The notes under the pieces: model-generated | The model's input: the letters and a program-made list of their open reading frames with translations, nothing else | Database searches by the model: none | What the model was told of the DNA's origin: nothing | Part shown: positions 1 to 64,000 of the stretch, in pieces | How positions within the stretch are numbered: position 1 is the stretch's first letter | Layout of the letters: every line of letters starts with the position of its first letter | Position numbers and translations under genes: made by a program | Origin: Methanoregula sp. | GTDB lineage: Archaea > Halobacteriota > Methanomicrobia > Methanomicrobiales > Methanospirillaceae | Direction: 5' to 3' | Assembly (NCBI GenBank): GCA_026625165.1 | Contig: CP112999.1 | Location: 806,001 to 870,000 of the forward strand | DNA: 64,000 bases

Positions 1-1377
1 TCATGGCAGGAGTACGCAGGCCGGACCGGGCTTGTCGTACTGATCCGGAAGATCCTATCAGAATCCGGCGTGTACGCGGTGTACGGGGCGCTGCCGCAGG
101 GTGCGCAGATCCTTGCCAACATCGAGAAGCTGGTCGCGATCGCCCGGCAGCGGGAAGAGGAGGGGCTCTACGGTCTTTCTGATTTCACGGCCGACCTCCG
201 GATCGCGATGGAGGACGAAGAGCGCGAGGGCGAGGCGCCGCTCGATGCGTTATCGGAGCACGCCGTCAACATCATGACCGTCCACGCGGCAAAAGGCCTT
301 GAGTTCCCGATCATCGTTGTCCCGGACATGGGCGTTTCGTTCCGGGACCGGCCGGAGAACATCATGATCGGCGACGACCCCCGGCTGGTCGGGGTTAAGG
401 TTCCTGACCCTGACGACGGGTATGCCCCTGCCGAATCGCCGGTCCTCACCGCGCTGCGCGAGATCCAGCGGCAGAAGGAACGGGCGGAGAAAAAACGGTT
501 GTTGTATGTCGCCCTGACCCGGGCCCGGGACCACCTCATCATGAGCGGGGTTTTACCGGAAGAGCCGCAGGCATCACTGGCCTTTGCCCGGACCCGGATT
601 GAATGGATCTGCTCGGCGTTCAACATCACACCCGACGCAATCACGGCCGGCGGGATTACACTCGATCCTGGCGAAGGGTTCCGGCCTGTTCATCTCAAAA
701 TCATAACAGACCCGGCGGCGATTCCTGCGGAGACAGTTGAAGCGAAACCGTCGCTGATTACAGTTCCCGCCGATTGTGCCGGCATGACCGGAGGGCGCGT
801 CCGGATAGAATATATACCAGAACCGGATTCTCACCGGGTGTACACCGTATCCGAGCTGGAGAAGATTGCCGGTGTTCCGGTTCCGGATCACCGGCCGGTC
901 GTAGCGAAGTACCTGCCGAACGTTAACGGGACATTAAAGGGAACCATCATCCACGAAGTACTTCGGGGCCGGGATGCCGCAACTGTGCTGAAAGAATATG
1001 GCGAATATTCGGAAAAGCATGTCCGGCAGTGCGAGGATATTGTTGCAAAGTTCCGTTCGTCCGATCTGATGAAGCGGGTGAAGCGGGAGTTCTGCGAGCT
1101 GCCGTTTGAGGTTACCGTTGATGGGAAGTGGGTAACGGGGAAAATTGACCGGTTATGTGAACTCTCTGAGGGATCTTGGATTGTGATCGATTATAAGTCG
1201 GAGCCGGTTTTACCAGATGAGTATGCTTCTGTGGCGAAGGAGTACGAGGTATCGATGGCAATATACTGTGAGGCTGCCCGGCAAATCATGAAGAAAGCGG
1301 AAATCTCCGGGTACTTTTTCTTCATAGAGACCGGGGATTTTTCCGGGCCGAGGTTTCGTAAGTCTAAATCCGGTTAA
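1..1377 (+). CDS. AddA/UvrD-type helicase-exonuclease, C-terminal part (5' end outside window)
   Basis: The frame is open from base 1, so this is the end of a larger ATP-dependent DNA helicase-nuclease of the UvrD/AddA (exonuclease V beta) type, acting in double-strand break processing. Two helicase motifs are visible: TVHAAKGLEFP (about residue 98 of the visible part) and RLLYVALTRARDHL (about residue 165). They are followed by a C-terminal PD-(D/E)XK nuclease domain with GTIIHE, then GKIDRL and VIDYKSEP, which supply the metal-binding D and the D-x-K. The protein ends shortly after the nuclease core, as AddA proteins do. The nuclease partner (AddB-like) would be expected just upstream, outside the window. 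Family assignment is strong; the exact subfamily (AddA versus archaeal UvrD-nuclease fusion) is inferred. Confidence 0.88.
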   Translation, partial: SWQEYAGRTGLVVLIRKILSESGVYAVYGALPQGAQILANIEKLVAIARQREEEGLYGLSDFTADLRIAMEDEEREGEAPLDALSEHAVNIMTVHAAKGLEFPIIVVPDMGVSFRDRPENIMIGDDPRLVGVKVPDPDDGYAPAESPVLTALREIQRQKERAEKKRLLYVALTRARDHLIMSGVLPEEPQASLAFARTRIEWICSAFNITPDAITAGGITLDPGEGFRPVHLKIITDPAAIPAETVEAKPSLITVPADCAGMTGGRVRIEYIPEPDSHRVYTVSELEKIAGVPVPDHRPVVAKYLPNVNGTLKGTIIHEVLRGRDAATVLKEYGEYSEKHVRQCEDIVAKFRSSDLMKRVKREFCELPFEVTVDGKWVTGKIDRLCELSEGSWIVIDYKSEPVLPDEYASVAKEYEVSMAIYCEAARQIMKKAEISGYFFFIETGDFSGPRFRKSKSG

Positions 1378-1687
1378 TTCAACGGGATTAAGTCTGGCGA
1401 ATCCGTACAGCGTTTATCGACCATTTCCCATTCAAACTTCTTCGCGTTATCAAGGTCTTCCCTGCCTGCCCCGGTTCAACAAGAACATTTTGCCCGGGAA
1501 TTCACGAACACTGAGATATCGGTCATATTTCCGGATGTTTGGTTGGATGGGTAAATAGGACGATCGGCCTCAGGAATCTTTCTCAGTACTGATGGAGCAG
1601 TATGAATCTCAATAATTGTGAAATGCAGATTGAATAAATTTTTGTACGAGAAATATTCAATACACTTTTATCATTAGGGGAATTCCA
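1378..1687. other. Intergenic, AT-rich promoter region of the DUF2130 gene
   Basis: I see no gene here. Composition falls sharply in GC toward the right. From about 1625 to 1675 the sequence is rich in A and T, with TATA-like stretches suitable for an archaeal promoter, and AGGGGAA lies just before the ATG at 1688 as a ribosome-binding site. Confidence 0.4.
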
Positions 1688-3049
1688 ATGAAATCTGAAG
1701 TGATTATCTGCCCCAAATGCCGGACAAAGATCCCTTTGACCGAAGCCATAACATCACAAATTCGGGAAGATCTGAAAAAAGAATTCGAATCTGAACTCAA
1801 AGAAATCAAGGAAAAAACGGAAAAAGATCTGATTGAAGAAAAAGAAAAAATTGCGAATGAAGCCAAAGAAATGGCCGAATTAAAAGTAAAGATCGACTTG
1901 GACGATTTACGGCAACAGATTTCAGAGAAAGATGAAAAATTACAAGCTGCGCATAAGAATGAATTAGAACTTCGGCAAAGAGCCCGGGAACTTGAAGCCA
2001 AGGAAAAAGAGATCGATCTTGAAATTTTGAAACGAGTCGATGAAAGCCAAACTCGAATAAAAGAGGAATCTATTCAGAAGTTTCAACTTGAATTAGATGA
2101 TTTACGACAGCAGGTTTCAGAGAAAGATGAAAAAATTAACGCTGCCCTTAAGAAAGAATTGGAATTCAGACAAAAAGAAAGAAAACTTGACGACCGTAAA
2201 AAAGCGATCGAGCTAGAAATTTTAAAACGGATTGATGAAGAGCGAAATACGATTCAGAATGACGCAATAAAAAACTTTCAGGAACAATTCCGATTACAGT
2301 TGGCAGAGCGAGAAAGCAAGATCCAAAGCTTGTCTTCTACCGTTGACGAATTACAAAGAAAAATCGCCCAAGGATCGCAACAACTCCAAGGCGAAGTTCT
2401 GGAACTAGAACTTGAAGATTTACTTCGGGACCTGTTTCCCTCAGATGTTATTAAACCAATCGCGAAAGGCGCGAGAGGTGCAGACATCCTCCAAAAAATT
2501 TTCCATTCCGGTACGTATTGCGGTTCGATCATTTGGGAGACTAAACGGGCCAAGGCGTGGCATAAAGATTGGATTACTAAATTGAAATCCGATCAGAATG
2601 ATGCAAAAGCAAATACAGCAGTTTTGTATTCCACGGTTTTTCCTAAAGAGATGGAATGTTCTGGCCAAATAGATGGAGTCTGGGTTACCGATCATTCTTC
2701 AATGCCCGGATTGGCAACCGCTCTAAGGGTTGCCTTAATTGAGGTAGCTCGGGAAAGGATTGTTTCAACTGGAAGAAATGAAAAAATGGAATTATTGAAT
2801 AACTACGTAAACAGTCCGGAATTCCAGCAAAAAGTGATAAGTATTGCCGAGAGCATCAAAGCGATGCAGGATGATTTAACAAAAGAAAAACGGGCGATGG
2901 AAAAAATCTGGGCAAAACGAGAAAAGCAAATTCAGGGTGTCGTCCTCAACACCGTTCGCATTGTGGGAGATATGCATGGGATTATTGGAAAATCTCTGGA
3001 AGAAATCAAAGTGTTCGAGTTGGAAGAAGCATCAGAAAGTGACGAATAG
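1688..3049 (+). CDS. DUF2130 coiled-coil protein with PD-(D/E)XK-like signature
   Basis: This 453-residue protein matches the DUF2130 family. It begins with a CPKC knuckle (residues 9-12), continues with about 200 residues of charged coiled coil, and ends with a globular domain. The coiled coil contains a tandem duplication of about 60 residues: LDDLRQQISEKDEK near residue 78 recurs as LDDLRQQVSEKDEK near residue 138. The globular part shows an early E (LELEDLL), then GARGAD, then IIWETKRAK. This D...E-x-K arrangement is that of PD-(D/E)XK nucleases, so nuclease activity is a reasonable inference but unproven. The gene is much more AT-rich than the helicase gene upstream, suggesting transfer. 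AGGGGAA precedes the ATG. Confidence 0.85.
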   Translation: MKSEVIICPKCRTKIPLTEAITSQIREDLKKEFESELKEIKEKTEKDLIEEKEKIANEAKEMAELKVKIDLDDLRQQISEKDEKLQAAHKNELELRQRARELEAKEKEIDLEILKRVDESQTRIKEESIQKFQLELDDLRQQVSEKDEKINAALKKELEFRQKERKLDDRKKAIELEILKRIDEERNTIQNDAIKNFQEQFRLQLAERESKIQSLSSTVDELQRKIAQGSQQLQGEVLELELEDLLRDLFPSDVIKPIAKGARGADILQKIFHSGTYCGSIIWETKRAKAWHKDWITKLKSDQNDAKANTAVLYSTVFPKEMECSGQIDGVWVTDHSSMPGLATALRVALIEVARERIVSTGRNEKMELLNNYVNSPEFQQKVISIAESIKAMQDDLTKEKRAMEKIWAKREKQIQGVVLNTVRIVGDMHGIIGKSLEEIKVFELEEASESDE

Positions 3050-3243
3050 GTAAGTTGTCCAGATTCAGAGGATAGATAATGGGATTTCTGCGTGACTGAT
3101 TCATCCGATTTTTTATTTCTTGACAGTAACGCGCTTATCAGTTTACCTATTAACGAAAAAATAAAGACAATTATGGCAATGATTGCAGCGATCAGGCCGG
3201 CGAGAAGAGCAGCGTCTCGTTTTGAAATTTTTTTCCGTCCCAC
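2932..3243 (-). CDS. Possible small single-helix membrane protein
   Basis: From a GTG at 3243 the frame reads MGRKKISKRDAALLAGL followed by one long hydrophobic helix (AIIAIIVFIFSLIGKLI) and a basic stretch SRNKKSD. That is a believable membrane protein with positive charges on both sides. The C-terminal third runs antisense through the end of the DUF2130 gene and is low complexity, which argues that the original end was lost or that the ORF is fortuitous. No family recognised. Confidence 0.35.
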   Translation of the reverse strand: MGRKKISKRDAALLAGLIAAIIAIIVFIFSLIGKLISALLSRNKKSDESVTQKSHYLSSESGQLTYSSLSDASSNSNTLISSRDFPIIPCISPTMRTVLRTTP

Positions 3244-3529
3244 ATGATTCCATATTGTTATTTTTCGTATTAAAATCATGTATAAAAAATTTAAAAAATA
3301 CTTCAGTTGAAGTTTGCAACAGCGTAAGGAAACCCGGTGGATATTTAGGAGCACGGGGGGTAGATGTATTCCTTTTTCCGGAAAGTTTCATGAGAAGATT
3401 GTACAGGAAAAAGATTCCGGAAATTTGGAAAATATTGTCCAACTGCCCGGAATTAATAACCCACTCAATTCCGTGATACTTCTCCTCTGCATTTGCTGAA
3501 TTTACGTCGGTACCTGTCGAAGTAAAATA

Positions 3530-4110
3530 TTGATCTTACCCCCAAAACAAGTCTTCTTTCCGTTTTTACAGGCTACAGTCCGATCCGGCAGGAGATCGCC
3601 TGTCCAAAAGCGTCTAAAAGCGATCTTTTTAGAGGCCATTTTCAGCCGAAATAAGGTAAACGGATGGCAATTTAAGCGTATTCCAAAAACCATGTACCGG
3701 AATTCGCTGTTTTGTGCAACCTGATTGGAAAAAACCTGTCCCACCGGCAGGTGAGTGAGCAGGGGCTACCGTCGGAGAGTATCCTAATAAGAAGTATCTC
3801 GACTCCTATGCTTCCTGCAGCTGATTTGCCGGGATTGTCCGACAACAACCTGCCATGAAATTTACGTCGATGTCCGTCGGAGACTCCCCCTGATCTTATG
3901 CTCAAAACAGGGGTTTTTCCATGTTTCACAGGTTACAGCCCGACCCTACCCGGGATCGTGGCTTGTAACTGTGCTAAATACTGCTTTTTCCGGGCACGCT
4001 ATATACCGATTCCAGCCAATCGGGGGCTGAACTGCGGATTTCGAGAAAGAATAGTGTCGATTTTGGGTGAAACAGTGTCGGTTAGTCCTCCGTCAGGAGC
4101 AATCGGAGCC
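3530..4110. repeat. Dispersed intergenic repeat A, cluster 1
   Basis: The stretch 3355-4203 has no convincing gene. It holds copies of a dispersed repeat. The best copy, 3767-4100, starts ACCGTCGGAGAG, continues through a block like TATGCTTCCTGCAGCTG, a second GTCCGTCGGAGA, then CTCAAAACAGGGG and a tail containing ATACCGATTCCAGCC and AGTGTCG. A partial middle block lies at about 3535-3600. The same order of blocks recurs at 5.2-5.65 kb and 20.1-20.6 kb. Short ORFs in it differ from copy to copy, so it is not coding. Confidence 0.65.
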
Positions 4111-4203
4111 TGAAACGGGCCCGGTTTCCTTAGGCTCAGAAAGGCTTCTTCACAGATGGCGACAGGGGGATCCTCCATATAGGCCAAGGTAAATAGTGCT
4201 CTT

Positions 4204-5067
4204 TCACATACTTACGACCGCCGACTCCGGACAAACCTCCGCAAACCGGCAGCTCAAACACTCGCGTTGCGAAGGCCTCGCCGGAAAATCCCCGTACTCA
4301 TAACTCGCGTTCATCGCCGCAAATTCCCGGGGGATCATCTCCTGAACCCCGCGTAACTGTTCATCGAAGAAGGCATAGGGCTTCGTTATGCCGGTCTTCA
4401 GGAATACGAGTTCGGTCCCGATCTCATCGGAACTCATCTTGTAATACTCCTTTGCCCACAGCACATACGCCGCCATCTGGAGTTCCGTCTCGTATTCGTC
4501 ATCGTCCCTGCCGGTCTTCCAGTCGGTGAGGACGAGAGTGCCGTCCGGCTGTTTCCCGACAAAATCCACTTTGACCGTTACCCCGATATCCCCGATGCTG
4601 AAATGATCGAACTCCTCGTGCCGCAGGCATTCCCGGCTATTGTAGCCCGGCCATTTTTCAAAGAAAATTTTCAGGCACACTTTTCCGTTCTCATCGATGG
4701 CAGCAAAAAATGAATCAGTAATTTTCTCTCCGTTATGGTATTCAGTAAATGTCTCGCCACCCACATTTTTGTAAAGCGAGACTTTTTTCGAAAACGCATT
4801 CATTGCTTCTGCCAGGTCCATCGGCTTGTTCTCGCAATGGAGTTGGATCTGCTTGTCGATGATATCGTGAATGAGCTGGCCCTGGACAACAAATTTGGAA
4901 GTGAAGTTCTTGAGCCACCGGATTTTTTCAGGATTTACGACTGGTGCGGATTTGACATACGGGGCGATGTATTCAAAATAGTACTGGCGCTGGCACCGGT
5001 TCCAGACCCGGTGTTTTGTGAAGGACCAGGAATTTATTTTGAAGAAAAAGTTGTCTAACTCCACCAT
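4204..5067 (-). CDS. RecB/Cas4-like PD-(D/E)XK nuclease
   Basis: A 287-residue protein of the PDDEXK_1 type. The N terminus has the family's WSFTKHRVWNRCQRQYY pattern, giving the first Cys of a likely Fe-S cluster. GQLIHDIID provides the active-site H, and LVLTDWKTGRDDDE provides the D-x-K at about residues 180-190, followed by a QMAAYVLWA helix. The C terminus carries CLSCRFAEVC, the three remaining cluster cysteines typical of AddB/Cas4-like nucleases. It stands alone between repeat clusters with no cas genes nearby, so a role in DNA repair or mobile-element defence is more likely than CRISPR adaptation. ATG at 5067 gives MVELDNFFF and fits the domain start. Confidence 0.85.
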   Translation of the reverse strand: MVELDNFFFKINSWSFTKHRVWNRCQRQYYFEYIAPYVKSAPVVNPEKIRWLKNFTSKFVVQGQLIHDIIDKQIQLHCENKPMDLAEAMNAFSKKVSLYKNVGGETFTEYHNGEKITDSFFAAIDENGKVCLKIFFEKWPGYNSRECLRHEEFDHFSIGDIGVTVKVDFVGKQPDGTLVLTDWKTGRDDDEYETELQMAAYVLWAKEYYKMSSDEIGTELVFLKTGITKPYAFFDEQLRGVQEMIPREFAAMNASYEYGDFPARPSQRECLSCRFAEVCPESAVVSM

Positions 5068-5219
5068 ATGTTTGAGTTGTGGACTGCCACGAAATATCTT
5101 CCTCTTTCACTTTGTCTTCAGCCAAATCTGATTATAGTCTGATAAGTTATCAGAGACCTGCACCCCCTTTTTATTCCCAGCTTCTCGCCCATTTTCACAT
5201 CGGTATCCGAAGTGAGATT

Positions 5220-5860
5220 TCACCAGTCTGGTTCCCAAAACAGGCCTTCTTTTTCTTCCGGCATACCACACCCCGATCCCCCCTGAGATCGTGCCCGTAA
5301 TTAGTGCTATTTGATGATTTTTTGGAACCCGCCGGGTGCCGATTCAAGCCAAACAGAGGTCATTTTGGGCATTTCGAAAAATAACCGTGTCGGTTTTTGG
5401 CAAAACTGTGCCGGTACCGTAGTCCGGACCCTGTGAAAAGGACAGGCCAGGATCCATTCTACCGTCGGAGACTGCCGTCCGGAAAAGTACTGCTGTCTCC
5501 CATGCTTTTTGCAGCTGTATGACCCGGGTTGTCAGACACCTCATATCCCGATCACTGCCAAGCCCTGATCCGGGCATTCTCAAAACAGGGGTTCTTTTCC
5601 AAACCTGTATCCTAGGTCGACCGGTCGTTAGATCCTCTGTCCAAACAGGTTTAAACAGGCCGTTTTTAAACCGCACAAACACCATATTCAGTGCAAAAGA
5701 AGCGATTATAGCAATAATCCGGGGAACTATGTCCAGAAACCCCCAAAACAGGCCGGTCATGTTTGGATCCGGATCCGGTGTTTTTGGCAATCCGGGCTCA
5801 AAATATGGCCGGATTAGTTTCAGCACTCTCATGCTCCTGTGAGGACTCCCTGATCTGATC
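5220..5860. repeat. Dispersed intergenic repeat A, cluster 2
   Basis: The gap 5068-5875 has no believable gene; the long minus-strand ORF across it is explained by the repeat. At 5228-5430 the tail part of repeat A is present (CCAAAACAGG, ATCGTGCCCGTAATTAG, CGATTCAAGCC, CCGTGTCGG). A second copy starts at 5461 with CCGTCGGAGACTG and runs through GCTTTTTGCAGCTGT, CCCGGGTTGTCAGACA and CTCAAAACAGGGGTTC to about 5650. The remainder to 5860 has AAACAGG motifs of the same style but is too degenerate to align by eye. Confidence 0.6.
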
Positions 5861-5875
5861 CATACTTCCGGAATT

Positions 5876-6946
5876 TCAGGAACGCCCGTGATCCAACCTT
5901 CGCATGATCTCTTTTTCCCGTTCAATTTCTGCAACGAGTTCCTGTTCGCTGGGGAGGTAGAGTTTGTACCGCGATGCGAAGAGCTGGCTGCTGTCATTGA
6001 GTACCGAGTACCGCACGACCGTTTCGTCTTTTTCCGTGCAGAGAATGATGCCGATCGTCGGATTATCTTCGTTTGTTTTTACCCGGTCCTCGAACAGCCG
6101 CACGTACATATCCATCTGTCCGATATCCTGATGTGTCAGCCTTCCCGTTTTGAGATCGATGAGGACGAAACATTTCAGGATAAAGTGATAGAAAACAAGA
6201 TCGATATAAAACTCCGATGTCTCAGTACTGATCCTGAACTGGCGGCCAACAAACGAGAATCCTTTTCCCAGTTCCAGGAGGAACTGCTGGAGTTTGTCGA
6301 TCAGCGCCTTCTCAAGATCCCGTTCGAGATACGATAAAGATTCCGGGATTTGCAGGAATTCCAGGACATACGGGTCCCTGATAAAATCCTCCGGGCGCGT
6401 GGCAAGCGACTGCGTTGCTTCTTTTGCCTCAGCTATGACAGCATCCCGGCTGCGGCTTTTTAAGAGACGTTCAAAATAAAGTGAATCGATCTGCCGCTCA
6501 AGGGCCCGGACACTCCAGTTCTGGCTGATTGCCTCCCCGATGTAATATCCCCGGGCAGCAGGATCCTCCACCCGCATCAGGAGCCGGTAGTGCGACCAGC
6601 TCAATCCGCTACACACTGTGTAGCCAATTTTATTAGGAGGGATATCGTCCTCGCGGCATCCACGTGGGAAGACAAGGAAAAACTGCCGGAAGTTCTTGAG
6701 GTTCGCGACAGAAAAACCGCGCCCGAATTCACCAGTCAGTCGCCCGGCCAGATCTTCGAGAAGGTGAGTCCCATATCCTGCCCGGCTCCTGCCAGCCTGC
6801 TCTTCTTCTACGATCAACCGCCCGATGTTCCAGTACGCTTCGACCATTGCATGGTTGACGGCTTGGTAAGCCCTCTGCCGTGCGTCGTGAATTATCTGCC
6901 GGAGCGTATCATACAGGGGATTTGGAACATCGGGGTGGACTGGCAT
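5876..6946 (-). CDS. YhcG-family PDDEXK nuclease (DUF1016)
   Basis: At 356 residues this matches the YhcG/DUF1016 family in length and layout. The N-terminal DUF1016_N helical domain has AVNHAMVEAYWNIGR and FGRGFSVANLKNFRQF. The C-terminal PD-(D/E)XK domain has FSFVGRQFRI, then FYIDLVFYH and CFVLIDLKTGRL, giving the catalytic D and D-x-K, and ends with NPTIGIILCTEKDE. Family members are found near toxin-antitoxin and restriction genes and are suspected of a role in genome maintenance or defence. It stands alone, with a RecB-like nuclease upstream and VapBC downstream. Confidence 0.9.
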   Translation of the reverse strand: MPVHPDVPNPLYDTLRQIIHDARQRAYQAVNHAMVEAYWNIGRLIVEEEQAGRSRAGYGTHLLEDLAGRLTGEFGRGFSVANLKNFRQFFLVFPRGCREDDIPPNKIGYTVCSGLSWSHYRLLMRVEDPAARGYYIGEAISQNWSVRALERQIDSLYFERLLKSRSRDAVIAEAKEATQSLATRPEDFIRDPYVLEFLQIPESLSYLERDLEKALIDKLQQFLLELGKGFSFVGRQFRISTETSEFYIDLVFYHFILKCFVLIDLKTGRLTHQDIGQMDMYVRLFEDRVKTNEDNPTIGIILCTEKDETVVRYSVLNDSSQLFASRYKLYLPSEQELVAEIEREKEIMRRLDHGRS

Positions 6947-7061
6947 AAGATCATTTCCTCCGGTACTCCGGTGGAACAGATCACGATAATATATGATTAC
7001 GCGTGCACCGGGAAAGTAAGAACATGCCTGATAATCGTCGTTTCATGAGTGGGTTAAGAGA

Positions 7062-7262
7062 TTGGGGGAGTTGGTGGCGCGATGGGGTAGTGTACCAGTG
7101 ATTGACCATGCTGTGGTTCCCGGATATTGCCAAGAGCGGCTGCTGGGCATGATCGCCGCCGTGTGTGCGGAGGAGTTTGTGGCGAAGCCATCATACATGG
7201 GGTGCCGGACCTGCGATTATACGGATCTGTGCGAGACAGGGGAGAAGGGAGACCGGTCATGA
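7062..7262 (+). pseudogene. C-terminal fragment of a RecB/AddB-like Fe-S nuclease (copy 1)
   Basis: The frame ends in KPSYMGCRTCDYTDLC, a Cys pattern like the Fe-S end of PDDEXK nucleases (compare CLSCRFAEVC in the gene at 4204-5067), but no nuclease core lies upstream. The same tail occurs at 8101-8226 and 13481-13566, with a decayed DNA-level copy near 15250. I read it as a gene fragment spread through the region. It could instead be a genuine 66-residue protein with a CxxC..C knuckle, but the different upstream sequences make this less likely. Confidence 0.5.
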
Positions 7263-7358
7263 GATTGTATATCCCATACCGAAGACGGGTTCCGGAACAT
7301 TACCGGAATTTTTCATCTGATAAAAAGATTCTTTGATGAAAATTACGGGTCCTGCAAT

Positions 7359-7730
7359 TCAGGGGCCGAGATAAATGGCGTCCGTAATTTCCTTAAAATG
7401 CGGATCGCCGGTCACGACTTTATGGTCGCCGTTCCGTGCCGTGGCAAGGATGATCGAGTCGGCGATCCCGGCAACTTCCCGTTTTTTCAAGTGCCCTGCA
7501 GCAACCGCGATATCCTCATCAACCGGCAGGATGGAGCTTCGTGCCCGGATATCGTCAAGACAGGTCCGGATGGTGGCCTCGTCCTGTCCCCCTGAAACAA
7601 AGAACCGGACAACTTCTGCAAGGGTGATCGTTGAGGTGAAGAGCGGGGAATCGTTCTCGATCCACTTTTTTGCCGCTTCGTTTCCCCGCCAGTATTCCAC
7701 CCAGACCCACGTGTCAATGACGTATCCGAT
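7359..7730 (-). CDS. vapC: VapC-type PIN-domain toxin (module 1)
   Basis: A PIN-domain ribonuclease of about 123 residues. It starts IGYVIDTWVWVEYW (first acidic residue D), has E in TLAEVVRF, then DSIILATA and VVTGDPHF with the late acidic residues of the PIN active site. It overlaps the end of vapB upstream on the same strand, the usual toxin-antitoxin layout. No ATG, GTG or TTG lies at the expected start. A strong GGAGGAGG is followed after six bases by ATC at 7730, which is where the fold should start. Alternative TTG starts at 7757 and 7775 add 9-15 residues that are not PIN-like. Confidence 0.85.
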   Translation of the reverse strand: MGYVIDTWVWVEYWRGNEAAKKWIENDSPLFTSTITLAEVVRFFVSGGQDEATIRTCLDDIRARSSILPVDEDIAVAAGHLKKREVAGIADSIILATARNGDHKVVTGDPHFKEITDAIYLGP

Positions 7731-8040
7731 GGGAATCCTCCTCCTCGTCCCGGACAAATGACGGAGCGCCCGCAAGAAGCCCGAACGTCGAGGGGCGGTG
7801 TTTCTTCCGTTCCTTTATCAGGAACCGGATCGCGTCCTCGTAAGTTTCCGCGTCTGCTTCGGTTTTTACCCGGTCAAGGTCCAGTTTGGTATTCCCCGAT
7901 ACCTGGATCGAGGTCTTCTGCCGGATACCGTGTTTTTTCATGTTTGTCCGTACCGATCCCATCCCGGCCGATGGATTTGTTCCAGGCTTTTTAACCCGCA
8001 TCCGCCGGGACTTCCCGTGCTTGCTTGCGTTCTGCTGCAT
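7714..8040 (-). CDS. vapB: VapB-type antitoxin (module 1)
   Basis: This 108-residue protein lies just upstream of and overlaps vapC. Its C-terminal half (RVKTEADAETYEDAIRF, then LIKERKKHRPSTFG) parallels the second antitoxin at 34711-34995 (TYDEAIMFLIMERQKH, PSDFG), so the two modules are paralogues. The N-terminal part is basic and proline-rich, with an internal ATG (MKKHGIRQK) as an alternative start. I kept the ATG at 8040 because a perfect palindrome, probably the operator, lies immediately upstream of it. Confidence 0.75.
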   Translation of the reverse strand: MQQNASKHGKSRRMRVKKPGTNPSAGMGSVRTNMKKHGIRQKTSIQVSGNTKLDLDRVKTEADAETYEDAIRFLIKERKKHRPSTFGLLAGAPSFVRDEEEDSHRIRH

Positions 8041-8053
8041 ACCTGCTATAACT

Positions 8054-8065
8054 TATAGCGCTATA
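8054..8065. promoter_or_regulatory. Palindromic operator/TATA box of vapBC module 1
   Basis: TATAGCGCTATA is a perfect 12-bp palindrome starting 14 bases before the vapB ATG, with a further CTATAA half-site nearer the gene. Antitoxins of this class repress their own operon by binding such sites, so autoregulation is likely. Promoter and operator would overlap. Confidence 0.5.
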
Positions 8066-8100
8066 GATTATAATAATTGGCATGCGGCAATCCCCTTTCC

Positions 8101-8226
8101 ATGTTGTCACGAGTGCAGGAGATAGTCGCGGCGGTGTGTGTGAGGGAATTTCTTGTGAGGCCGTCATACATGGGGTGCCGGACCTGCGATTTTACGGATT
8201 TGTGCGAAGCCGGGGAGAAAGAATGA
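8101..8226 (+). pseudogene. C-terminal fragment of RecB/AddB-like nuclease (copy 2)
   Basis: From the ATG at 8101 the frame reads MLSRVQEIVAAVC and ends in RPSYMGCRTCDFTDLC and a short acidic tail. It matches the end of the fragment at 7062-7262 almost residue for residue. Only 41 codons are present and no nuclease core is visible, so this is most likely a transferred or duplicated gene end. Confidence 0.45.
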
Positions 8227-8286
8227 GGGCCGGCTGCCCGAAAAGATCCCGCCCGTTCCTGCAGGGAGAAATGAAAAAAAATGGTA

Positions 8287-9513
8287 TCAGGGGAACCTGA
8301 CAATCACATTGTTCTCCATGAGCCGGCTCTGCTGGGGCACCGGCTCTTTATCAAAGGTGACAATTTTTGAAAATTCAGACCACATCTGGTTTATCGAATA
8401 ACCCGGCCTGGAGAGCCGCTCCTCGGCGAGCGTCTGGTTGACTTTTCCAATCACGTTAAACGAGCGGTACACGTGGGGATAGCCTTCGGCACCGAGGAAG
8501 GACGCTTTGTCCGTCACGACCTGGAAATGGAGGTGCGGGATGTCGGAGTTGCCGGAATTGCCCATCAGGCCGAGCACCTGGCCTTCTTTCACGCTCTCAC
8601 CGGGCTTCACCCGGACCGACCCGTTGACCATGTGGGCATAGCAGGCGTATTTTTTGTTCCCGATATCTACGATGACGTAGTTTCCTGCCGCGGTGGCGAC
8701 CGTTGCCGGCGGGGCGGAGTAGATCGTTTCGATATCCGGCAGGACGTCTGAGGCATCCACGACCGTCCCGCCCGCAACCGCATGGATCTCTTTGCCAAAC
8801 CCGTAATAGTTCCGGGCAAGGGTCGCATTACCATGAGCAGCCTGCCCGGTTGCCGGGTCCACGAGGATCCAGTCCTGGGCATACCGCTGGGGGACTCTGG
8901 GAACGCCGTTCATGGTGATCTGGGCGCGGAAGTGGTGTGTCAGCGGCGAAGTCGTCTCCATCGCAAGCCAGCCCGGGCCCTGCATCGGGGGACCGACGAC
9001 CACCGGTGCAAGACCTTTTTGTACGGCAACGTCACCGCCGGTTATGGTCAGGGGGGAAAGGCCGGCTGCGGTCCGGTTCAGGGTGAGCCGGTGGGAGAGC
9101 CGGTCCGGTACGGCATCAGGGCTGACCACGAACCAGATCGATATTCGGGGGACGGGGACTTTTCCCGTGCCGTTCTGGAGCTCGGCCGGTGTGGGCGGCG
9201 GGACACTTGCCGGGTGGTACAGGGCAGATAACAGTTCGCCGTCGGCGGTGTAGATGACTTTTCCGGTGACCGGGTCGATGACCTCGACCTTCTCCGGCGC
9301 AAGCGTTATATCATTTGCCGCTTTGAGTTCAAGTTCGTAGGCAAGGTTGACGCCGTCCGTACTCGCGACCGGGATGGGCGGAAACGGAACGGTCATGTTC
9401 ACAAAGGATGTTTCCGGTGCCTTAGGCTGCTCAGCTGCAGGCTGGATGCATCCTGCAGCAAGGACCAAGGCGATGCCGATAATGAGGATGAGGAGAGAAT
9501 GCTTCGCGGACAT
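8287..9513 (-). CDS. M23-family (LytM-like) peptidase lipoprotein
   Basis: A 408-residue exported protein. The signal peptide ends in a lipobox LVLAAGC, so it is probably anchored by lipid to the outer face of the membrane. The N-terminal half is a beta-rich region with no assigned family. The C-terminal half is an M23 fold with EIHAVAGGTVVDASD (first metal-binding H and D) and, about 100 residues later, IPHLHFQV (the H-x-H pair). Methanogens lack peptidoglycan murein, so the substrate is unclear; it may act on envelope proteins or competitors. It stands alone, convergent with the fragment at 8101. Confidence 0.87.
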   Translation of the reverse strand: MSAKHSLLILIIGIALVLAAGCIQPAAEQPKAPETSFVNMTVPFPPIPVASTDGVNLAYELELKAANDITLAPEKVEVIDPVTGKVIYTADGELLSALYHPASVPPPTPAELQNGTGKVPVPRISIWFVVSPDAVPDRLSHRLTLNRTAAGLSPLTITGGDVAVQKGLAPVVVGPPMQGPGWLAMETTSPLTHHFRAQITMNGVPRVPQRYAQDWILVDPATGQAAHGNATLARNYYGFGKEIHAVAGGTVVDASDVLPDIETIYSAPPATVATAAGNYVIVDIGNKKYACYAHMVNGSVRVKPGESVKEGQVLGLMGNSGNSDIPHLHFQVVTDKASFLGAEGYPHVYRSFNVIGKVNQTLAEERLSRPGYSINQMWSEFSKIVTFDKEPVPQQSRLMENNVIVRFP

Positions 9514-9635
9514 GATGGTAACGATCGATCGTTGGTGTTCCGGAAAATAAAGAGAGACGATTTGAGATCCATATGGCCGGACATCCGGAACGGCCTCCCC
9601 GTCAGATTACACCGGAAAGAGGAAAGCCGTACCAC

Positions 9636-10784
9636 TCACAGCACCCGTGATACCCCGGGCATCGCACGGATCAGGTGGGCAAGGGCAAACGAGATGCAGA
9701 TGGCCAGCGGGAGCACGATGGCAAATTTTGCAAGCTGCGGGAGGGCAATACCCGCGAACACAAGGGAGATGGATATGAGGACGACCGGGTGGAAAACGTA
9801 CACGGCGTAGGAGTCCCCGGCCATCGCGCCGGTTACCGGCCCCTGCGAGTTGAGATATCGGGAGAAGAGCCAGAGCAGTGAGGTGATGATCATCATGCAC
9901 GCCATCTGCTCCCAGAGGGCATAGAGCACGGACTGCCACTGGAGCCCGCCCGTGATGAGCGAAATCCCTGCCGGCGAACCGAGGACCGCGGAGACGAAGA
10001 ACGGCTGGATGGCTATGAGTGCAAGGGCCGCGAGCGTGCATGCCTTCCCCAGACGGTCGGGGATGGTATCGAACCACCGGTTGTGCGCCGCATACAAGCC
10101 GACGATGAAGAGGGCGATATACTGCGGGAAGAACGGGATCTGGAAATTGAACAGCCATGTTGACCCGATTGGAACAAAGATACGGACGAGCGCCGTGATG
10201 ATCCCCAGCAGGAGCCCGAAGGCAGCGATGGCGGCAAAACCCGGGAACGGGTGCGGTTTTTTGTAGCCGGGCTCGTCCGGCCGGTGCAGCCCGGTCCATG
10301 CAAGGTACGCAAACGTTGCCACGATTAAGAAAAAGACAAACCACATGGGCCCGAACCCGGGACCGGTTACCGGGTTCAGAATGGTTGCCACGGGCAGGGG
10401 AAGCGGTGCGCCAGCTACCGTAAGGATAAGCAGGAGAAGGGGGCTGAGGACAAGCACCCAGAAAAGGAGCGGAATGCCGAGCCGCACCAGCCGGTCACGC
10501 GTGAACTTTTCCCGGCCCTTTCTCAGGAGCGAGGACGGGACGAAATACGCCGAGACCAGGGTGAAAAAGCCCATGAAGAACGACTGGTTCAGCGAATCGA
10601 TGATGGCAAGGACAAGCGGTGTCCCGGGAGCATTGCCCGGGTCCACAAAGAACCAGCTGCCGGGGCCGCCATAGGTGATCGAACAGTGCGTCATGATCAC
10701 AAGGCAGATCAGGACAATCCGGATATTATCGATAAAAAGGAGTCGCGGGCCGGATTTCTTTCCTGATGGTTGCGCGACAGACAT
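9636..10784 (-). CDS. Acyltransferase-3 family membrane protein
   Basis: 382 residues with about ten hydrophobic helices. The N terminus, LLFIDNIRIVLICLVIMTH, is the family start, with the conserved His at the end of the first helix. The family transfers acyl groups to sugars or other surface molecules at the membrane. It is divergent from the symporter gene at 11110, with a shared 150-bp or longer promoter region between. No neighbouring glycan genes help to define the substrate. Confidence 0.85.
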   Translation of the reverse strand: MSVAQPSGKKSGPRLLFIDNIRIVLICLVIMTHCSITYGGPGSWFFVDPGNAPGTPLVLAIIDSLNQSFFMGFFTLVSAYFVPSSLLRKGREKFTRDRLVRLGIPLLFWVLVLSPLLLLILTVAGAPLPLPVATILNPVTGPGFGPMWFVFFLIVATFAYLAWTGLHRPDEPGYKKPHPFPGFAAIAAFGLLLGIITALVRIFVPIGSTWLFNFQIPFFPQYIALFIVGLYAAHNRWFDTIPDRLGKACTLAALALIAIQPFFVSAVLGSPAGISLITGGLQWQSVLYALWEQMACMMIITSLLWLFSRYLNSQGPVTGAMAGDSYAVYVFHPVVLISISLVFAGIALPQLAKFAIVLPLAICISFALAHLIRAMPGVSRVL

Positions 10785-11109
10785 TTACAAAGATTCTTCC
10801 GGCTATGCTCATTATCCATGCGATTTGTTCCAGGCCGGGGGGTCTCTGGCAATCATAGCGAGTGAAATGTACTTCCGGCAGAACAACCGGGGCGGTTCTT
10901 TGCGGACAGCAATCTCCTCCGGTAACTGTTAAATAATGATGAATATAATATTCGCTTACGCTTGGACCCTGGCCCGAAACCGACGCCGGATATGGTCCCG
11001 GGTGCATGGCGCCGTACCGGCTCTCTCCACGGCGGTTGCTGTCGCGCGAGTGTCCGGCGGTCCCGGCCGATCGTGCACCAGCGGCCCGAAGGCCCGGAGA
11101 AAAAACAAC

Positions 11110-13368
11110 ATGAAACTGCCCCGCCTGAACCTCACGAGCTGGATACTGCTGGGGTTCATCCTCGGGATTTTCACGGGCCTTGTCTTTGGGGACCTCTGCT
11201 CGTTCATGAAACCTCTTTCCGAGGCGTTCATCAAGATCTGGCAGATCACGATCCTGCCTTCCGTCGCCCTCTCCCTGATCGTCGGTATCGGGAGCCTGAA
11301 GCGGGACACGGCAAAAGCCATCGCACTCAAGGCGTTTTTGGTCATCCTGCTGATCTGGGTCATCGGCGTCGTGGGGTTTTTCTCGTTCCAGCTGGCATTT
11401 CCCCCCCGGATAGAAGCCTCCTTCTTCAGCACCCAGGACCTGGCCCAGAAGACCGGTATCGACCTCATCGACCAGTTCATCCCGTCAAATCCCTTCCTCT
11501 CCCTGTCAAATGGGATCATCCCGGCAACCGTGCTCTTCTGCCTGTTCCTGGGGTTTGCCCTGATGCTGGACGACGGGAGCGGGCCGGTCCTTTCCATCCT
11601 CCGGGCCCTGCTGCGGGCGCTCGACCGCATGACGCACATCATTGCCATGACCTTCCCGGTCGGCATCTTTGTCATCACCGCCGTGATGGCAGGGACCCTG
11701 ACCTTCGAGGGGTTCCTGGACCTCCAGGTATTCATCATCACCCTTGCCGCTGCCGCCATCCTGCTTGGTCTTGTGGTCATGCCCCTTTTAGTCACCTGCT
11801 TTACCACCTTCCATTACCGGGACATCCTTGCCGCCGCCTCAAAGCCCCTGCTCCTCGCCTTCTCGACCGGCACGGAATTCATCACCCTGCCGCTGATCAC
11901 CGATGGGGTTGAGAAGCTCTTCTCCGGGAAGGCCCGGGAACCTGATACCGCCAACGGAGGGGGGACGGGCCCGGCCGGAGACCCCGGTGTGGACCCTGCC
12001 CGGGGCGAGATACGGTCGTACAGCGAGATCCTGGTGCCTGTTGCCTATACTTTCCCGCTGCTGGGCGGCCTCGTCCCCTTCCTTTTCATCCTCTTTGTGG
12101 CCTGGCTGTACCATGACCCGCTGAACTTCGTTGAACAGGTGAAACTCATTGTCGTGGGGATCCCGAGCTTCTTTGGATCGTCCAAGATCTCGGTGATCTC
12201 GCTCCTGGACCTGATGCACCTCCCTGCCGACGCGTACAACCTGTACATCAGCTCGGGGATCCTCCGGCAGGCCTTCGTGGCCCCCTTAAGCGTCATCTCG
12301 ATCTTCTCGTTCTCCACGATCACCATTGCCCTCACCACGAACCGGTGCCGGTTCCGGTGGAGGAGGGCGCTCATGTCGCTTTTCATCGTCATCCTGCTGG
12401 CAGCCCTCCTCATCGCCGGGCTGCATACGGGCTTCACGTACCTGCTGGCAGGCACCTACCACGGGGGCGACCAGATCTCCCGGATCGAGCTGCCCCCTGA
12501 TCCGGAGGGAAAACGGCTGGACAGTGTCGTGAACACGACGGTCTACCTGCATAAGGAGGATGTCCCGGCCATCGTTCCTGCGGCCTCCGGCAGAAGCGAT
12601 GAGGTCCGGCAGATCCGGGAGAGGGGAGTACTCCGTGTCGGGTACAACAGCAACAATGTCCCGTTCGTGTTCTTCAACGACAAGGGCGAACTGGTGGGAT
12701 ACGACGTGGAGATGGCCTACGACCTGGCCCGGACCCTGAATGTCTCCCGGATCGAGTTCGTTCCGATCACGGGGACCAACCTTGCCGAATCCCTCGATAG
12801 CGGTTACTGCGACATCATCATGTCTGCGGTCATGGTGAACGGGGAGAGGCTCGATGCGATGAAATTCACCGACCCGACCGTCACCGTCCACTTGGCGTTC
12901 GTTGTACCGGACGGGAAGAAGGGGGAGTTTGTGAAGCTGGATGATGTGAAGCAGATGGACGGCCTGAGAGTTGCCGTCTTCAACAACACGGCGATGGTCA
13001 AGGTGGCAGGGCAGCTGCTCCCCCGTGCAACCATCGTCCCGATCGACTCGCGCGAGGAGTTCTTCGAAAAGGGCAGGGCGGATGCCCTGATGATTCCCGC
13101 CGAGGAAGGGTATACCCTGACCCTGCAGTACCCGTTCTTCGATGTGGCCATCATCGAACCCTACGATTCTTACCTGATGATGTACGGGTACCCGGTAGCC
13201 CGTGACAGCAGCGAGTCCTACCTCCTCGCGCTGAATTACTGGATCACGATGGAAAAGGACTACGGGATGCTCCAGAAAAAGTACGATTACTGGGTGCTCG
13301 GCAAGATCCCGGGAGCGGTCGGGCCCCGCTGGTCCGTGGTGCGGAACGTGCTGCACTGGGTTGCCTGA
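11110..13368 (+). CDS. Dicarboxylate/amino acid:cation symporter fused to SBP_bac_3 binding domain
   Basis: About 752 residues in two modules. The N-terminal part is a GltP/SLC1-type symporter: it starts NLTSWILLGFILGIFTGLV, has several membrane helices, a serine-type re-entrant loop LLAFSTGTEFITLPLI, and a second loop region with FFGSSKISVIS and GILRQAFVAPLSVISIF. After the last helix (residue about 450) comes an extracytoplasmic domain of the SBP_bac_3 amino-acid-binding type: GVLRVGYNSNNVPFVFF, GYDVEMAYDLA, CDIIMSAVMVN, FTDP. The frame is open to 10936, but the first 58 codons are basic and unlike a symporter. ATG 11110, preceded by GGAG, is preferred. The fusion would feed a captured ligand directly to its own carrier. 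Confidence 0.85.
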   Translation: MKLPRLNLTSWILLGFILGIFTGLVFGDLCSFMKPLSEAFIKIWQITILPSVALSLIVGIGSLKRDTAKAIALKAFLVILLIWVIGVVGFFSFQLAFPPRIEASFFSTQDLAQKTGIDLIDQFIPSNPFLSLSNGIIPATVLFCLFLGFALMLDDGSGPVLSILRALLRALDRMTHIIAMTFPVGIFVITAVMAGTLTFEGFLDLQVFIITLAAAAILLGLVVMPLLVTCFTTFHYRDILAAASKPLLLAFSTGTEFITLPLITDGVEKLFSGKAREPDTANGGGTGPAGDPGVDPARGEIRSYSEILVPVAYTFPLLGGLVPFLFILFVAWLYHDPLNFVEQVKLIVVGIPSFFGSSKISVISLLDLMHLPADAYNLYISSGILRQAFVAPLSVISIFSFSTITIALTTNRCRFRWRRALMSLFIVILLAALLIAGLHTGFTYLLAGTYHGGDQISRIELPPDPEGKRLDSVVNTTVYLHKEDVPAIVPAASGRSDEVRQIRERGVLRVGYNSNNVPFVFFNDKGELVGYDVEMAYDLARTLNVSRIEFVPITGTNLAESLDSGYCDIIMSAVMVNGERLDAMKFTDPTVTVHLAFVVPDGKKGEFVKLDDVKQMDGLRVAVFNNTAMVKVAGQLLPRATIVPIDSREEFFEKGRADALMIPAEEGYTLTLQYPFFDVAIIEPYDSYLMMYGYPVARDSSESYLLALNYWITMEKDYGMLQKKYDYWVLGKIPGAVGPRWSVVRNVLHWVA

Positions 13369-13480
13369 TCTTTTCATCCCGCAAAGGGACAAATGCGGCC
13401 GGGGCGCTGCCCTAAAAAAAGTGACAGTGGTGTACCTGCGTAAGCGTTAGCTCAGGCCCTGGCTCCCGGGCGACCATGTA

Positions 13481-13566
13481 CGAGGGAGGTTGTGGAGAGG
13501 GCGTCACACATAGGGTGCCGGACATGTGATTATACGGATTTTTGCGAGGTGGGGGAGAAGGAGTGA
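13481..13566 (+). pseudogene. C-terminal fragment of RecB/AddB-like nuclease (copy 3)
   Basis: The frame reads REVVERASHIGCRTCDYTDFC and then a short acidic end, the same tail as at 7062-7262 and 8101-8226. No start codon or core domain lies upstream. It lies directly before hicB. Confidence 0.45.
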
Positions 13567-13632
13567 AATTTTTTTGCAGCTCCTGGTGTATCAGAGAAAA
13601 AATGAATATCTTTACCGCATAAAGGTACATCC

Positions 13633-13857
13633 ATGAAATATACGGTCGTGCTTGAACCCCAGGAGGAAGGAGGTTTTACCGTCCAGTGCGTGGAGATCCC
13701 CGGCGCGATCAGCCAGGGTGAGACCCGGAAAGAAGCGCTTGCCAATATAAAAGAAGCAATAGAACTTGTCCTGGAAGTCCAGCGGGAAGAACTCCACAGG
13801 AATATCCCTGCAGCCCGGTGGGAGATTTCCAAGGTCGAAGTCGCTGATGTCGCGTAA
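13633..13857 (+). CDS. hicB: HicB-family antitoxin
   Basis: A 74-residue HicB protein: MKYTVVLEPQEEGGFTV, CVEIPGAISQGETRKEA and NIKEAIELVLEV are the hallmarks of the partial RNase-H-like fold that blocks HicA. AAGGT lies shortly before the ATG. The last bases overlap the start of hicA by 11 nt. Because hicA is frameshifted, this antitoxin may now be an orphan. Confidence 0.88.
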   Translation: MKYTVVLEPQEEGGFTVQCVEIPGAISQGETRKEALANIKEAIELVLEVQREELHRNIPAARWEISKVEVADVA

Positions 13858-14069
13858 ACTCCCGGTCATCTCCGGCGAGGATATGGTAAAGTATCTCGTA
13901 AAACAGGGTTTTACCGTACGACGCCAGACATCAAGTCATATTGTTGTACAGAACGCGTGGCTTTGTTTTTTCCGTACCTCTTCATCGCGAACTTAAAAAA
14001 GGCACCCGGAACGCGATCCTGAAACAGGCTGGAATTGCCCTCGACGATTTCAGGAGAAATTACCGGTAA
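13847..14069 (+). pseudogene. hicA: hicA toxin, frameshifted
   Basis: The N-terminal half reads MSRKLPVISGEDMVKYL and KQGFTVRRQTSSHIVV, the classic HicA double-stranded-RNA-binding start with its catalytic His. At about 13950-13956 the frame breaks. The rest of HicA continues in another frame as RGFVFSVPLHRELKKGT and ILKQAGIALDDF, ending at TAA 14067-14069. One extra or two missing bases explain this. The toxin would be truncated after about 36 residues and is probably inactive, unless the base is a sequencing error. Confidence 0.8.
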
Positions 14070-14201
14070 TATTCCCTTGAGAGAGTTTACAGACGGTTGC
14101 CGTGTATCAGCAACCCGACGAGTTCAGGCCCCGGCTCCATATCATGAACAATTAAAAAAATCAGAATATTTTTTGATGTCCCAACAGCCGCGGTGTGCCG
14201 T

Positions 14202-14618
14202 TCAGCAGAGCGACTCCCCGGTACCCATGATCCTTCCCGTGACATTGTTGGCGGTATCGAGGACGCCGTGGGCGAACAGGTAGACGTGATAGTACCCGAG
14301 GATGGCCGATACATTATTCGCGGCATCGAGCGCCGTGTAGAGAACGATGCACGAGAGCACCAGCACCGACGCGAGGCCCGGCTTCTCGTTCTGCCGGAAG
14401 AGGTACGGGACCGCAACCATTAACGGCAGCAGGGCGAGGATCCCGAGCACCATGCACGGGACCATGCCGATTGAAGCAAAGCAGGCGGCGGACGTGGAGC
14501 TGCACTCCATGAAGTGCTCCTTCTGCACCGAGGCCAGGTAGAGCGTGCACGCTGACGCGAGCGTGGCACAGGAGATCGCGGCCGCAATGAAGATCCAGTA
14601 TCGTTTGTGGAAGTTCAC
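14202..14618 (-). CDS. Four-helix membrane protein, paralogue 1
   Basis: 138 residues with about four membrane helices: an N-terminal one after MNFHKRYWIF, two in the centre (MVPCMVLGILALLPLMVAV and SVLVLSCIVLYTALDAANN) and one near the end. A Cys-containing loop (HFMECSSTSAACF) lies between helices 1 and 2, and the protein ends GTGESLC. It is very similar along its whole length to 16892-17308, and its first 50 residues recur at 14972-15160. Family unknown; the Cys loop could form disulphides outside the cell. Confidence 0.7.
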   Translation of the reverse strand: MNFHKRYWIFIAAAISCATLASACTLYLASVQKEHFMECSSTSAACFASIGMVPCMVLGILALLPLMVAVPYLFRQNEKPGLASVLVLSCIVLYTALDAANNVSAILGYYHVYLFAHGVLDTANNVTGRIMGTGESLC

Positions 14619-14768
14619 GTTGTGTCCCCGTGGGTCATGTCATAACCGGGACCGCTCTTTGCCTTTTCATTACAGGTGTGAGGAAGAACCGATCCAAAAT
14701 TATTTTTTCCGGTTATCAGGCAGACGATCGCAATCAAAGAATGCCTGTGCGTTCTTCTCCAGTTCATA

Positions 14769-14948
14769 TTATCCAGCGGTATCGTATCGTTCGAAGTAAC
14801 ATTCACCGGACGACTTCTTTTCACCGGGTTTGAGTGCGAGAAGGAGGCTGTCAGCGTGTTCACGGCAGACATAGGCACAACAGCACCCGAATGACTGGAA
14901 CCCGATTGCATCCTTCTCACAGTGTTCACACTTTTGTTTTACTGCTAT
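14769..14948 (-). CDS. Small Cys-rich protein (59 residues), no standard start codon
   Basis: The frame contains KCEHCEKDAIGFQSFGCCC, AYVCREHADSLLLALKPGEK and SGECYFERY, a compact zinc-ribbon-like pattern (CxxC...CCC...C..H) with convincing protein composition. It has no ATG, GTG or TTG. An in-frame TAG is followed by AGAGG, six bases, then ATA GCA GTA, so ATA at 14948 is a possible start. Alternatively the true start was lost when the truncated paralogue at 14972-15160 arose next to it. Function unknown; perhaps nucleic-acid or metal binding. Confidence 0.5.
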   Translation of the reverse strand: MAVKQKCEHCEKDAIGFQSFGCCCAYVCREHADSLLLALKPGEKKSSGECYFERYDTAG

Positions 14949-14971
14949 GGTTATCCTCTATTGAATTTTTT

Positions 14972-15160
14972 TTATGGATACTCTTTTTGGTCTTTGCGCC
15001 CCGGGACCATGCCGATTGCAGCAAAGCATGCGGCGGACGTTGAGTTGCACTCCATGAAATGTTCCTGTATCGAGGCCATGCAGAGCGTGCATGCTGACGC
15101 GAGCGTGGCACAGGAGATCGCGGCTCCGATTAAGATCCAGTACCGCTTGTCGAAGTTCAT
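14972..15160 (-). pseudogene. Truncated four-helix membrane protein, paralogue 2
   Basis: The first 50 residues (MNFDKRYWILIGAAISC, HFMECNSTSAACF, IGMVP) match the paralogues at 14202-14618 and 16892-17308. After IGMVP the frame turns into unrelated GRKDQKEYP and stops, so three of the four helices are missing. The sequence upstream of its start (15170-15215) also matches that upstream of 16892-17308, showing that a whole segment was duplicated and then cut. Confidence 0.7.
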
Positions 15161-15182
15161 CTCGTCTTAGTTTTCTGCCGGG

Positions 15183-15310
15183 GCGGTATTGAAGGGGATG
15201 GTTGGGGGCCTTGGGTTGATAGAGGAATTGACAGGGAATGGCGTTGTGCGTGGGCTGCCGTATATGCGATTATGGGGATCTGTGCGGGATGGTGGGAAGA
15301 GGGGTTTGAG
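15183..15310 (+). repeat. Decayed copy 4 of the nuclease-tail fragment
   Basis: GGCTGCCGTATATGCGATTA followed by GGGGATCTGTGCGGGA corresponds base by base to GGTGCCGGACCTGCGATTAT and ACGGATCTGTGCGAGA in the fragment at 7062-7262, but the cysteine frame is lost. It marks a fourth place to which this gene end has spread. Confidence 0.4.
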
Positions 15311-15423
15311 AGGTCAGAACCTGCTTAACCTCTTTGTGCCGGATTGTGCCGGCCCATACCCGGGGAAAAATGTAACGGGGTGTTGACGAAAACCCGGTTA
15401 TTCCGCAATATCCGCGAACCGGG

Positions 15424-16773
15424 TCAGCGCCGCATTCTCCGATAGAGTGCCCCAAACACCAGCCCGGTTATTACAAGTCCTTCCTCTACCGGCGATTTCG
15501 TCGGAACCGGTGCTTGGCCGGATCCAGCGGTTTCTGTTCCGGAAATATCCGGTGAAGAGACCCCTTCTCCGGGATGAGGAGGATTTGTATAGAGCACATG
15601 GACCATCCAGTCGAACTCGCCGGCTTTGTAGTTCTGTTTTCCAATCGTTGAATTATCGATACGGTTTGGATTGGGGAGCACGATGGAGGATGTCCCGGTT
15701 TCCGAGGGCGTGTAATAGAGGATGTATATCCCGTGCTCTTTATCTGATATGGAATAGGAATCGGTGAAGATGACGATATAAAAATCACCCCTCACTTCGT
15801 GATCCGGAAGACCGATATCGATCCAAGAGGAATCGCGTTCGCATGACTGCCCGGGCATGGTGGTATTGAAAGGAATTTTTTCATACGGGATCACGTCATG
15901 GTATAAGGTTGTCAGGTTTTTATCCCAGATCTCGATCCGGACTTTCGCGTCGTTATCCCCGTACCGGCATCCGGCCACCCGCACACCGGTCACGATGATC
16001 GTCTTATTGTTTGAATACAATACCGCATGCCCTTTATGTAAAAAGGCCCAGCACCCGGTCAGTTTTCCTGCCGGTTCATATCCCAGTTCGCCGTCATACC
16101 GGATGGATTTGTTTCTGAAGACAGGCAGGATTACGGGAGGGGTGGTCAACGGGGTCCTGTTTTGCATCTCACGCTGGACATGAGCGATATTTTCCCTGGC
16201 AACTTCAAGCGTGGGATCCAATTCGACTGCCTTTGTAAATGCCTCCAGCGCTTCATCGTTCCTCCCAAGACAGTGCAATGCGAGGCCTTTGATATTCCAT
16301 GCCCGGGCAAACTGCGGGTCAAGTGCGATTGCTCTCTCGCTTGCATCAAGTGCCGGGGAGCAGTTCCCCTCAAGCATCAGATTATAGGATATTTTCCATT
16401 GTACCTCTGCCTCGGATAAGGTCGTTAACGGGGCGCCGGTCTGCAGGTCAAGCTGAACATGGGCGATATTTTGTTTGGCAATTTCAAGCGTGGGATCCAA
16501 TTCGACTGCCTTTGTAAATGCCTCCAGCGCTTCATCGTTCCTCCCAAGATTGTGTAATGCGGTGCCTTTTGCATTCCATGCCTTGGCAAACTGCGGGTCA
16601 AGTGCGATTGCTTTCTCACTTGCATCAAGTGCCAGGTGGTATTTCCCCTCAAGCAACAGATGATAGGATATATTCCATTGTGCCTCTGCCTCGGGTGAGG
16701 TGGCACAGGCTGAGGAGATAAGGAGACAGGCAATACAACAACCGAGGAAAAGCAACCGGATGTTCTGACCCAT
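15424..16773 (-). CDS. Secreted TPR protein with C-terminal membrane anchor
   Basis: 449 residues. A signal peptide (LFLGCCIACLLISSACA) is followed by two nearly identical units of about 95 residues, each with TPR motifs (ALDASEKAIALDPQFAKAWN, GRNDEALEAFTKAVELDP). Then comes a domain shared with the secreted protein at 45363-46196: GVRVAGCRYGDNDAKVRIEI, FYIVIFTDSY, NPNRID and FDWMVHVLY. The end has a Pro/Thr-rich linker, a hydrophobic stretch and YRRMRR, as in proteins processed or anchored at the archaeal surface. Likely faces outward and mediates protein contacts; function unknown. Confidence 0.75.
   Translation of the reverse strand: MGQNIRLLFLGCCIACLLISSACATSPEAEAQWNISYHLLLEGKYHLALDASEKAIALDPQFAKAWNAKGTALHNLGRNDEALEAFTKAVELDPTLEIAKQNIAHVQLDLQTGAPLTTLSEAEVQWKISYNLMLEGNCSPALDASERAIALDPQFARAWNIKGLALHCLGRNDEALEAFTKAVELDPTLEVARENIAHVQREMQNRTPLTTPPVILPVFRNKSIRYDGELGYEPAGKLTGCWAFLHKGHAVLYSNNKTIIVTGVRVAGCRYGDNDAKVRIEIWDKNLTTLYHDVIPYEKIPFNTTMPGQSCERDSSWIDIGLPDHEVRGDFYIVIFTDSYSISDKEHGIYILYYTPSETGTSSIVLPNPNRIDNSTIGKQNYKAGEFDWMVHVLYTNPPHPGEGVSSPDISGTETAGSGQAPVPTKSPVEEGLVITGLVFGALYRRMRR
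16146..16720. repeat. Recent tandem duplication inside the TPR gene
   Basis: Two units of about 285 bp (roughly 16146-16430 and 16431-16720) are nearly identical. Runs such as CGTGGGATCCAATTCGACTG and GCCTCCAGCGCTTCATCGTT appear in both at the same spacing (16209 and 16493). The high identity at the DNA level indicates recent duplication or ongoing gene conversion of the TPR unit. Confidence 0.8.
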
Positions 16774-16891
16774 GATTAATACAATAGAAAAGGACTGATT
16801 TATTCTTTAGCCCAGGCTGAAGTCCGGAACGCACGCACAGGGCCGGCAGGCAGGGGATACCCGGCCGATCCTGGACCTGCAGCGTGCCGCT

Positions 16892-17308
16892 TCAGCAGAG
16901 CGACTCCCCAGTCCCCGCGATCGTTCCCGTCACATTGCTCACGGTACTCATGGCCGAATGGGCGAAGAAGTAGATGTCGTGATACCCGAAGATGGCCGCA
17001 ACATTATTCGCGGCATCGAGCGCCGTATAGGCAACGATGCACGAGAGCACCAGCACCGACGCGAGGCCCGGCCTCTCTTCCTGCCCGAAGAGGTACGGGA
17101 CCGCAACCATGAGCGGGAGCAGGGAGAGTATTCCCAGCACCATGCACGGGACCATGCCGGCTGCGGCAAAACAGGCGGCGGAGGTTGAGTTGCACTCCAT
17201 GAAATGTTCTTTCTGGAGCAAGGCAAGGTGGAGCGTGGATGCGGACGAGATGGTGGCACAGGAGATCGCGGCCCCGATGAAGATCCAGTACCGCCGGTCG
17301 AAGTTCAT
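16892..17308 (-). CDS. Four-helix membrane protein, paralogue 3
   Basis: 138 residues, the same length as the paralogue at 14202-14618 and collinear with it: MNFDRRYWIFIGAAISC, HFMECNSTSAACF, MVPCMVLGILSLLPLMVAV, ALDAANNVAAIFGY, GTGESLC. Four predicted helices with a Cys-containing first loop. The copies flank the TPR gene and the truncated copy, so the locus grew by duplication. Function unknown. Confidence 0.7.
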   Translation of the reverse strand: MNFDRRYWIFIGAAISCATISSASTLHLALLQKEHFMECNSTSAACFAAAGMVPCMVLGILSLLPLMVAVPYLFGQEERPGLASVLVLSCIVAYTALDAANNVAAIFGYHDIYFFAHSAMSTVSNVTGTIAGTGESLC

Positions 17309-17365
17309 CTCGTCTTAGTTTTTTGCCGGGTCGGTATTGAAGGGGATGGTTGGGGGGAGGGGAGT

Positions 17366-17479
17366 GTGATCAATAAGGTTGATTTTGCGGTTGAAAATAT
17401 CGTCGACATCGTTGATGATATTGCACGATATGAAAACGTTAGCTGGATTCTATCCGAAGTGACAAACTCAATCCATTGA
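17366..17479 (+). CDS. Possible 37-residue amphipathic ORF
   Basis: After a purine-rich GGGGGGAGGGGA, a GTG at 17366 opens a frame reading VDFAVENIVDIVDDIARYEN and VSWILSEVTNSIH. The spacing of hydrophobic residues suggests one amphipathic helix. It may be a real small protein or the tail of a lost antitoxin gene; nothing else supports it. Confidence 0.25.
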   Translation: MINKVDFAVENIVDIVDDIARYENVSWILSEVTNSIH

Positions 17480-17571
17480 TTTTAAACCTTTATAGCCGAT
17501 TTGTTTAGAGCCTTTAACTCAACTGCAGAATAGTTTTATTGCTTTTAATGGAGTTATTGCATAATTGAACA

Positions 17572-18495
17572 ATGCAAAAAATATTTGTGGATACTGAAAA
17601 ATTTATTGATCTTTATTGGACATCAAAGGATCTTTCAAAAATAATTGACGATTTTAACAAATTACGACCATATTTAGTTGTTACGGAACAGCAAATTGAT
17701 GAATTTATTCGGAATAGGGACATTCAATTAGAGAGATTAATTCACCAAATAAAATCATATAAATTTGAAGAGACTTTGGGTCAGAACGCGTTAATTCGTA
17801 AATTCCCAAAATTTTCAAAAATCAGAAAATTGCAAGAAGACATTAAAGAATTAAAGAAAGATTTAGTCGAAGAATTTCAAAGAATTCATGATAATCCCAA
17901 TGATGATATTATATTTCAATTTTTTAATGAACTAACAGTGAAAGATTCTCATGTCATAATAATAAAAAGAACAGAAAATATTATACAAAAAGCACATTCA
18001 AGGAAATTGAGGGGTAATCCTCCTACAACTAAAGATAAGTATTCGATAGGAGATGAGATTAATTGGGAATCTCTTTTATCAAAGATAGATGATGATTTAA
18101 TTATTATTTCAAGCGACACAACATATAAAAATCATCAAACATTTCTTCGTAGAGAATTTCAAACGTTGAAAAAAGGTAAATCATTGGATATCTACGATGA
18201 AGTCTCAGAAGCTCTTCATGTAATAAAAGAGAGACCATCTTTAGAATTAAAAGAATTCGAGAAAGAAAAAGGACAAATTAAAGCTGATCAAATAATTCAA
18301 AATTTTCAGAATTTAAGGCACTTTGTTGCAGCGTCTACGGGAGGATTTGATTCATCGAATAATATTACTATTGATAATCTTGACAATAAGTTCAAGAATA
18401 ACATTATTTCGATACTTTCTCCATCTACCTACGATGGCTATCTTTATTCAAAAAAAAATAATATTGAATCTAACACTGATAAGCCAGAAAAATAG
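17572..18495 (+). CDS. PIN-domain (DUF4935-like) protein
   Basis: 307 residues, very AT-rich. The N terminus KIFVDTEKFIDLY gives the first acidic PIN residue, TEQQIDEFIRNRD the second, and GDEINWESLLSKIDDDLII followed by ISSDTTY the late acidic pair, the order seen in the PIN_10/DUF4935 group. Such proteins are predicted RNases, often solitary in defence islands. Its base composition differs from the neighbours, suggesting acquisition. A TATA-like box (TTTATAGCC) lies about 80 bases upstream, and the ATG at 17572 has no strong ribosome-binding site. Confidence 0.7.
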   Translation: MQKIFVDTEKFIDLYWTSKDLSKIIDDFNKLRPYLVVTEQQIDEFIRNRDIQLERLIHQIKSYKFEETLGQNALIRKFPKFSKIRKLQEDIKELKKDLVEEFQRIHDNPNDDIIFQFFNELTVKDSHVIIIKRTENIIQKAHSRKLRGNPPTTKDKYSIGDEINWESLLSKIDDDLIIISSDTTYKNHQTFLRREFQTLKKGKSLDIYDEVSEALHVIKERPSLELKEFEKEKGQIKADQIIQNFQNLRHFVAASTGGFDSSNNITIDNLDNKFKNNIISILSPSTYDGYLYSKKNNIESNTDKPEK

Positions 18496-18535
18496 TTTAA
18501 TTTATCAAAATAATTTAATCGTTTGTTCTCAGAGA

Positions 18536-19993
18536 TTATAACCAATTGAAAAAGGTCTTAGCAATAAATTGAAAAAGACCTAATGCTACAGTCGGGAGGA
18601 GTCCAGAAATTAGTCCTGTTGCTGTAAGGATTGAGATGGTGATTAAATATTTTTTATATCCAAACTTTCCGAAGATAATTTGCCACTCACTTATCGAATT
18701 TAAACGGGTTATTTTGTTTGAGATTTTACTATAATTTACGACATCACTGTTTGTATGAAAAGTTAAATTTTCAATATAAATTAAACGTTCTTTTAGGTTT
18801 TTTTGACACGTCCTGATCATGTCGATTATTTTTATCCGATATCGAATTATTGGAGATACTAAAATCCAAGTTAAAATTGCGAATAATGAAATTACAGAAA
18901 TGAAACCCATTATTTTTGAAAATGGATCTGTTCTCATATGAGCAAAAGCATCAGATGCAATCGCCGCCCAATACATCACGGTTGTGATCAAGAAAAACAT
19001 GATTGCAATGATCCAAACAGAGTAAAACCAAATCTTTGGGATACTGCTGTTTGTTTCATCATCGAATAGTATCTTTTCACTAAATTTACTCTTAAGACTT
19101 AAAAGTCCAATATTTTCAATTGCCGCGAATGCTATACTTAATAAATTTCCAAAAATAAACCATACCAAGATACCATACGGTAGTGAAAAAATTTCAGACC
19201 AGAATAAAAAATCAGACATCGAATACAAAATTACTGGATTATTGGTAAATGGCATTGGAATAAAATTCGTCCTAGCGTAAATATTTCCGAACAATGAAAT
19301 AAACACTCCATATTTAATTAACAAATACATTCCTACGCAAAGAAGACCCACCGTTGTCGCATGAGAAATAATTGAATATGGTGGGGAAAAAATTTGAGAT
19401 TTAATTTGCCATTCTTCATACACCTTGCAATAATTCGATTTTTTGTAATTATCAGATAATTTTAGGTACAAATGTTCTGGTGATGCTTGCATCCTTAACA
19501 TTAATAAAAACTTTTTTGAAAAATAAATTAAGACGATGGAAAAAAGGAGATATGCAAAAAATGGGATTACTTCCGATAATTGGGGGTTATTAAATGGAAA
19601 CAATCGTGGATAAAAATAGAGAATAAAGCTAAGAAGAGTTAAGATTGAAAAAATACACCAAATAATTTTGAAACTGAAAACATAATCGATTATTTTTTCA
19701 ACAAAAAGTCTATTATCTGTATTTAAGTTTCGACCATTAAGAATTCTAGTGTAATATTTTAATTCATCTGAAATTCTTGATCTAGAAGAATTGGGTAAAT
19801 ATGTAACTACTATTGTTTCACCACATATGATACACGGGTTTTGTTTATCGTGTTTTTTTTCGTTATAAAGAATTTTATCATTCGTATTTTTTTTTGTTTC
19901 TATCAGAGGATGAGGAAAAATACAAGTACTTTGAATCATTTCAACTTCGTTTACTGCCCCACAGTAGGGGCAATTAATTTCAGTAGATTCCAT
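18536..19993 (-). CDS. Multi-pass membrane protein with N-terminal zinc ribbon
   Basis: 485 residues, AT-rich, convergent with the PIN gene. The N terminus has two knuckles, INCPYCGAVNEVE and NPCIICGETIVV, forming a likely cytoplasmic zinc ribbon. It is followed by about eight hydrophobic segments (for example FFAYLLFSIVLIYF, SVWIIAIMFFLITTVMYWA and FISVISLFAILTWILVSPII). No enzyme motif is visible. It may sense or transport something at the membrane; it shares the AT-rich block with the PIN gene and may have arrived with it. Confidence 0.65.
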   Translation of the reverse strand: MESTEINCPYCGAVNEVEMIQSTCIFPHPLIETKKNTNDKILYNEKKHDKQNPCIICGETIVVTYLPNSSRSRISDELKYYTRILNGRNLNTDNRLFVEKIIDYVFSFKIIWCIFSILTLLSFILYFYPRLFPFNNPQLSEVIPFFAYLLFSIVLIYFSKKFLLMLRMQASPEHLYLKLSDNYKKSNYCKVYEEWQIKSQIFSPPYSIISHATTVGLLCVGMYLLIKYGVFISLFGNIYARTNFIPMPFTNNPVILYSMSDFLFWSEIFSLPYGILVWFIFGNLLSIAFAAIENIGLLSLKSKFSEKILFDDETNSSIPKIWFYSVWIIAIMFFLITTVMYWAAIASDAFAHMRTDPFSKIMGFISVISLFAILTWILVSPIIRYRIKIIDMIRTCQKNLKERLIYIENLTFHTNSDVVNYSKISNKITRLNSISEWQIIFGKFGYKKYLITISILTATGLISGLLPTVALGLFQFIAKTFFNWL

Positions 19994-20129
19994 GTGCGTA
20001 TAATCTTAAAATGAAAATTTGGTATAAATAAATATATCTTTTATTTTTTTGACAAAATGTCATTGCTCGAAGATAGATATATGGCGGACGAAAAAATGCT
20101 GCTCGATAAATCCTACGAGAAAATTTTAC

Positions 20130-20640
20130 AGAAAAAAGATCCGGAATGAAGGGCAAAAACAGGGGTTCTTTTCATTCAGGCATACTACAACCCGATCCGG
20201 CACCCGATCGTGCCCGCAATTAGCGCTAATTACGTCCTTCATTTTACGTCGGAGAAATGGATGAAAAGTGCGAATTATTCCCGCTTTTTGGGGAAGTTGA
20301 ATGCCGAAGGCATGAGACTGGAGAAGACCGAAGTCTTCGACCATTATGCCCGGAATCCAGGCTCGAATCATGCTTTTGGGCAATCCCCAGATCCGTCCCA
20401 CCGTCGGAGAGTGGCGTCCATAAAAGTACTGCTGTCTCTTAGGCTTTTTGTAGCTGTCCGGCCCGGGTTGTCAGACATTCGTCCGACACATACCTGAAAT
20501 TCACGCCGGAGTCCGTCGGAAACAAACCTCGGATAAAGGGGCAGAACAGGGCGTTCCGGCCCTCCAACGTCCTGCAACCCGTTTATGCTCCCGATCGCCC
20601 GCCGTAACGTTGCTATATATTGCCTCATGCTCTCCGGCGT
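20130..20640. repeat. Dispersed intergenic repeat A, cluster 3
   Basis: The gap 19994-20828 has no gene I can support. It holds the middle and tail block of repeat A at 20138-20250 (AAAACAGGGGTTCTTTTC, CATACTACAACCCGATCC, ATCGTGCCCGCAATTAG), then a copy from 20398 starting CCGTCGGAGAGTG and continuing GTACTGCTGTCTC, GGCTTTTTGTAGCTGTC, CCCGGGTTGTCAGACA and GTCCGTCGGA to about 20620. These blocks are in the same order and strand as at 3.8 and 5.5 kb. Confidence 0.65.
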
Positions 20641-20828
20641 GAAAACTGGCACTTTTGTGTGGATTATTCCGCGTTTTTTAAGAATTATGACCTCTGATAC
20701 CTGGCGGGGTGAGGGAAAAAAGGTACAACGGGGCCCGTTACGGGCCCGGATTTTCCAGGAGGATCTTCGGGGTTATCGAAACGCTCATCAGACGGGGGGG
20801 CAGGAAAAAAGTGTGCGGAAGACCGGCC

Positions 20829-21074
20829 TTATGCCTTGGTGCAGAAGTACGCGAGCTGGAGATGGTATTTTGCGAAGAGCTCGCAGCCCAGGCAGTAGCA
20901 CCGGACTTCTTTTTTGTCTTCGCACGAGGTCCGGCCGCGTATGCAGAAGAGCTCTTTTGGCTCGCAGTTCTCAAAGTGGTGCGCCCGGTAGGTCGGGCAG
21001 ATCGTGCAGTACTTCCTGCAGATCTCCCGGTTCTCCTCGGTGTCCTCGGGAACATTTTCACGGCGGGGTATCAT
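20829..21074 (-). CDS. DUF2769 protein, copy 1
   Basis: About 81 residues with the DUF2769 cysteine pattern: REICRKYCTICPTY, ELFCIRGRTSC, VRCYCLGCELFAKY and LAYFCTKA. Two further copies lie at 36811-37056 and 46620-46865. The eight or so cysteines suggest an Fe-S cluster or zinc site. The family is common in Methanomicrobia and has no known function. Start chosen at MIPRRENV so that the length before the first Cys matches the other copies. The hairpin GGGCCCGTTACGGGCCC at 20732-20748 lies downstream and may help termination. Confidence 0.8.
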   Translation of the reverse strand: MIPRRENVPEDTEENREICRKYCTICPTYRAHHFENCEPKELFCIRGRTSCEDKKEVRCYCLGCELFAKYHLQLAYFCTKA

Positions 21075-21251
21075 AGGGGATGATCTGTGCACTCAGGGAT
21101 AATAGGTTTCTTCCGGTATTTTTTCCGGTGTGGTACGAAACGAATGTTTATTATTGGATAAACCCTACCGTGAGGTAAACATCGTGGTGTCCCAAAAAGA
21201 CGGGAATACCGGTTTGTCATTGAAGAAAAATCCCAGATATATCCAGGCATT

Positions 21252-22260
21252 ATGTTTGAAAAGAGAGATTCAGATCTGCATCAGGCCGGGAGAACGGACG
21301 TGCACATCGTGCTGCCGCTCTCCGGGGTGGTCATCCTTCCCGGCACCCGCACGAAACTCCAGGTTGACCAAAAGATCGGGAAGATCCTGGAGGCAGAGAT
21401 AGAGCGTACCGGCACCGCGTACGCGGTCGGGCTGACCGTACAAGAGGAGAACGAAGAGGCCGGACCGACCGAAGATTCCCTGTACAGGACCGGCAACCTC
21501 CTGAAGATCGCGTTCGTGCAGCCTGCCGATGACGGCTTTGTGATCGGAGCGCTGGCTGTGCACCGGGTCACTGCCGGACTGTTCAAGGGAAAAGACGGGC
21601 TGCTCTGCGCCACGCACCGGCCCGCCCCGGATCTTCTTGACCTCGATGCCGCACAGGAAGCAGCGCTGGTGGCAGAGATCAAGACGGTCGCCCATGAGAT
21701 CGGCAGCCGGTTCCACGGGTCCGAACAGTTTACCGGGGCCCTTGACCGGATGGACTCGGCCGGTCCGATCATGGGATTTATCGTACCGTTCCTGCCGGTC
21801 CCCGTATCAACGAAGCAGGCGCTCCTTGAGATCGATTCCGTCCGGGAACGCACGGCTGCGTTCATCGGACTCCTTGCAAAGATGAAGGAGGACATCAACT
21901 TCCGGATCGGGATCGCACAGAAAGTCTCTGATAAGGTCAACAGGTCCAACCGGGAAGCGATGCTCCGGGAACAGTTAAAGGTCATCCAGCAGGAACTCGG
22001 TGAGATCGACGGTTCCGGACCAGATGACGGGGGATACCGGGAGAAGATCGAACAGTCAAAGATGCCCGGTGACATTAAGAAAAAAGCCCTTGCCGAAGTG
22101 CGGAAACTGGAGACGGGGGGCAGCCAGAACCACGAGAGCCCGGTCATAAGGAACTACCTCGACCTGCTGCTCGAGCTCCCGTGGGAGACAGAAGCGGCAC
22201 CGGGCATCGATATCGCGGCAGCTCGTCGGATCCTTGACGGCAACCACAACGGGCTGGAAA
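21252..22260 (+). pseudogene. lon: Lon protease, N-terminal part only
   Basis: The protein begins like soluble Lon: VLPLSGVVILPGTRTKLQV, EIDSVRERTAAFIGLLAK, REAMLREQLKVIQQELGEID, then LDLLLELPWETE and RRILDGNHNGLEK. Lon should next have its AAA+ domain with a Walker A motif and then the Ser-Lys protease domain. Instead, after GLEK (about 22255) the sequence is the reverse strand of a histidine-kinase gene and the frame runs on in nonsense to 22427. The substrate-binding N domain could still be made, but proteolysis is lost. Confidence 0.85.
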
Positions 22261-22556
22261 AAAACGACAAGCCCGACATAGGCAAGAGAAAGGAGCGTGG
22301 CAGGCACAAATCCCCGGTACCGGTACCGGTAGGCAAGCAGCACGATCGGGAAATAATACAAATGCATGAAGATGATCGTGATACCGTGCGAGAGGCAGTA
22401 GATGGAAAAGAGGAGGACTGCTGCTGAGCTGGTGAGGATGAGTGCCCGCCAGACGTTCTCTGAGAGGAAGTACTTCTCAACTAAACCCCATCCGGTGCCC
22501 TGACCATCCCTGTCATCTTCCATACTTATACTCCCTGTATCTCCTTTCCTGTTCAC
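22245..22556 (-). pseudogene. Histidine kinase, N-terminal membrane part only
   Basis: Directly behind the large kinase gene on the minus strand, overlapping its stop by GTGA. The frame reads ENVWRALILTSSAAVLLFSI, FMHLYYFPIVLLAYRYRYRG and ATLLSLAYVGLVVFF, the membrane segment common to methanogen PAS kinases. It then runs into antisense lon at about 22250, so all signalling domains are gone. It was probably the second gene of a kinase operon, cut by the same event that removed the end of lon. Confidence 0.75.
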
Positions 22557-25147
22557 TGTTTTTCTTTTATGACAATCGTAAACGTCGTGCCGGTCGTCTG
22601 GTCGAGTTCAATCGTACCCTGCAACTGTTCCACGAGCGAGATCACGAGCCGGAGCCCCAGCGACTTGGCGTTGCGCCAGTCAAAGTCCTGTGGGATACCG
22701 ACACCGTTGTCCCGCACGATAAGAAAGATATCATTTTTGTCTTTTTTGATATCAATGACAATCTCCCCCTTCCTGTCCCCGGGAAAAGCGTACTTGATCG
22801 CATTGGAGATGAGTTCATTGATCATGAGACCCAGAGGGATCGCCGTGTCGATGTTCACCATGATTGCAGGTGCATTGATGGTAAAGCGTATGAGCTGCGG
22901 TTTGACACCGTAAAACGAAAAGAGTTCCCTGGCGAGGAACTGGATGTAGTCCTTGAGATCAATTCTTGAGATGTCGCCGGACCGGTAGAGGCGTTCGTGG
23001 ACAAGCGCCATCGCCCTGATCCGGTTCTGGCTCTCCTTGATCACCTTCAGGACAACCGGGTCGTCGATGGTGCGGCTTTGGAGGTTTAACAGGCTGATGA
23101 TGATCTGCATGTTATTCTTGACCCGGTGGTGGACTTCCTTAAAGAGAATGTCTTTCTCGTGCAGGGAATTATTCAGCGCCTCGGTACGTTCGGTAACCTT
23201 CGATTCCAGTTCCTCGCTGAACTTTTTCAGCCATTCCTCAGCCAGTTTCCGGTTAGTGATGTCCTGATTCGCACCGTGGGTCTTGATAGTCCTGCCGTTT
23301 TCGTCTTTCGTAATTCCAAAACGCACGATGATGTGCCGGATCTCACCATTCCTGCGGACAATCCGGTGTTCCAATTCAGATACATAATCAGGATCGGTTG
23401 CCTGTATGGCCTTATTCACTTCATCGGCAACTACGTTTATTTCGTCCGGGTGAACAAATTCGCGGGCATACACTTCTGCCGGCATCTGGTACCCGCCCTC
23501 CCGTTCTGCCGTTGTGCCATACAGAGCATAAAACCGATCGTTGAAGGTAAAGATGCCTGTCGGAACATCAAATTCCCAGTTCGCTAAGTGTGCCAGGTCC
23601 ATCGCTTCTGAGAGCTGAATCTGGCTTTTTTTCAGTGCACCTTCTACCTGTTTCTGCTTGGTGATATCCCGGATAATCGCGATGAGGAAGTTCTGCATCC
23701 CTATAGACATAATATCGGCATTAACCAGTGCATTGAACAGTTCACCGGATTTCCGTTGCTCTATTACCTCATACTGGATTATCCGCCCATGCTGCTTTAT
23801 CTGATCAATGAAGGCAGCACGGTCTTCTTTTTTCGGCCAGATACCCAGTTCAAGTGCACTTTTCCCGATCAACTCTTCACGGGAGTACCCGAAGATTGTG
23901 GTTGCGGCTTCGTTTACTTCAACGAATCGCCCGGAATCCAGTTCGCTGATCGTGATTGCATCGGGTGCCGAGTGGAATGCTTTTGTATATTTTTCCTGAA
24001 CAACCCGCAATGTTTCCTCCGCCCGCTTGCGCCTGGTGATATCCAGGAGGGAGGCTGCGCTCTTTTTCGTTCCTGGGATGACATCGATAGAGAGGTAGAC
24101 AGTGCGGATATCCCCGGATTTTGTGACAAACCGAAACTCGTAGTGGGTGAGTGCCTTCTCCCGGTTCTGCCTGCGCAACCGGTGCTGGGCGAGCATCCGA
24201 TCCAGATCCCCCTTGACCACAAATTCGGTCCAGCTCTTTTTTCCCTCTATATCGTCTTTGGAAAAACCACTCAGTTTTGCGAACTCCGCATTGGCGAGGC
24301 TGATAATGTTGCTCTCTTCCACGACAACCATCGCGGTGCCGGTATTCTCAAAGACAGTGCGGTACTTCTCCTCGCTCTCGCGCAGTTCCTCATGGACCTG
24401 CCTTCGCTTCAGATCGGAATATAACCACAGGGAAAGCAGGATGAGGGCAAGGATGATGCTGAACAGGATAACCGCTGTGGCCATGGCTATCTGGGACGAG
24501 GCACCGCTTGCTTCAAGAATCTCCGGCAGCGGGGTAGACAGGCCGATTGTCCATGTGTTATTGCCGACCCTGACCGGTGTCCATGCAGCGATCTCAGGGC
24601 CTTTTTCCGGTAGCCAGACATAATACCCGACCCCTTCCCGGGCATTGCTGACATCCGCAGTCATCTCCTCATAGTGGCTCGCCCCGCTTTTTTGCTGGAG
24701 GGCAAAGATCTGCGCCATGCTCTTGCCCCAGTATTCCTCGGGCAGATCCGCACTCTGGTCAAATACGATATGATCCGGCGCATAAATCCAGGCATCACCG
24801 TTTTTCAACAGGCGGATGGGATCGATTAATTTTGTATAAATCTCCTGTTCAATAGCCGGTATGTCCTTTCGGCCAAGCACCACTGTCTGTACGTATACGT
24901 ATTCCTGAACACCGCGGGCTGCTTCACGGACAACCTCCAGTTCAGTCTGCTGGTAGGAAGATATCGCTGTATCAGTTGCAACCTGGTTCAGGTTGATGAT
25001 ATAAAAGATCCCAAGCCCGACGAAAATGATAAACATCAGAAAAACAAGGATGTATTGGATTCTTACACGTTTGAGTACATCAGGTCGTTTCTTTTGGAAT
25101 TTATTTTCTGCATTGTCTGTCTCTGTTTTCCTGCCGTTCATTTTCAA
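22553..25147 (-). CDS. Membrane-bound Cache/PAS sensor histidine kinase (HisKA_2 type)
   Basis: 864 residues. Helix 1 (IQYILVFLMFIIFVGLGIFYI, near residue 30) and helix 2 (ATAVILFSIILALILLSLWLY, near 225) bracket an extracellular Cache-like sensor. Three PAS domains follow (starting about residues 258, 385 and 510; motifs ESEEKYRTVFENTG, RKRAEETL, GEIRHIIVRFGIT). The output module is HisKA_2 with FKEVHHRVKNNMQIIISLLN, whose first H of HHR is the phospho-acceptor, and an HATPase with MINELISNAIKYAFPG and DNGVGIP. No response regulator adjoins it. Senses an external ligand or redox cue by inference only. Confidence 0.92.
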   Translation of the reverse strand: MKMNGRKTETDNAENKFQKKRPDVLKRVRIQYILVFLMFIIFVGLGIFYIINLNQVATDTAISSYQQTELEVVREAARGVQEYVYVQTVVLGRKDIPAIEQEIYTKLIDPIRLLKNGDAWIYAPDHIVFDQSADLPEEYWGKSMAQIFALQQKSGASHYEEMTADVSNAREGVGYYVWLPEKGPEIAAWTPVRVGNNTWTIGLSTPLPEILEASGASSQIAMATAVILFSIILALILLSLWLYSDLKRRQVHEELRESEEKYRTVFENTGTAMVVVEESNIISLANAEFAKLSGFSKDDIEGKKSWTEFVVKGDLDRMLAQHRLRRQNREKALTHYEFRFVTKSGDIRTVYLSIDVIPGTKKSAASLLDITRRKRAEETLRVVQEKYTKAFHSAPDAITISELDSGRFVEVNEAATTIFGYSREELIGKSALELGIWPKKEDRAAFIDQIKQHGRIIQYEVIEQRKSGELFNALVNADIMSIGMQNFLIAIIRDITKQKQVEGALKKSQIQLSEAMDLAHLANWEFDVPTGIFTFNDRFYALYGTTAEREGGYQMPAEVYAREFVHPDEINVVADEVNKAIQATDPDYVSELEHRIVRRNGEIRHIIVRFGITKDENGRTIKTHGANQDITNRKLAEEWLKKFSEELESKVTERTEALNNSLHEKDILFKEVHHRVKNNMQIIISLLNLQSRTIDDPVVLKVIKESQNRIRAMALVHERLYRSGDISRIDLKDYIQFLARELFSFYGVKPQLIRFTINAPAIMVNIDTAIPLGLMINELISNAIKYAFPGDRKGEIVIDIKKDKNDIFLIVRDNGVGIPQDFDWRNAKSLGLRLVISLVEQLQGTIELDQTTGTTFTIVIKEKQ

Positions 25148-25177
25148 CCTTCAGATTGTTTGTTGCCTGATCTATCC

Positions 25178-25300
25178 TTATTCCTTCTTCTTCACGACAA
25201 TCGTAAAAACCGTCCTGGAACTCCGGTCGAGTTCAATCGTCCCGTCCATCTGGTCGACAAGTGAAGTGACCAGTCGCATGCCAAGTGAGGGGGTGGTTCT
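25178..25300 (-). pseudogene. Remnant of a histidine kinase ATPase C terminus
   Basis: The frame ends SLGMRLVTSLVDQMDGTIEL and FTIVVKKKE, matching the last 40 residues of the kinase at 22553 (SLGLRLVISLVEQLQGTIEL, FTIVIKEKQ). Upstream of it the homology stops at once. Leftover of a further kinase gene in this block. Confidence 0.7.
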
Positions 25301-25401
25301 CCAGAACGGGTATTTTTTCTTTATTTTCACCTCTTTCGCCCCATAAGATATTAACTGTCCACTCTCTTTCAAAACGATATAAATTATCCCCTGTTCGAGA
25401 T

Positions 25402-25545
25402 ATGGAAGGAACCGGTATCGCCGCAGAGCTACCATTTCCCGAAATGACCTGGACCTTGTTCGTTGCGATGGCCGGGCTGGTGCTGGCCCGGGTTGTGGAC
25501 CCGGTGACCGCTCAGCAGGTGGGTGGGATGATTACGGGAATTTGA
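25402..25545 (+). CDS. Short hydrophobic ORF, paralogue of 26345-26497
   Basis: 47 codons from ATG 25402. The second half, AGLVLARVVDPVTAQQVGGM, closely matches AGLVIAQVLDPVKAQQVVGI at 26345-26497. The first parts differ. Two copies less than 1 kb apart with conserved reading frame and mostly conservative changes suggest either a small membrane-associated peptide family or a duplicated gene end. Function unknown. Confidence 0.35.
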   Translation: MEGTGIAAELPFPEMTWTLFVAMAGLVLARVVDPVTAQQVGGMITGI

Positions 25546-25773
25546 GGCTGGTTGGGGTCGGAAGTAGCAGACCCCGGTCCCTTTTCAATTCTGATTAATT
25601 GTTTGCCGGCGAACCGGTACGAAACTACCTTTTTGTTACCCCACATCACGTAATCGCTTTCAGTAAAGGTTGTGATTCGTCAGCGGCTGGTTCAATCATT
25701 AGTTATGAAGTATTATGAAGTGCAAGATCATTCAATAATCGTCAACGCATCAGAATTCGTTAATTATACTCGT

Positions 25774-26154
25774 TTAGTTCCCCTGAATTTTTCCCAATGC
25801 TTCGGCTGCTTTCCCCCGCGTTATTTCATCCTCGTCATTCAATGCCAGCCTGAGTGCGTCGATTGCGGTTTCTGGTTTTATCTCACCGAGCGCCCATGCA
25901 GCCCCATGCCGGACCCAGACATGTTTGTCATGCAGGGCTTGGATAAGCGGTTCGACAGCCTTTTCCGCTTTGCGGTGTCCAAGTGCGCCGGCGGCGGTTG
26001 AACGGACAATCTCGTCAGGATCGTTAAGTTCCTGAATTAGTTGTTCAACGGATTTTTCTGCAGGAATATCTAACGGTACGGCAGTATCAACTCGGGCAGG
26101 TTCAACTTTATTGTGAACCGGTATTTTTGACTTCTTTTTCCTTTTTGAGACCAT
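25774..26154 (-). CDS. HEAT-repeat protein
   Basis: 126 residues. After a basic start (MVSKRKKKSK) come about three HEAT/PBS-lyase-type repeats: VEQLIQELNDPDEIVRSTAA, AVEPLIQALHDKHVWVRHGA and AIDALRLALNDEDEITRGKA, each with the D..VR or D..TR pattern. Such solenoids bind partner proteins. There is no catalytic motif. It stands alone between kinase remnants and repeats. Confidence 0.8.
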   Translation of the reverse strand: MVSKRKKKSKIPVHNKVEPARVDTAVPLDIPAEKSVEQLIQELNDPDEIVRSTAAGALGHRKAEKAVEPLIQALHDKHVWVRHGAAWALGEIKPETAIDALRLALNDEDEITRGKAAEALGKIQGN

Positions 26155-26344
26155 GATATGTCAACCTCTTGCTGGAACTTCCCTGATATGACGGATATCG
26201 AGAAATTGTATGGAAGTTCTCTTTGTAATTTGTGCGGATTTAAACTGTCATATCAGGGCAGAGCATCTGGATATCTATTAAAGGTATATTTAGAGATTTG
26301 CAGCTCACAGATCGGCGGAACGGTGATCTGAATGGGATGAAAAT

Positions 26345-26497
26345 ATGCCGGATGTGATCCAAGTGGGCCGGGTTGCCGGACTTGTGATCGCACAAGTCCT
26401 CGATCCGGTGAAGGCTCAGCAGGTGGTGGGGATTATTTTGGGGATTAGGGTGCGAGACGATCCCCCACCTTATTTAACCCTCGCCGGAGGTACCTGA
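26345..26497 (+). CDS. Short hydrophobic ORF, paralogue of 25402-25545
   Basis: 50 codons from ATG 26345: MPDVIQVGRVAGLVIAQVLD, then PVKAQQVVGIILG and a polar tail. The middle matches the ORF at 25402-25545. GGGATGA before the ATG could serve as a weak ribosome-binding site. See that entry for interpretation. Confidence 0.35.
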   Translation: MPDVIQVGRVAGLVIAQVLDPVKAQQVVGIILGIRVRDDPPPYLTLAGGT

Positions 26498-26538
26498 AAT
26501 TTGAGGGTCTAAACCCTGAGGGAAATAACCCCAAATTA

Positions 26539-26778
26539 GGCTCCGTTTTTCACCCCGAAAAGAGGGGCCAGATACCGGAAAACCCCGTAAAACCGCCCTT
26601 TTCTGTTCCTGTGGAAACGGAGGGGTTATAGCGCCCTGATTGCCGAAATGCGACAGGATTGCCCTTCAGCGAAGGGGTATTAAAGGGCATAGAATCGAGG
26701 CCAATCCGGCCACGTAGTTTTACCCGATCGCGAGGGAGAAACGCGATTTAAGGCCCTGTTTTGAAGGTCGGTTTTTCT
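26539..26778. repeat. Dispersed repeat B, copy 1
   Basis: The gap 26155-26861 holds the short ORF above and this repeat. A 65-bp core at 26572-26638 (ATACCGGAAAACCCCGTAAA ... GGTTATAGCGCCCTG) is nearly identical to 30766-30832, and the wider 240 bp aligns in order (AGAATCGAGG, TTTTACCC, GAGGGAGAAA, AGGCCCTGTTTTGA). The two copies lie on the same strand on either side of the two-component operon. Confidence 0.75.
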
Positions 26779-26861
26779 GATGAAGATTTGAAAAAATAGG
26801 GGAATAGGGGAAACATAAAAAAGAGCCTGCCGGAATATCACCGGAGGTTGTCCCCTATTTT

Positions 26862-28001
26862 TCAGATTCGATGCACCAGCTGCTCCCTTAACACAAATGT
26901 GCGATTAATCAGTTGGTTGTCTTTCATAATAGGAGAACTCTTGAGGGACATATGGATTTTAAGCCCGTGCTTGTTCCGAAGCATTAGGTTCCCCGTCCAG
27001 ACACTCTTTGTATCCGTTAAAAAGTCCTCTTTTCCGAGTGCAAATTTTGATTCCGGAGATTTGAACTCATTAATGTGCTTCCCTATCACCTCTTCAAGAG
27101 AATATCCCAGCATTTTTTCCGCAGCATGATTCAAATAACTGATAAATCCGATATGATCGGTAATGATAACAATGTCATCCATACCATCGAGGGTTGCGGT
27201 ATACTTGAGGAGATCTTTGTTTTTATTCAACAGTTGTAAATTCAATTGCTCCAATTTACCTTCTGTCTCCTTTATGGCGGTGATATCGTGACAGTAGAGC
27301 GCAATCTTTGTCACCATTCCCCGTGAATTAAAAATCGGATACAAGCTGTTTTCAAGCCACCTGTTTTTGATCTGTTCAATAAAATGAGCTGGTTTTCCGG
27401 ATCGGACCGTTCTCTCCTCTTCAGCCATACGGGCAGTGATTGCTCCTGCTGTAAGGAGATCATTGACAGTCATGTGAACGAGATCGTCAGCCTTCTTTTT
27501 GAGTTTTTTTGCCATTGTCTCGTTCGCACCGAGAACGTTCCCGTCATTATCAAGAAGAAGCATCGCATCGGTAGTAGTGTTTAACAGAGCCCGTATCGTA
27601 CGATCACGTTCTTTTACTTTCTCGTCCATCGAGTGCTTATAAAGTGCCATCTGGATCGTGGTTTTCAATGCCCTTTCTTCGAGCGGTTTGATGAGATATC
27701 CAAACGGCTCGGTGATAATTGCCTTTTTAATAGTGGCATCATCCGAATGGGCTGTGAGGTAGACTATCGGTATTCCGTAGCGCGTACGGATCTGGTCTGC
27801 AGCCAAAATCCCGTTCATCTCGCCTTTCAGAGTGATATCCATCACGACAATGTCCGGATTAAATTCACCAGCCATCCTGATGGCATCCTCTCCTGTGGCC
27901 ACCACTTTTGGTACATCATATCCCATTTCAGTCAATCGTGACCGGATTTCTGAACCTGTTACAAATTCGTCCTCGACAACAAGTATTTTCACTTTACCCA
28001 T
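26862..28001 (-). CDS. Response regulator with two PAS domains
   Basis: 379 residues. The N-terminal receiver domain has acidic residues ILVVEDE, phospho-acceptor D55 in IVVMDITL, YLTAHSD, and K in GYLIKPLEE. After a linker there are two PAS domains, RALLNTTTDAMLLLDNDG (about residue 138) and LLKYTATLDGMDDIVIITD (about 268). There is no DNA-binding domain, so it signals through protein contacts or ligand sensing. It starts 16 bases after the stop of the kinase at 28017-30587 on the same strand, so the two form an operon and most likely a cognate pair. Confidence 0.92.
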   Translation of the reverse strand: MGKVKILVVEDEFVTGSEIRSRLTEMGYDVPKVVATGEDAIRMAGEFNPDIVVMDITLKGEMNGILAADQIRTRYGIPIVYLTAHSDDATIKKAIITEPFGYLIKPLEERALKTTIQMALYKHSMDEKVKERDRTIRALLNTTTDAMLLLDNDGNVLGANETMAKKLKKKADDLVHMTVNDLLTAGAITARMAEEERTVRSGKPAHFIEQIKNRWLENSLYPIFNSRGMVTKIALYCHDITAIKETEGKLEQLNLQLLNKNKDLLKYTATLDGMDDIVIITDHIGFISYLNHAAEKMLGYSLEEVIGKHINEFKSPESKFALGKEDFLTDTKSVWTGNLMLRNKHGLKIHMSLKSSPIMKDNQLINRTFVLREQLVHRI

Positions 28002-28016
28002 AAATCCCCCTTCTTT

Positions 28017-30587
28017 TCATACCGGGAACGTAATCGTATATCTGGTTCCGCCTTCCCGCTCCAGTTCAATCGATCCACTGATCTGTTCAACCAGACCGTA
28101 AATAAGCTGCATTCCCAGCGATTCGGTACGTTCAAACGTGATTCCTTCAGGAATTCCAATACCATCATCGCTATATATAACGATATACCTATCCGCTTTC
28201 ATCCTCATATCAATCGTGATCAGCCCTTTTCTTCGATTGGGGAATGCATGTTTTAAGGAATTTGAGATCATCTCATTGAGGATCAGACTGCAGGGCACGG
28301 CTTTGTTAATATGCAAAAATACATTTTCCAGATTCAACTGCAGACTGATAATATTTGGATCAACCTGATAGGATTCAAACAAATGACCAGTGATTTCCCG
28401 TAGATATTCTGAATAATCAATCCGATCGAGATCCGTGGATTGATAGAGTTTCTCGTGCACGAGTGCTATGGATTTGACCCTGTTCTGGCTTTCCCGTAAT
28501 ATGCCTTTTACTGTCTCATCCTTCAGCGTTTTTGCTTGCATGTAGAGGAGACTTGAGATCACCTGCATGTTGTTTTTGACCCGGTGGTGGATCTCTTTTA
28601 AGAGCATCTCTTTCTCTTTGAGCGATTTTGAAATCACATCCGCCATCTGTTTGCGTTCCGTTATGTCCCGGAAGATGCCGAGCAGGCACTTTCTGCCCTG
28701 CAGGATAATCGGGGCGGAACTGATTTCGACAAAAAAGACGGTGCCGTCTTTCCGTAGTATCGGTATGTTAGAAGACAGGGTTATTTCCCCGCGGATCTGT
28801 TTTTCGAACTCTTCGATTGCATATGGCAGATCTGCCGGACGGATTATATCGGCTACCGAAAGGCTGAGCAGTTCCGTTTCAGAATAGCCCGTCTGTTTCA
28901 GGATTGCTGCGTTTGCCATCACGAGCCTGCGTGTCTCCTGGTCCGCAACGAGCAACCCGTCTCGTGCAGCATCAACAATAATATGAAATTTCTGCTCTGA
29001 TTCATGGACTGCTGTCTCAGCTTGCCTGCGTTCAGTGATGTCCCGGACCACCGAAACCATTACCCGTTTTCCTTGGAGAGTTACCACGTGGGTATTGATC
29101 TCGACCGGAACGATGATCCCGTCCTTTCGCAGGTGCTCAGCCTCGAAGAATGAACGGCCGGTCGTGGATAATTCCCTCATGATCTCATCGAAAGGCCGGC
29201 TGTGGTAGCCGGTGATTATATCAAGGGGCCCGCATTTCAGCATCTCTTCCCGGGTATACTGCAGCATCCGGCAGGCAACTTCGTTTACTTCAATAAATCT
29301 TCCGGGCTTCCCGTCCGGTAAAATATTATGGATGTGGATCCCGTCGTTAACCATGTCAAAGATGCTACGGAACCGTTCCTCGCTGGTGCGCAAGGCCTCT
29401 TCCGCCAGTTTGCGTTCGGTGATGTCCTGAACCGTACCATGAAACCCGCTGATTTTTCCATCTGAACCACGTTTTACGCCACCAAAGGCATTTACCCATC
29501 GTTTGCTGCCATCCGGACGAATGAGTTCCAGTTCAAGGTTGTACGGTTCACCGGTAGCGAGTGCTGTCGTGACCGCACCGCTGAGACGATCCCAGCTGGA
29601 CGGGGCATAGATACGTGGATGTTCTGCATACGTGGGCGCCGGTAATGAAGAGTCCAAGCCGGCAATATTGTACAATTCCTCGGACCAGAACACTGTATCG
29701 TTTTCGATAATCCAGTCCCACGTCCCGATATGTGCAAGCCGGTGCGCTTCTTTCAGTCTCTGCTGTGCAGATACCAGATCCAGTTCTGCCCGTTTGCGTT
29801 CGGTGACATCACGAAAAATACCGCGAGTGTATGCTGGTTTTCCATTAATGAACCGACAATTGACATTTCCCTCAACAGAGATCTTTTTGCCATCCTTACT
29901 GATGAAAACAGCCTCAATAGTACCGATATTTTCTCCGGATAACAGGCGTTTGAAGGCGACCATGCAATGCAACAGGGAATCCGGATGGATAATATCATTT
30001 AACGATAAATGAGGGATGTCTGTTTCGGAATAACCAAGCGTTTTCATCCATGCCTGGTTAACATAAATAATTTTACCTTCAGGCGTGATGCTCTGTATTA
30101 AATCGTTTGCATTATCGATAATATCATGATATTTCTGTTCGCTCTCCTGCAACGCCTCTTCTGCCCGTTTGCGTTCGGTGATGTCCCGTCCGATGGCAAT
30201 TGCCCAATAATTGCCTTCGGATTCGATCTGCCGGATATTCCACAATATGATCCGCTGTTCGCCGGTTTTTGTGGTAATCTTTGTTTCGAGGTTCTCGAAG
30301 AACCGGAGTGAGGTGATGATGTCTGTGATCCGTTTCGTTATGCTGCGCCGGTATTCCGCATCCGGATACAGTCGCTTCCACACGTCGCTTCTGCCCATGA
30401 CTTCGTTCCGTGGATACCCGGTTAGCGTTTCTGCGGCCCTGTTCCAGACCTGGACCTTGCCCCGGGGATCGAGAACGGCAATGAGGTCATTGGCATTATC
30501 GATGATTTCCGCTTCAATGCATGCCGGATGATTCGCATTCTTACCAGTCATCGGTTCCCACTTTCCGTTACCTGTCCGAGTGACCAT
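28017..30587 (-). CDS. Soluble multi-PAS histidine kinase (HisKA_2 type)
   Basis: 856 residues, no membrane helix, so cytoplasmic. Five PAS domains in a row (starting about residues 25, 147, 275, 400 and 525; recurring ITERKRAEEAL-type linkers) precede HisKA_2 with LKEIHHRVKNNMQVISSLLY (phospho-acceptor His) and an HATPase with LNEMISNSLKHAFPN, SDDGIGIPEG and SLGMQLIYGLVEQ. It heads an operon with the response regulator downstream. Soluble PAS kinases of methanogens often sense redox or small ligands; the signal here is unknown. Confidence 0.93.
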   Translation of the reverse strand: MVTRTGNGKWEPMTGKNANHPACIEAEIIDNANDLIAVLDPRGKVQVWNRAAETLTGYPRNEVMGRSDVWKRLYPDAEYRRSITKRITDIITSLRFFENLETKITTKTGEQRIILWNIRQIESEGNYWAIAIGRDITERKRAEEALQESEQKYHDIIDNANDLIQSITPEGKIIYVNQAWMKTLGYSETDIPHLSLNDIIHPDSLLHCMVAFKRLLSGENIGTIEAVFISKDGKKISVEGNVNCRFINGKPAYTRGIFRDVTERKRAELDLVSAQQRLKEAHRLAHIGTWDWIIENDTVFWSEELYNIAGLDSSLPAPTYAEHPRIYAPSSWDRLSGAVTTALATGEPYNLELELIRPDGSKRWVNAFGGVKRGSDGKISGFHGTVQDITERKLAEEALRTSEERFRSIFDMVNDGIHIHNILPDGKPGRFIEVNEVACRMLQYTREEMLKCGPLDIITGYHSRPFDEIMRELSTTGRSFFEAEHLRKDGIIVPVEINTHVVTLQGKRVMVSVVRDITERRQAETAVHESEQKFHIIVDAARDGLLVADQETRRLVMANAAILKQTGYSETELLSLSVADIIRPADLPYAIEEFEKQIRGEITLSSNIPILRKDGTVFFVEISSAPIILQGRKCLLGIFRDITERKQMADVISKSLKEKEMLLKEIHHRVKNNMQVISSLLYMQAKTLKDETVKGILRESQNRVKSIALVHEKLYQSTDLDRIDYSEYLREITGHLFESYQVDPNIISLQLNLENVFLHINKAVPCSLILNEMISNSLKHAFPNRRKGLITIDMRMKADRYIVIYSDDGIGIPEGITFERTESLGMQLIYGLVEQISGSIELEREGGTRYTITFPV

Positions 30588-30732
30588 ATATCATTCAGGT
30601 AAATGAAGGTTTGCCTGATAAAAACAGGATTTACCGAGATCTTAAAAAACCCGGAACAAAGGGCATATTTACTGTTCTGTCACTTTCTGCCCGTAAAACG
30701 GTACATCCCTTTCGGGAAAAAAATCTCAAACC

Positions 30733-30970
30733 GGGCTCCTTTTCCTTTCCTGATGTGCCGGGCTATACCGGAAAACCCCGTAAAACCGCCCTTTTCTGTT
30801 CCTGTGGAAACGAAGGGGTTATAGCGCCCTGTTTGCCAAAATACGGCAGATTTGCACCTCACCTGATGGCAGCCAAAGCCCATTGAATCGAGGTGATTTT
30901 TACCCCATACTTTTACCCATCTGACGGGAGAAAATCGATTCCAGGCCCTGTTTTGAGGGTCTGTTTTTCC
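30733..30970. repeat. Dispersed repeat B, copy 2
   Basis: The gap 30588-31037 has no gene. It contains the second copy of repeat B, with the 65-bp core at 30766-30832 almost identical to that at 26572-26638 and the flanks aligning less perfectly, in the same orientation. It ends where the GTCGA palindromes start. Confidence 0.75.
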
Positions 30971-30976
30971 GGACCT

Positions 30977-31033
30977 GTCGATCAAATCGACACGTTGCCC
31001 GGACGTGTCGAAAAAACCAGAAAAAATCGACAC
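30977..31033. promoter_or_regulatory. Cluster of GTCGA inverted repeats at the end of fic
   Basis: GTCGAT-CAA-ATCGAC (30977-30991) overlaps TCGACACG, which pairs with CGTGTCGA at 31004-31011 across a nine-base loop. A further TCGACAC lies at 31027-31033. On the minus strand, T-runs sit between these arms just behind the fic stop codon, so a terminator is possible. A protein-binding array is an alternative. Confidence 0.4.
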
Positions 31034-31037
31034 ATCC

Positions 31038-32129
31038 CTACGGCTCTGCAAGCAGTTTCAGGAGAGCGGGATGGAGGAATATCTTCTCCCGCCCGGCCTT
31101 CCGTGATTCAAGGACGCCGATCTCTTCGAGTTTCTGCAGGTATCCCGCAGCGGTCTGCCGCCGTGCAATCCCGGCATCGACCACAAACGAGATCTTGGAG
31201 TAGGGCTGGACAAAGATCAGCTCGATGAGCTCCCGGGAGTAGATCTGGCGGGGGAGATTTTTCCGGCACAGTGTGGTCGTGTCGTCAAGCAGGCGGCGGA
31301 TCGCACGAACGCGCTCGAACGTCCGGGCCGATGTGTTCTCCACGGCAGCGAGCATGAAGAGCACCCACTCCTCCCACGCCTGTTCTTCGGTCACCGCCCG
31401 CAGCAGCCGGTAGTAATCGCTCTTGTGCTCGATGATGTAGCGGCTGAGGTACAGGACGGGGATATCCAGAAGGCCCTGCTCCACAAGATAGAGAATGTTC
31501 AGGATGCGCCCGGTCCTCCCGTTCCCGTCCTCGAACGGGTGGATGGCCTCGAACTGGTAATGGATCAGCGCAAGCCGGATGAGGGGATCGAGCGGGCTCT
31601 CGTTTTGGGTGCGGATGAAATGCTCAAGATGATCCAGCTTCTCCCGCAGGATCTCCCCGCCGTCCGGTGGCGTGTAGATCACCTCCCCGGTCGTCTTGTT
31701 CTCAATCTGCGTGCCCGGGCTCTGGCGGAGCTGCACCTCGTGGTCGAGCAGGACTTCGCACACCTCGCGGAGCAGCCCCACCGAGATGGATTGCCCGGTG
31801 AGCTGGTCATATCCCCGCCGCAGAGCTGTCCGGTACCGCAGGACCTCCTTGGTCTGGGGATCGGTTGCTGCCCCGGGAAGGATCGATGCCTGGTAGAGCT
31901 TGTCGCCCGTTGTAACGACGTTCTCAATCTCGGAACTTGCCTTTGCTTCCTGGAGCGGGATGGCATTGATCAGGATCGCCTGGTTCGGGATCAGGTTACC
32001 GGCCCCTTTCAGTGATGCGAGGGCACGGTGGGCCCCGACACATCTCTTCAGCACGCCCTTTGATTCAAGATCGATGGCAGGCGGAAGCGGCGGGAGATTA
32101 TTATAGGGGCTTTTTCGATCAAATTTCAT
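31038..32129 (-). CDS. fic: Fic-family AMP-transferase (class II)
   Basis: 363 residues. The Fic catalytic loop HPFEDGNGRTGR lies at residues 197-208 and matches HxFx(D/E)GNGRxxR exactly. SSEIEN near residue 65 matches the N-terminal inhibitory motif (S/T)xxxE(G/N) of class II proteins, so activity is probably self-restrained. The C-terminal third is a winged-helix-like region (ISFVVDAGIARRQTAAGYLQ). Fic proteins attach AMP to hydroxyl side chains of target proteins. Targets are unknown; it is next to a damaged RelBE-type module and may be part of a stress or toxin cluster. Confidence 0.93.
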   Translation of the reverse strand: MKFDRKSPYNNLPPLPPAIDLESKGVLKRCVGAHRALASLKGAGNLIPNQAILINAIPLQEAKASSEIENVVTTGDKLYQASILPGAATDPQTKEVLRYRTALRRGYDQLTGQSISVGLLREVCEVLLDHEVQLRQSPGTQIENKTTGEVIYTPPDGGEILREKLDHLEHFIRTQNESPLDPLIRLALIHYQFEAIHPFEDGNGRTGRILNILYLVEQGLLDIPVLYLSRYIIEHKSDYYRLLRAVTEEQAWEEWVLFMLAAVENTSARTFERVRAIRRLLDDTTTLCRKNLPRQIYSRELIELIFVQPYSKISFVVDAGIARRQTAAGYLQKLEEIGVLESRKAGREKIFLHPALLKLLAEP

Positions 32130-32288
32130 GTGCCGGTCCTCCGGGTGGTTTTGTGAATGTTCCGGGGCAGGGAGATCCTCCGGCAGACCGGAACACCGTA
32201 TCTCTCATCAACACATTGGGTTTTGGCAAAAATATAGTATTCCCCCGACCCTTGCACGAAAAAGCGGTTATATCATCAGGCGAATATA

Positions 32289-32483
32289 ATGGATGATCAG
32301 GAATCCTGTATGGCCACCGCCGAACAGTATGTTGTCGATGAGAACGGGAACAAGGTCGCCGTCATCCTCCCGCTCACAGAATATCAGCACCTCAAGGAAG
32401 ATCTCCATGATCTCGCCATGGTTGCCGAGAGGCGGGACGAAGGCACGATAAGTCTTGCCGAGCTGAAGAAACGCGTGATGTGA
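32289..32483 (+). CDS. Antitoxin of a RelBE/Phd-type module
   Basis: 64 residues: QYVVDENGNKVAVILPLTEY (Phd/YefM-like DNA-binding start), QHLKEDLHDLAMVAERRDEG, SLAELKKRVM. Nine bases after its stop is the relE-like toxin start, a typical pair. An internal ATG at 32310 (MATAEQYVV) is an equally good start. As the toxin gene is interrupted, the antitoxin may now be single. Confidence 0.75.
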   Translation: MDDQESCMATAEQYVVDENGNKVAVILPLTEYQHLKEDLHDLAMVAERRDEGTISLAELKKRVM

Positions 32484-32492
32484 GCCGGCGCA

Positions 32493-32816
32493 ATGGAAGC
32501 GTATTCGATTGCATTTCTGAAAGGTTCGTAAGAACCTGAAAGACGAGAAGAATTCGGAAGAATTCTTCGCTGTAAAAAGAGCGCTGAAAAAGATCTCCGG
32601 AAAATTCCCAAAGAAATTATCCCGCACATTTTTGAGCATATTGAGAATCTTGTGAGTGACCCGGTTCCTCACGATGCATACAAACTTGCCAGTGCAGAAA
32701 ACCTTTACCGCATCCGCATCGGTGATTATCGCGTGATCTATCAGGTGCTGCACGGAAGCCGCGAAGTTACAGTGATATATATCCGGCACCGGAGCGTCGC
32801 GTATCGCGGGTTGTAG
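32493..32816 (+). pseudogene. relE: RelE-type toxin interrupted by a palindromic element
   Basis: The start reads MEAYSIAFLK and, after an insert, the protein continues in the same frame as SAEKDLRKIPKEI, SAENLYRIRIGDYRVIYQV and VIYIRHRSVAYRGL, a complete RelE/ParE ribosome-dependent RNase fold. Between LK and SA lies about 57 bp (32523-32579) with two hairpins; its length is a multiple of three and it has one in-frame TAA at 32529-32531. The toxin is therefore truncated after 12 codons unless the stop is read through. Removing the insert restores a normal RelE of about 88 residues. Confidence 0.85.
32520..32579. mobile_element. Palindromic two-hairpin element inserted in relE
   Basis: Hairpin 1 is AGGTTC-GTAA-GAACCT (32522-32537); hairpin 2 is GAAGAATTC-GGAA-GAATTCTTC (32547-32568), joined by GAAAGACGA. 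The same layout (variable short hairpin, GARA spacer, GAGAAGA..TCTTCG hairpin) occurs at 63313-63354 and 63556-63700. Because it splits an otherwise intact relE, its boundaries are well defined and it must have been mobile. Confidence 0.7.
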
Positions 32817-32883
32817 GGTATTGTGGTTCCATCCTGCGGTATTTTGTCTTCCGGAAACGACCGATACACGAGATGGTGAGTCC

Positions 32884-33096
32884 ATGAGAAACGACGAATG
32901 CATCATCAGGTTCTTAAACAGGGAGGGCAAGGTGCTCCAGACCTTCCAGAGGGACAAAGACGGCTGGTTCCAGACCAGTTCGAAGGGCATTGTGCGGCGG
33001 TGCACGGCCGAGCAGACGCTCTCGCACCTCCTGCCGCCGCTTGCCGGGGTCAGCCGGGCAATCGTGAGCGTGGAACGGATCGCACACCGGGAGTGA
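32884..33096 (+). CDS. Small hypothetical protein
   Basis: 70 residues from ATG 32884: MRNDECIIRFLNREGKVLQT, QRDKDGWFQTSSKGIVRRCT, LLPPLAGVSRAIVSVERI. Protein-like composition and a start with GGTGAG eight bases before. No family recognised. It follows the damaged relBE module on the same strand. Confidence 0.6.
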   Translation: MRNDECIIRFLNREGKVLQTFQRDKDGWFQTSSKGIVRRCTAEQTLSHLLPPLAGVSRAIVSVERIAHRE

Positions 33097-33377
33097 CGCA
33101 AAGGAGACAGCCGGGGCCGGTGATCGCATGCCGTCAGGCAACTGCCGGAAACATGACGGGCTCCATAAACATGCAGCGATGGGGGCTGACGGGTTGTTGA
33201 GTAACAACCGGCCAAAGATGCGATGAGGAGAATTATCCCATCTCTAAAAAAAAAAATAAAAAAGTGTACTTTAGATCCTCGCGATCAGTTCGCTTTGGGA
33301 AAACATTCGTATACCAATCCAGATCAGGCAAGGGTATATTCCGGTTATTACACAACTTAGTAAAAGGAGGTTGTGCA

Positions 33378-34124
33378 TTGGACATCCCACGTATCTTCAA
33401 CATCGCCGAAAGTGCTCACCGCATCCATAACCCGTTCACACCGGAAAATCTCGCCACTCTCGGCGCAGCGTTGCGCCTGGAACCGGGGACTCGTGTGCTC
33501 GACCTCGGCAGCGGTTCGGGCGAGATGCTGTGCACCTGGGCACGCGATTACGGAATCATCGGCGTCGGTATCGACATGAGCCGGTTGTTCACCGGGCAGG
33601 CGAAACTCCGCGCTGAAGAACTCGGAGTCGCCGACCGGGTCGGGTTCATCCACGGCGACGCTGTCGGCTACGTCGCCGACGAAAAGGCCGGTGTGGCAGC
33701 CTGTCTCGGTGCCACGTGGATCGGCGGGGGAGTCGCCGGCACCATCGGGCTTCTGGCAAAGAGTCTTTGCCCCGGAGGAATCATCCTCATCGGCGAGCCC
33801 TACTGGCGGCAGTTACCCCGGACAGAAGACGTTGCCAGGGGATGCGAAGCCAGTTCTGTCTTTGACTTTCTCATGCTCCCGGAACTTCTCGGGTCTTTTG
33901 GCGACCTCGGCTACGATGTTGTGGAAATGGTTCTGGCTGACCACGGTGGCTGGGACAGGTACGAAGCGGCCAAGTGGCTCACGATGCGCCGATGGCTCGA
34001 AGCAAATCCCGATGACGACTTCGTAAAAGAGGTCAGGGCTAAACTGACTGTGGAACCAAAACGCTACGCCGCGTACACGCGTGAATACCTTGGATGGGGT
34101 GTGTTCGCGCTGATGGCGCGGTGA
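33378..34124 (+). CDS. Class I SAM-dependent methyltransferase
   Basis: 248 residues from TTG 33378, which follows GGAGG by seven bases; the longer open frame from 33264 has no protein character. Motif I is RVLDLGSGSGEML, motif II GVGIDMSRLFTGQA, then VGFIHGDAVGYV and LLAKSLCPGGIILIGEPYW. Substrate unknown; the W/G-rich C-terminal half (HGGWDRYEAAKWLTMRRWLE) is typical of small-molecule methyltransferases. Stands alone. Confidence 0.87.
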   Translation: MDIPRIFNIAESAHRIHNPFTPENLATLGAALRLEPGTRVLDLGSGSGEMLCTWARDYGIIGVGIDMSRLFTGQAKLRAEELGVADRVGFIHGDAVGYVADEKAGVAACLGATWIGGGVAGTIGLLAKSLCPGGIILIGEPYWRQLPRTEDVARGCEASSVFDFLMLPELLGSFGDLGYDVVEMVLADHGGWDRYEAAKWLTMRRWLEANPDDDFVKEVRAKLTVEPKRYAAYTREYLGWGVFALMAR

Positions 34125-34323
34125 TGTGAGGCAGCTGTGATATCCGGCGGATTGTCAACGGCCGGGGCGGCTGAGCTGCACCCAACGGCTCGTCAACGTG
34201 TGAGTTCATGTTTAATTACAAAAACACCCATGCAACAACCAGGGAACGTTGAGGCTGTGGGGGGATATATAAAACTCTAATCCAGTAAAGCCCCAAGTTT
34301 TTTTTTATTTTCTGCGATCCAAA

Positions 34324-34338
34324 ATTAAAAAAAAACAG
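34324..34338 (-). terminator. T-run terminator of vapC module 2
   Basis: Read on the minus strand, a run of T follows the vapC stop codon at 34341 within a few bases. Archaeal transcription ends at such T-runs. Confidence 0.4.
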
Positions 34339-34340
34339 TC

Positions 34341-34709
34341 TCAGGCCGGACCTACAAAAATAACATCGGGAAGCTTCTTAAAATGCGGGTCCCCGGTCAG
34401 GACCTTCGCATGATTCAGGTGTGCCGTTGCATAGATGATCGCATCGGCAATGCCCCCCTCTTTCATGCTCCTCCGCACGGCCCCTCCTGCCCGTGCAATA
34501 TCGAGGTCGACGGGGACCAGGCGGCTCCTGAGCCTGATCTTGGCCACCATAAGGTCCATACGCTCCTTATCGCCGCCATAGGGCCGTTCAAGTTCCACAA
34601 CCGTCATCATCGACGTGATTTTGTGGTCAGGCCCCTCAATAATTTCACGGACGCGGTCATTGCCCCTCCAGTACTCGACCCATGCCCATGTATCGAGAAC
34701 GACCGCGAT
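34341..34709 (-). CDS. vapC: VapC-type PIN-domain toxin (module 2)
   Basis: About 122 residues: IAVVLDTWAWVEYW with the first Asp, MMTVVELERPYG with Glu, GIADAIIYATA and VLTGDPHFKKL with the later acidic residues. Clearly paralogous to 7359-7730. No standard start codon is at the right place: GGAGAGG is followed after six bases by ATC at 34709, exactly as in module 1. The ATG at 34760 would add 17 residues read inside vapB. Confidence 0.85.
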   Translation of the reverse strand: MAVVLDTWAWVEYWRGNDRVREIIEGPDHKITSMMTVVELERPYGGDKERMDLMVAKIRLRSRLVPVDLDIARAGGAVRRSMKEGGIADAIIYATAHLNHAKVLTGDPHFKKLPDVIFVGPA

Positions 34710-34710
34710 A

Positions 34711-34995
34711 TCAATCCTCTCCGCTGCACCGGTATTCCGCCAGATCGGAAAATACCCCAAAATCCGAAGGGAGATGTTTCTGCCGTTCCATAATCAGGAA
34801 CATGATCGCCTCATCGTAGGTCCTGAACTGTTTTTCCTCGATGATCTGGTCGAGCCATTGTTTCGTTGATTTAAGGACCTGCACGGGAGCACGCAGATCC
34901 TTGGCCGGAACGCCATGCATGAATTTCCGTGCCTTCCCCCGCAAAGGGAGCGTGGTCACCGGTCCGGAGTTACCGGTATGAATTGTTTTTGCCAT
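34711..34995 (-). CDS. vapB: VapB-type antitoxin (module 2)
   Basis: About 94 residues from ATG 34995 (MAKTIHTGNS). The core LRAPVQVLKSTKQWLDQIIE, TYDEAIMFLIMERQKH and PSDFG parallels the antitoxin at 7714-8040. Its stop lies one base from the proposed vapC start, so translation is likely coupled. A perfect palindrome upstream suggests autorepression. A longer start at 35016 lies inside that palindrome and is less likely. Confidence 0.78.
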   Translation of the reverse strand: MAKTIHTGNSGPVTTLPLRGKARKFMHGVPAKDLRAPVQVLKSTKQWLDQIIEEKQFRTYDEAIMFLIMERQKHLPSDFGVFSDLAEYRCSGED

Positions 34996-35004
34996 ATCCG
35001 TGTT

Positions 35005-35018
35005 TAATGTATACATTA
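35005..35018. promoter_or_regulatory. Palindromic operator of vapBC module 2
   Basis: TAATGTATACATTA is a perfect 14-bp palindrome ten bases before the vapB ATG. It sits in the same position as the palindrome of module 1 but has a different sequence, so each antitoxin probably recognises its own site. Confidence 0.5.
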
Positions 35019-35086
35019 TACAGTATTAACAATATTGGCGAAAGACGCGATCGTTTAACCTTCCAAAAAGATCGTTGAATCCCAGG

Positions 35087-35266
35087 TTACCGCGACCCCC
35101 GGGTCACTTGGCCCCCAGCGTTACGGATTGTCGTTTCAATGGTTGTGAGCAGTTCTTCATCGCAAAGAGCATAATCAAGCAGCTCGAATGTGTTCACCAG
35201 TGCAATGGGTTTGAAGACGGCCAGTGGCTTTTTTCCTGCAGTTGCCCCGCCCTTTTCCGGTGGCAC
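35087..35266 (-). CDS. Possible 59-residue protein divergent from the PLD gene
   Basis: From GTG 35266 the frame reads MPPEKGGATAGKKPLAVFKP, IALVNTFELLDYALCDEELL, TTIETTIRNAGGQ. The second half has a strongly protein-like helical pattern. There is no ribosome-binding site and no family recognised. It may be the remaining end of a larger gene. Confidence 0.35.
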   Translation of the reverse strand: MPPEKGGATAGKKPLAVFKPIALVNTFELLDYALCDEELLTTIETTIRNAGGQVTRGSR

Positions 35267-35295
35267 TTTATACCTTCATTGCGCATCATATCAGT

Positions 35296-36345
35296 ATGCG
35301 GAGTCTTCCCGTCACGTTCGTCTTCCTGTTCCTCGCCCTTATTGCAGCCGGGTGTCTTGGCCTGCACGGGAATACGGCACCCGCAATCCCCGGGCAGGCC
35401 AGCGTTACGGAGTCCGCCTCCCCTGCCATTCACACCCTCATCGTAGAACCCGATGACGGAAAGGCAATGGTCCTCTCCACGATTGCCGGGGCTCACGACA
35501 ACCTCACGCTCACTATCTACGAGATCATCGATCCCGACATCGCCGCCGCCCTTGCTGCAGCGCAGGGGAGGGGCGTTGTGGTCCGTGTGCTCTACAACAA
35601 TGCATCGTTTACGTCCATGTACAGGACGAACCCGGACAGCGGCGTCATCGTGAACCTCTCCCGGGCCGGGGTTGCAATGAAGCCGGCTTCGCCGGCCTTT
35701 ACCGTCACCCACCAGAAGACGCTCACCGCTGACGGATCCCGCTCGGTCATCATGACGTTCAACCTGCAGCCGGACTACTTTACCACGACAAGGGACTTCG
35801 GGATCGTCACGACCAGCCTGCCCGAAGTCCGGGAGATCGCGGACGTGTTTGATGCAGACTGGAATTACCTGCCCGTCACTCCCGCCGGGCCAACGCTTGT
35901 CTGGAGCCCGGTTAATTCCCGTGCAAAGATCCTCCGGGTAATCGGCCATGCAACAAAAACACTCGATGTCTACAACGAAGAGATCACGGACAAGGAATGC
36001 ATCGATGCGCTCGCGGCGGCGGCGAAACGGGGGGTTGCCGTCCGGGTGATCGCAGCCGATCTCAGGAGCAACGGGAAAAACGATAACGTTCCCGCCCTCG
36101 CGACCCTGAATGCCGGCAGTGCACGGGCAAAGACCATCACATCGCTGTACATCCACGCGAAGATGGTACTCGCCGATTACGGGACACCGGAACAGGTCGC
36201 GTATCTCGGATCGGAGAATTTCAGCAAAGTCTCGCTCGACCAGAACCGCGAGCTTGGGATCCTGGTTACGGAAAAACCGATCCTGGACCGTCTCGAGTCG
36301 GTCTTCTCACAGGACTGGCTCGTTCCCGCAATGCCGGAGACGTAA
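35296..36345 (+). CDS. Phospholipase D-like lipoprotein
   Basis: 349 residues from ATG 35296. The signal peptide ends in a lipobox (LIAAGC). Two PLD-type catalytic motifs H-x-K-x4-D are intact: HQKTLTAD (about residue 140) and HAKMVLAD (about 290), the latter followed by GSENFS. This makes it a secreted, membrane-tethered phosphodiesterase or nuclease of the two-HKD kind. Substrate unknown. The upstream in-frame start at 35224 lacks a signal and was rejected. It converges with, and slightly overlaps, the HNH gene. Confidence 0.88.
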   Translation: MRSLPVTFVFLFLALIAAGCLGLHGNTAPAIPGQASVTESASPAIHTLIVEPDDGKAMVLSTIAGAHDNLTLTIYEIIDPDIAAALAAAQGRGVVVRVLYNNASFTSMYRTNPDSGVIVNLSRAGVAMKPASPAFTVTHQKTLTADGSRSVIMTFNLQPDYFTTTRDFGIVTTSLPEVREIADVFDADWNYLPVTPAGPTLVWSPVNSRAKILRVIGHATKTLDVYNEEITDKECIDALAAAAKRGVAVRVIAADLRSNGKNDNVPALATLNAGSARAKTITSLYIHAKMVLADYGTPEQVAYLGSENFSKVSLDQNRELGILVTEKPILDRLESVFSQDWLVPAMPET

Positions 36346-36571
36346 AGAGCCGCCGGCCACCCCTGCCGGAGTTGCACGACTGATAGACGCGGATCGCATT
36401 GTCGGGAATGTCCGGGCCTCCGCAGGATCGCGGGAGAATGTGATCGGTCGTGAGTGGGCCTTGTACTCCGCAGTAGATGCACTCGTCAGGCTTCTCGTGC
36501 TCGCGGAGCCATTCGCGGATGGTCGATGACCAGATTATTTTCCCGTTACGGAGCTGGGTAAACCGGCTCAT
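36266..36571 (-). CDS. HNH endonuclease, probably C-terminally cut
   Basis: From ATG 36571: MSRFTQLRNGKIIWSSTIRE, then CIYCG, PLTTDHILPRSCGG and QSCNSGRGGRRL. These are the zinc cysteines and the HNH core (DHI..R, N of the helix). Family members normally carry on for tens of residues after GGRRL. Here the frame enters the antisense of the PLD gene at 36345 and ends in low-quality sequence, so the C terminus looks lost. The catalytic core itself is complete. Confidence 0.7.
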   Translation of the reverse strand: MSRFTQLRNGKIIWSSTIREWLREHEKPDECIYCGVQGPLTTDHILPRSCGGPDIPDNAIRVYQSCNSGRGGRRLFTSPALRERASPVRRPTRDGPGSVFP

Positions 36572-36810
36572 CTGGAATGCCCGCTGGCCGGAAAGTCCGG
36601 CAGATTTTGAAAAATGGTGTTGACGCAGACAATACACCGTCAGCTTTTCTATCGTGTCCGCCTTGACACATCGCGGCTTGAGGTCACAGGCCAGCCCCTT
36701 CGTGCGGCCTGGTTCCTTTTTGTCTACGTTTAAGCGTCCCGCTGTCGTGGCGATTGCAGGGCAGCTCTTGCGCTCCCGGCTTTCCGCAAAAAAAATTGAA
36801 AAAGAAATCT

Positions 36811-37056
36811 TCACCGTTTGGCGCAGAAGTACCCGACAACAAGCCCGTGCCCGGTAAAGAGCTCGCATGCGGGACAGAAGCACCCCATCGTTTTTGCTTT
36901 TGACGGGGCCGATGATATTCCCCGTGCGCAAAATAGCGTGTCGGGCTGGTACCGTGCGAGAATATTGCGCTTGTATGTCGGGCATGCCCCGCAGTATTTT
37001 TTGCAGATCTCCTGGTTCCCTAACGTATCTTTGACGGGTTCCATGCCGGCACTCAC
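36811..37056 (-). CDS. DUF2769 protein, copy 2
   Basis: 81 residues: NQEICKKYCGACPTYKRNIL, TLFCARGISSAPSKAKTMGC, FCPACELFTGHGLVVGYFC. Same Cys layout as 20829-21074 and closest to 46620-46865, with which it also shares start position (13 residues before NQEIC). A T-run on the minus strand right behind the stop (36786-36806) is a likely terminator. Confidence 0.8.
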   Translation of the reverse strand: MSAGMEPVKDTLGNQEICKKYCGACPTYKRNILARYQPDTLFCARGISSAPSKAKTMGCFCPACELFTGHGLVVGYFCAKR

Positions 37057-37294
37057 TATGAAGGAATAGTCTGATGGAGGATAATACGCTTCTTCATGGT
37101 ACGAATGAAAAATTCACGCCGGTGACTGTCGTAGCGAACCCCTATGTTTTCGGCCAATAGAAGCGTTACAGCCATCAGCACAATCCTGAACACCATACAG
37201 GGAATTTTTTTTATACTTTTCACCAGGTAACAGACACTTATAGGATCAAAAAGCAATGCCATATCAGGATTATCAGGTTGTGAGGCGGTTCAAT

Positions 37295-37963
37295 ATGGTA
37301 ACGTACGTTCTGGTCCATGGCGGCAACATGACGACCGATACGTGGAATAAACTTACAAGAGGAAAACCTGTTCATACTCCTGACGGCACGATGGGTGGCA
37401 TGATCTGGGACCCCGTTGTTCCTTCTCTTACGGCACATAACCACCGCGTCTTTGCGCCGACGCTTCTGGATGAACACAGCAGCAGCCTCACCGGGCATAT
37501 CGTGCAGGTATGCGAACTGATCACCGGAAATGATTTACGGGATATTATTCCGGTCGGGCACAGTTATGGCGGGATGGTAATAACCGGTGTTGCAGCAAAG
37601 ATGCCTGACAGGATCCGCCGTCTGGTGTATGTCGATGCCGCATTTCCGGATCCGGGGCAGTCACTCTTTGATCTCATTGTCTCCGGTGGCTGCGACCCCT
37701 TGTCATTTGCCGGCCTGGAACCAGCCCCGCCGTACGTGGAAAAGCTGCAGTTTGATGCAGCGAAAATAAAACCCCTCAAAAAAACCTATATCCTCTGCAC
37801 AAAAAGCGAATTCAAAGGCGTGACCCGGATCGCAAAGGAAAAAATTGACGCCGACACAAAAGGATGGACCTATCTCGAGCTGCCGTCATCCCACGTGCCA
37901 ATGGCTGACATGCCGGCCGAGGTTGTAAAAATTTTGCTGGACGCCGCAAAAAAAGATAATTAA
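37295..37963 (+). CDS. Alpha/beta hydrolase
   Basis: 222 residues from ATG 37295 (MVTYVLVHGGNM), preceded by GAGGCGG; the frame opens 13 codons earlier. The nucleophile elbow GHSYGG lies near residue 90, followed by RLVYVDAAFPDPG, and the catalytic His is in SSHVPMADMP near the end. The small size and VHGG start resemble the esterase/hydroxynitrile-lyase-like group. Substrate unknown. It is 30 bases ahead of the sulfite-reductase-like gene on the same strand and may be cotranscribed. Confidence 0.88.
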   Translation: MVTYVLVHGGNMTTDTWNKLTRGKPVHTPDGTMGGMIWDPVVPSLTAHNHRVFAPTLLDEHSSSLTGHIVQVCELITGNDLRDIIPVGHSYGGMVITGVAAKMPDRIRRLVYVDAAFPDPGQSLFDLIVSGGCDPLSFAGLEPAPPYVEKLQFDAAKIKPLKKTYILCTKSEFKGVTRIAKEKIDADTKGWTYLELPSSHVPMADMPAEVVKILLDAAKKDN

Positions 37964-37992
37964 ACGTTCATGCAACGGAGATATGAAGAACG

Positions 37993-38682
37993 ATGACAAA
38001 CTCTCCGGAAGGTGCAATCCTCCAGCGGGATGGGAGGACGTATGCAGTTGTTACCCGCATCCCGGCGGGCATGGTCACACCGGATGACCTTGAGAAGATT
38101 GCCAGGGTCGGGCGGAAGTACCAGGTACCGATGCTGAAGATCACCTCAGGCCAGCGGATCGCGCTCATCGGCATCGAACCAGACAATGTGCAGCATGTGA
38201 TTCATGAGCTGGGCCCTCTTGCAAAACCCGAGACCGCCCCCTGCGTCAAGTTCGTGCAGGCATGTCTTGGCACCGATATGTGCCGGTACGGGAACCAGAA
38301 CTCGATCGGCCTTGCCCGTGCCATGGATGGACAGTTCAGGGACCAGACCTTCCCGGCAAAGATCAAGATCGGTGTCTCCGGCTGCCCGCGCTCCTGCGGT
38401 GAGAGCCACACCCGGGACATCGGGATCATGGGGACAAACAAGGGCTGGACGGTTTTTTTTGGCGGCAACGGGGGCACCCGGCCGAGGTTTGCAGACCTTA
38501 TCGCCCGGAACCTCCCGGAGGCAGAAGCGCTTGACTGTGCACAGCGCCTTGCCGAATATTACCGGAGCCGCGCAAAACCCCACGAACGGACGGCCCGGTT
38601 CATGGAGCGCATCGGGATCGATACGCTCAAATCCGATCTGCTGACATTACTTCCGTATATACCGGTTGATGAGGTGAAATGA
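37993..38682 (+). CDS. Small sulfite/nitrite reductase-like siroheme protein
   Basis: 229 residues, far shorter than catalytic sulfite reductases. AVVTRIPAGMVTPDDLEKIA and LKITSGQRIALIGI form the ferredoxin-like half. CLGTDMC (C-x5-C) and CPRSCGES (C-x3-C) are the four ligands of the coupled [4Fe-4S]-siroheme centre. It belongs to the small group of dissimilatory-type sulfite reductase-like proteins of methanogens. Electron donor and physiological substrate are uncertain. Its last codon overlaps the start of the cupin gene (ATGA), so the two are translationally coupled. Confidence 0.88.
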   Translation: MTNSPEGAILQRDGRTYAVVTRIPAGMVTPDDLEKIARVGRKYQVPMLKITSGQRIALIGIEPDNVQHVIHELGPLAKPETAPCVKFVQACLGTDMCRYGNQNSIGLARAMDGQFRDQTFPAKIKIGVSGCPRSCGESHTRDIGIMGTNKGWTVFFGGNGGTRPRFADLIARNLPEAEALDCAQRLAEYYRSRAKPHERTARFMERIGIDTLKSDLLTLLPYIPVDEVK

Positions 38683-39023
38683 ACATGAAAATTATAAAAG
38701 TTGCAGACGTTATTTCTGGCCCTAACCCCCACCACGTGGACGCCCGGAAGATCTATGAGTCACCCCATGCGATGGCTGTTGTCATCACCCTGCAACCCGG
38801 CGAGTCGCTCAAAAAACACATCACGCCGGTCGATGTATTTTTCTACGTGCTTGAAGGCACCGGCATTATCGAGATCGGGAATGAGCGGGCGAGCTGCACA
38901 AAGGATATGCTCATTGAGAGTCCCGCCCGGATCCCGCACCGCTGGACAAACGAGAGCAACGCAGTCTTCCGGGTGCTCGTGGTCAAAGTGCCAAAGCCCG
39001 CCGAAGAGACGAAAATTTTGTAG
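38679..39023 (+). CDS. Cupin-domain protein
   Basis: 114 residues. A single conserved cupin barrel: KKHITPVDVFFYVLEGTG (motif 1, with one metal His) and PARIPHRWTNES (motif 2, His). ATG 38679 overlaps the preceding stop by four bases. Coupling to the siroheme protein suggests a joint role, perhaps metal or small-molecule binding, but this is inference. Confidence 0.88.
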   Translation: MNMKIIKVADVISGPNPHHVDARKIYESPHAMAVVITLQPGESLKKHITPVDVFFYVLEGTGIIEIGNERASCTKDMLIESPARIPHRWTNESNAVFRVLVVKVPKPAEETKIL

Positions 39024-39078
39024 GGTCCGGGAGTGATCCCCAGCCCGGAAAGGATCGAGGAGTCTTTAGGAAACGACC

Positions 39079-39753
39079 ATGCCCGGCATCCGGTCACACG
39101 ACACAGGGGAGACAGAGAGCGCATTATCAGAGATCGCAGGGAAATGCGGTCTGCTCGGGTCAAAAAAGAGCCGGGGAGATCTCGGCGCAGCCATCGCCGC
39201 TGTCGTCCTCGCGTACTCCCCCCGTGACCTGCACCAGATGAGATGGAACTTCTCAGAAAAGATCCGTAATATCGATCCCGTGTACCGCAAACACCTCGAA
39301 GAGACCATCACCGGGCACCTGCACGGGACATATCAGAACGTCCGGCTCATGGACCAGCAGGGGGTATTCCTGACAATGCGAGAGCCTGTTGTGGATGGTG
39401 TCCCGGAGTACTGGAAAATGGCTGCAGAGAATTGCACGACGGGAGAGGAGGAGGAGGACCGGCTCCGGTTTTTGAAATTTTTGCTTGCCGGGTTCTGCAT
39501 GTTCGTGCAGGGGCTCCCCGGGCATCCTGTCGGCATGGAATTCCCCGGCGGGGACAAGGTGGATGTGATCGACGGGGTCTGTTACTGCCCGGTCCGGACC
39601 AAGGCAAACGATGTCGATGCAGCCCTCTGCCCGTTCTGCCCGGCCCTCCAGACACCGGAGATCGGGTATCTCAGGCCACCAGTCAACGCGAGCGGGCACC
39701 GGAAACAGGAGTTCATCAGGAACTGTTACGACTTCCACAACTTCAACGGCTGA
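39079..39753 (+). CDS. UPF0305/DUF2115 protein
   Basis: 224 residues of a family found in methanogens. The C-terminal signature VCYCPVRTKANDVDAALCPF with CPALQTP and a late CYDF gives several conserved cysteines, suggesting a metal centre. Follows the cupin gene by 55 bases on the same strand. Function unknown. Confidence 0.87.
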   Translation: MPGIRSHDTGETESALSEIAGKCGLLGSKKSRGDLGAAIAAVVLAYSPRDLHQMRWNFSEKIRNIDPVYRKHLEETITGHLHGTYQNVRLMDQQGVFLTMREPVVDGVPEYWKMAAENCTTGEEEEDRLRFLKFLLAGFCMFVQGLPGHPVGMEFPGGDKVDVIDGVCYCPVRTKANDVDAALCPFCPALQTPEIGYLRPPVNASGHRKQEFIRNCYDFHNFNG

Positions 39754-40257
39754 AATTTTCCCACCGTCGCGTTGACCTTATTATTGCAGATTTCAGGTCA
39801 TCATCCGAAAAACAGGGGATGCCGGGGGGCAACTCATAATAGACGCGCCCTGTCCCGATATGATGGGGGTATTACCTTTGAATTCGGGTCACAATATTTC
39901 TTTTTCGGTTGCATTGGCCCGGGGTTCGTATGGCATGATTGTCACTTTCGCACTCTGTTTGCATCGCCTTAATACCCAGCGATTCCGGTTACATTCAGAT
40001 ATGATATCTCTCTGGTGCAGCAGGAAAAATTCAATAGCCGGACTCTTAAAAGATACAGAAAATTTCACTTCTGCTTTGGTACCCTGCAAAGGATCGGAGT
40101 GTGGGGATTGGAGAGGTGGACAGTGCATCCATATCCATAAAGTGGGAAAATAGAGCGTGGCAACCTGTTAGAGTGTAGTGTTCAAGATGCCGGGCTGGTG
40201 TCGTTATGTGTATGATATCGAATGATTTCAGGATAATAGGACATCCTCAAAAACTAT
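39754..40257. other. 504-bp intergenic stretch, transition into the AT-rich island
   Basis: Apart from the small ORF at 40001-40153, I see no gene, repeat or RNA. Base composition becomes AT-rich from about 39850 rightwards, marking the left edge of the acquired block. Confidence 0.4.
40001..40153 (+). CDS. Possible small Cys protein (50 residues)
   Basis: From ATG 40001: MISLWCSRKNSIAGLLKDTE, NFTSALVPCKGSECGDWRGG, QCIHIHKVGK. The CxGxxCxxWxxGxC run resembles the Cys core of the small protein at 58719-58910 (CCGKECAWFFDNDCAI). No clear ribosome-binding site. Real small metal-binding protein or remnant of one. Confidence 0.4.
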   Translation: MISLWCSRKNSIAGLLKDTENFTSALVPCKGSECGDWRGGQCIHIHKVGK

Positions 40258-41376
40258 TTACCTTCTTGAATCTTTTTCAAATTCTTTTACAATAGCGCCA
40301 AAAGATTTTAATACGTGCGAAAAGGTTCCTCCTTTTCGAAGTTCTGTTTTACATTTTGAACAATATTTTCTTGTCTTCATCTTTCCTCCACCACAACGAG
40401 GGCAGATTCCTTTATCTTCTTTAGATATGGTACCATTTTGCGATTTTTTGTTCACGCCCCCAGTTTTTTTTTCCGCATTTCTCTTTTGGCTCTCAATTGA
40501 ATCAAATACTTCATTTATATTAAATTTAAGGAGATGTTTTTTCACTAGTTCATGTAACTTTTCTTTATTCCACAATTCAATAGGGGAATTTTTTGATTGT
40601 TCTCTAGCATTTTTTGTGAAGTCAGAAGTCGTAACAAGAATGCAAGAATGGACTCGATAATACCCCATACTACCCAATAAATTTTGAATATCTCTATTTC
40701 CAACGGGGTGACCTTCTTGAAACCTTTTACATTGAACAGCTATCCTTTGATTGTTTTTTATTGCGATAATGTCCACACCATAATCTCCTGTTTTTTTAGT
40801 TACTTCAGTTTGATATCCCATCTCTTGAAGCAATAATGCAGTAAAATGTTCAAAATCGAAAGGTGACATTTCTGAAAAATTATTAGCCAAACCGATTTTG
40901 ATTTGTTTTAATTTTTGGATTTCTTCAAGGTTAATCCATTGTTTTTCATAAATTTCAAATCCTTTCTGTCTTTGCGAGAGAATTAACGATATATTATTTT
41001 TTGCATCTGCGATCTTTAAGTTGCATTCTTGAATTTCAAGATTTTTTTTATTAAGACGTTCAGATAATTTAGTGATTTCATTATCGATTGTTTTTAGATT
41101 ATTTTGTAGTATTGTTGTTTCAATTGTATTTTTTGTATGATCGATAGCGTTCGAAAAAAATTTCAGGGGGTTACTTTTGGTATTTGATTGATTAGTGGTG
41201 TCGCTTTCCTTTAATTGAATATTCCCTAGTACTTTATTTTTTTTAATTACTTCATTTTTCACTTCGTTTTCAAGACTATTTTTTTGATCCTCCAGCATTA
41301 ATAAAAATTCTGATAAATCAGATAAACTCTTTTGATATAAATTTAACAAATTTTTACTTTCTGAAAATTCTTCCAT
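40258..41376 (-). CDS. Mrr-type restriction endonuclease with coiled coil
   Basis: 372 residues, very AT-rich. The N-terminal 160 residues are coiled coil. The Mrr_cat domain starts at MSPFDFEHFTALLLQEMGY and holds the catalytic set GDYGVDIIA (D), IAVQCKRF (Q-x-K) and GSMGYYRVHSCILVTTSDF. The C terminus is a zinc ribbon, CPRCGGGKMKTRKYCSKC. Mrr-like enzymes cut modified foreign DNA. No methyltransferase is nearby, which fits a type IV system. The composition suggests acquisition. Confidence 0.9.
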   Translation of the reverse strand: MEEFSESKNLLNLYQKSLSDLSEFLLMLEDQKNSLENEVKNEVIKKNKVLGNIQLKESDTTNQSNTKSNPLKFFSNAIDHTKNTIETTILQNNLKTIDNEITKLSERLNKKNLEIQECNLKIADAKNNISLILSQRQKGFEIYEKQWINLEEIQKLKQIKIGLANNFSEMSPFDFEHFTALLLQEMGYQTEVTKKTGDYGVDIIAIKNNQRIAVQCKRFQEGHPVGNRDIQNLLGSMGYYRVHSCILVTTSDFTKNAREQSKNSPIELWNKEKLHELVKKHLLKFNINEVFDSIESQKRNAEKKTGGVNKKSQNGTISKEDKGICPRCGGGKMKTRKYCSKCKTELRKGGTFSHVLKSFGAIVKEFEKDSRR

Positions 41377-41529
41377 TGTGAATCAATGAGGAGTATCTAT
41401 AATTAATTTTAATGATCATCGATCACATTTTGAATCCATCAATCCAGCAGCATCATCCCACAGACCGGGCAGTAGTGCCACGATGAATCATATGCGAGCA
41501 GTCCGGTTCATAGATTTGGTGCAAACATA

Positions 41530-42444
41530 TTAATCTACAATTTTAGTAGCCCATATGCCTGTTCCCTCTATATAGGCAACTCCTACTCCGATTCTAAATC
41601 CCTTAATTCCACTTGTATCTAATTCAGGATGGTATATCCCACTCCCACCTGGGGGTATAAGATCCTTATCTTTGGTGGAATAACCCGTCCCGCTAGCCCA
41701 TGTTGAGATTATTGCTTCTGCTGCCTCCTCATTAGTGCAAAAAGCGTCGGGTGCCTTAAAAACAACATTATCATATTGATAGGAGTCTAAAGGTTGAAAA
41801 ATTCCCGTACTACTCATCCAATTTGAATGCATTATTGCTAAACTTTGAAGATACAGATCCTGATTTTTAGATATCAATGAGCTTATCAGTTGTGTATCTA
41901 TTTTCTCACAATTTGGAGGTTTTACAGAATAAAATGTGTAATTTGGGGTTTTTGTTGCAGTAGGATTGTTATATTGTGTCATGTCACTTTTGCATGTCTG
42001 CAAACCATTATTTTCGTAGCAAGACGAACCTTGTGGGCATGAACATGGTTTAGGTGTAGGGGTAATTTCTGGGGTGGTCTCCACAGTTGTGATACTCGTT
42101 AGACAAGTAGCATTATATCGCCTTCCCCAATATGCACAGTATTCCAGATCTGTAACAATACCCTGATTACACTTCATTACATTGAGAGCAGCATCCCCAC
42201 AAGGCTCATAGGGATTGGAAGAGGCACCGGGGTATATTGGAGTTCTCTCAAGTGTTGGTGTTTGTGTAACGGTCTGTTGGGATATCTGTATCGGTAAAGT
42301 AGTGGTAATTATTTCCGGTGGCGGATATGGAGACATTATTTCTGTTGTTGTAACCTGAGATGCAGTGTGGTTTTGTTGCGTACATCCACTCGAAATTATC
42401 ACTCCTAAAATTAGAATCCCAATAATTACTGCCCATCCCTTCAT
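41530..42444 (-). CDS. Lipoprotein with a possible CAP-like C-terminal domain
   Basis: 304 residues. Signal and lipobox GVIISSGC, then a long Thr/Pro-rich linker (typical archaeal surface-protein stalk), a small Cys cluster (CSCPQGSSCYENNGLQTC) and a C-terminal domain with EEAAEAIISTWASGTGY and FRIGVGVAYIEGTGIWATKI. This last pattern resembles the second half of CAP/SCP domains (W..S..H and the GVG strand), but the His is not in place, so the assignment is weak. Exported and membrane anchored. Confidence 0.65.
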   Translation of the reverse strand: MKGWAVIIGILILGVIISSGCTQQNHTASQVTTTEIMSPYPPPEIITTTLPIQISQQTVTQTPTLERTPIYPGASSNPYEPCGDAALNVMKCNQGIVTDLEYCAYWGRRYNATCLTSITTVETTPEITPTPKPCSCPQGSSCYENNGLQTCKSDMTQYNNPTATKTPNYTFYSVKPPNCEKIDTQLISSLISKNQDLYLQSLAIMHSNWMSSTGIFQPLDSYQYDNVVFKAPDAFCTNEEAAEAIISTWASGTGYSTKDKDLIPPGGSGIYHPELDTSGIKGFRIGVGVAYIEGTGIWATKIVD

Positions 42445-42623
42445 ATGTCAGAATAATACAGAGAGATTCGATAAAGATTCCTATAAAAAAATGATGTCAG
42501 ATATAAGTGCTAATAAAAATCAATAAAAATTATTTTATTCTCTTTGCATCAACACACAAACCGTTCAAAACTGCCAACTAATTGCCTACTATAACCTAAA
42601 CTGGTTAATTTTGAGTCGATATG

Positions 42624-43067
42624 TTACTTCTTAATGAAATCTCGTGATGCTCCGTGTTTACCGGCAATTACTTTGTATTCCTTCACTATATCCAGTTCGA
42701 TTGGGATGTGTTTTTTGCAATAAGTTTGACCACGATGATCGAATAAATCAACTTTCCACTCCCCACAAATGCCACACTTAATATCCTTACCAAATTCTTT
42801 CCTAAATTTCTCAGCCTGAATTAAGTATTCTCTGTATGTCTCATTACGATTAAGTTCATAAATTTGGTTAAGCCACTCTTTCTCTATGATTTTTCGTTCT
42901 TGATCGCGTTGAGGGAGAAAGTCTCGTCTCAAATGCTCGAATTGTGGAACATGGATGTGATTCAATAATTCGAGTTTGGTATCAAATTTTTTCCCACATT
43001 CTTCACAAACTAATTCTTTCTTTTTGAAAAATCTAATTAGATCTTTCCAAAGACTCATAATAGTCAA
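42624..43067 (-). CDS. Zinc-finger hypothetical protein
   Basis: 147 residues. A C2H2-like finger near the start (CEECGKKFDTKLELLNHIHV) and a second Cys pair with partners further on (CGICGEWKVDLFDHRGQTYC, KKHI) suggest two zinc sites separated by a charged helical region. Could be a nuclease accessory or DNA-binding protein. AT-rich like its neighbours. MSLWKDL at 43058 is an alternative start. Confidence 0.55.
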   Translation of the reverse strand: MTIMSLWKDLIRFFKKKELVCEECGKKFDTKLELLNHIHVPQFEHLRRDFLPQRDQERKIIEKEWLNQIYELNRNETYREYLIQAEKFRKEFGKDIKCGICGEWKVDLFDHRGQTYCKKHIPIELDIVKEYKVIAGKHGASRDFIKK

Positions 43068-43111
43068 ATAGAAGAATTGTTGATTTATATAATAATACTA
43101 CCTGACAAAAA

Positions 43112-43621
43112 TCACTTGATTTTATCTGCATTATGCCAAAGTTCTCTAATTGTGTCTCCATCTAGTGTCAATCCGGATTTAAAAAGTTTAATAGCAGTGT
43201 CTTCCACTACTTTGACGATATAATCGTTTAGTATAATCAACTTCTCAAGATTCCAAATTACATTATCCACATTGCCAGTAAAGGTATTGACGACATCCAA
43301 ATGACAATCAGGGAAATTTTCAGGAAATGGTAGATTATAGCGCCCACAGATCAAAGATTCAAAGAAAAAACCAGCCATACAAATCATATCATGTTTTTCC
43401 GTGTCTGAAAGATATTGTCGAATATCTCCAAATGTAGTGCCCTCACCATTCGGGTATACTATAATAGAGACAACATCACCATCAAAAGCTGTAAGAATAA
43501 TCGCATGTCCTGCTTCATGAAAACAAACGCGTGCAATTTTTGAATCCTGTTCGAAGATATCTAAAATTTCTGTATTGATATATGTATTAACCAAGAATCG
43601 TGGTTTATACATGACAGACAA
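43112..43621 (-). CDS. Stand-alone M41 (FtsH-like) zinc protease domain
   Basis: 169 residues. ARVCFHEAGHAIILTAF contains HEAGH, the HExxH zinc motif of FtsH peptidases, and DCHLDVVNTF further on could give the third ligand. FFFESLICGRY corresponds to the GG(R/Y)-type helix after the active site. There is no AAA+ domain and no membrane helix, so it is a minimal peptidase, as found in some phage and defence contexts. AT-rich block member; partner unknown. Confidence 0.7.
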   Translation of the reverse strand: MSVMYKPRFLVNTYINTEILDIFEQDSKIARVCFHEAGHAIILTAFDGDVVSIIVYPNGEGTTFGDIRQYLSDTEKHDMICMAGFFFESLICGRYNLPFPENFPDCHLDVVNTFTGNVDNVIWNLEKLIILNDYIVKVVEDTAIKLFKSGLTLDGDTIRELWHNADKIK

Positions 43622-43786
43622 TTACCTATGAGAACAATTTATCACTTTGTATCATCCCACAGATTGTACAATATTTCCATCCTATTACCTGCCAATGCTG
43701 TTTGTCATCCTTTGTCAGCATCACATGGCAGCGATGCATGGCTCAAATTAGGAAAATGTTTCTAATTTTAAAAAACAGAAATTCTC

Positions 43787-44401
43787 TTAAATAAAATCCC
43801 CAGTATACACTGAAACTCTGACATCAACCTGATTACCGTAAACCGTAACGTGGTAATCCCCTTCTCCGTTAATGATGATCGTATTCACAGTATTTGATGG
43901 GTAGGGATTTCCATAACCGTCCTCTGCAACAATCTGGCCAGTCTTAGGATTCCTCACGGTAATCTTTAAAAACGAGTTTCGGGGGTCATATTGAAGGGGA
44001 ATCGTCTGGTATTTTATAATGAGTGGCCCTTTGATAACATGAATTTGAAATGCAGAAGAACTGTATTTGGGTGTGTAATGATCTGTAAAGACTGGTGGTG
44101 CATCTTCGATAGCTTTTCGCATTACTGGTGACGACACCTCCCCGGATTTCCCTGATAGGTCACGAACCTCGCGCGGTGAGCCCTCAGGGATTGGCGCAGC
44201 TTCCTGAACGTAACTCCTATAACCACCGGGTGATCCAGTTGTTTCGGTTGATGATCCTTGACGAAGAGTAGGTGTGGGGGATACTCCCGGTTTGGATTCT
44301 ATCGGAAGTGCTACACAACCACAAATAATTACCAGTATGATAAGTATCACTGATGAAAAAAGGACTATCGGGATATGACAAGTATAGACTCGCCACTGCA
44401 T
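43787..44401 (-). CDS. Hypothetical lipoprotein
   Basis: 204 residues. The N-terminal hydrophobic stretch (IVLFSSVILIILVIICGC) ends in a lipobox. A Ser/Thr/Pro-rich linker is followed by a beta-rich C-terminal domain (FLKITVRNPKTGQIVAEDGY, INGEGDYHVTVYGNQVDVRV) like an immunoglobulin-type fold. Surface protein of unknown role, last gene of the AT-rich block. Confidence 0.6.
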   Translation of the reverse strand: MQWRVYTCHIPIVLFSSVILIILVIICGCVALPIESKPGVSPTPTLRQGSSTETTGSPGGYRSYVQEAAPIPEGSPREVRDLSGKSGEVSSPVMRKAIEDAPPVFTDHYTPKYSSSAFQIHVIKGPLIIKYQTIPLQYDPRNSFLKITVRNPKTGQIVAEDGYGNPYPSNTVNTIIINGEGDYHVTVYGNQVDVRVSVYTGDFI

Positions 44402-44626
44402 GGGGAATCCTTTTCTATGAGATGCAAAAAAGGTTTCCCCCCTTTAGAATCAGGATGTAGATACTGACCGATACTAATCGTAACCCTATTTTTATAAATT
44501 TAAAATTTGTCAATGATACGGGCTTATTCTTACTTTTTTCTGATGGGATCTAAAAGCCACTGATTTTAAAATACACTGTCAACAGTGTGTTGTTTAAAAA
44601 AACAATTTTCCGGAAAATACCCGGTA

Positions 44627-45187
44627 TTACTTTTTCCTGTACTTCTTCCCTGCCGAAAATGCCTTTTCGACCTGTTTCCCCACGCCAAAGTAGGCGGCCT
44701 GGGCGTACACGATCGGGTTGATCTTTGCGATATCCGGTTTCCCGTCCGTGACACATGATGGGTCGGCATGGATCTCCACCACCTCGCCGATATGAAGCAT
44801 GTGGCTCCCGCAGTCTACGGACTCAGACAGCCTGCACTCGATGTTGACCGGACACTCCTGTGCCATTGGAGCGGTCTTCAGTTTCCCGTAAAACGACCGG
44901 AAGATTCCGGATTTGTCCTCCTGCCCACCGGAGACGAGGCCGCAGTGGTCGGTCTCGATGACCTGTTCTGATGACGGCACGTTCAGGCTGAAGGTCCTGT
45001 TCTCCCCGATCCCCTTTGCAGTATACCGCGCCTTGTTGATCGCGACGCAGACCATCGGCGGCGCCATGCAGGCGACTGTTGCCCACGCGGCGGTCATGTA
45101 ATTCGGCTTGCCCTTCACGTTTGCGCCCACAAGCAGGGTGGGCATGACACTCATGTACGGCATCGGGCCAAGCGTAATCTTTTCCAT
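44627..45187 (-). CDS. Flavin reductase-like FMN-binding protein (flavoredoxin type)
   Basis: 186 residues from ATG 45187. MPTLLVGANVKGKPNYMTAA, WATVACMAPPMVCVAINKAR, TFSLNVPS and HMLHIGEVVEIHAD are the split-barrel FMN-binding pattern. In methanogens such proteins shuttle electrons as flavoredoxins. Not linked to neighbours. A start at 45202 (five residues earlier) is possible. Confidence 0.88.
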   Translation of the reverse strand: MEKITLGPMPYMSVMPTLLVGANVKGKPNYMTAAWATVACMAPPMVCVAINKARYTAKGIGENRTFSLNVPSSEQVIETDHCGLVSGGQEDKSGIFRSFYGKLKTAPMAQECPVNIECRLSESVDCGSHMLHIGEVVEIHADPSCVTDGKPDIAKINPIVYAQAAYFGVGKQVEKAFSAGKKYRKK

Positions 45188-45362
45188 CCTTTCTCTCTCC
45201 AAAATATATGTTGAAGGGGGAGGTGATTAAGGGTATCATTGCAGGGTGAGTCCCCGACAGGGAGGAGGGAGGGGGAGAAAGAGTGCAGGAAAATATTCCT
45301 GCAGGATGTAATCTCTAAAATCAATTCAGAAAATTTATTGAGCCCGAAATAAATATCACGAT

Positions 45363-46196
45363 ATGTACAAAAAGATCATTTTGCTCGCCATCATACTCCT
45401 GATTTCCTGTGTTTTGCCTGTTTGGGCCGATACTGCAACTCCAATCCGCGACGATGGCCAGTTAAAATACAGCATTCTGGGTTCTACAACCACGTCATAT
45501 AGCCTGAGGCCATGGGGCCATGCAGTATTTTTCCAGAATAATGAACCGATCGTTGTCAATGGTGTCCGGCTGTACGCGTACCGGTACGGTGATCTTGATG
45601 GAAATGTCAGGATCGAGATCTGGGACGAGAATTTAAAGACGTTATACAAGGACCAAATTCCCTATGAAAAATTACCGTTGCACCGGGCAATGAGTGATGC
45701 CAGTGATGCACGGCAGGTCATATCCTGGCAGAACATCCCGGTCCCGGACCATCTTGTCACAGGCAACTTTTACCTTGTGATTTTTACCGATTCTTACGCC
45801 CCAACAGAAAACAAGCACGGGATCTCCATCGGTTACACGAAACCTTCGACCTCATCAACGTCTCACACGGTAAAATCCAATCCCAACAGGATTGACGAAC
45901 TGGCCCTGAACATGAGAGGAGAGAGTTATCCCCCGACAGAAGTGGACTGGATGATCCGGGTCCTGTACAAGGAGCCTGTCGCAACGACCACCACGCAGCA
46001 GACCACACCGGTGAAAGAAACAGTGCAACCAGTAACTACGGTGGTGTCGGTGACAGCACCATCAGAAGCAAATACCGGCTCTTTGGGGAATGTCCCGGCA
46101 TCCGCGCCTCCGGCCCCGACTCAAACACCGGTCGAAATCCCCGTGCTTGTACTGGCAATTGTAATCAGTGTGTGCATTTTAAAACGTGCAGACTAA
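45363..46196 (+). CDS. Secreted surface protein sharing a domain with the TPR protein
   Basis: 277 residues. Signal peptide (IILLAIILLISCVLPVWA), then a domain with GVRLYAYRYGDLDGNVRIEI, FYLVIFTDSY, NPNRIDE and VDWMIRVLY that matches the C-terminal domain of 15424-16773 but without TPR repeats. A Thr/Pro-rich stalk and a terminal hydrophobic helix (VLVLAIVISVCIL) with a basic end follow, the layout of archaeal proteins processed at the C terminus. Its stop codon is followed after one base by the MITE at 46198. Confidence 0.72.
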   Translation: MYKKIILLAIILLISCVLPVWADTATPIRDDGQLKYSILGSTTTSYSLRPWGHAVFFQNNEPIVVNGVRLYAYRYGDLDGNVRIEIWDENLKTLYKDQIPYEKLPLHRAMSDASDARQVISWQNIPVPDHLVTGNFYLVIFTDSYAPTENKHGISIGYTKPSTSSTSHTVKSNPNRIDELALNMRGESYPPTEVDWMIRVLYKEPVATTTTQQTTPVKETVQPVTTVVSVTAPSEANTGSLGNVPASAPPAPTQTPVEIPVLVLAIVISVCILKRAD

Positions 46197-46197
46197 G

Positions 46198-46489
46198 GGC
46201 TCTGTAGAAATGCTTAGAAATCCCAGCTCTTAACGCTCTTTGGGGGAATTAATCGTCGCTGGAAAGCGAGGATTGATTGGAGAAACCATATCAATGGTTT
46301 CGACCTTTCTGCCGTTCACGCAGGGAAGGGCAAACTGAAGAAGATGTCCATCAGGATATCTTCGATATGCGACTGTAAAGGAGCACGAGAAGACATCTGT
46401 TGGGATGTCTTCGAGTTACATTGCTCCCGCCGCTATGGCATCCCCCATGATGCGATAGTAGGATAGGAGGTTTACTTGAATCTGTAGAA
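46198..46489. mobile_element. MITE copy 1 (GGCTCTGTAGAAA family)
   Basis: Begins GGCTCTGTAGAAATGC one base behind the stop of the upstream gene. The interior matches the copy at 56673 over about 250 bp, with hairpins GAAACCAT-ATCA-ATGGTTTC, GAAGATGTCC-ATCA-GGATATCTTC (46340-46363) and GAAGACATC-TGTTGG-GATGTCTTC (from 46389). The right inverted repeat is not preserved; only CTGTAGAA near 46481 remains, in direct orientation. No transposase, so mobilised in trans. Confidence 0.8.
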
Positions 46490-46599
46490 TAATCATTTTA
46501 ATCTGCATCACTTTTTTCTTTCCAATTTCAGGAACGGTATTTTAACACAAAATCCGTCGTTGATTTCGTAAAAAGTCAGGGGCAGGAATGGTATCTTAC

Positions 46600-46616
46600 C
46601 CAAAAAAAAAATTAAA
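46600..46616 (-). terminator. T-run terminator of DUF2769 copy 3
   Basis: The minus strand reads a run of about ten T just behind the stop codon at 46620, as at the copy 2 locus. Confidence 0.4.
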
Positions 46617-46619
46617 CCT

Positions 46620-46865
46620 TCACTTGTTAACGCAGAAATACCCGACATTTAACTTGTATTTTGTAAATACCTCGCATGCCGGACAATAGCAGCTGATCGT
46701 TTTTACATTTGATGGGGCTGATGATTTTCCACGTGCACAGAACAGCGCATTTGGCAGGGTGTCTGAAAGCCTGTTGCCCTTAAACGTCGGACACGCCCCA
46801 CAATACTTTTTGCATATCTCCTGGTTCCCTATGGTATCATCCACGGTTTCCACGCTGGTCTTCAT
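46620..46865 (-). CDS. DUF2769 protein, copy 3
   Basis: 81 residues from ATG 46865: NQEICKKYCGACPTFKGNRL, ALFCARGKSSAPSNVKTISC, YCPACEVFTKYKLNVGYFC. About 70% identical by eye to 36811-37056 and less to 20829-21074. Cys-rich, probably metal-binding, function unknown. T-run on the minus strand directly after the stop. Confidence 0.8.
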   Translation of the reverse strand: MKTSVETVDDTIGNQEICKKYCGACPTFKGNRLSDTLPNALFCARGKSSAPSNVKTISCYCPACEVFTKYKLNVGYFCVNK

Positions 46866-46991
46866 GACGAAATAATATAGCGGGGTATTATAATACCCTT
46901 CCTCCGGAGGAAAAGACCAAAATCCCACCGGTGCCTGAAGGATGGAGCCCCGGCCGGATGCCGGAGATGCCTTGGGGCGGGCATAAAGGTA

Positions 46992-48410
46992 TCACCCTGC
47001 ATCCTCGAGATCTTCAAGGGAGCGCCCGGTCATATCAATCCGGGTCAGCCATGTTACCGCAAAGGCGATCACGCAGATGACGCCCATGATGATGACCGTA
47101 GCCCGGACACCAAAGGAGGCCTTCATCAACGGGACAAAGATAATCCCGCAGGCTGCACCAACCTTGGCAAGAGATGCCGCAAACCCATGGGCTGTGGCGC
47201 GGAGCCGGGTAGGGAAGAGCTCGGCGGGGAGGAGGAACGTCGTGGCATTGGGCCCCCAGTTCATGAGGAGGTTGAAGAGGCCGAACCCGACAAATGCAAG
47301 CGCGATGATGGTGGAAGAACCGGACTGGGATGCGGCAAGGACAAACATCCCGGCCGCCATGCCGATAAATCCCGCGAGCTGGAGCCGGATCCTGCCGATC
47401 TTTTCAATAAAGAGGATATTGAGGATGAAGCCGATGACAAGGAAGATGTCGAGCACTACCGTATACTCAGTCGAGAAGAAGTCCTGTGCAATGAAATTGA
47501 GCCCGGCCGCGGGACTGCCCATGAGGGCTGCAATGAGGATTGGCGTGAATATCCCGACCCCGTAAAAGGCAAAGTCCATCAAAAACCATGGGACGGTGAC
47601 AAGGATGGTCCGGCGCAGGTTCTGCCGGGAGAAAAGTTCGGTGTAATCGGAAAGGTGGGAATGCCATGCCCTTTTTTCCGGCTCATCTTCCACTGCATCT
47701 TTCACCGGGGGCTTAACCACTCCTTTTAACTTGAAATCCGGTATCAGGTGGCGGATGACCCCCATGGCAAGCTTCCATTCCCCCCGCTGGATGTGCCACC
47801 GGGCGCTCTCCGGGACGGTCCGGCGCAGCACAAGGATCAGGAGCGCCGGGGCGGCGCCGGCAACAAGCATCCACCGCCATGCCTGTTCAACCGGGTGCAT
47901 GGCAAGGATGAGGAGCCCGACGGCAGCTGCGGCAAAGATGCCGACAGCCTGGAAGCTGAACGCAGCGATCATCATCCTGCCCCGGATCCGCTTTGGCATG
48001 AACTCGCAGACATAGGATGCACAGATCGGGTAGTCCGCACCGATTCCGATGCCAAGGAGGAAACGGAAGAGGATAAGGGACTCTAAGTTCCAGGCAAAGA
48101 ACGACAGGACTGCAAAGACAATGAAGATGAAGAGATCGGCCAAAAAGACCGTCTTTCTCCCGAAACGGTCGCAGAGCCTGCCGCCGATAAGTGCCCCGAA
48201 GATCGCCCCGACAACCGATGCAGCACCGACTGCACCCTGTGCGAGGGGGCTGGCGGAGAACTGGACGATAATAAGCGGCAGGGCGATTGACATCACGAAG
48301 AGGTCAAAACCGTCAAGGAAGATCCCCATCGATGAAAGGAACCAGATATGGCCATGCTTCAGCGTGAACGGGGCTTCATCAAGAACATCCGTGAGTGCCC
48401 TGCATGACAT
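46992..48410 (-). CDS. MFS transporter (PHS/sugar-porter type)
   Basis: 472 residues, twelve predicted helices. The loop 2-3 signature GGRLCDRFGRKTVFLADLF and GIGIGADYPICASYVCEF are typical of the phosphate:H+ and sugar-porter branches; a cytoplasmic loop of about 50 residues separates the two halves. Substrate cannot be fixed, but inorganic phosphate or an organic acid is plausible. Alone on the minus strand, behind the ribonucleotide reductase. Confidence 0.9.
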   Translation of the reverse strand: MSCRALTDVLDEAPFTLKHGHIWFLSSMGIFLDGFDLFVMSIALPLIIVQFSASPLAQGAVGAASVVGAIFGALIGGRLCDRFGRKTVFLADLFIFIVFAVLSFFAWNLESLILFRFLLGIGIGADYPICASYVCEFMPKRIRGRMMIAAFSFQAVGIFAAAAVGLLILAMHPVEQAWRWMLVAGAAPALLILVLRRTVPESARWHIQRGEWKLAMGVIRHLIPDFKLKGVVKPPVKDAVEDEPEKRAWHSHLSDYTELFSRQNLRRTILVTVPWFLMDFAFYGVGIFTPILIAALMGSPAAGLNFIAQDFFSTEYTVVLDIFLVIGFILNILFIEKIGRIRLQLAGFIGMAAGMFVLAASQSGSSTIIALAFVGFGLFNLLMNWGPNATTFLLPAELFPTRLRATAHGFAASLAKVGAACGIIFVPLMKASFGVRATVIIMGVICVIAFAVTWLTRIDMTGRSLEDLEDAG

Positions 48411-48537
48411 AAAAATCCCTGGCCGGCGTAAAGCACTATCTGTCGCTGTAAATGATGAAATTTTCCCCTCATTTTTTTGAGGGATAAAAGAGGGCGTGCG
48501 GGATATGAAGTTTCAGGATGCGGCAGGTGAGCAGAGA

Positions 48538-48562
48538 CTAAAAAAAACCGGGTGAATTTTTT
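48538..48562 (-). terminator. T-run region behind nrdJ
   Basis: Between nrdJ and the MFS gene the minus strand has a run of about eight T at 48540-48547, 50 bases past the nrdJ stop. Likely end of the nrdJ transcript. Confidence 0.35.
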
Positions 48563-48597
48563 TTTTAAAGTATGCAGGCAGATTTCATGCTTGCCGG

Positions 48598-50241
48598 TCA
48601 CACGTCAACCCGGCACATCCCGCAACCCCGCGAAAGTACCTGGTCTTTTTTACTGTTATACCTGTAGATTGTAACCCCCTTGCATTCAAGGGACCGTGCA
48701 AGCAGGAACAGCCGGCAGATCTCATCCACGTCCGCATGTTCCGGCAAATTCACGGTTTTTGAGACGGCGTTGTCGACATGTTTCTGGACCATTGCCTGCA
48801 TGCGGATATGGTGCTGCGGGGAGATCTCGGTCGCGGTCTTATAGATCTCTTTGATTTTATCCGGGACCGGCGCGGAACCGAGCGTCCCTGTCCGCTTCAC
48901 CGCAGCAAGGATATCCTTCCCTGATCGGAGGGTTCTGAGGTACTTTTTCAGGAGCGGGTGAATGATAGTGACCGGCCGGTTTCCGATCCGCCGGGTGCCG
49001 GCAAGGGAAAAGACCGGTTCGATCCCGCTGCTGGTGCCTGCAATGAGATGGAGGGAGCCTGTGGGAGCAATGGTCAGGACGGTGGCATTGCGCATTTCGC
49101 CTGAGTAGATGCTCTTTTTGATTGCAGGAAACGAGCCCTGCTCCTCCCCCAGTTCCCGGGAAGTCTCATGTGCCCTGCGGGAGATGAGGGCCATCGTGCG
49201 ATCAGCAAAATGGAGTGCTTCTTCTGATTCGTAGGGGATCTCCATGCGGATAAGGGCATCGGCAAGTCCCATGACGCCAAGCCCGATCTTCCGGGTCAAC
49301 AGCGTCTTTTCCCTCACTTCAGGTAGCGGGAACCGGTTTACATCAATGACCGCATCAAGGAACCGGATCCCCCGGTCGGTAACGGTCTGCACCTGTTCTT
49401 CATCCAGTTCGTCCTTTGCGATGCACCGGGAGAGGTTGATGCTTCCCAGGTTGCAGCTCTCAAAAGGCAGGAGCGGCTGCTCCCCGCAGGGATTTGTTGC
49501 CTCAATGCTCCCGAGGCCGGGCACCGTATTTTTCCCGTTGATGATATCAAGAAAAAGAACACCGGGATCACCGGACTGCCATGCTGCCGAGCCGAGCGTG
49601 CGCCAGAGTTCGAGGGCGTCGATACCGGTTTTTACCGAATTGTCACGGGGGTTCACCAGATCATACTGCGTGCCATGCTGCAGGCAGTGGAAAAAATGCG
49701 CATCGAACCCGACGGAAAGGTTGAAATTGGATAGCCCGCCCCGGTTTTTTGCGTTGATGAACTCGATGATATCGGGATGGGAACTGGCAAGCACCGCCAT
49801 GTTTGCCCCCCGCCGTTTCCCTCCCTGTTTCACGGCACTCGTCGCCTCATCAAAGACGCGGATGAACGGCAGCGGGCCGCTTGCCGCACCGGAGGTCGAG
49901 GATACGGGATCACCGGCAGGACGGATCCTGCTGAACGAGAACCCGGTACCGCCGCCGCTCTGGTGGATCAGCGCCATGGTGGCAAGCGTGGAAAAGATCC
50001 CCTGGATTGAATCTTCTACCGGTAACACAAAACAGGCAGAGAGCTGGCCGGCGGGTGTCCCGGCATTCATCAGGGTCGGCGAATTGGGGATGAACAATAA
50101 TTCCTTCATTACATGGAGGAAATCATTTTTCAGCGGGGTACCTACGGCATCTGCCACCCTGCAGAAAAGGGAACCGGGAGTTTCCTGCGGGAGAAGGTAC
50201 CGGTTTTCCAGCAGGGTTCTGGCCGCAGGCGTCAGGTTCAT
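48598..50241 (-). CDS. nrdJ: Class II (adenosylcobalamin-dependent) ribonucleotide reductase
   Basis: 547 residues. LSACFVLPVEDSIQGIF holds the first redox Cys, NPCGEQPLLPFESCNLGSIN the N-C-E radical site and the second redox Cys, and the C-terminal RGCGMCRVDV the shuttle pair CxxC. FIPNSPTLMNAG and APTGSLHLIAGTSSGIEP are phosphate-binding loops. There is no ATP cone, so it is the short form. It reduces ribonucleotides to deoxyribonucleotides using coenzyme B12 and works with or without oxygen. A TATA box lies 30 bases upstream. Confidence 0.95.
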   Translation of the reverse strand: MNLTPAARTLLENRYLLPQETPGSLFCRVADAVGTPLKNDFLHVMKELLFIPNSPTLMNAGTPAGQLSACFVLPVEDSIQGIFSTLATMALIHQSGGGTGFSFSRIRPAGDPVSSTSGAASGPLPFIRVFDEATSAVKQGGKRRGANMAVLASSHPDIIEFINAKNRGGLSNFNLSVGFDAHFFHCLQHGTQYDLVNPRDNSVKTGIDALELWRTLGSAAWQSGDPGVLFLDIINGKNTVPGLGSIEATNPCGEQPLLPFESCNLGSINLSRCIAKDELDEEQVQTVTDRGIRFLDAVIDVNRFPLPEVREKTLLTRKIGLGVMGLADALIRMEIPYESEEALHFADRTMALISRRAHETSRELGEEQGSFPAIKKSIYSGEMRNATVLTIAPTGSLHLIAGTSSGIEPVFSLAGTRRIGNRPVTIIHPLLKKYLRTLRSGKDILAAVKRTGTLGSAPVPDKIKEIYKTATEISPQHHIRMQAMVQKHVDNAVSKTVNLPEHADVDEICRLFLLARSLECKGVTIYRYNSKKDQVLSRGCGMCRVDV

Positions 50242-50269
50242 TGCGCTACCAGAGAACTGTGTTTTGTGT

Positions 50270-50283
50270 AAATTATATATAAA
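50270..50283 (-). promoter_or_regulatory. TATA box of nrdJ
   Basis: The minus strand reads AATTTATATATAATTT about 30-43 bases before the nrdJ ATG, a strong archaeal box A. The expected transcription start would leave only a short leader. Confidence 0.55.
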
Positions 50284-50553
50284 TTAGTGTACCGGGTTCA
50301 GCGTTATGTACTGGATTTCTCTTCTCTTACGGATACAGGTTACAGGAGACCTTGTTCTTTTGATCCTGTGAATGCGGGAGAACAAACAGTACCTTTGTTA
50401 CGGATTGTGAACAGTACTCCCGCACGGCATGGACTCCCTTTGGGCAACAAGGTTCTGGCAACAAGGGCAATGAAAGGATATGCGATAACATGAGCCTGAA
50501 TTTTACATAAAAAATTGTAATGCGGACCGTCCGGAATCCGCCCGGTCCTGCAA
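50284..50553. other. Intergenic between nrdJ and 50554, with small repeats
   Basis: No gene visible. It contains the direct repeat GGCAACAAGG twice with a four-base gap (50442-50465) and a 7-bp inverted pair GCGGGAG / CTCCCGC flanking a 38-base loop. Meaning unknown. Confidence 0.3.
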
Positions 50554-50970
50554 TCAACTGATCCTTACGCCGATGCCTTCAAACCAGCGGGATGCAAAAT
50601 TCCCCGCGTAATCGTACTCGTACCCGATCTCTTTGAAAAAACCCTCAAACTCTTTCTGCGCCTTGGAACTTTCTTTTGCCGTGTTTTTTGTACGGTAAAA
50701 ATGCGCAAGATAGACAAAACTGGCGCCGTGATCAGGGAAATCCTCCCGCTGTATCGAATCGATCATCGGGTAGTGCCCGAGCACTTCATGCCATTCTGTA
50801 CAGGAACCCCGCCCCCCGATAATGAGGCATTCGGGCCCAATGACCGGTGCGTCCGGTGCGGATTTTTTGCGGGCAGGCCCCTTCTTTTGTTGCCGGCCGG
50901 CACGTTTTTTCCCTTTCAAAGGACGGTCTGCAGCGGGATGACCCGCGGGGCCGGCATCCTCCGGTGCCAT
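50554..50970 (-). CDS. Hypothetical protein
   Basis: 138 residues. A basic, Ala/Pro/Lys-rich N-terminal 40 residues (GKKRAGRQQKKGPARKKSA) precedes a compact domain with LIIGGRGSCTEWHEVLGHYP, SIQREDFPDHGASFVYLAHF and FFKEIGYEYDYAG. No family recognised. The N terminus could contact nucleic acid. It starts about 90 bases from the stop of the ECF operon on the same strand. Confidence 0.6.
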   Translation of the reverse strand: MAPEDAGPAGHPAADRPLKGKKRAGRQQKKGPARKKSAPDAPVIGPECLIIGGRGSCTEWHEVLGHYPMIDSIQREDFPDHGASFVYLAHFYRTKNTAKESSKAQKEFEGFFKEIGYEYDYAGNFASRWFEGIGVRIS

Positions 50971-51064
50971 AGTGGTAATGAGCCTGCCACATGTATAAAA
51001 AATTTATTTATTGGTTCCGGATCCCAAAGCAGGGTTTGAGGCGCCTTTGCCCGGGCAAAAATAT

Positions 51065-51859
51065 TTACATTGCCTGCAGGAGCAGCAGCGCTAAGAAACC
51101 GCCCGCAAGGCAGAGAAGCGTGCCCATCACCGCGTAATCGCGTGAGACCAGTGCCATCTCCCGCACGTGGGTCCGTGCGCTGGTGCGGTAGCCCCGCATG
51201 TCGATGGTAAGCCCCAGCACGTTGGACCGCAGCAGAGCGTTGGAGACGAGCGGAACAACAATGGGAGCGACACTGCGGATCTTGCCCATAAATCCCGTAC
51301 CCGGATTGTACCCGCGGGCGAGCTGGGCTTCGTGGATTCGTTTGCCCTCGATCTGGAGGGTCGGGATGAAACGGAGCGCGATGATGAACATGAGGACGTA
51401 ATCGATCGGCATCCTCATCTTCTCCAGTGAGTGGACAAGGTCGCGGGGCTGGGTAGAGATGATGAAGATCTGGAACCCGTAGATGAGGATCATAAAACGC
51501 AGGGAAAGGATAACGCCGATCTCGATTGCACCCCACGTGACCGGCACGCTCCCCCCGGCGAGCGGGAACCCCGGTGGGACGAGGTAGCCGATGATACCCC
51601 CGTTGGGCATCGTGATCACGGTGATGATGATGAATACGATGCTCATCATGACGATCAGCCGGGACTGCTGGATCACCTCCGCATAGAGTTTTCCCAGGTA
51701 CGCGAGGAGGAGGATGGCAAGCACGAGGGCAACCAGGAATACAAGGTTCGTCGAGATGACGCACATCAGGCTTAGGACAACGACAAAGACGATCTTTGTC
51801 ATTGGATGGAGCCGGTGGAAGAAGCCGTCCTTGTGGACATACGCGAGAATCTCTGTCAT
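51065..51859 (-). CDS. ecfT: ECF transporter transmembrane protein EcfT
   Basis: 264 residues with about five helices. The coupling helices carry EAQLARGYNPG and IDMRGYRTSARTH, the A-R-G-type motifs that contact the ATPase. MTEILAYVHKDGFFHRLHPM is the usual start. It is the last gene of the S-A-T operon and begins one base after the ATPase stop. It links the two-domain ATPase to the substrate-binding S protein in the membrane. Confidence 0.92.
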   Translation of the reverse strand: MTEILAYVHKDGFFHRLHPMTKIVFVVVLSLMCVISTNLVFLVALVLAILLLAYLGKLYAEVIQQSRLIVMMSIVFIIITVITMPNGGIIGYLVPPGFPLAGGSVPVTWGAIEIGVILSLRFMILIYGFQIFIISTQPRDLVHSLEKMRMPIDYVLMFIIALRFIPTLQIEGKRIHEAQLARGYNPGTGFMGKIRSVAPIVVPLVSNALLRSNVLGLTIDMRGYRTSARTHVREMALVSRDYAVMGTLLCLAGGFLALLLLQAM

Positions 51860-53308
51860 TTACGGCACCCCTGCCATGGTATCAGAGATGATCGTCCCCT
51901 TCTCCATCGTGATAATCCGGTCCGCACAGGAACGGGCCATCTCCCGGTTGTGGGTGATGATGATGAGGGTATGCTTTTTTCTCTGCAGGTCTTTTAAGAT
52001 CTCCATCACAAGACGCGCCTCATTCCCGTCAAGCCCGGTCGTCGGCTCGTCAAGGACAATGATCTCCGGCTGCATGGCGATCACGCACGCGATCGCAAGC
52101 CGCTGGCGTTCACCGCGCGAGAGCCAGCGGGGGTAGAGGCGTTTTGTGTGAAGGAGTCCGACGTTCTCCAGCGCTGCATCGATGAGATTCTCTCCATCAG
52201 CCCGGCCGAGGTTTTTGAGCCCGAATTCGACCTCGTCTTTGACAGTATCGGCAAAGAACATATGGTCGGGGTTTTGGAAGACCAGCCCGACATGGCGTGC
52301 GAGCTCTCCCACTGAGCACTGCTTCGTATTCATCCCCCTTATCACGACATCACCGCCCGTGGGCAACAGGAGGTTATTGAAATGCTTGACCAGCGTCGTC
52401 TTTCCTGACCCATTCTCCCCGACAATGGCGACAAATTCGCCGGCACGGATCTGCAGGCTGATGCCGTTTAACGCCGGAATGTCACCGTAGAGGTAGGAAA
52501 GGTTCTGCACACTGACAACGGGGGGCGACTGCTCTCCCGCACCGGCACCGCCTGCCTGTACCGTATCCCGGATGCCGGAGAAATCCGGGATTATCATCCG
52601 GCGTATCCGCTCTTCTTGTAAGACAATGTCCGGGTCACCCGCCGCGCTGATGCGACCGTTCTCCAGCACCACAAGCATGTCGATCATGTCCCGGAAATGC
52701 CGGTACTTGTGTTCGACAAGGAGGATGGTCTTGCCCTGCGCTTTCAGGGTTTTGAGGATTCCGGTAATCCGCCGGGTCGCGTGTTCATCAAGCTCCGAAG
52801 TCGGCTCATCGAGGATCAGGATCTCGTTTCCCAGCGCTAAGGTTGCGGCAAGCGCAACGCGCTGCTTCTGGCCTCCGGAGAGGTTGTGCGGGGAGCGGTT
52901 CCTGAGCTCGTCAAGGTACGTCGCGTTCATAATCGCGGCGAGGCGCTCCTCGATCACTGCGGCATCCAGCCCCCGGTGCTCAAGGGCAGACAGGATCTCC
53001 TCTTCGACGGTTGTGAAGATCATCTGCGCCTCGGGGTCGTCAAAGACGATCCCGATCTTCTTTGCCAGTTCGGAAAGGCCGACATAGCCGGCGACGTCCT
53101 TTTCCTCCACAAAGACACGGCCCTCTTTTTTACCGCCGTATTCATGCTGGAGGATACCTGCTGCGGCAAGGCAGAGCGTGGTCTTGCCTGCACCTGACGG
53201 GCCGGTAACCATGACGCACCGGCCCTTTGGCACGAAAAGCGAGATGCGGTGCAGGGCTTCCTGCACCGTGTGGGGATAGGTGTAGCTGATCTCTTGGAGC
53301 CCGATCAT
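51860..53308 (-). CDS. ecfA: ECF transporter ATPase, two fused ABC domains
   Basis: 482 residues containing two complete ABC domains. Domain 1: Walker A GPSGAGKTT, signature NLSGGQKQRVALA, Walker B EILILDEPTSELD. Domain 2: Walker A GENGSGKTT, signature WLSRGERQRLAIA (SRGE instead of SGGQ), Walker B EIIVLDEPTTGLD. Most ECF modules have two separate ATPases; here they are one chain. Overlaps the S gene by four bases. Drives vitamin or metabolite uptake. Confidence 0.93.
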   Translation of the reverse strand: MIGLQEISYTYPHTVQEALHRISLFVPKGRCVMVTGPSGAGKTTLCLAAAGILQHEYGGKKEGRVFVEEKDVAGYVGLSELAKKIGIVFDDPEAQMIFTTVEEEILSALEHRGLDAAVIEERLAAIMNATYLDELRNRSPHNLSGGQKQRVALAATLALGNEILILDEPTSELDEHATRRITGILKTLKAQGKTILLVEHKYRHFRDMIDMLVVLENGRISAAGDPDIVLQEERIRRMIIPDFSGIRDTVQAGGAGAGEQSPPVVSVQNLSYLYGDIPALNGISLQIRAGEFVAIVGENGSGKTTLVKHFNNLLLPTGGDVVIRGMNTKQCSVGELARHVGLVFQNPDHMFFADTVKDEVEFGLKNLGRADGENLIDAALENVGLLHTKRLYPRWLSRGERQRLAIACVIAMQPEIIVLDEPTTGLDGNEARLVMEILKDLQRKKHTLIIITHNREMARSCADRIITMEKGTIISDTMAGVP

Positions 53309-53841
53309 TCCTGTCCCCTCGACAGCACCCTGACCGAGGGGAAGTAGAGGATCTGGACGATTACGGCATTGAATATCGCCGTCACCACGACGATTGGCAC
53401 GAACACGGCAACAAAACTCATCATGTTCCCGTTATACTTGGTAAGGATGGTGCTCCCGACAAAGATGATCGCGATCGCGGCGAACGTAAAGCCGCTTGCA
53501 AGCGTACTCAAAAATGTCGTGGCTGTGGGCGCAAGTTTTATTTTTTCCTTAAGCGCCGCATACAGCCCGAAGCACACGAGCGCTCCTACCGGCTCGCTGA
53601 TGAGGTTTGCCGGGGGAAACATCGAGCTGGAGATCAGCATCGAGAGGATGCCTGCCACAAGGCCGATGCCCAGCGCCTCGTAAACTTTCGGCCTGATGAG
53701 GATGATTGCAAGGCAGTAAAATGCAATGATCATGTTCGGGGTCAGCGGTGTATGCAACATCGCAAGGAAATACCGAAGGATCGCACCGATGGCGAGGAGG
53801 ATGCCGACAATAGCAATATCTTTTGACTTCATTTCAATCAC
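53305..53841 (-). CDS. ECF S component, TrpP-like
   Basis: 178 residues with about six helices: KDIAIVGILLAIGAILRYFL, LTPNMIIAFYCLAIILIRPK, YEALGIGLVAGILSMLISSS, PVGALVCFGLYAALK and two more. The layout and the SKDIAIVGILLAIGA start resemble the S protein called tryptophan transporter TrpP. First gene of the operon, overlapping ecfA by ATGA-type coupling. True substrate not provable from sequence; tryptophan or another aromatic or vitamin-like compound is the leading guess. Confidence 0.82.
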   Translation of the reverse strand: MIEMKSKDIAIVGILLAIGAILRYFLAMLHTPLTPNMIIAFYCLAIILIRPKVYEALGIGLVAGILSMLISSSMFPPANLISEPVGALVCFGLYAALKEKIKLAPTATTFLSTLASGFTFAAIAIIFVGSTILTKYNGNMMSFVAVFVPIVVVTAIFNAVIVQILYFPSVRVLSRGQE

Positions 53842-54187
53842 ACAAATGCTTTTTTTCTGGTATGGGTTTTCTGGTATGGGGTGTTTCAGGGGTGCAAGGA
53901 AAGTGCAACAACAGTTGACTAACTTATACCTTGATGTATAAATGTGTTCATTAATGTATTAAACATTCCCTTTTCCCCCGGCCTCGTTAATCCCAAAATC
54001 GTTGGCCTGAAGTATGGTCCTGGAATCTCCGGGCCCAAAGCATAGGGCGTGAGCACCTTTGGTCCCAGTACTATTTACCCTGATAATCCATGTTCAGGTA
54101 AAAAAATACCGGAAAAACCCGGGCAGGATTTTTTTTCTATCCCGTTTGTGAGAGCAACCTACAACATTTGCACCGGATAATGCATGC
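53842..54187. other. Divergent regulatory region between ECF operon and acyl-CoA ligase
   Basis: No gene visible. At 53925-53965 the AT-rich stretch has TATA-like sites for the ECF operon and imperfect repeats TGATGTATAAATG / TTAATGTATTAAA, a possible operator. The stretch 54000-54100 contains several short inverted repeats (for example GGGCCCAAAG near 54030) but no recognised riboswitch fold. Confidence 0.35.
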
Positions 54188-54195
54188 CTATATAG
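54188..54195 (+). promoter_or_regulatory. TATA box of the acyl-CoA ligase gene
   Basis: CTATATAG is a good archaeal box A. A transcription start about 25 bases downstream (near 54218) would leave a short leader before the TTG at 54250, or a nearly leaderless start at TTG 54223. Confidence 0.5.
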
Positions 54196-54249
54196 CACAA
54201 CGTCCAAGTCTGTTGCAGGCGATTGTGCCCCAGCACCGGCGGTGTCCCC

Positions 54250-55779
54250 TTGTCCAATGTCAGCACCCTCCTTGATGCAAAGAGCGTCCCGTCTGCCAAG
54301 GCAGCACTGGTCTGCCCAAGCCGCAACGAGACCTACAGCTATGGCAGGCTCCGATCAGAGATGAACAGGATCGGGCTGGGGCTTTTAAACTGTGGCACAA
54401 AGAAAGGCGACCGGGTCTGCATCTACCTTGACAGTTCGCCCGAATACCTGGTCAGTTACTTTGCGATCTGGCGCATCGGTGCGGTGGCGGTGCCGGCCAA
54501 TATCGTGTACCGCAGCAAGGAACTGCTGCACACGGTCAACGATGCAGGTGCATCCACGATTATCACCTCCGGGGAAGGTGCCGGCGTGGTCGGGAGTATC
54601 CGTACCGACGCCCCGACGCTCTCCACCATCATCAGTGCTGGGGGGGGATGCCGGGATTCGGTCGCATGGGAGTCGTTCCCGGAAGCACCGGAGAGCATGC
54701 GGGCGGCAAACTGCGCCACCACCGATCTCTGTCAAATCCAGTACACGGCCGGCACGACCGGGACGCCCAAGGGCGCGATGCTGACCCACGGAAACTGGAT
54801 GACCGCACTGGATGCCGAGCGCGAGGCGCTCCGGATCAGGATGGACGATGTCTACCTTGGCATCTACCCGATGGGACACGTGGGAATTTCCTGGGGGCTC
54901 TCGGTCCTCCGGGCAGGGGGGACGTACGTCATGATGGAGCGCTTTGACCTCGGGCAGTACCTTGCGCTTGCGGAGCAGGAGCGGGTGACCGTGCTTGCGG
55001 GGATGCCGCCGGTCATCCACTCGCTTGTCCACAGCCAGCCCGGTACGGAACGGCAGCTGGCGACGGCCCGGGTGATCATCTCCGGCGGCGGGCAGCTGCT
55101 GCCCGCGGTCTGGGAGGCGTTTGACCGGCGCTACCGTATCCCGGTGGCGAACTCGTACGGGCTCTCGGAGACGATCGTAATCGGATCCGGCACGACCACG
55201 CTCCCGGAATTCCCGCACCTGACAAGAGGTTACCAGAGCGTCGGGGTTCCGGTCGGTTACACGGAAGTAAAGATCGTGGACACAAACGATCCCGGGCGGG
55301 AACTTCTGCATGGCGAGAACGGCGAGGTTGCGCTCCGTGGCCCCTCCGTCGCGCAGGGATACTGGAACATGCCGGAGGCCACTGCCGAGGTGTTCCTGCC
55401 CGACGGCTGGTTCCTGACCGGCGATATCGGGCACCTTGATGCCGACGGGATCCTCTACATCACCGACCGGAAAAAAGACATGATCATCATGTCCGGGTGG
55501 AAGATCTACCCGACCGAGGTCGAGAACGTGATCATCCAGCACCCGGGGGTTGCGGATGTGGCTGTCTTTGGCGTCCCGGACGAACGGAAAGGCGAGGTGC
55601 CGGTTGCCGCTGTCGTACAAAAACACGGCCAGAAACTGAACGAGACGGATCTCGAATCCTACTGCCGCGAGCACCTTGCCGGGTATAAAATTCCGCGGAG
55701 GCTGATGATCGTCGATGCATTGCCCCGGGTGCACGGGTGGAAGCTGCTCCGCCGCACCCTGCGGGAGCAGTTCTCCTGA
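54250..55779 (+). CDS. AMP-forming acyl-CoA ligase
   Basis: About 509 residues of the ANL superfamily. P-loop motif QYTAGTTGTPKGAML, then NSYGLSETIV (A5), WFLTGDIGHLDADGILYITD (A7-A8) and GWKIYPTEVENVI (hinge). The final Lys region reads RVHGWKLLRRTLRE, where the usual G-K adenylation lysine is replaced by GWK. TTG 54250 gives MSNVSTLLDAK, a typical start. Activates a carboxylic acid (fatty or aromatic) to its CoA ester. The next gene follows after 19 bases. Confidence 0.9.
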   Translation: MSNVSTLLDAKSVPSAKAALVCPSRNETYSYGRLRSEMNRIGLGLLNCGTKKGDRVCIYLDSSPEYLVSYFAIWRIGAVAVPANIVYRSKELLHTVNDAGASTIITSGEGAGVVGSIRTDAPTLSTIISAGGGCRDSVAWESFPEAPESMRAANCATTDLCQIQYTAGTTGTPKGAMLTHGNWMTALDAEREALRIRMDDVYLGIYPMGHVGISWGLSVLRAGGTYVMMERFDLGQYLALAEQERVTVLAGMPPVIHSLVHSQPGTERQLATARVIISGGGQLLPAVWEAFDRRYRIPVANSYGLSETIVIGSGTTTLPEFPHLTRGYQSVGVPVGYTEVKIVDTNDPGRELLHGENGEVALRGPSVAQGYWNMPEATAEVFLPDGWFLTGDIGHLDADGILYITDRKKDMIIMSGWKIYPTEVENVIIQHPGVADVAVFGVPDERKGEVPVAAVVQKHGQKLNETDLESYCREHLAGYKIPRRLMIVDALPRVHGWKLLRRTLREQFS

Positions 55780-55798
55780 ACCGGGCGGGTGTGCAACC

Positions 55799-56425
55799 AT
55801 GGGTACCATGAACAGGCTGCAGGTAGTCCGGAGGTTGCCTTACCGGGCGGTTGCACTCCTCATCCCGTTCTGTGTCCTGTCAATTCATATCGCTGTTATG
55901 GCCGCTACGCTCCCTTACAACCAGTTCCTGACCATGATCGGGCTCATGGCCGCTTACATGCTGCCTCCTGCCGGAAAGGAGACCGCCATCCCCGTGGGGA
56001 TCGCACTGGGCATCCCGTGGTGGTACATGGCACTATCCATTACGATGGTCGACGTTGAGGCCGGTCTTTTTATGGGGCTCAACTTCGACCTTGCATTTAA
56101 AATTCCGTTCCTTGGACCCATACTCGTCGGTCTCACAGACAAGACAAAACAGGTCATTGAACATCACCGCTGGATCAGCGGCCTGTATTTCTTTAGCATC
56201 GTGCTGATGGTGATGGTGCCGGTATTCGGGAGCGGCGGCATAAGGGGCACAATTGCGGGGAAACTCCTTGGCATGGATACTTTTCTGGTGTTTTTGGGGA
56301 TTCTTGTGGGAGCACTGATCGGCTGTTTTGGGATCGCTCTCGGGTCAGAAGCAATTCTTGGCCACCTCTGCTCGAACAGCCTTTTGCCTGCAGAGATAAG
56401 CGCAATGGTCTGCAACTGGATATAG
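55799..56425 (+). CDS. Small multidrug export family protein (PF06695)
   Basis: 208 residues from ATG 55799 with about five helices. PPAGKETAIPVGIALGIPWW and FGSGGIRGTIAGKLLGMDTF are the family's two conserved loop motifs. Despite the name, the function is unproven; relatives are DedA-like. It lies 19 bases behind the acyl-CoA ligase and is probably cotranscribed, perhaps linking lipid activation with membrane transport. Confidence 0.82.
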   Translation: MGTMNRLQVVRRLPYRAVALLIPFCVLSIHIAVMAATLPYNQFLTMIGLMAAYMLPPAGKETAIPVGIALGIPWWYMALSITMVDVEAGLFMGLNFDLAFKIPFLGPILVGLTDKTKQVIEHHRWISGLYFFSIVLMVMVPVFGSGGIRGTIAGKLLGMDTFLVFLGILVGALIGCFGIALGSEAILGHLCSNSLLPAEISAMVCNWI

Positions 56426-56672
56426 GACAGGAGGGGCGACGGCCGCAGGATCCTGATGATATTTTTAACCGGCCCGGCAGCCCGGTTGAGGTTAGCTCAC
56501 CATGCCCGTGGGGGTGACCGGTATTTTATACCCGGCATATTTCCGGAGGCTGCCGGCTTATGGTGAGAAGCGGTATGGTTTACATGACCCATCCGTCGCT
56601 TCTGGCAGGATTCGTACCACGGGGCGGATAAAAATACCGGTATTCACAAATCCAATTAAAAACGGATTTTTC

Positions 56673-56987
56673 GGCTCTGTAGAAATGCTTAGAAATTTCG
56701 GCTCCTAACGCTCTTGGGGGAATTAATCGTCGCTGGAAAGCGAGGATTGATTGGAGAAACCATATCAATGGTTTCGACCTTTCTGCCGTTCACGCAGGGA
56801 AGGGCAAACTGGAGAAGATATCCATCAGGATATCTTCGATATGCGACTCTAAAGGAGCACGAGAAGACATCTGTTGGGATGTCTTCGAGTTACATTGCCC
56901 CCGCCGCTGCCGCATCCCCCAAAATGCGATATCACTGGAACAAGTTGGGGCAATATGGATAATAGAAACAAGGTTTTCTACAGAGCC
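56673..56987. mobile_element. MITE copy 2, complete, with target duplication
   Basis: 315 bp bounded by GGCTCTGTAGAAA and its inverse TTTCTACAGAGCC, and flanked on both sides by GATTTTTC (56665-56672 and 56988-56995), an 8-bp target duplication. Inside are GAAACCAT-ATCA-ATGGTTTC, GAAGATATCC-ATCA-GGATATCTTC (56814-56837) and GAAGACATC-TGTTGG-GATGTCTTC. The GG-CTCT ends with 8-bp duplications fit ISL3-family (less likely IS256-family) transposition in trans. The open frame inside has a stop in copy 1 and is not a gene. Confidence 0.88.
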
Positions 56988-57045
56988 GATTTTTCATAAA
57001 ACAGCGGAGGATGTACCCCATACAGGGGTTATCATGGCCATCCCC

Positions 57046-57924
57046 TCACGCCGTTTTTTTGTCTTTGACAATGAGGACGGGGCGTTGTGCCCTCCGCACA
57101 ACCGCGCCGGTGGTGCTGCCCATGAACAATGCCTTGAGATCCCGTACCCATCCTTCCCCGTACGGGCTCATGACAATGACGGAGACATCCTCAATGTCGG
57201 CCGTGGCGATGATCTCGTCGGGAGCGTATCCCACGTGGACGCGTGAGATTGCATTGAAACCCGCCCGCACAAATTCCCCTCTGAGTCTTTCCAGTTTTTC
57301 TTGTGCCGCTTTCACGTGTCCCTCAATCTCCTTTTCTGATTCGCCTTTATCGACCACATGGAACAGGACAACCTCGCCGGAAGCAGGCAGCTCCTGTAAC
57401 AGTGCGACTGCATCCCCCGCAGGTTTTGAAAAGTCCGTGGGTACAAGCACCCTGGAAAAGATCCTCGCACATGATTTTTCGCCGGTACCTTTGCCGGGGG
57501 GGTACCGCATAAGAAGGACGTTTGTCGTTGCCCGGTGTATAACGCTTGCAGAAACACTGCCAAGCAGGATACTCCGGATCGGGTTTTTTCCCCGTGCACC
57601 CATCATAATCAGCGAGACGTTTTCATTTTGGGCAGTTTCCAGTATCGCAAGCGGGACGTCGCCCTGGGTTATCACGCTGACAATAACATCAATTTTTGTC
57701 TGCACGGTCAGGCCGAGATTCTCAAGAAATGCCTTATTCTCTGCCATGAGTATCCTGGCATTCTCAATCTGCTGGTCGTGAGTAAGGCCTCCTTTTGGAG
57801 GATGCGTTGCATCGACGACATGCAAAAGGATCACCTCTTTTAAGCCCGGGATATCCCCCAGGCATGCAAGAAGTTTTTGGGCATCCCCGGAAAAATCTGT
57901 TGGCAGCAGCACCTTTTCAAACAT
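57046..57924 (-). CDS. Tandem universal stress protein
   Basis: 292 residues with two UspA domains. Domain 1: KVLLPTDFSGDAQKLL to LIMMGARGKNPIRSILLGSV; domain 2: RVLVPTDFSKPAGDAVALLQ to VIVMSPYGEGWVRDLKALFM. Both have a G-x2-G-x9-G(S/T)-type nucleotide loop, more complete in domain 1 (GARGKNPIRSILLGS). Likely ATP-binding stress protein in the cytoplasm. Stands alone. Confidence 0.92.
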   Translation of the reverse strand: MFEKVLLPTDFSGDAQKLLACLGDIPGLKEVILLHVVDATHPPKGGLTHDQQIENARILMAENKAFLENLGLTVQTKIDVIVSVITQGDVPLAILETAQNENVSLIMMGARGKNPIRSILLGSVSASVIHRATTNVLLMRYPPGKGTGEKSCARIFSRVLVPTDFSKPAGDAVALLQELPASGEVVLFHVVDKGESEKEIEGHVKAAQEKLERLRGEFVRAGFNAISRVHVGYAPDEIIATADIEDVSVIVMSPYGEGWVRDLKALFMGSTTGAVVRRAQRPVLIVKDKKTA

Positions 57925-58053
57925 ACCTCATCTCCCTTTTATTTTTTTACATTTCACTATTGTAAGGATATTGGGCGGGACATGATATAATGTGTACAAC
58001 CCGGCCTGCGATAAAAACCAATCGTTCCTCCTTTACCGTTGCTTTTGGGGTAT

Positions 58054-58272
58054 ATGGCAAAACAGATATACCCTGCCATAATTTGGATCACCGGAATCCG
58101 GGCGATGAGCGCGGGAGGCGCTTTAGGATATGTATGGGAATCGCGGGTCCTGGCAAACCCGGGCCTGTATGACCAGCTCGCAGGTTTTGTTTCAGGAATA
58201 GCCAAAGATTTATTGTCCGGTCGTGTTTCTGGCACACGGGTATATGGGCAAGTATCTCCGGTTGCGGTTTAA
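58054..58272 (+). CDS. Possible small hydrophobic protein
   Basis: 72 codons from ATG 58054, preceded by TTGGGG: MAKQIYPAIIWITGIRAMSA, GGALGYVWESRVLANPGLYD, QLAGFVSGIAKDLLSG. The first 55 residues look like protein. The end overlaps the antisense zinc-ribbon gene by about 60 bases. No family recognised. Confidence 0.35.
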   Translation: MAKQIYPAIIWITGIRAMSAGGALGYVWESRVLANPGLYDQLAGFVSGIAKDLLSGRVSGTRVYGQVSPVAV

Positions 58273-58458
58273 GAGAGGAGTCCGTATCGTAAAACACTTC
58301 CTGCATTGTTTACAGGTTGCGACACGGGTCTCTTTGAAATGGTCCTTTGGGGTTCTTGTTATAATGATATTTTCAGCAACACAATCCGGGCAGGTGAAAC
58401 GGATCACGTACCCGGCTCTCGTTCCTTTAATCTCTGGTCTTAAGGCATTTTTTGTCAT
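58210..58458 (-). CDS. Small zinc-ribbon protein
   Basis: 82 residues from ATG 58458: GYVIRFTCPDCVAENIIITR and VATCKQCRKCFTIRTPLLNR form two CxxC knuckles about 25 residues apart, a rubredoxin/zinc-ribbon fold. Likely metal-binding or nucleic-acid-binding; partner unknown. Confidence 0.55.
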   Translation of the reverse strand: MTKNALRPEIKGTRAGYVIRFTCPDCVAENIIITRTPKDHFKETRVATCKQCRKCFTIRTPLLNRNRRYLPIYPCARNTTGQ

Positions 58459-58718
58459 AGCTGTATTTTTTCTCGTGGTTTTTCATAACCGGCACAACCA
58501 CTAAAAAACCGGCCTGGTAATCAGGGCATCTGTACCAAAAAAGGTTTCACAATGATATGAGGGGGCCGCTCTTTCGCGACGGTCCTGAGGTTGGCAGATC
58601 TGTTGTTAAAACCGTTTAATGTGTATTTATATAGGCGGTTATTGCGTATAGCATGATCGTAAGAAATCCCCGTTTTTCCTGCAGGAAAGGTTCATTACGG
58701 TACAGCCTACTTTTTATT

Positions 58719-58910
58719 ATGCCATCACAGAAAAGTTGTCCGATGAAATTCGGGACTGCCGTTAATACTGAGGGATTGCTGATCGAAATCTCCTGTTGCG
58801 GGAAAGAATGTGCATGGTTTTTTGATAACGATTGTGCGATAGTGAGCATCGCAAAAGAATTATGTACTAACCAGAGAAAGAGAACCCCGAAGGGAACGGC
58901 GGCCGATTGA
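58719..58910 (+). CDS. Small Cys-rich protein
   Basis: 63 residues from ATG 58719: MPSQKSCPMKFGTAVNTEGL, LIEISCCGKECAWFFDNDCA, IVSIAKELCTNQRKRTP. The CCGKECAWF..DCAI run is a pattern seen in many short bacterial and archaeal proteins, probably a zinc knuckle. The longer frame from 58653 adds a basic stretch that is not convincing. The next small gene starts 26 bases later. Confidence 0.55.
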   Translation: MPSQKSCPMKFGTAVNTEGLLIEISCCGKECAWFFDNDCAIVSIAKELCTNQRKRTPKGTAAD

Positions 58911-58936
58911 TTTTTTAAAAATAACAGGGGGATATT

Positions 58937-59092
58937 ATGAATTTCTGCCCGAACTGCAAACGGGAATATACGCATCAGCAGATGAGCGATTACCAGACCG
59001 GACGGTGTGCCGTCTCTGGCAGCACGCTTGTGTAAATATCGGATGATGATCTGAACCAGGTACGCAAGGACAATATCCGGAAAAAAGAATAA
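58937..59092 (+). pseudogene. Zinc-ribbon gene with in-frame stop and lost Cys
   Basis: After GGGGG, ATG 58937 opens MNFCPNCKREYTHQQMSDYQ, TGRCAVSGSTLV, then TAA at 59033-59035, and the frame goes on ISDDDLNQVRKDNIRKKE to a second TAA. The first knuckle CPNC is intact. The second should be CxxCGS but reads CAVSGS. Loss of a zinc ligand plus an in-frame stop points to decay of a small zinc-ribbon gene of about 50 residues. Confidence 0.6.
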
Positions 59093-59231
59093 AACGGATC
59101 TGTCGCGTAAAAGCCGGAGATGTTTATTAAAACATCGCCAAGGAGACGGGGGGCGTAAGCCGACCTTCGGGGTTCTGATGAACTCTTCTCTTCCTTAAAT
59201 CCCGCTTCGCCCGATCATTCCTGTCACGTCA

Positions 59232-59441
59232 TCAGATGCTGCGACCCACCTGGCTTACGTATATTTTGTGCTCCTGCAGGTCAATCCTGTATAACTCGGG
59301 ATGGTCCAGTAGATCCTGAACAGGAATTCTCATGGTTTCCAATTCTGAAAACGAAAAGATTTCCTCGTTTTCCCGTTTACCCTCCCGCCAGACCAGTGCC
59401 ACACCAGTTTCGGTTTTTTTACAGTTATAGATATTTTTCAT
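59232..59441 (-). CDS. Small hypothetical protein (69 residues)
   Basis: MKNIYNCKKTETGVALVWRE, FSELETMRIPVQDLLDHPEL, YRIDLQEHKIYVSQVG. Balanced charged and hydrophobic pattern suggests a real protein with mixed alpha/beta fold. No family recognised. The next gene on this strand starts about 370 bases upstream. Confidence 0.6.
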   Translation of the reverse strand: MKNIYNCKKTETGVALVWREGKRENEEIFSFSELETMRIPVQDLLDHPELYRIDLQEHKIYVSQVGRSI

Positions 59442-59527
59442 ATTATCGTTATTGAGGAACCCGTTATTTGAAACTGACTCATTCTATTCCTGCAACGTGG
59501 AACACCCACCGGATCCATATAAACAAG

Positions 59528-59809
59528 TCATGGTTCCTTTATAAGGTGAAGTTCCGTATCGGTTATCTCGAGTATGATGCCCGTCTTCTTCTCCTTTTTG
59601 AGCTGCTGCAGGCTGTCTAAAATCTCCCGTAGCTTCGACTCCTGGTCCCTCCTCGCTATGGAATAAGGCGTCTGCGGGCGGGGGTTTTCGGGAGTGATGG
59701 CAAGGAGTTCACAGGTATTGCGCTGGCGGGTGATCTGGAATACGGAAATTTTATCCAGGTCAAGGGAAATGATCCCACTTTGAACCCTGAATTTCACCGT
59801 TACGCTCAA
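59528..59809 (-). CDS. Small hypothetical protein (93 residues)
   Basis: MSVTVKFRVQSGIISLDLDK, ISVFQITRQRNTCELLAITP, then a Pro-rich stretch and a helical end LREILDSLQQLKKEKKTGII, LEITDTELHLIKEP. Coherent composition supports a gene. Function unknown; it may work with 59232-59441 on the same strand. Confidence 0.6.
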   Translation of the reverse strand: MSVTVKFRVQSGIISLDLDKISVFQITRQRNTCELLAITPENPRPQTPYSIARRDQESKLREILDSLQQLKKEKKTGIILEITDTELHLIKEP

Positions 59810-59998
59810 GTGACTCCCTCGCTCTACTCTGATGGGCTAGAATTGGCTCGTGAGCTCATACGTCTGCCTGTGCCACCCCGTTCGCCCAACGCCCGTTACC
59901 CGCAAACCAGTCCCGCAGCCCTGGCATCCCCGGCAACCGGCATACATACCTTCAACATGTCAGATGCCGTTGATAGCAGCACACACGCAGTTGGTTGA

Positions 59999-60337
59999 AT
60001 GAGTGGTTTTCATAAAAAAAATAACGAAGAACCGGACCTTAATGCAGTAAGTCCTGACGGCACTCCCACCGTCCGCGTCCGGTTACCAAAAAAATGGAAT
60101 AACGAACAGTTCGCCCTTGCCGAAACAATGCTCGGGGCAAATCACATCCGCGTCCGGTGTATCGACGGGGTTACCCGAATGGGCCGGATCAAGGGCAAGA
60201 TCAAGAAACGGGCATGGATACGGGAAGGCGATACAATCATCGTCACCCCCTGGAGCTTTCAGGACGCGAAATGTGATATCATCTACCGTTATCTTAAGCC
60301 CCAGACGGACTGGCTGCGGAAAAACCGGTATATTTAA
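59999..60337 (+). CDS. eif1A: Translation initiation factor aIF-1A
   Basis: 112 residues. VRVRLPKKWNNEQFALAETM, LGANHIRVRCIDGVTRMGRI, KGKIKKRAWIREGDTIIVTP and WSFQDAKCDIIYRYLKPQ trace the OB-fold of eIF1A/aIF-1A, homologous to bacterial IF1. It binds the A site of the small ribosomal subunit during start-site selection. The first 25 residues are polar, as usual. A gene for a small wHTH-like protein follows after 35 bases. Confidence 0.95.
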   Translation: MSGFHKKNNEEPDLNAVSPDGTPTVRVRLPKKWNNEQFALAETMLGANHIRVRCIDGVTRMGRIKGKIKKRAWIREGDTIIVTPWSFQDAKCDIIYRYLKPQTDWLRKNRYI

Positions 60338-60372
60338 CCGGGAATTTTTTGACAGAAATTGGGAGTACCAAA

Positions 60373-60672
60373 ATGGGACATATCCGGACAGATTCCAAAA
60401 CACGATACCATCTTGCTTTTCTTATCTGTGATTATCTTCTGAAGAAAAATATCACGCATGCTGATGTAACAGCACGGGATATTGCCACATTTCATCACCT
60501 GCCACAAACATCCTGCCGGTCGATCAGTGCACTGCTGAATTTTCTATATACCAGCCACATCAGGAAACCGGGCTTGGGATTTTATATCCTTGGAACGCAG
60601 GGCAAAAAAAAGGGCGATTATCCCCACCGGTTTTCCATCGAACTGATTGACGGGGCTAAAGGACTATTATAA
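60373..60672 (+). CDS. Small winged-helix-like hypothetical protein
   Basis: 99 residues from ATG 60373: MGHIRTDSKTRYHLAFLICD, YLLKKNITHADVTARDIATF, HHLPQTSCRSISALLNFLYT, RKPGLGFYILGTQGKKKGDY. The helix-turn-helix spacing and the following strand pair suggest a winged helix, perhaps a regulator. Same strand as aIF-1A, 35 bases apart, likely cotranscribed. Confidence 0.6.
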   Translation: MGHIRTDSKTRYHLAFLICDYLLKKNITHADVTARDIATFHHLPQTSCRSISALLNFLYTSHIRKPGLGFYILGTQGKKKGDYPHRFSIELIDGAKGLL

Positions 60673-60854
60673 TTTTTAAGCACCCCAATTTTTTGCGGAT
60701 GAAATTTCTGGATGAAAACTTTCGGGACTGGATTTTTTTGCTTTTAAAATTTTTTGTACCGGGAATTTTTGCAATTAAAAATTTTTTCAGCCGGTTTTTC
60801 CCGACCTTTAATATGCCGGCTGAATGATCCGGGAGAATAAAAAAATCTTCAATA

Positions 60855-61349
60855 TCAGGAGCCCGATTTCCATACTGCCAGCAGGACGAGCATGGCAACC
60901 GGAAGCAGGATGTCAAAATACACGACAACACCGGCATTATAGGGCGAGATGTTCTTGTTTTTCCTTATGTCAAGGATGTGCCCTATACCCATGAAAAAGA
61001 GCATAAAAGATGATCCAATGACGGTTGCGACCAGAAAATTATCCCGCAGGAAAAATGAGATTACTCCAAGGATGCCAAATGCAGCGTCCGCAGCGGCAAC
61101 CTCCTTCTGGAACGGGCTGCCGGGCTGCCAGCCGATCTTCCGGGCGATTTTATCGGCAGCAGGCCTGTACCAGTGCATGAAGCCGGCCAAAATGCCCTGG
61201 ATTCCGACACTGAATAATACGATATACACAAGAACCGTTTCGGGCACACCTGTCTTTTTTAACACAATTTCGCCTGCGGCAAAGAGAAGGGCGATGACCA
61301 GTATTATTACTGCATAATTATTCCAGATACGTTCGTTTAAATCCGGCAT
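60855..61349 (-). CDS. Four-helix membrane protein (DUF6790-like)
   Basis: 164 residues from ATG 61349 (MPDLNERIWNNYAV). Four or five helices: AVIILVIALLFAAGEIVL, VYIVLFSVGIQGILAGFMH, AAFGILGVISFFLRDNFLVA with SFMLFFMGIGHILDI, and VVYFDILLPVAMLVLLAVW. Conserved His residues in helices 2 and 3 (GFMHWY, GIGHIL). Resembles DUF6790 membrane proteins; function unknown. The longer frame to 61427 runs into the MITE and was rejected. Confidence 0.7.
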   Translation of the reverse strand: MPDLNERIWNNYAVIILVIALLFAAGEIVLKKTGVPETVLVYIVLFSVGIQGILAGFMHWYRPAADKIARKIGWQPGSPFQKEVAAADAAFGILGVISFFLRDNFLVATVIGSSFMLFFMGIGHILDIRKNKNISPYNAGVVVYFDILLPVAMLVLLAVWKSGS

Positions 61350-61411
61350 GGTACCACAGGAATTACCTGCACGTTTCGGGATAAATGTGTTTTTCACAAA
61401 AATCTTTTTTC

Positions 61412-61729
61412 GCTCTGTAGAAATCATCGTTTTTCATAACGTTCTTGGGGGCGTTTGCCATTCCCCGCAGGGAAGGGCAAACTGGAGAAGATGTCCTGAT
61501 GGACATCTTCGATATGCGACTGTAAAGGAGCACGAGAAGACATCTGTTGGGATGTCTTCGAGTTACATTGCCCCCGCCACTGCGGCACTAAAAAAAAGGT
61601 CTGACGACCATTTTTACGAGTCCACCATCCTTTAAGGATAGCAGACATCCCCCCTTGCGATATCCGTCGAAAACCGGTATATCATGGGTCTCTGGTAATG
61701 AGGTGAGATCAGGGATTTCTACAGAGCCC
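61412..61729. mobile_element. MITE copy 3, diverged
   Basis: Starts GCTCTGTAGAAA and ends TTTCTACAGAGCCC, flanked by CTTTTTTC on both sides (61404-61411 and 61730-61737), an 8-bp target duplication. The left interior is shorter than in copies 1 and 2, but the hairpins GAAGATGTCC-TGAT-GGACATCTTC (61487-61510) and GAAGACATC-TGTTGG-GATGTCTTC are kept. The right part (61590-61720) is unrelated to the other copies, showing that the interior can exchange. Confidence 0.85.
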
Positions 61730-61985
61730 CTTTTTTCGCTCTGGCGCCTGTGTCCACCCGAACATGGGAACTATGCCCTTTTTTCATCTTCCCCGCATTA
61801 CATCCCGCCGTTCTGGTGCTGGTTGCCTGTCCGCAGTTAAACCTGCGAGGGGGATCGCGTTGTTATTGCAGATGATGTGTTTCTCCCAGAATAGAACGGG
61901 GCATGCGCATTAGGCCACCATATCGTATGAGAGCACAAACCGGATACCATACGGGCGATGCCCGGAGAAAAGGAGTGTGAAAATT

Positions 61986-63098
61986 TTAAAAATTCGCTTC
62001 ACCGGCCTTCGTCGGGTCGTACCGCCCGGCCGGAACCGGGGTCTGGGCGGGTGCAGGGGTGTTGACCGGTAAAACGGAAGGAGTTACCGCAGGGCCCGGC
62101 TGAACGTCGGGGATATGGGTGTGCCGGTCCCTGCCCGGCAGATAGATGCGGGTGTCATCGACAGTTTCGCATGTGCCGTTGATCTTCAGGCAGTACGCGT
62201 TTGCAAGTGCCTGCGATGCCGAATTCGGCGGCCAGGGAGGCATGCTGTTTTCCGTTCCAAGGTGTGTGGCATAGGTAACTGCATCCGCAAAGCTCATTGG
62301 GGGCATCGTCTTCTGGAGATACCCGATGGTGACTCCACCGGTCCGGTCCGTCCCCAGCACGCAGTGGTAATAGATCAGGCGTTTTTTCCCGGAAGGATCG
62401 CCTGTGGCCATGAGCGTGCCGATCTCATCGATGAGGTGCGCATAACTGCAGGTGGCGCCGGTGTCGGTGTTGAGGATCTCCTGGCACTGGTCGTCATTGC
62501 CGCCATCACAGAACCCTACCGTTGACCATACAAGGCTGCCCTTCTGCCCACCGGGAAGGGTGCCGTCGGTGAGCGGTTCAGAACAACTGCTGTAGCTGCC
62601 CCCGAAGTCCCGCTGCTCTATTGCAAAGTAAGCGGGATTGATATCACCGTGGTCGAGAAGACTTATGACAATCACGTGATACTCATCAAGATTGAAATTC
62701 TGGAGTCCCGATGCAAGTGCAGCTTTTTTCCCGGGAGTAAAATAGACCGGGGCAAAGGTCTTCTGGTTCTGGATCATCGCGTTGAGCTCGTCATAGGCAA
62801 AGCGCCAGTCAGAATGGTTCATGCACGGGCTTGCTTTCGGATCGTTTCCCTTCCCGTTCCGTATGATCAGGGGCGTCGGGCCCCGCACGAGAATATTCCC
62901 GTTCGACTCCGAGATATCCACGACCGTGGGGGCGGCAAGCTGCACCCGGTTCTCTTCCTGCAGGTTGAACCGGTTCCAGCAGCAGGTTCCATCAAGGGCG
63001 GCGGGTTTTTCATTGCAGGCTGCCACCTCAGCTGCGGCCACGAACCCTGCAAGGAGGATCAGGCAGATGCAGAGGGGTGCAACGCGTCGCGGGTTCAT
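61986..63098 (-). CDS. Secreted dual-specificity/tyrosine phosphatase-like protein
   Basis: 370 residues from ATG 63098. Signal peptide (VAPLCICLILLAGFVAAAEV). The central domain contains LIYYHCVLGTDRTGGVTIGY, i.e. HC-x5-R-T, the P-loop of cysteine phosphatases (HCxxGxxRT), with a preceding acidic loop region. A C-terminal Pro-rich stalk follows (PGPAVTPSVLPVNTPAPAQT). Extracellular localisation is unusual for this family. It may dephosphorylate surface proteins or inositol/sugar phosphates. The longer frame to 63338 reads through a palindromic element and was rejected. Confidence 0.82.
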   Translation of the reverse strand: MNPRRVAPLCICLILLAGFVAAAEVAACNEKPAALDGTCCWNRFNLQEENRVQLAAPTVVDISESNGNILVRGPTPLIIRNGKGNDPKASPCMNHSDWRFAYDELNAMIQNQKTFAPVYFTPGKKAALASGLQNFNLDEYHVIVISLLDHGDINPAYFAIEQRDFGGSYSSCSEPLTDGTLPGGQKGSLVWSTVGFCDGGNDDQCQEILNTDTGATCSYAHLIDEIGTLMATGDPSGKKRLIYYHCVLGTDRTGGVTIGYLQKTMPPMSFADAVTYATHLGTENSMPPWPPNSASQALANAYCLKINGTCETVDDTRIYLPGRDRHTHIPDVQPGPAVTPSVLPVNTPAPAQTPVPAGRYDPTKAGEANF

Positions 63099-63312
63099 AT
63101 GATGGCTCCGGTTTTGTTCATATGGGTCAGTTATAATTGATGGGTAATATACCATTAATACACCTGATTCTATGCTTTGTTCTCGTCGATCATTCCAGTA
63201 GAATTTTATTTCCAGATTTCGCAATAAAAAGTGCAGAAAAATTTCAACCGGTTTGTGAATTACTCTATTGATTTCTATAATCCAGTGATTGCCCCGCCCA
63301 GCGCGGCGCCTC

Positions 63313-63354
63313 GAAGAACTCATCAGAGTTCTTCTCAAATCAGCCCTTGCTGAT
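63313..63354. repeat. Two-hairpin palindromic element, reverse orientation
   Basis: GAAGAACTC-ATCA-GAGTTCTTC (63313-63334) followed by TCAA and ATCAGC-CCTT-GCTGAT (63339-63354). Read on the minus strand the order is short variable hairpin, spacer, GAAGA-type hairpin, the same as in the relE insert. Confidence 0.65.
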
Positions 63355-63555
63355 GCAACGGTCTATACTCCCTTATCGCGCGGCAGGCCGGTCGGTTTAT
63401 CTCAAAAATGATAATCTGGTATTTTTCACTTGATTTTAAAAAACCTCTCAAAACATGCCTTATAGCGTAAAACCCGGCGAGGCGTTTTGCACTTAGGTGT
63501 ATCGTAAATGGGGAATGCCACTGCGGCAGGGGCGAAGACTGAGTGGTCTGTCAGT

Positions 63556-63700
63556 ACCACGAAGATGAGAAGAATTCGTCAGAGTTCTTCGAATTATCAA
63601 ACCACGAAGTGGTGAGAAACGAGAATATTCAGAAAGAATCTTCGAATTGTCGAACCACGAAGTGGTGAGACTGGAGAAGAACTCATCAGAGTTCTTCGAA
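63556..63700. repeat. Tandem cluster of three two-hairpin palindromic units
   Basis: Units start with ACCACGAAG at 63556, 63601 and 63654 (45, 53 and 47 bp). Each has a short hairpin ACCAC-GAA-GTGGT (partly deleted in unit 1), GAGA spacer, and a GAGAA..TTCTTCGAA hairpin whose inner bases vary (GAATTC-GTCA-GAGTTC; ATATTC-AGAA-AGAATC; GAACTC-ATCA-GAGTTC). Short ORFs through it are low complexity. The rest of 63099-63854 has nothing else I can identify. Confidence 0.7.
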
Positions 63701-63854
63701 GCAGTGTTAACGCATCCAATCCCAAAATAGACCAATATCCACCTCTTTTGAGATTCCGATTGGTCATAATTGTTGTGTCCAGCACTATACAATAAAAGGC
63801 AACTTACCGATCATTATATTGTTATTCCTGCCAACAATTGATCGATGTGTTCGT

Positions 63855-64000
63855 ATGTACCGCGGGCAGATGTTTATCCTTAAAGGGATCATTGGAATAA
63901 TATTCGGGATCATTGCGGTGGCAATACCGGGTTTTACCCTTGGGACGTTATTTACAATCTTCGGGCTGTTCATCATTGCAGCGGGCATCATCGCGTTTCT
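63855..64000 (+). CDS. HdeD/DUF308-family membrane protein, N-terminal part
   Basis: Runs off the window end. From ATG 63855: MYRGQMFILKGIIGIIFGII, AVAIPGFTLGTLFTIFGLFI, IAAGIIAF. The pattern R-G-x-x-x-I-x-F-G-I and PG-x-T-L-x-x-L is the start of the HdeD/DUF308 repeat (paired helices). Such six-helix proteins are associated with acid or stress resistance, function otherwise unknown. AT-rich TATA-like sequence lies 40 bases upstream. Confidence 0.65.
   Translation, partial: MYRGQMFILKGIIGIIFGIIAVAIPGFTLGTLFTIFGLFIIAAGIIAF

Follow-up and report, generated by a model that had tools for sequence, protein, structure and literature searches.

The window, i.e. the whole stretch of 64,000 nucleotides that was analyzed, comprises positions 806001-870000 of a single-contig archaeal genome of 2.17 Mb. 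It harbors three copies of a short repeat, all in forward orientation. Copy 2 (56673-56987) is an element of 315 bp belonging to subtype A. Its left terminal inverted repeat (TIR), GGCTCTGTAGAAA at 56673-56685, also occurs on a 1009-bp IS5-family element, and the right TIR occupies 56975-56987 on the minus strand. The target site duplication (TSD) GATTTTTC borders the element on both sides (56665-56672 and 56988-56995). The interior contains three double-hairpin units on the plus strand. Unit 1 (56721-56775) consists of hairpins B1 (AATTAATCGTCGCT/AGCGAGGATTGATT) and A1 (GAAACCAT/ATGGTTTC), unit 2 (56781-56839; 67.8 bits with the covariance model R1) of hairpins B2 and A2, and unit 3 (56840-56888), which measures 49 bp, ends in hairpin A3 (GAAGACATC/GATGTCTTC). 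This 49-bp unit also appears in tandem repeats within the genome copy at 1299609.

Copy 1 (46198-46457), likewise of subtype A, has lost its right end, and its right part was replaced by another repeat. Its double-hairpin unit lies at 46307-46365 (plus strand, 65.4 bits). The segment which follows the truncated copy (46430-46610) matches the region at 1110166 of this genome with 87% (locus L072), and from approximately 46430 a match of 93% over 182 bp was found to a locus (L234) of the relative G006. Copy 3 (61411-61728, 318 bp) represents a second subtype, B, with a different subterminal sequence. It carries a unit at 61453-61512 (plus strand, 79.6 bits) composed of a hairpin B and the hairpin A GAAGATGTCC tgat GGACATCTTC, directly followed by a 49-bp unit at 61513-61561. 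A right-hand site of copy 3 is occupied by an inverted unit on the minus strand (61592-61646) with an A-like hairpin (AAAAAAGGTC/GACCATTTTT) and a B-like hairpin (GTCCACCATCCTT/AAGGATAGCAGAC); the sister copy at 1885758 contains an inverted unit at the same position, again on the minus strand. Two further double-hairpin units lie outside the three copies, one at 63311-63366 (minus strand, 29.4 bits) and one at 63649-63699 (plus strand, 30.1 bits), the latter being preceded by similar tandem hairpins. Near the end of the window, tandem units outside the three copies extend over 63540-63700.

The original prediction had described three copies within 16 kb with GGCTCTGTAGAAA-type ends, two of them with perfect 8-bp duplications. 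Such ends are indeed located at 46198, 56673 and 61411, copy 1 retaining the left one only. The perfect duplication holds for copy 2, whose ends are likewise perfect, whereas the octamers next to copy 3, TCTTTTTT (61403-61410) and CCTTTTTT (61729-61736), agree in 7 of 8 positions; the perfect duplication CTTTTTTC of copy 3 lies off its right end, the canonical ends being 61411 and 61728. All three copies are present, but they are only part of a family which spans the genome and the genus. The pairing of the stem originally noticed, that of hairpin A2, was confirmed: it reads GAAGATATCC/GGATATCTTC in copy 2 and GAAGATGTCC/GGACATCTTC in copy 3, both arms being changed, while GAAGATGTCC/GGATATCTTC of copy 1 contains a G.T pair. 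A point absent from the original prediction is that the loops of copies 2 and 3 are exact reverse complements of each other (atca and tgat).

A modular MITE family and its candidate mobilizer

The window contains five matches to GGCTCTGTAGAAA-type ends, with 1.04 expected. A genome search revealed 24 matching pieces across this genome; the end sequence CTCTGTAGAAA was found 25 times and its reversed control not at all. In genomes of the Methanoregula group 60 elements of 125-462 bp combine 13-bp GGCTCTGTAGAAA-type TIRs with 8-bp TSDs, for which up to two mismatches were accepted, although many are perfect. Matches to the core of the element were obtained in seven of the eight genus genomes. 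The two TIRs differ by 1.37 mismatches within an element, compared to 1.69 after re-pairing of ends, a comparison based mostly on one genome. No transposase is encoded inside the elements, the longest listed open reading frame within copy 2 having 82 amino acids. The repeats, which are short and multicopy and possess TIRs and a TSD of fixed length, are non-autonomous transposons (MITEs), as originally proposed. A literature search on MITEs of Methanoregula yielded nothing relevant.

Folding and the cataloguing of hairpins revealed a modular anatomy. The MITE core of approximately 143 bp comprises GGGGG...GCCCCCGCC and a second C-run. In longer elements double-hairpin units, each with hairpin B followed by hairpin A, are placed inside the GGGGG/CCCCC loop, and in some elements an inverted unit occupies a second site before the second C-run. 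A unit is 50-60 bp long and consists of two hairpins, namely B, which measures about 28 nt and contains a purine-purine mismatch, and A, which measures about 24 nt. Five subtype-A copies of this genome, otherwise near-identical, differ at a single site by having 0, 1, 2, 3 and 6 units; copy 2 is the three-unit form. Element lengths are stepped near 143, 206 and 265 bp.

Among the 60 elements with TIRs and TSDs, 26 are only 125-156 bp long and have no double-hairpin unit. Since these unit-less elements keep their ends and duplications, the hairpins are dispensable for transposition. The original prediction had considered that the fold might be needed for excision. The position of the hairpins inside the element and the conservation of their fold would agree with such a role in excision or transposition; considering the unit-less elements and the occurrence of units outside MITEs, we regard it as very improbable. 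In the draft genome G006 (loci L210-L257) about 50 core matches were observed, many of them without any unit. Elements of this draft possess variant ends such as GGCTCTGGTGAAA, the left and the right end of an element agreeing with each other.

The 1009-bp IS5-family element is present in seven near-identical copies in this genome. It has MITE-type ends and an 8-bp TSD, which is perfect in several copies. Its frame of 317 codons matched NF033579 (IS5 family) with 216 bits, as well as PF01609, and the nearest relatives of the transposase are annotated as Methanoregula. An ISL3-type partner had been anticipated; the element with matching ends encodes an IS5-family DDE_Tnp_1 protein instead. Because the element shares its ends and duplication length with the MITEs and resides in the same genome, its transposase likely moves the MITEs in trans, as judged by sequence. 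The near-identity of the copies of the 1009-bp element, whereas the MITEs have diverged, counts against this assignment. Moreover, only three of the eight genus genomes yielded the transposase, and a search of the MITE-rich drafts G001, G002, G005 and G006 gave no relative of it. The transposase frame (L036:1608-2561) has no stop codon before the right end of the element, and in different copies it runs to differing lengths into the flanking DNA. Two mini-elements of 93-94 bp with the same ends were observed at 1231740-1231832 and 1368359-1368452 of this genome (contig C1; loci L040 and L044). The right end of the 1009-bp element is the source of both.

Covariation, loop inversions and the fold of the units

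A covariance model of the unit was built and run over 232 genomes of the order. This model was also used for the alignment since consensus folding of a MAFFT alignment misaligned the variable stems. In the resulting alignment of 124 units 93.6% of the cells pair, and double-change cells number 375, compared to 96 in shuffled and at most 89 in slid controls. Although this alignment had been fitted to the structure, the hairpins are local features, which were initially recognized independently of it. Tested over these 124 units against a tree-based null, as had been suggested for the family, 7 of 22 stem pairs covary at E<0.05, compared to 0 among the 1574 other column pairs. The covariation is real but is no proof of a functional RNA.

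The units might be a structured RNA, or an element borne on mRNAs, for example in 3' processing or stability, that hitch-hikes in MITEs and whose stems covary by selection on the transcript. In a selected transcript G.U pairs are expected to be far more tolerated than A.C pairs on the transcribed strand, and 30 tRNAs of this genome gave a G.U:A.C ratio of 11:2. For the units the corresponding cells were 108:57 with the forward model R1 and 99:71 with the reverse-complement model R2, an excess of only 1.4-1.9 fold. After collapsing contexts the ratios were 64:35 for R1 (p=0.005) and 56:46 for R2, the latter not being significant. The slight excess of G.U in the orientation of the unit may indicate some selection at the RNA level; it was not relied on because it is smaller with R2. 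The strong covariation, the conserved mismatch and linker bases described below and the presence of units outside MITEs in two genera would also suit an RNA. Against it speak the absence of any matching family in an Rfam search, the occurrence of both unit orientations within one element, the lack of a sense bias towards genes and the abundance of unit-less elements. Consequently, the structured RNA of the original prediction was not substantiated, and we consider an RNA function of the units quite improbable.

The loops offer another source of arm matching. Footprints of template switching combine paired changes of both arms with an inversion of the loop (PMC8794818). When A hairpins sharing an arm were compared, the two loops were exactly reverse-complementary in 3 of 33 pairs, with 0.33 expected; 7 of 5000 shuffles reached as high a value, the number of inversions being small. 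In copies 2 and 3 the reverse-complement loops sit on different arms. Such loops suggest that one arm was changed with the other as template. Could template switching by itself account for the covariation, the fold being unconstrained? The loop inversions, the nearly strand-symmetric mismatches and the matching of arms in very different sequences would all be explained. Nevertheless, a mismatch between the outer and the inner stem of hairpin B is kept in most units (G.G 68, A.G 18, G.A 2 and A.A 1 among 118 units), with differing inner stems and in two genera. The linker bases hardly vary, one linker A being present in 117 of 118 units. Blind copying from arm to arm would not leave a mismatch, and its retention across different stems suggests that the fold is under constraint besides templated copying. 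Template switching as the sole cause is therefore quite unlikely in our judgment.

We conclude that the repeats probably constitute a modular MITE family whose DNA hairpins are arm-matched mostly by template switching and are partly constrained in their fold; the evidence calls for no stable RNA product. The resident IS5-family transposase would move the MITEs in trans. Their core of approximately 143 bp takes up tandem arrays of double-hairpin units in its GGGGG/CCCCC loop and often an inverted unit elsewhere. Unequal recombination or slippage may alter the number of units, which ranges from 0 to 6, in the manner of BOX elements. Most of the arm matching would arise when one arm is copied onto the other during replication, which would flip the loops as well, and an added constraint would keep the DNA hairpin folded. 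The family provides a warning: strong, tree-corrected covariation together with loop flips occurs here in mobile DNA without evidence for a functional RNA. This caution bears on the use of covariation as a basis for calling non-coding RNAs.

Units outside MITEs

With the covariance model, 24 units were counted in this genome and over 100 throughout the genus; eight sister-genus genomes gave further matches. At E<=1e-4 no unit was found in the remaining 217 of the 232 order genomes, which include one genome of the same genus. About 50 of the 124 units have no TIR nearby, and several reside in a second repeat family of approximately 450 bp that is rich in G- and C-runs. Copies of this intergenic family (loci L375, L373 and L383), which is full of G-run/C-run hairpins, are 76-81% alike. 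The flanks of standalone units showed a pairing of 7.29, compared to 6.03 (sd 0.29) after shuffling; for an RNA these paired flanks would make a three-way junction. By crude gene calls and in small numbers, standalone units lie mostly in gaps between convergent genes, and codirectional gaps revealed no sense bias (3 sense, 4 antisense).

Units outside MITEs leave room for a double hairpin that moves by itself, an ultra-short mobile entity entering the loops of other hairpin repeats, with the MITE as merely one host. Its presence in the MITE core, in tandem, inverted at the second site and in unrelated G/C-run repeats, its frequent position beside G-run/C-run stems and its detection in just two genera of the order are consistent with such mobility. 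However, no candidate enzyme was recognized, and recombination between repeats could shift units among hosts. The Y1 (HUH) transposase PF01797 is absent from the eight genus genomes, while the control was positive in 5 of 14. A derivation from REP/RAYT or IS200-IS605 elements was rejected for the lack of a Y1 transposase in the genus. We regard an independently mobile hairpin as conceivable, though rather unlikely. Also unlikely is its more elaborate form, in which a mobile two-hairpin module of about 55-60 bp would enter G-run/C-run loops of unrelated repeats including IS5-type MITEs, its stems diversifying by template switching and its mismatch and linkers being kept for a recognition factor.

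Relation to known systems

Several known repeats share features with the modular MITEs favored here. REP and BIME sequences are small imperfect palindromes of high copy number which are intergenic, often between convergent genes. The Methanoregula units have these traits in common with them and differ by the missing Y1 (RAYT-type) transposase. The double-hairpin elements of fungal and algal mitochondrial DNA look mobile and are very short, each combining two hairpins with matched arms and lying within other repeats. The archaeal units resemble them in these respects; in contrast, they reside in a chromosome and ride, at about 59 bp, in a DDE-type MITE. As with IS5-family insertion sequences and their MITEs, the ends and the 8-bp duplication are the same in both partners. 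The interior of the Methanoregula MITE, however, is not derived from the insertion sequence; internal sequence in common with the latter is limited to the two 93-94 bp derivatives.

The ends of pneumococcal BOX elements are constant and IS-like, the inner modules number from 0 to n, and the transcripts fold (PMC3049150). Like BOX of Streptococcus pneumoniae (PMC3049150), the Methanoregula MITE is non-autonomous and has IS-like ends; its outer parts are constant, its tandem inner modules fold and vary in number, and in both cases the inner module is dispensable. The partner of BOX is ISSpn2, whereas that of the Methanoregula MITE belongs to the IS5 family and the host is an archaeon. In the Methanoregula family, unlike in BOX, the module comprises two hairpins whose stems covary strongly; it is found in either orientation and, in addition, beyond the MITE. 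Single genomes offer a graded series in which the units of the covarying hairpin module range from 0 to 6. The likeness would extend BOX-like modular MITEs to the archaea. Judged by its organization, and not by boxA, boxB or boxC sequence, the Methanoregula family appears to work like BOX, the closest known kind of element.
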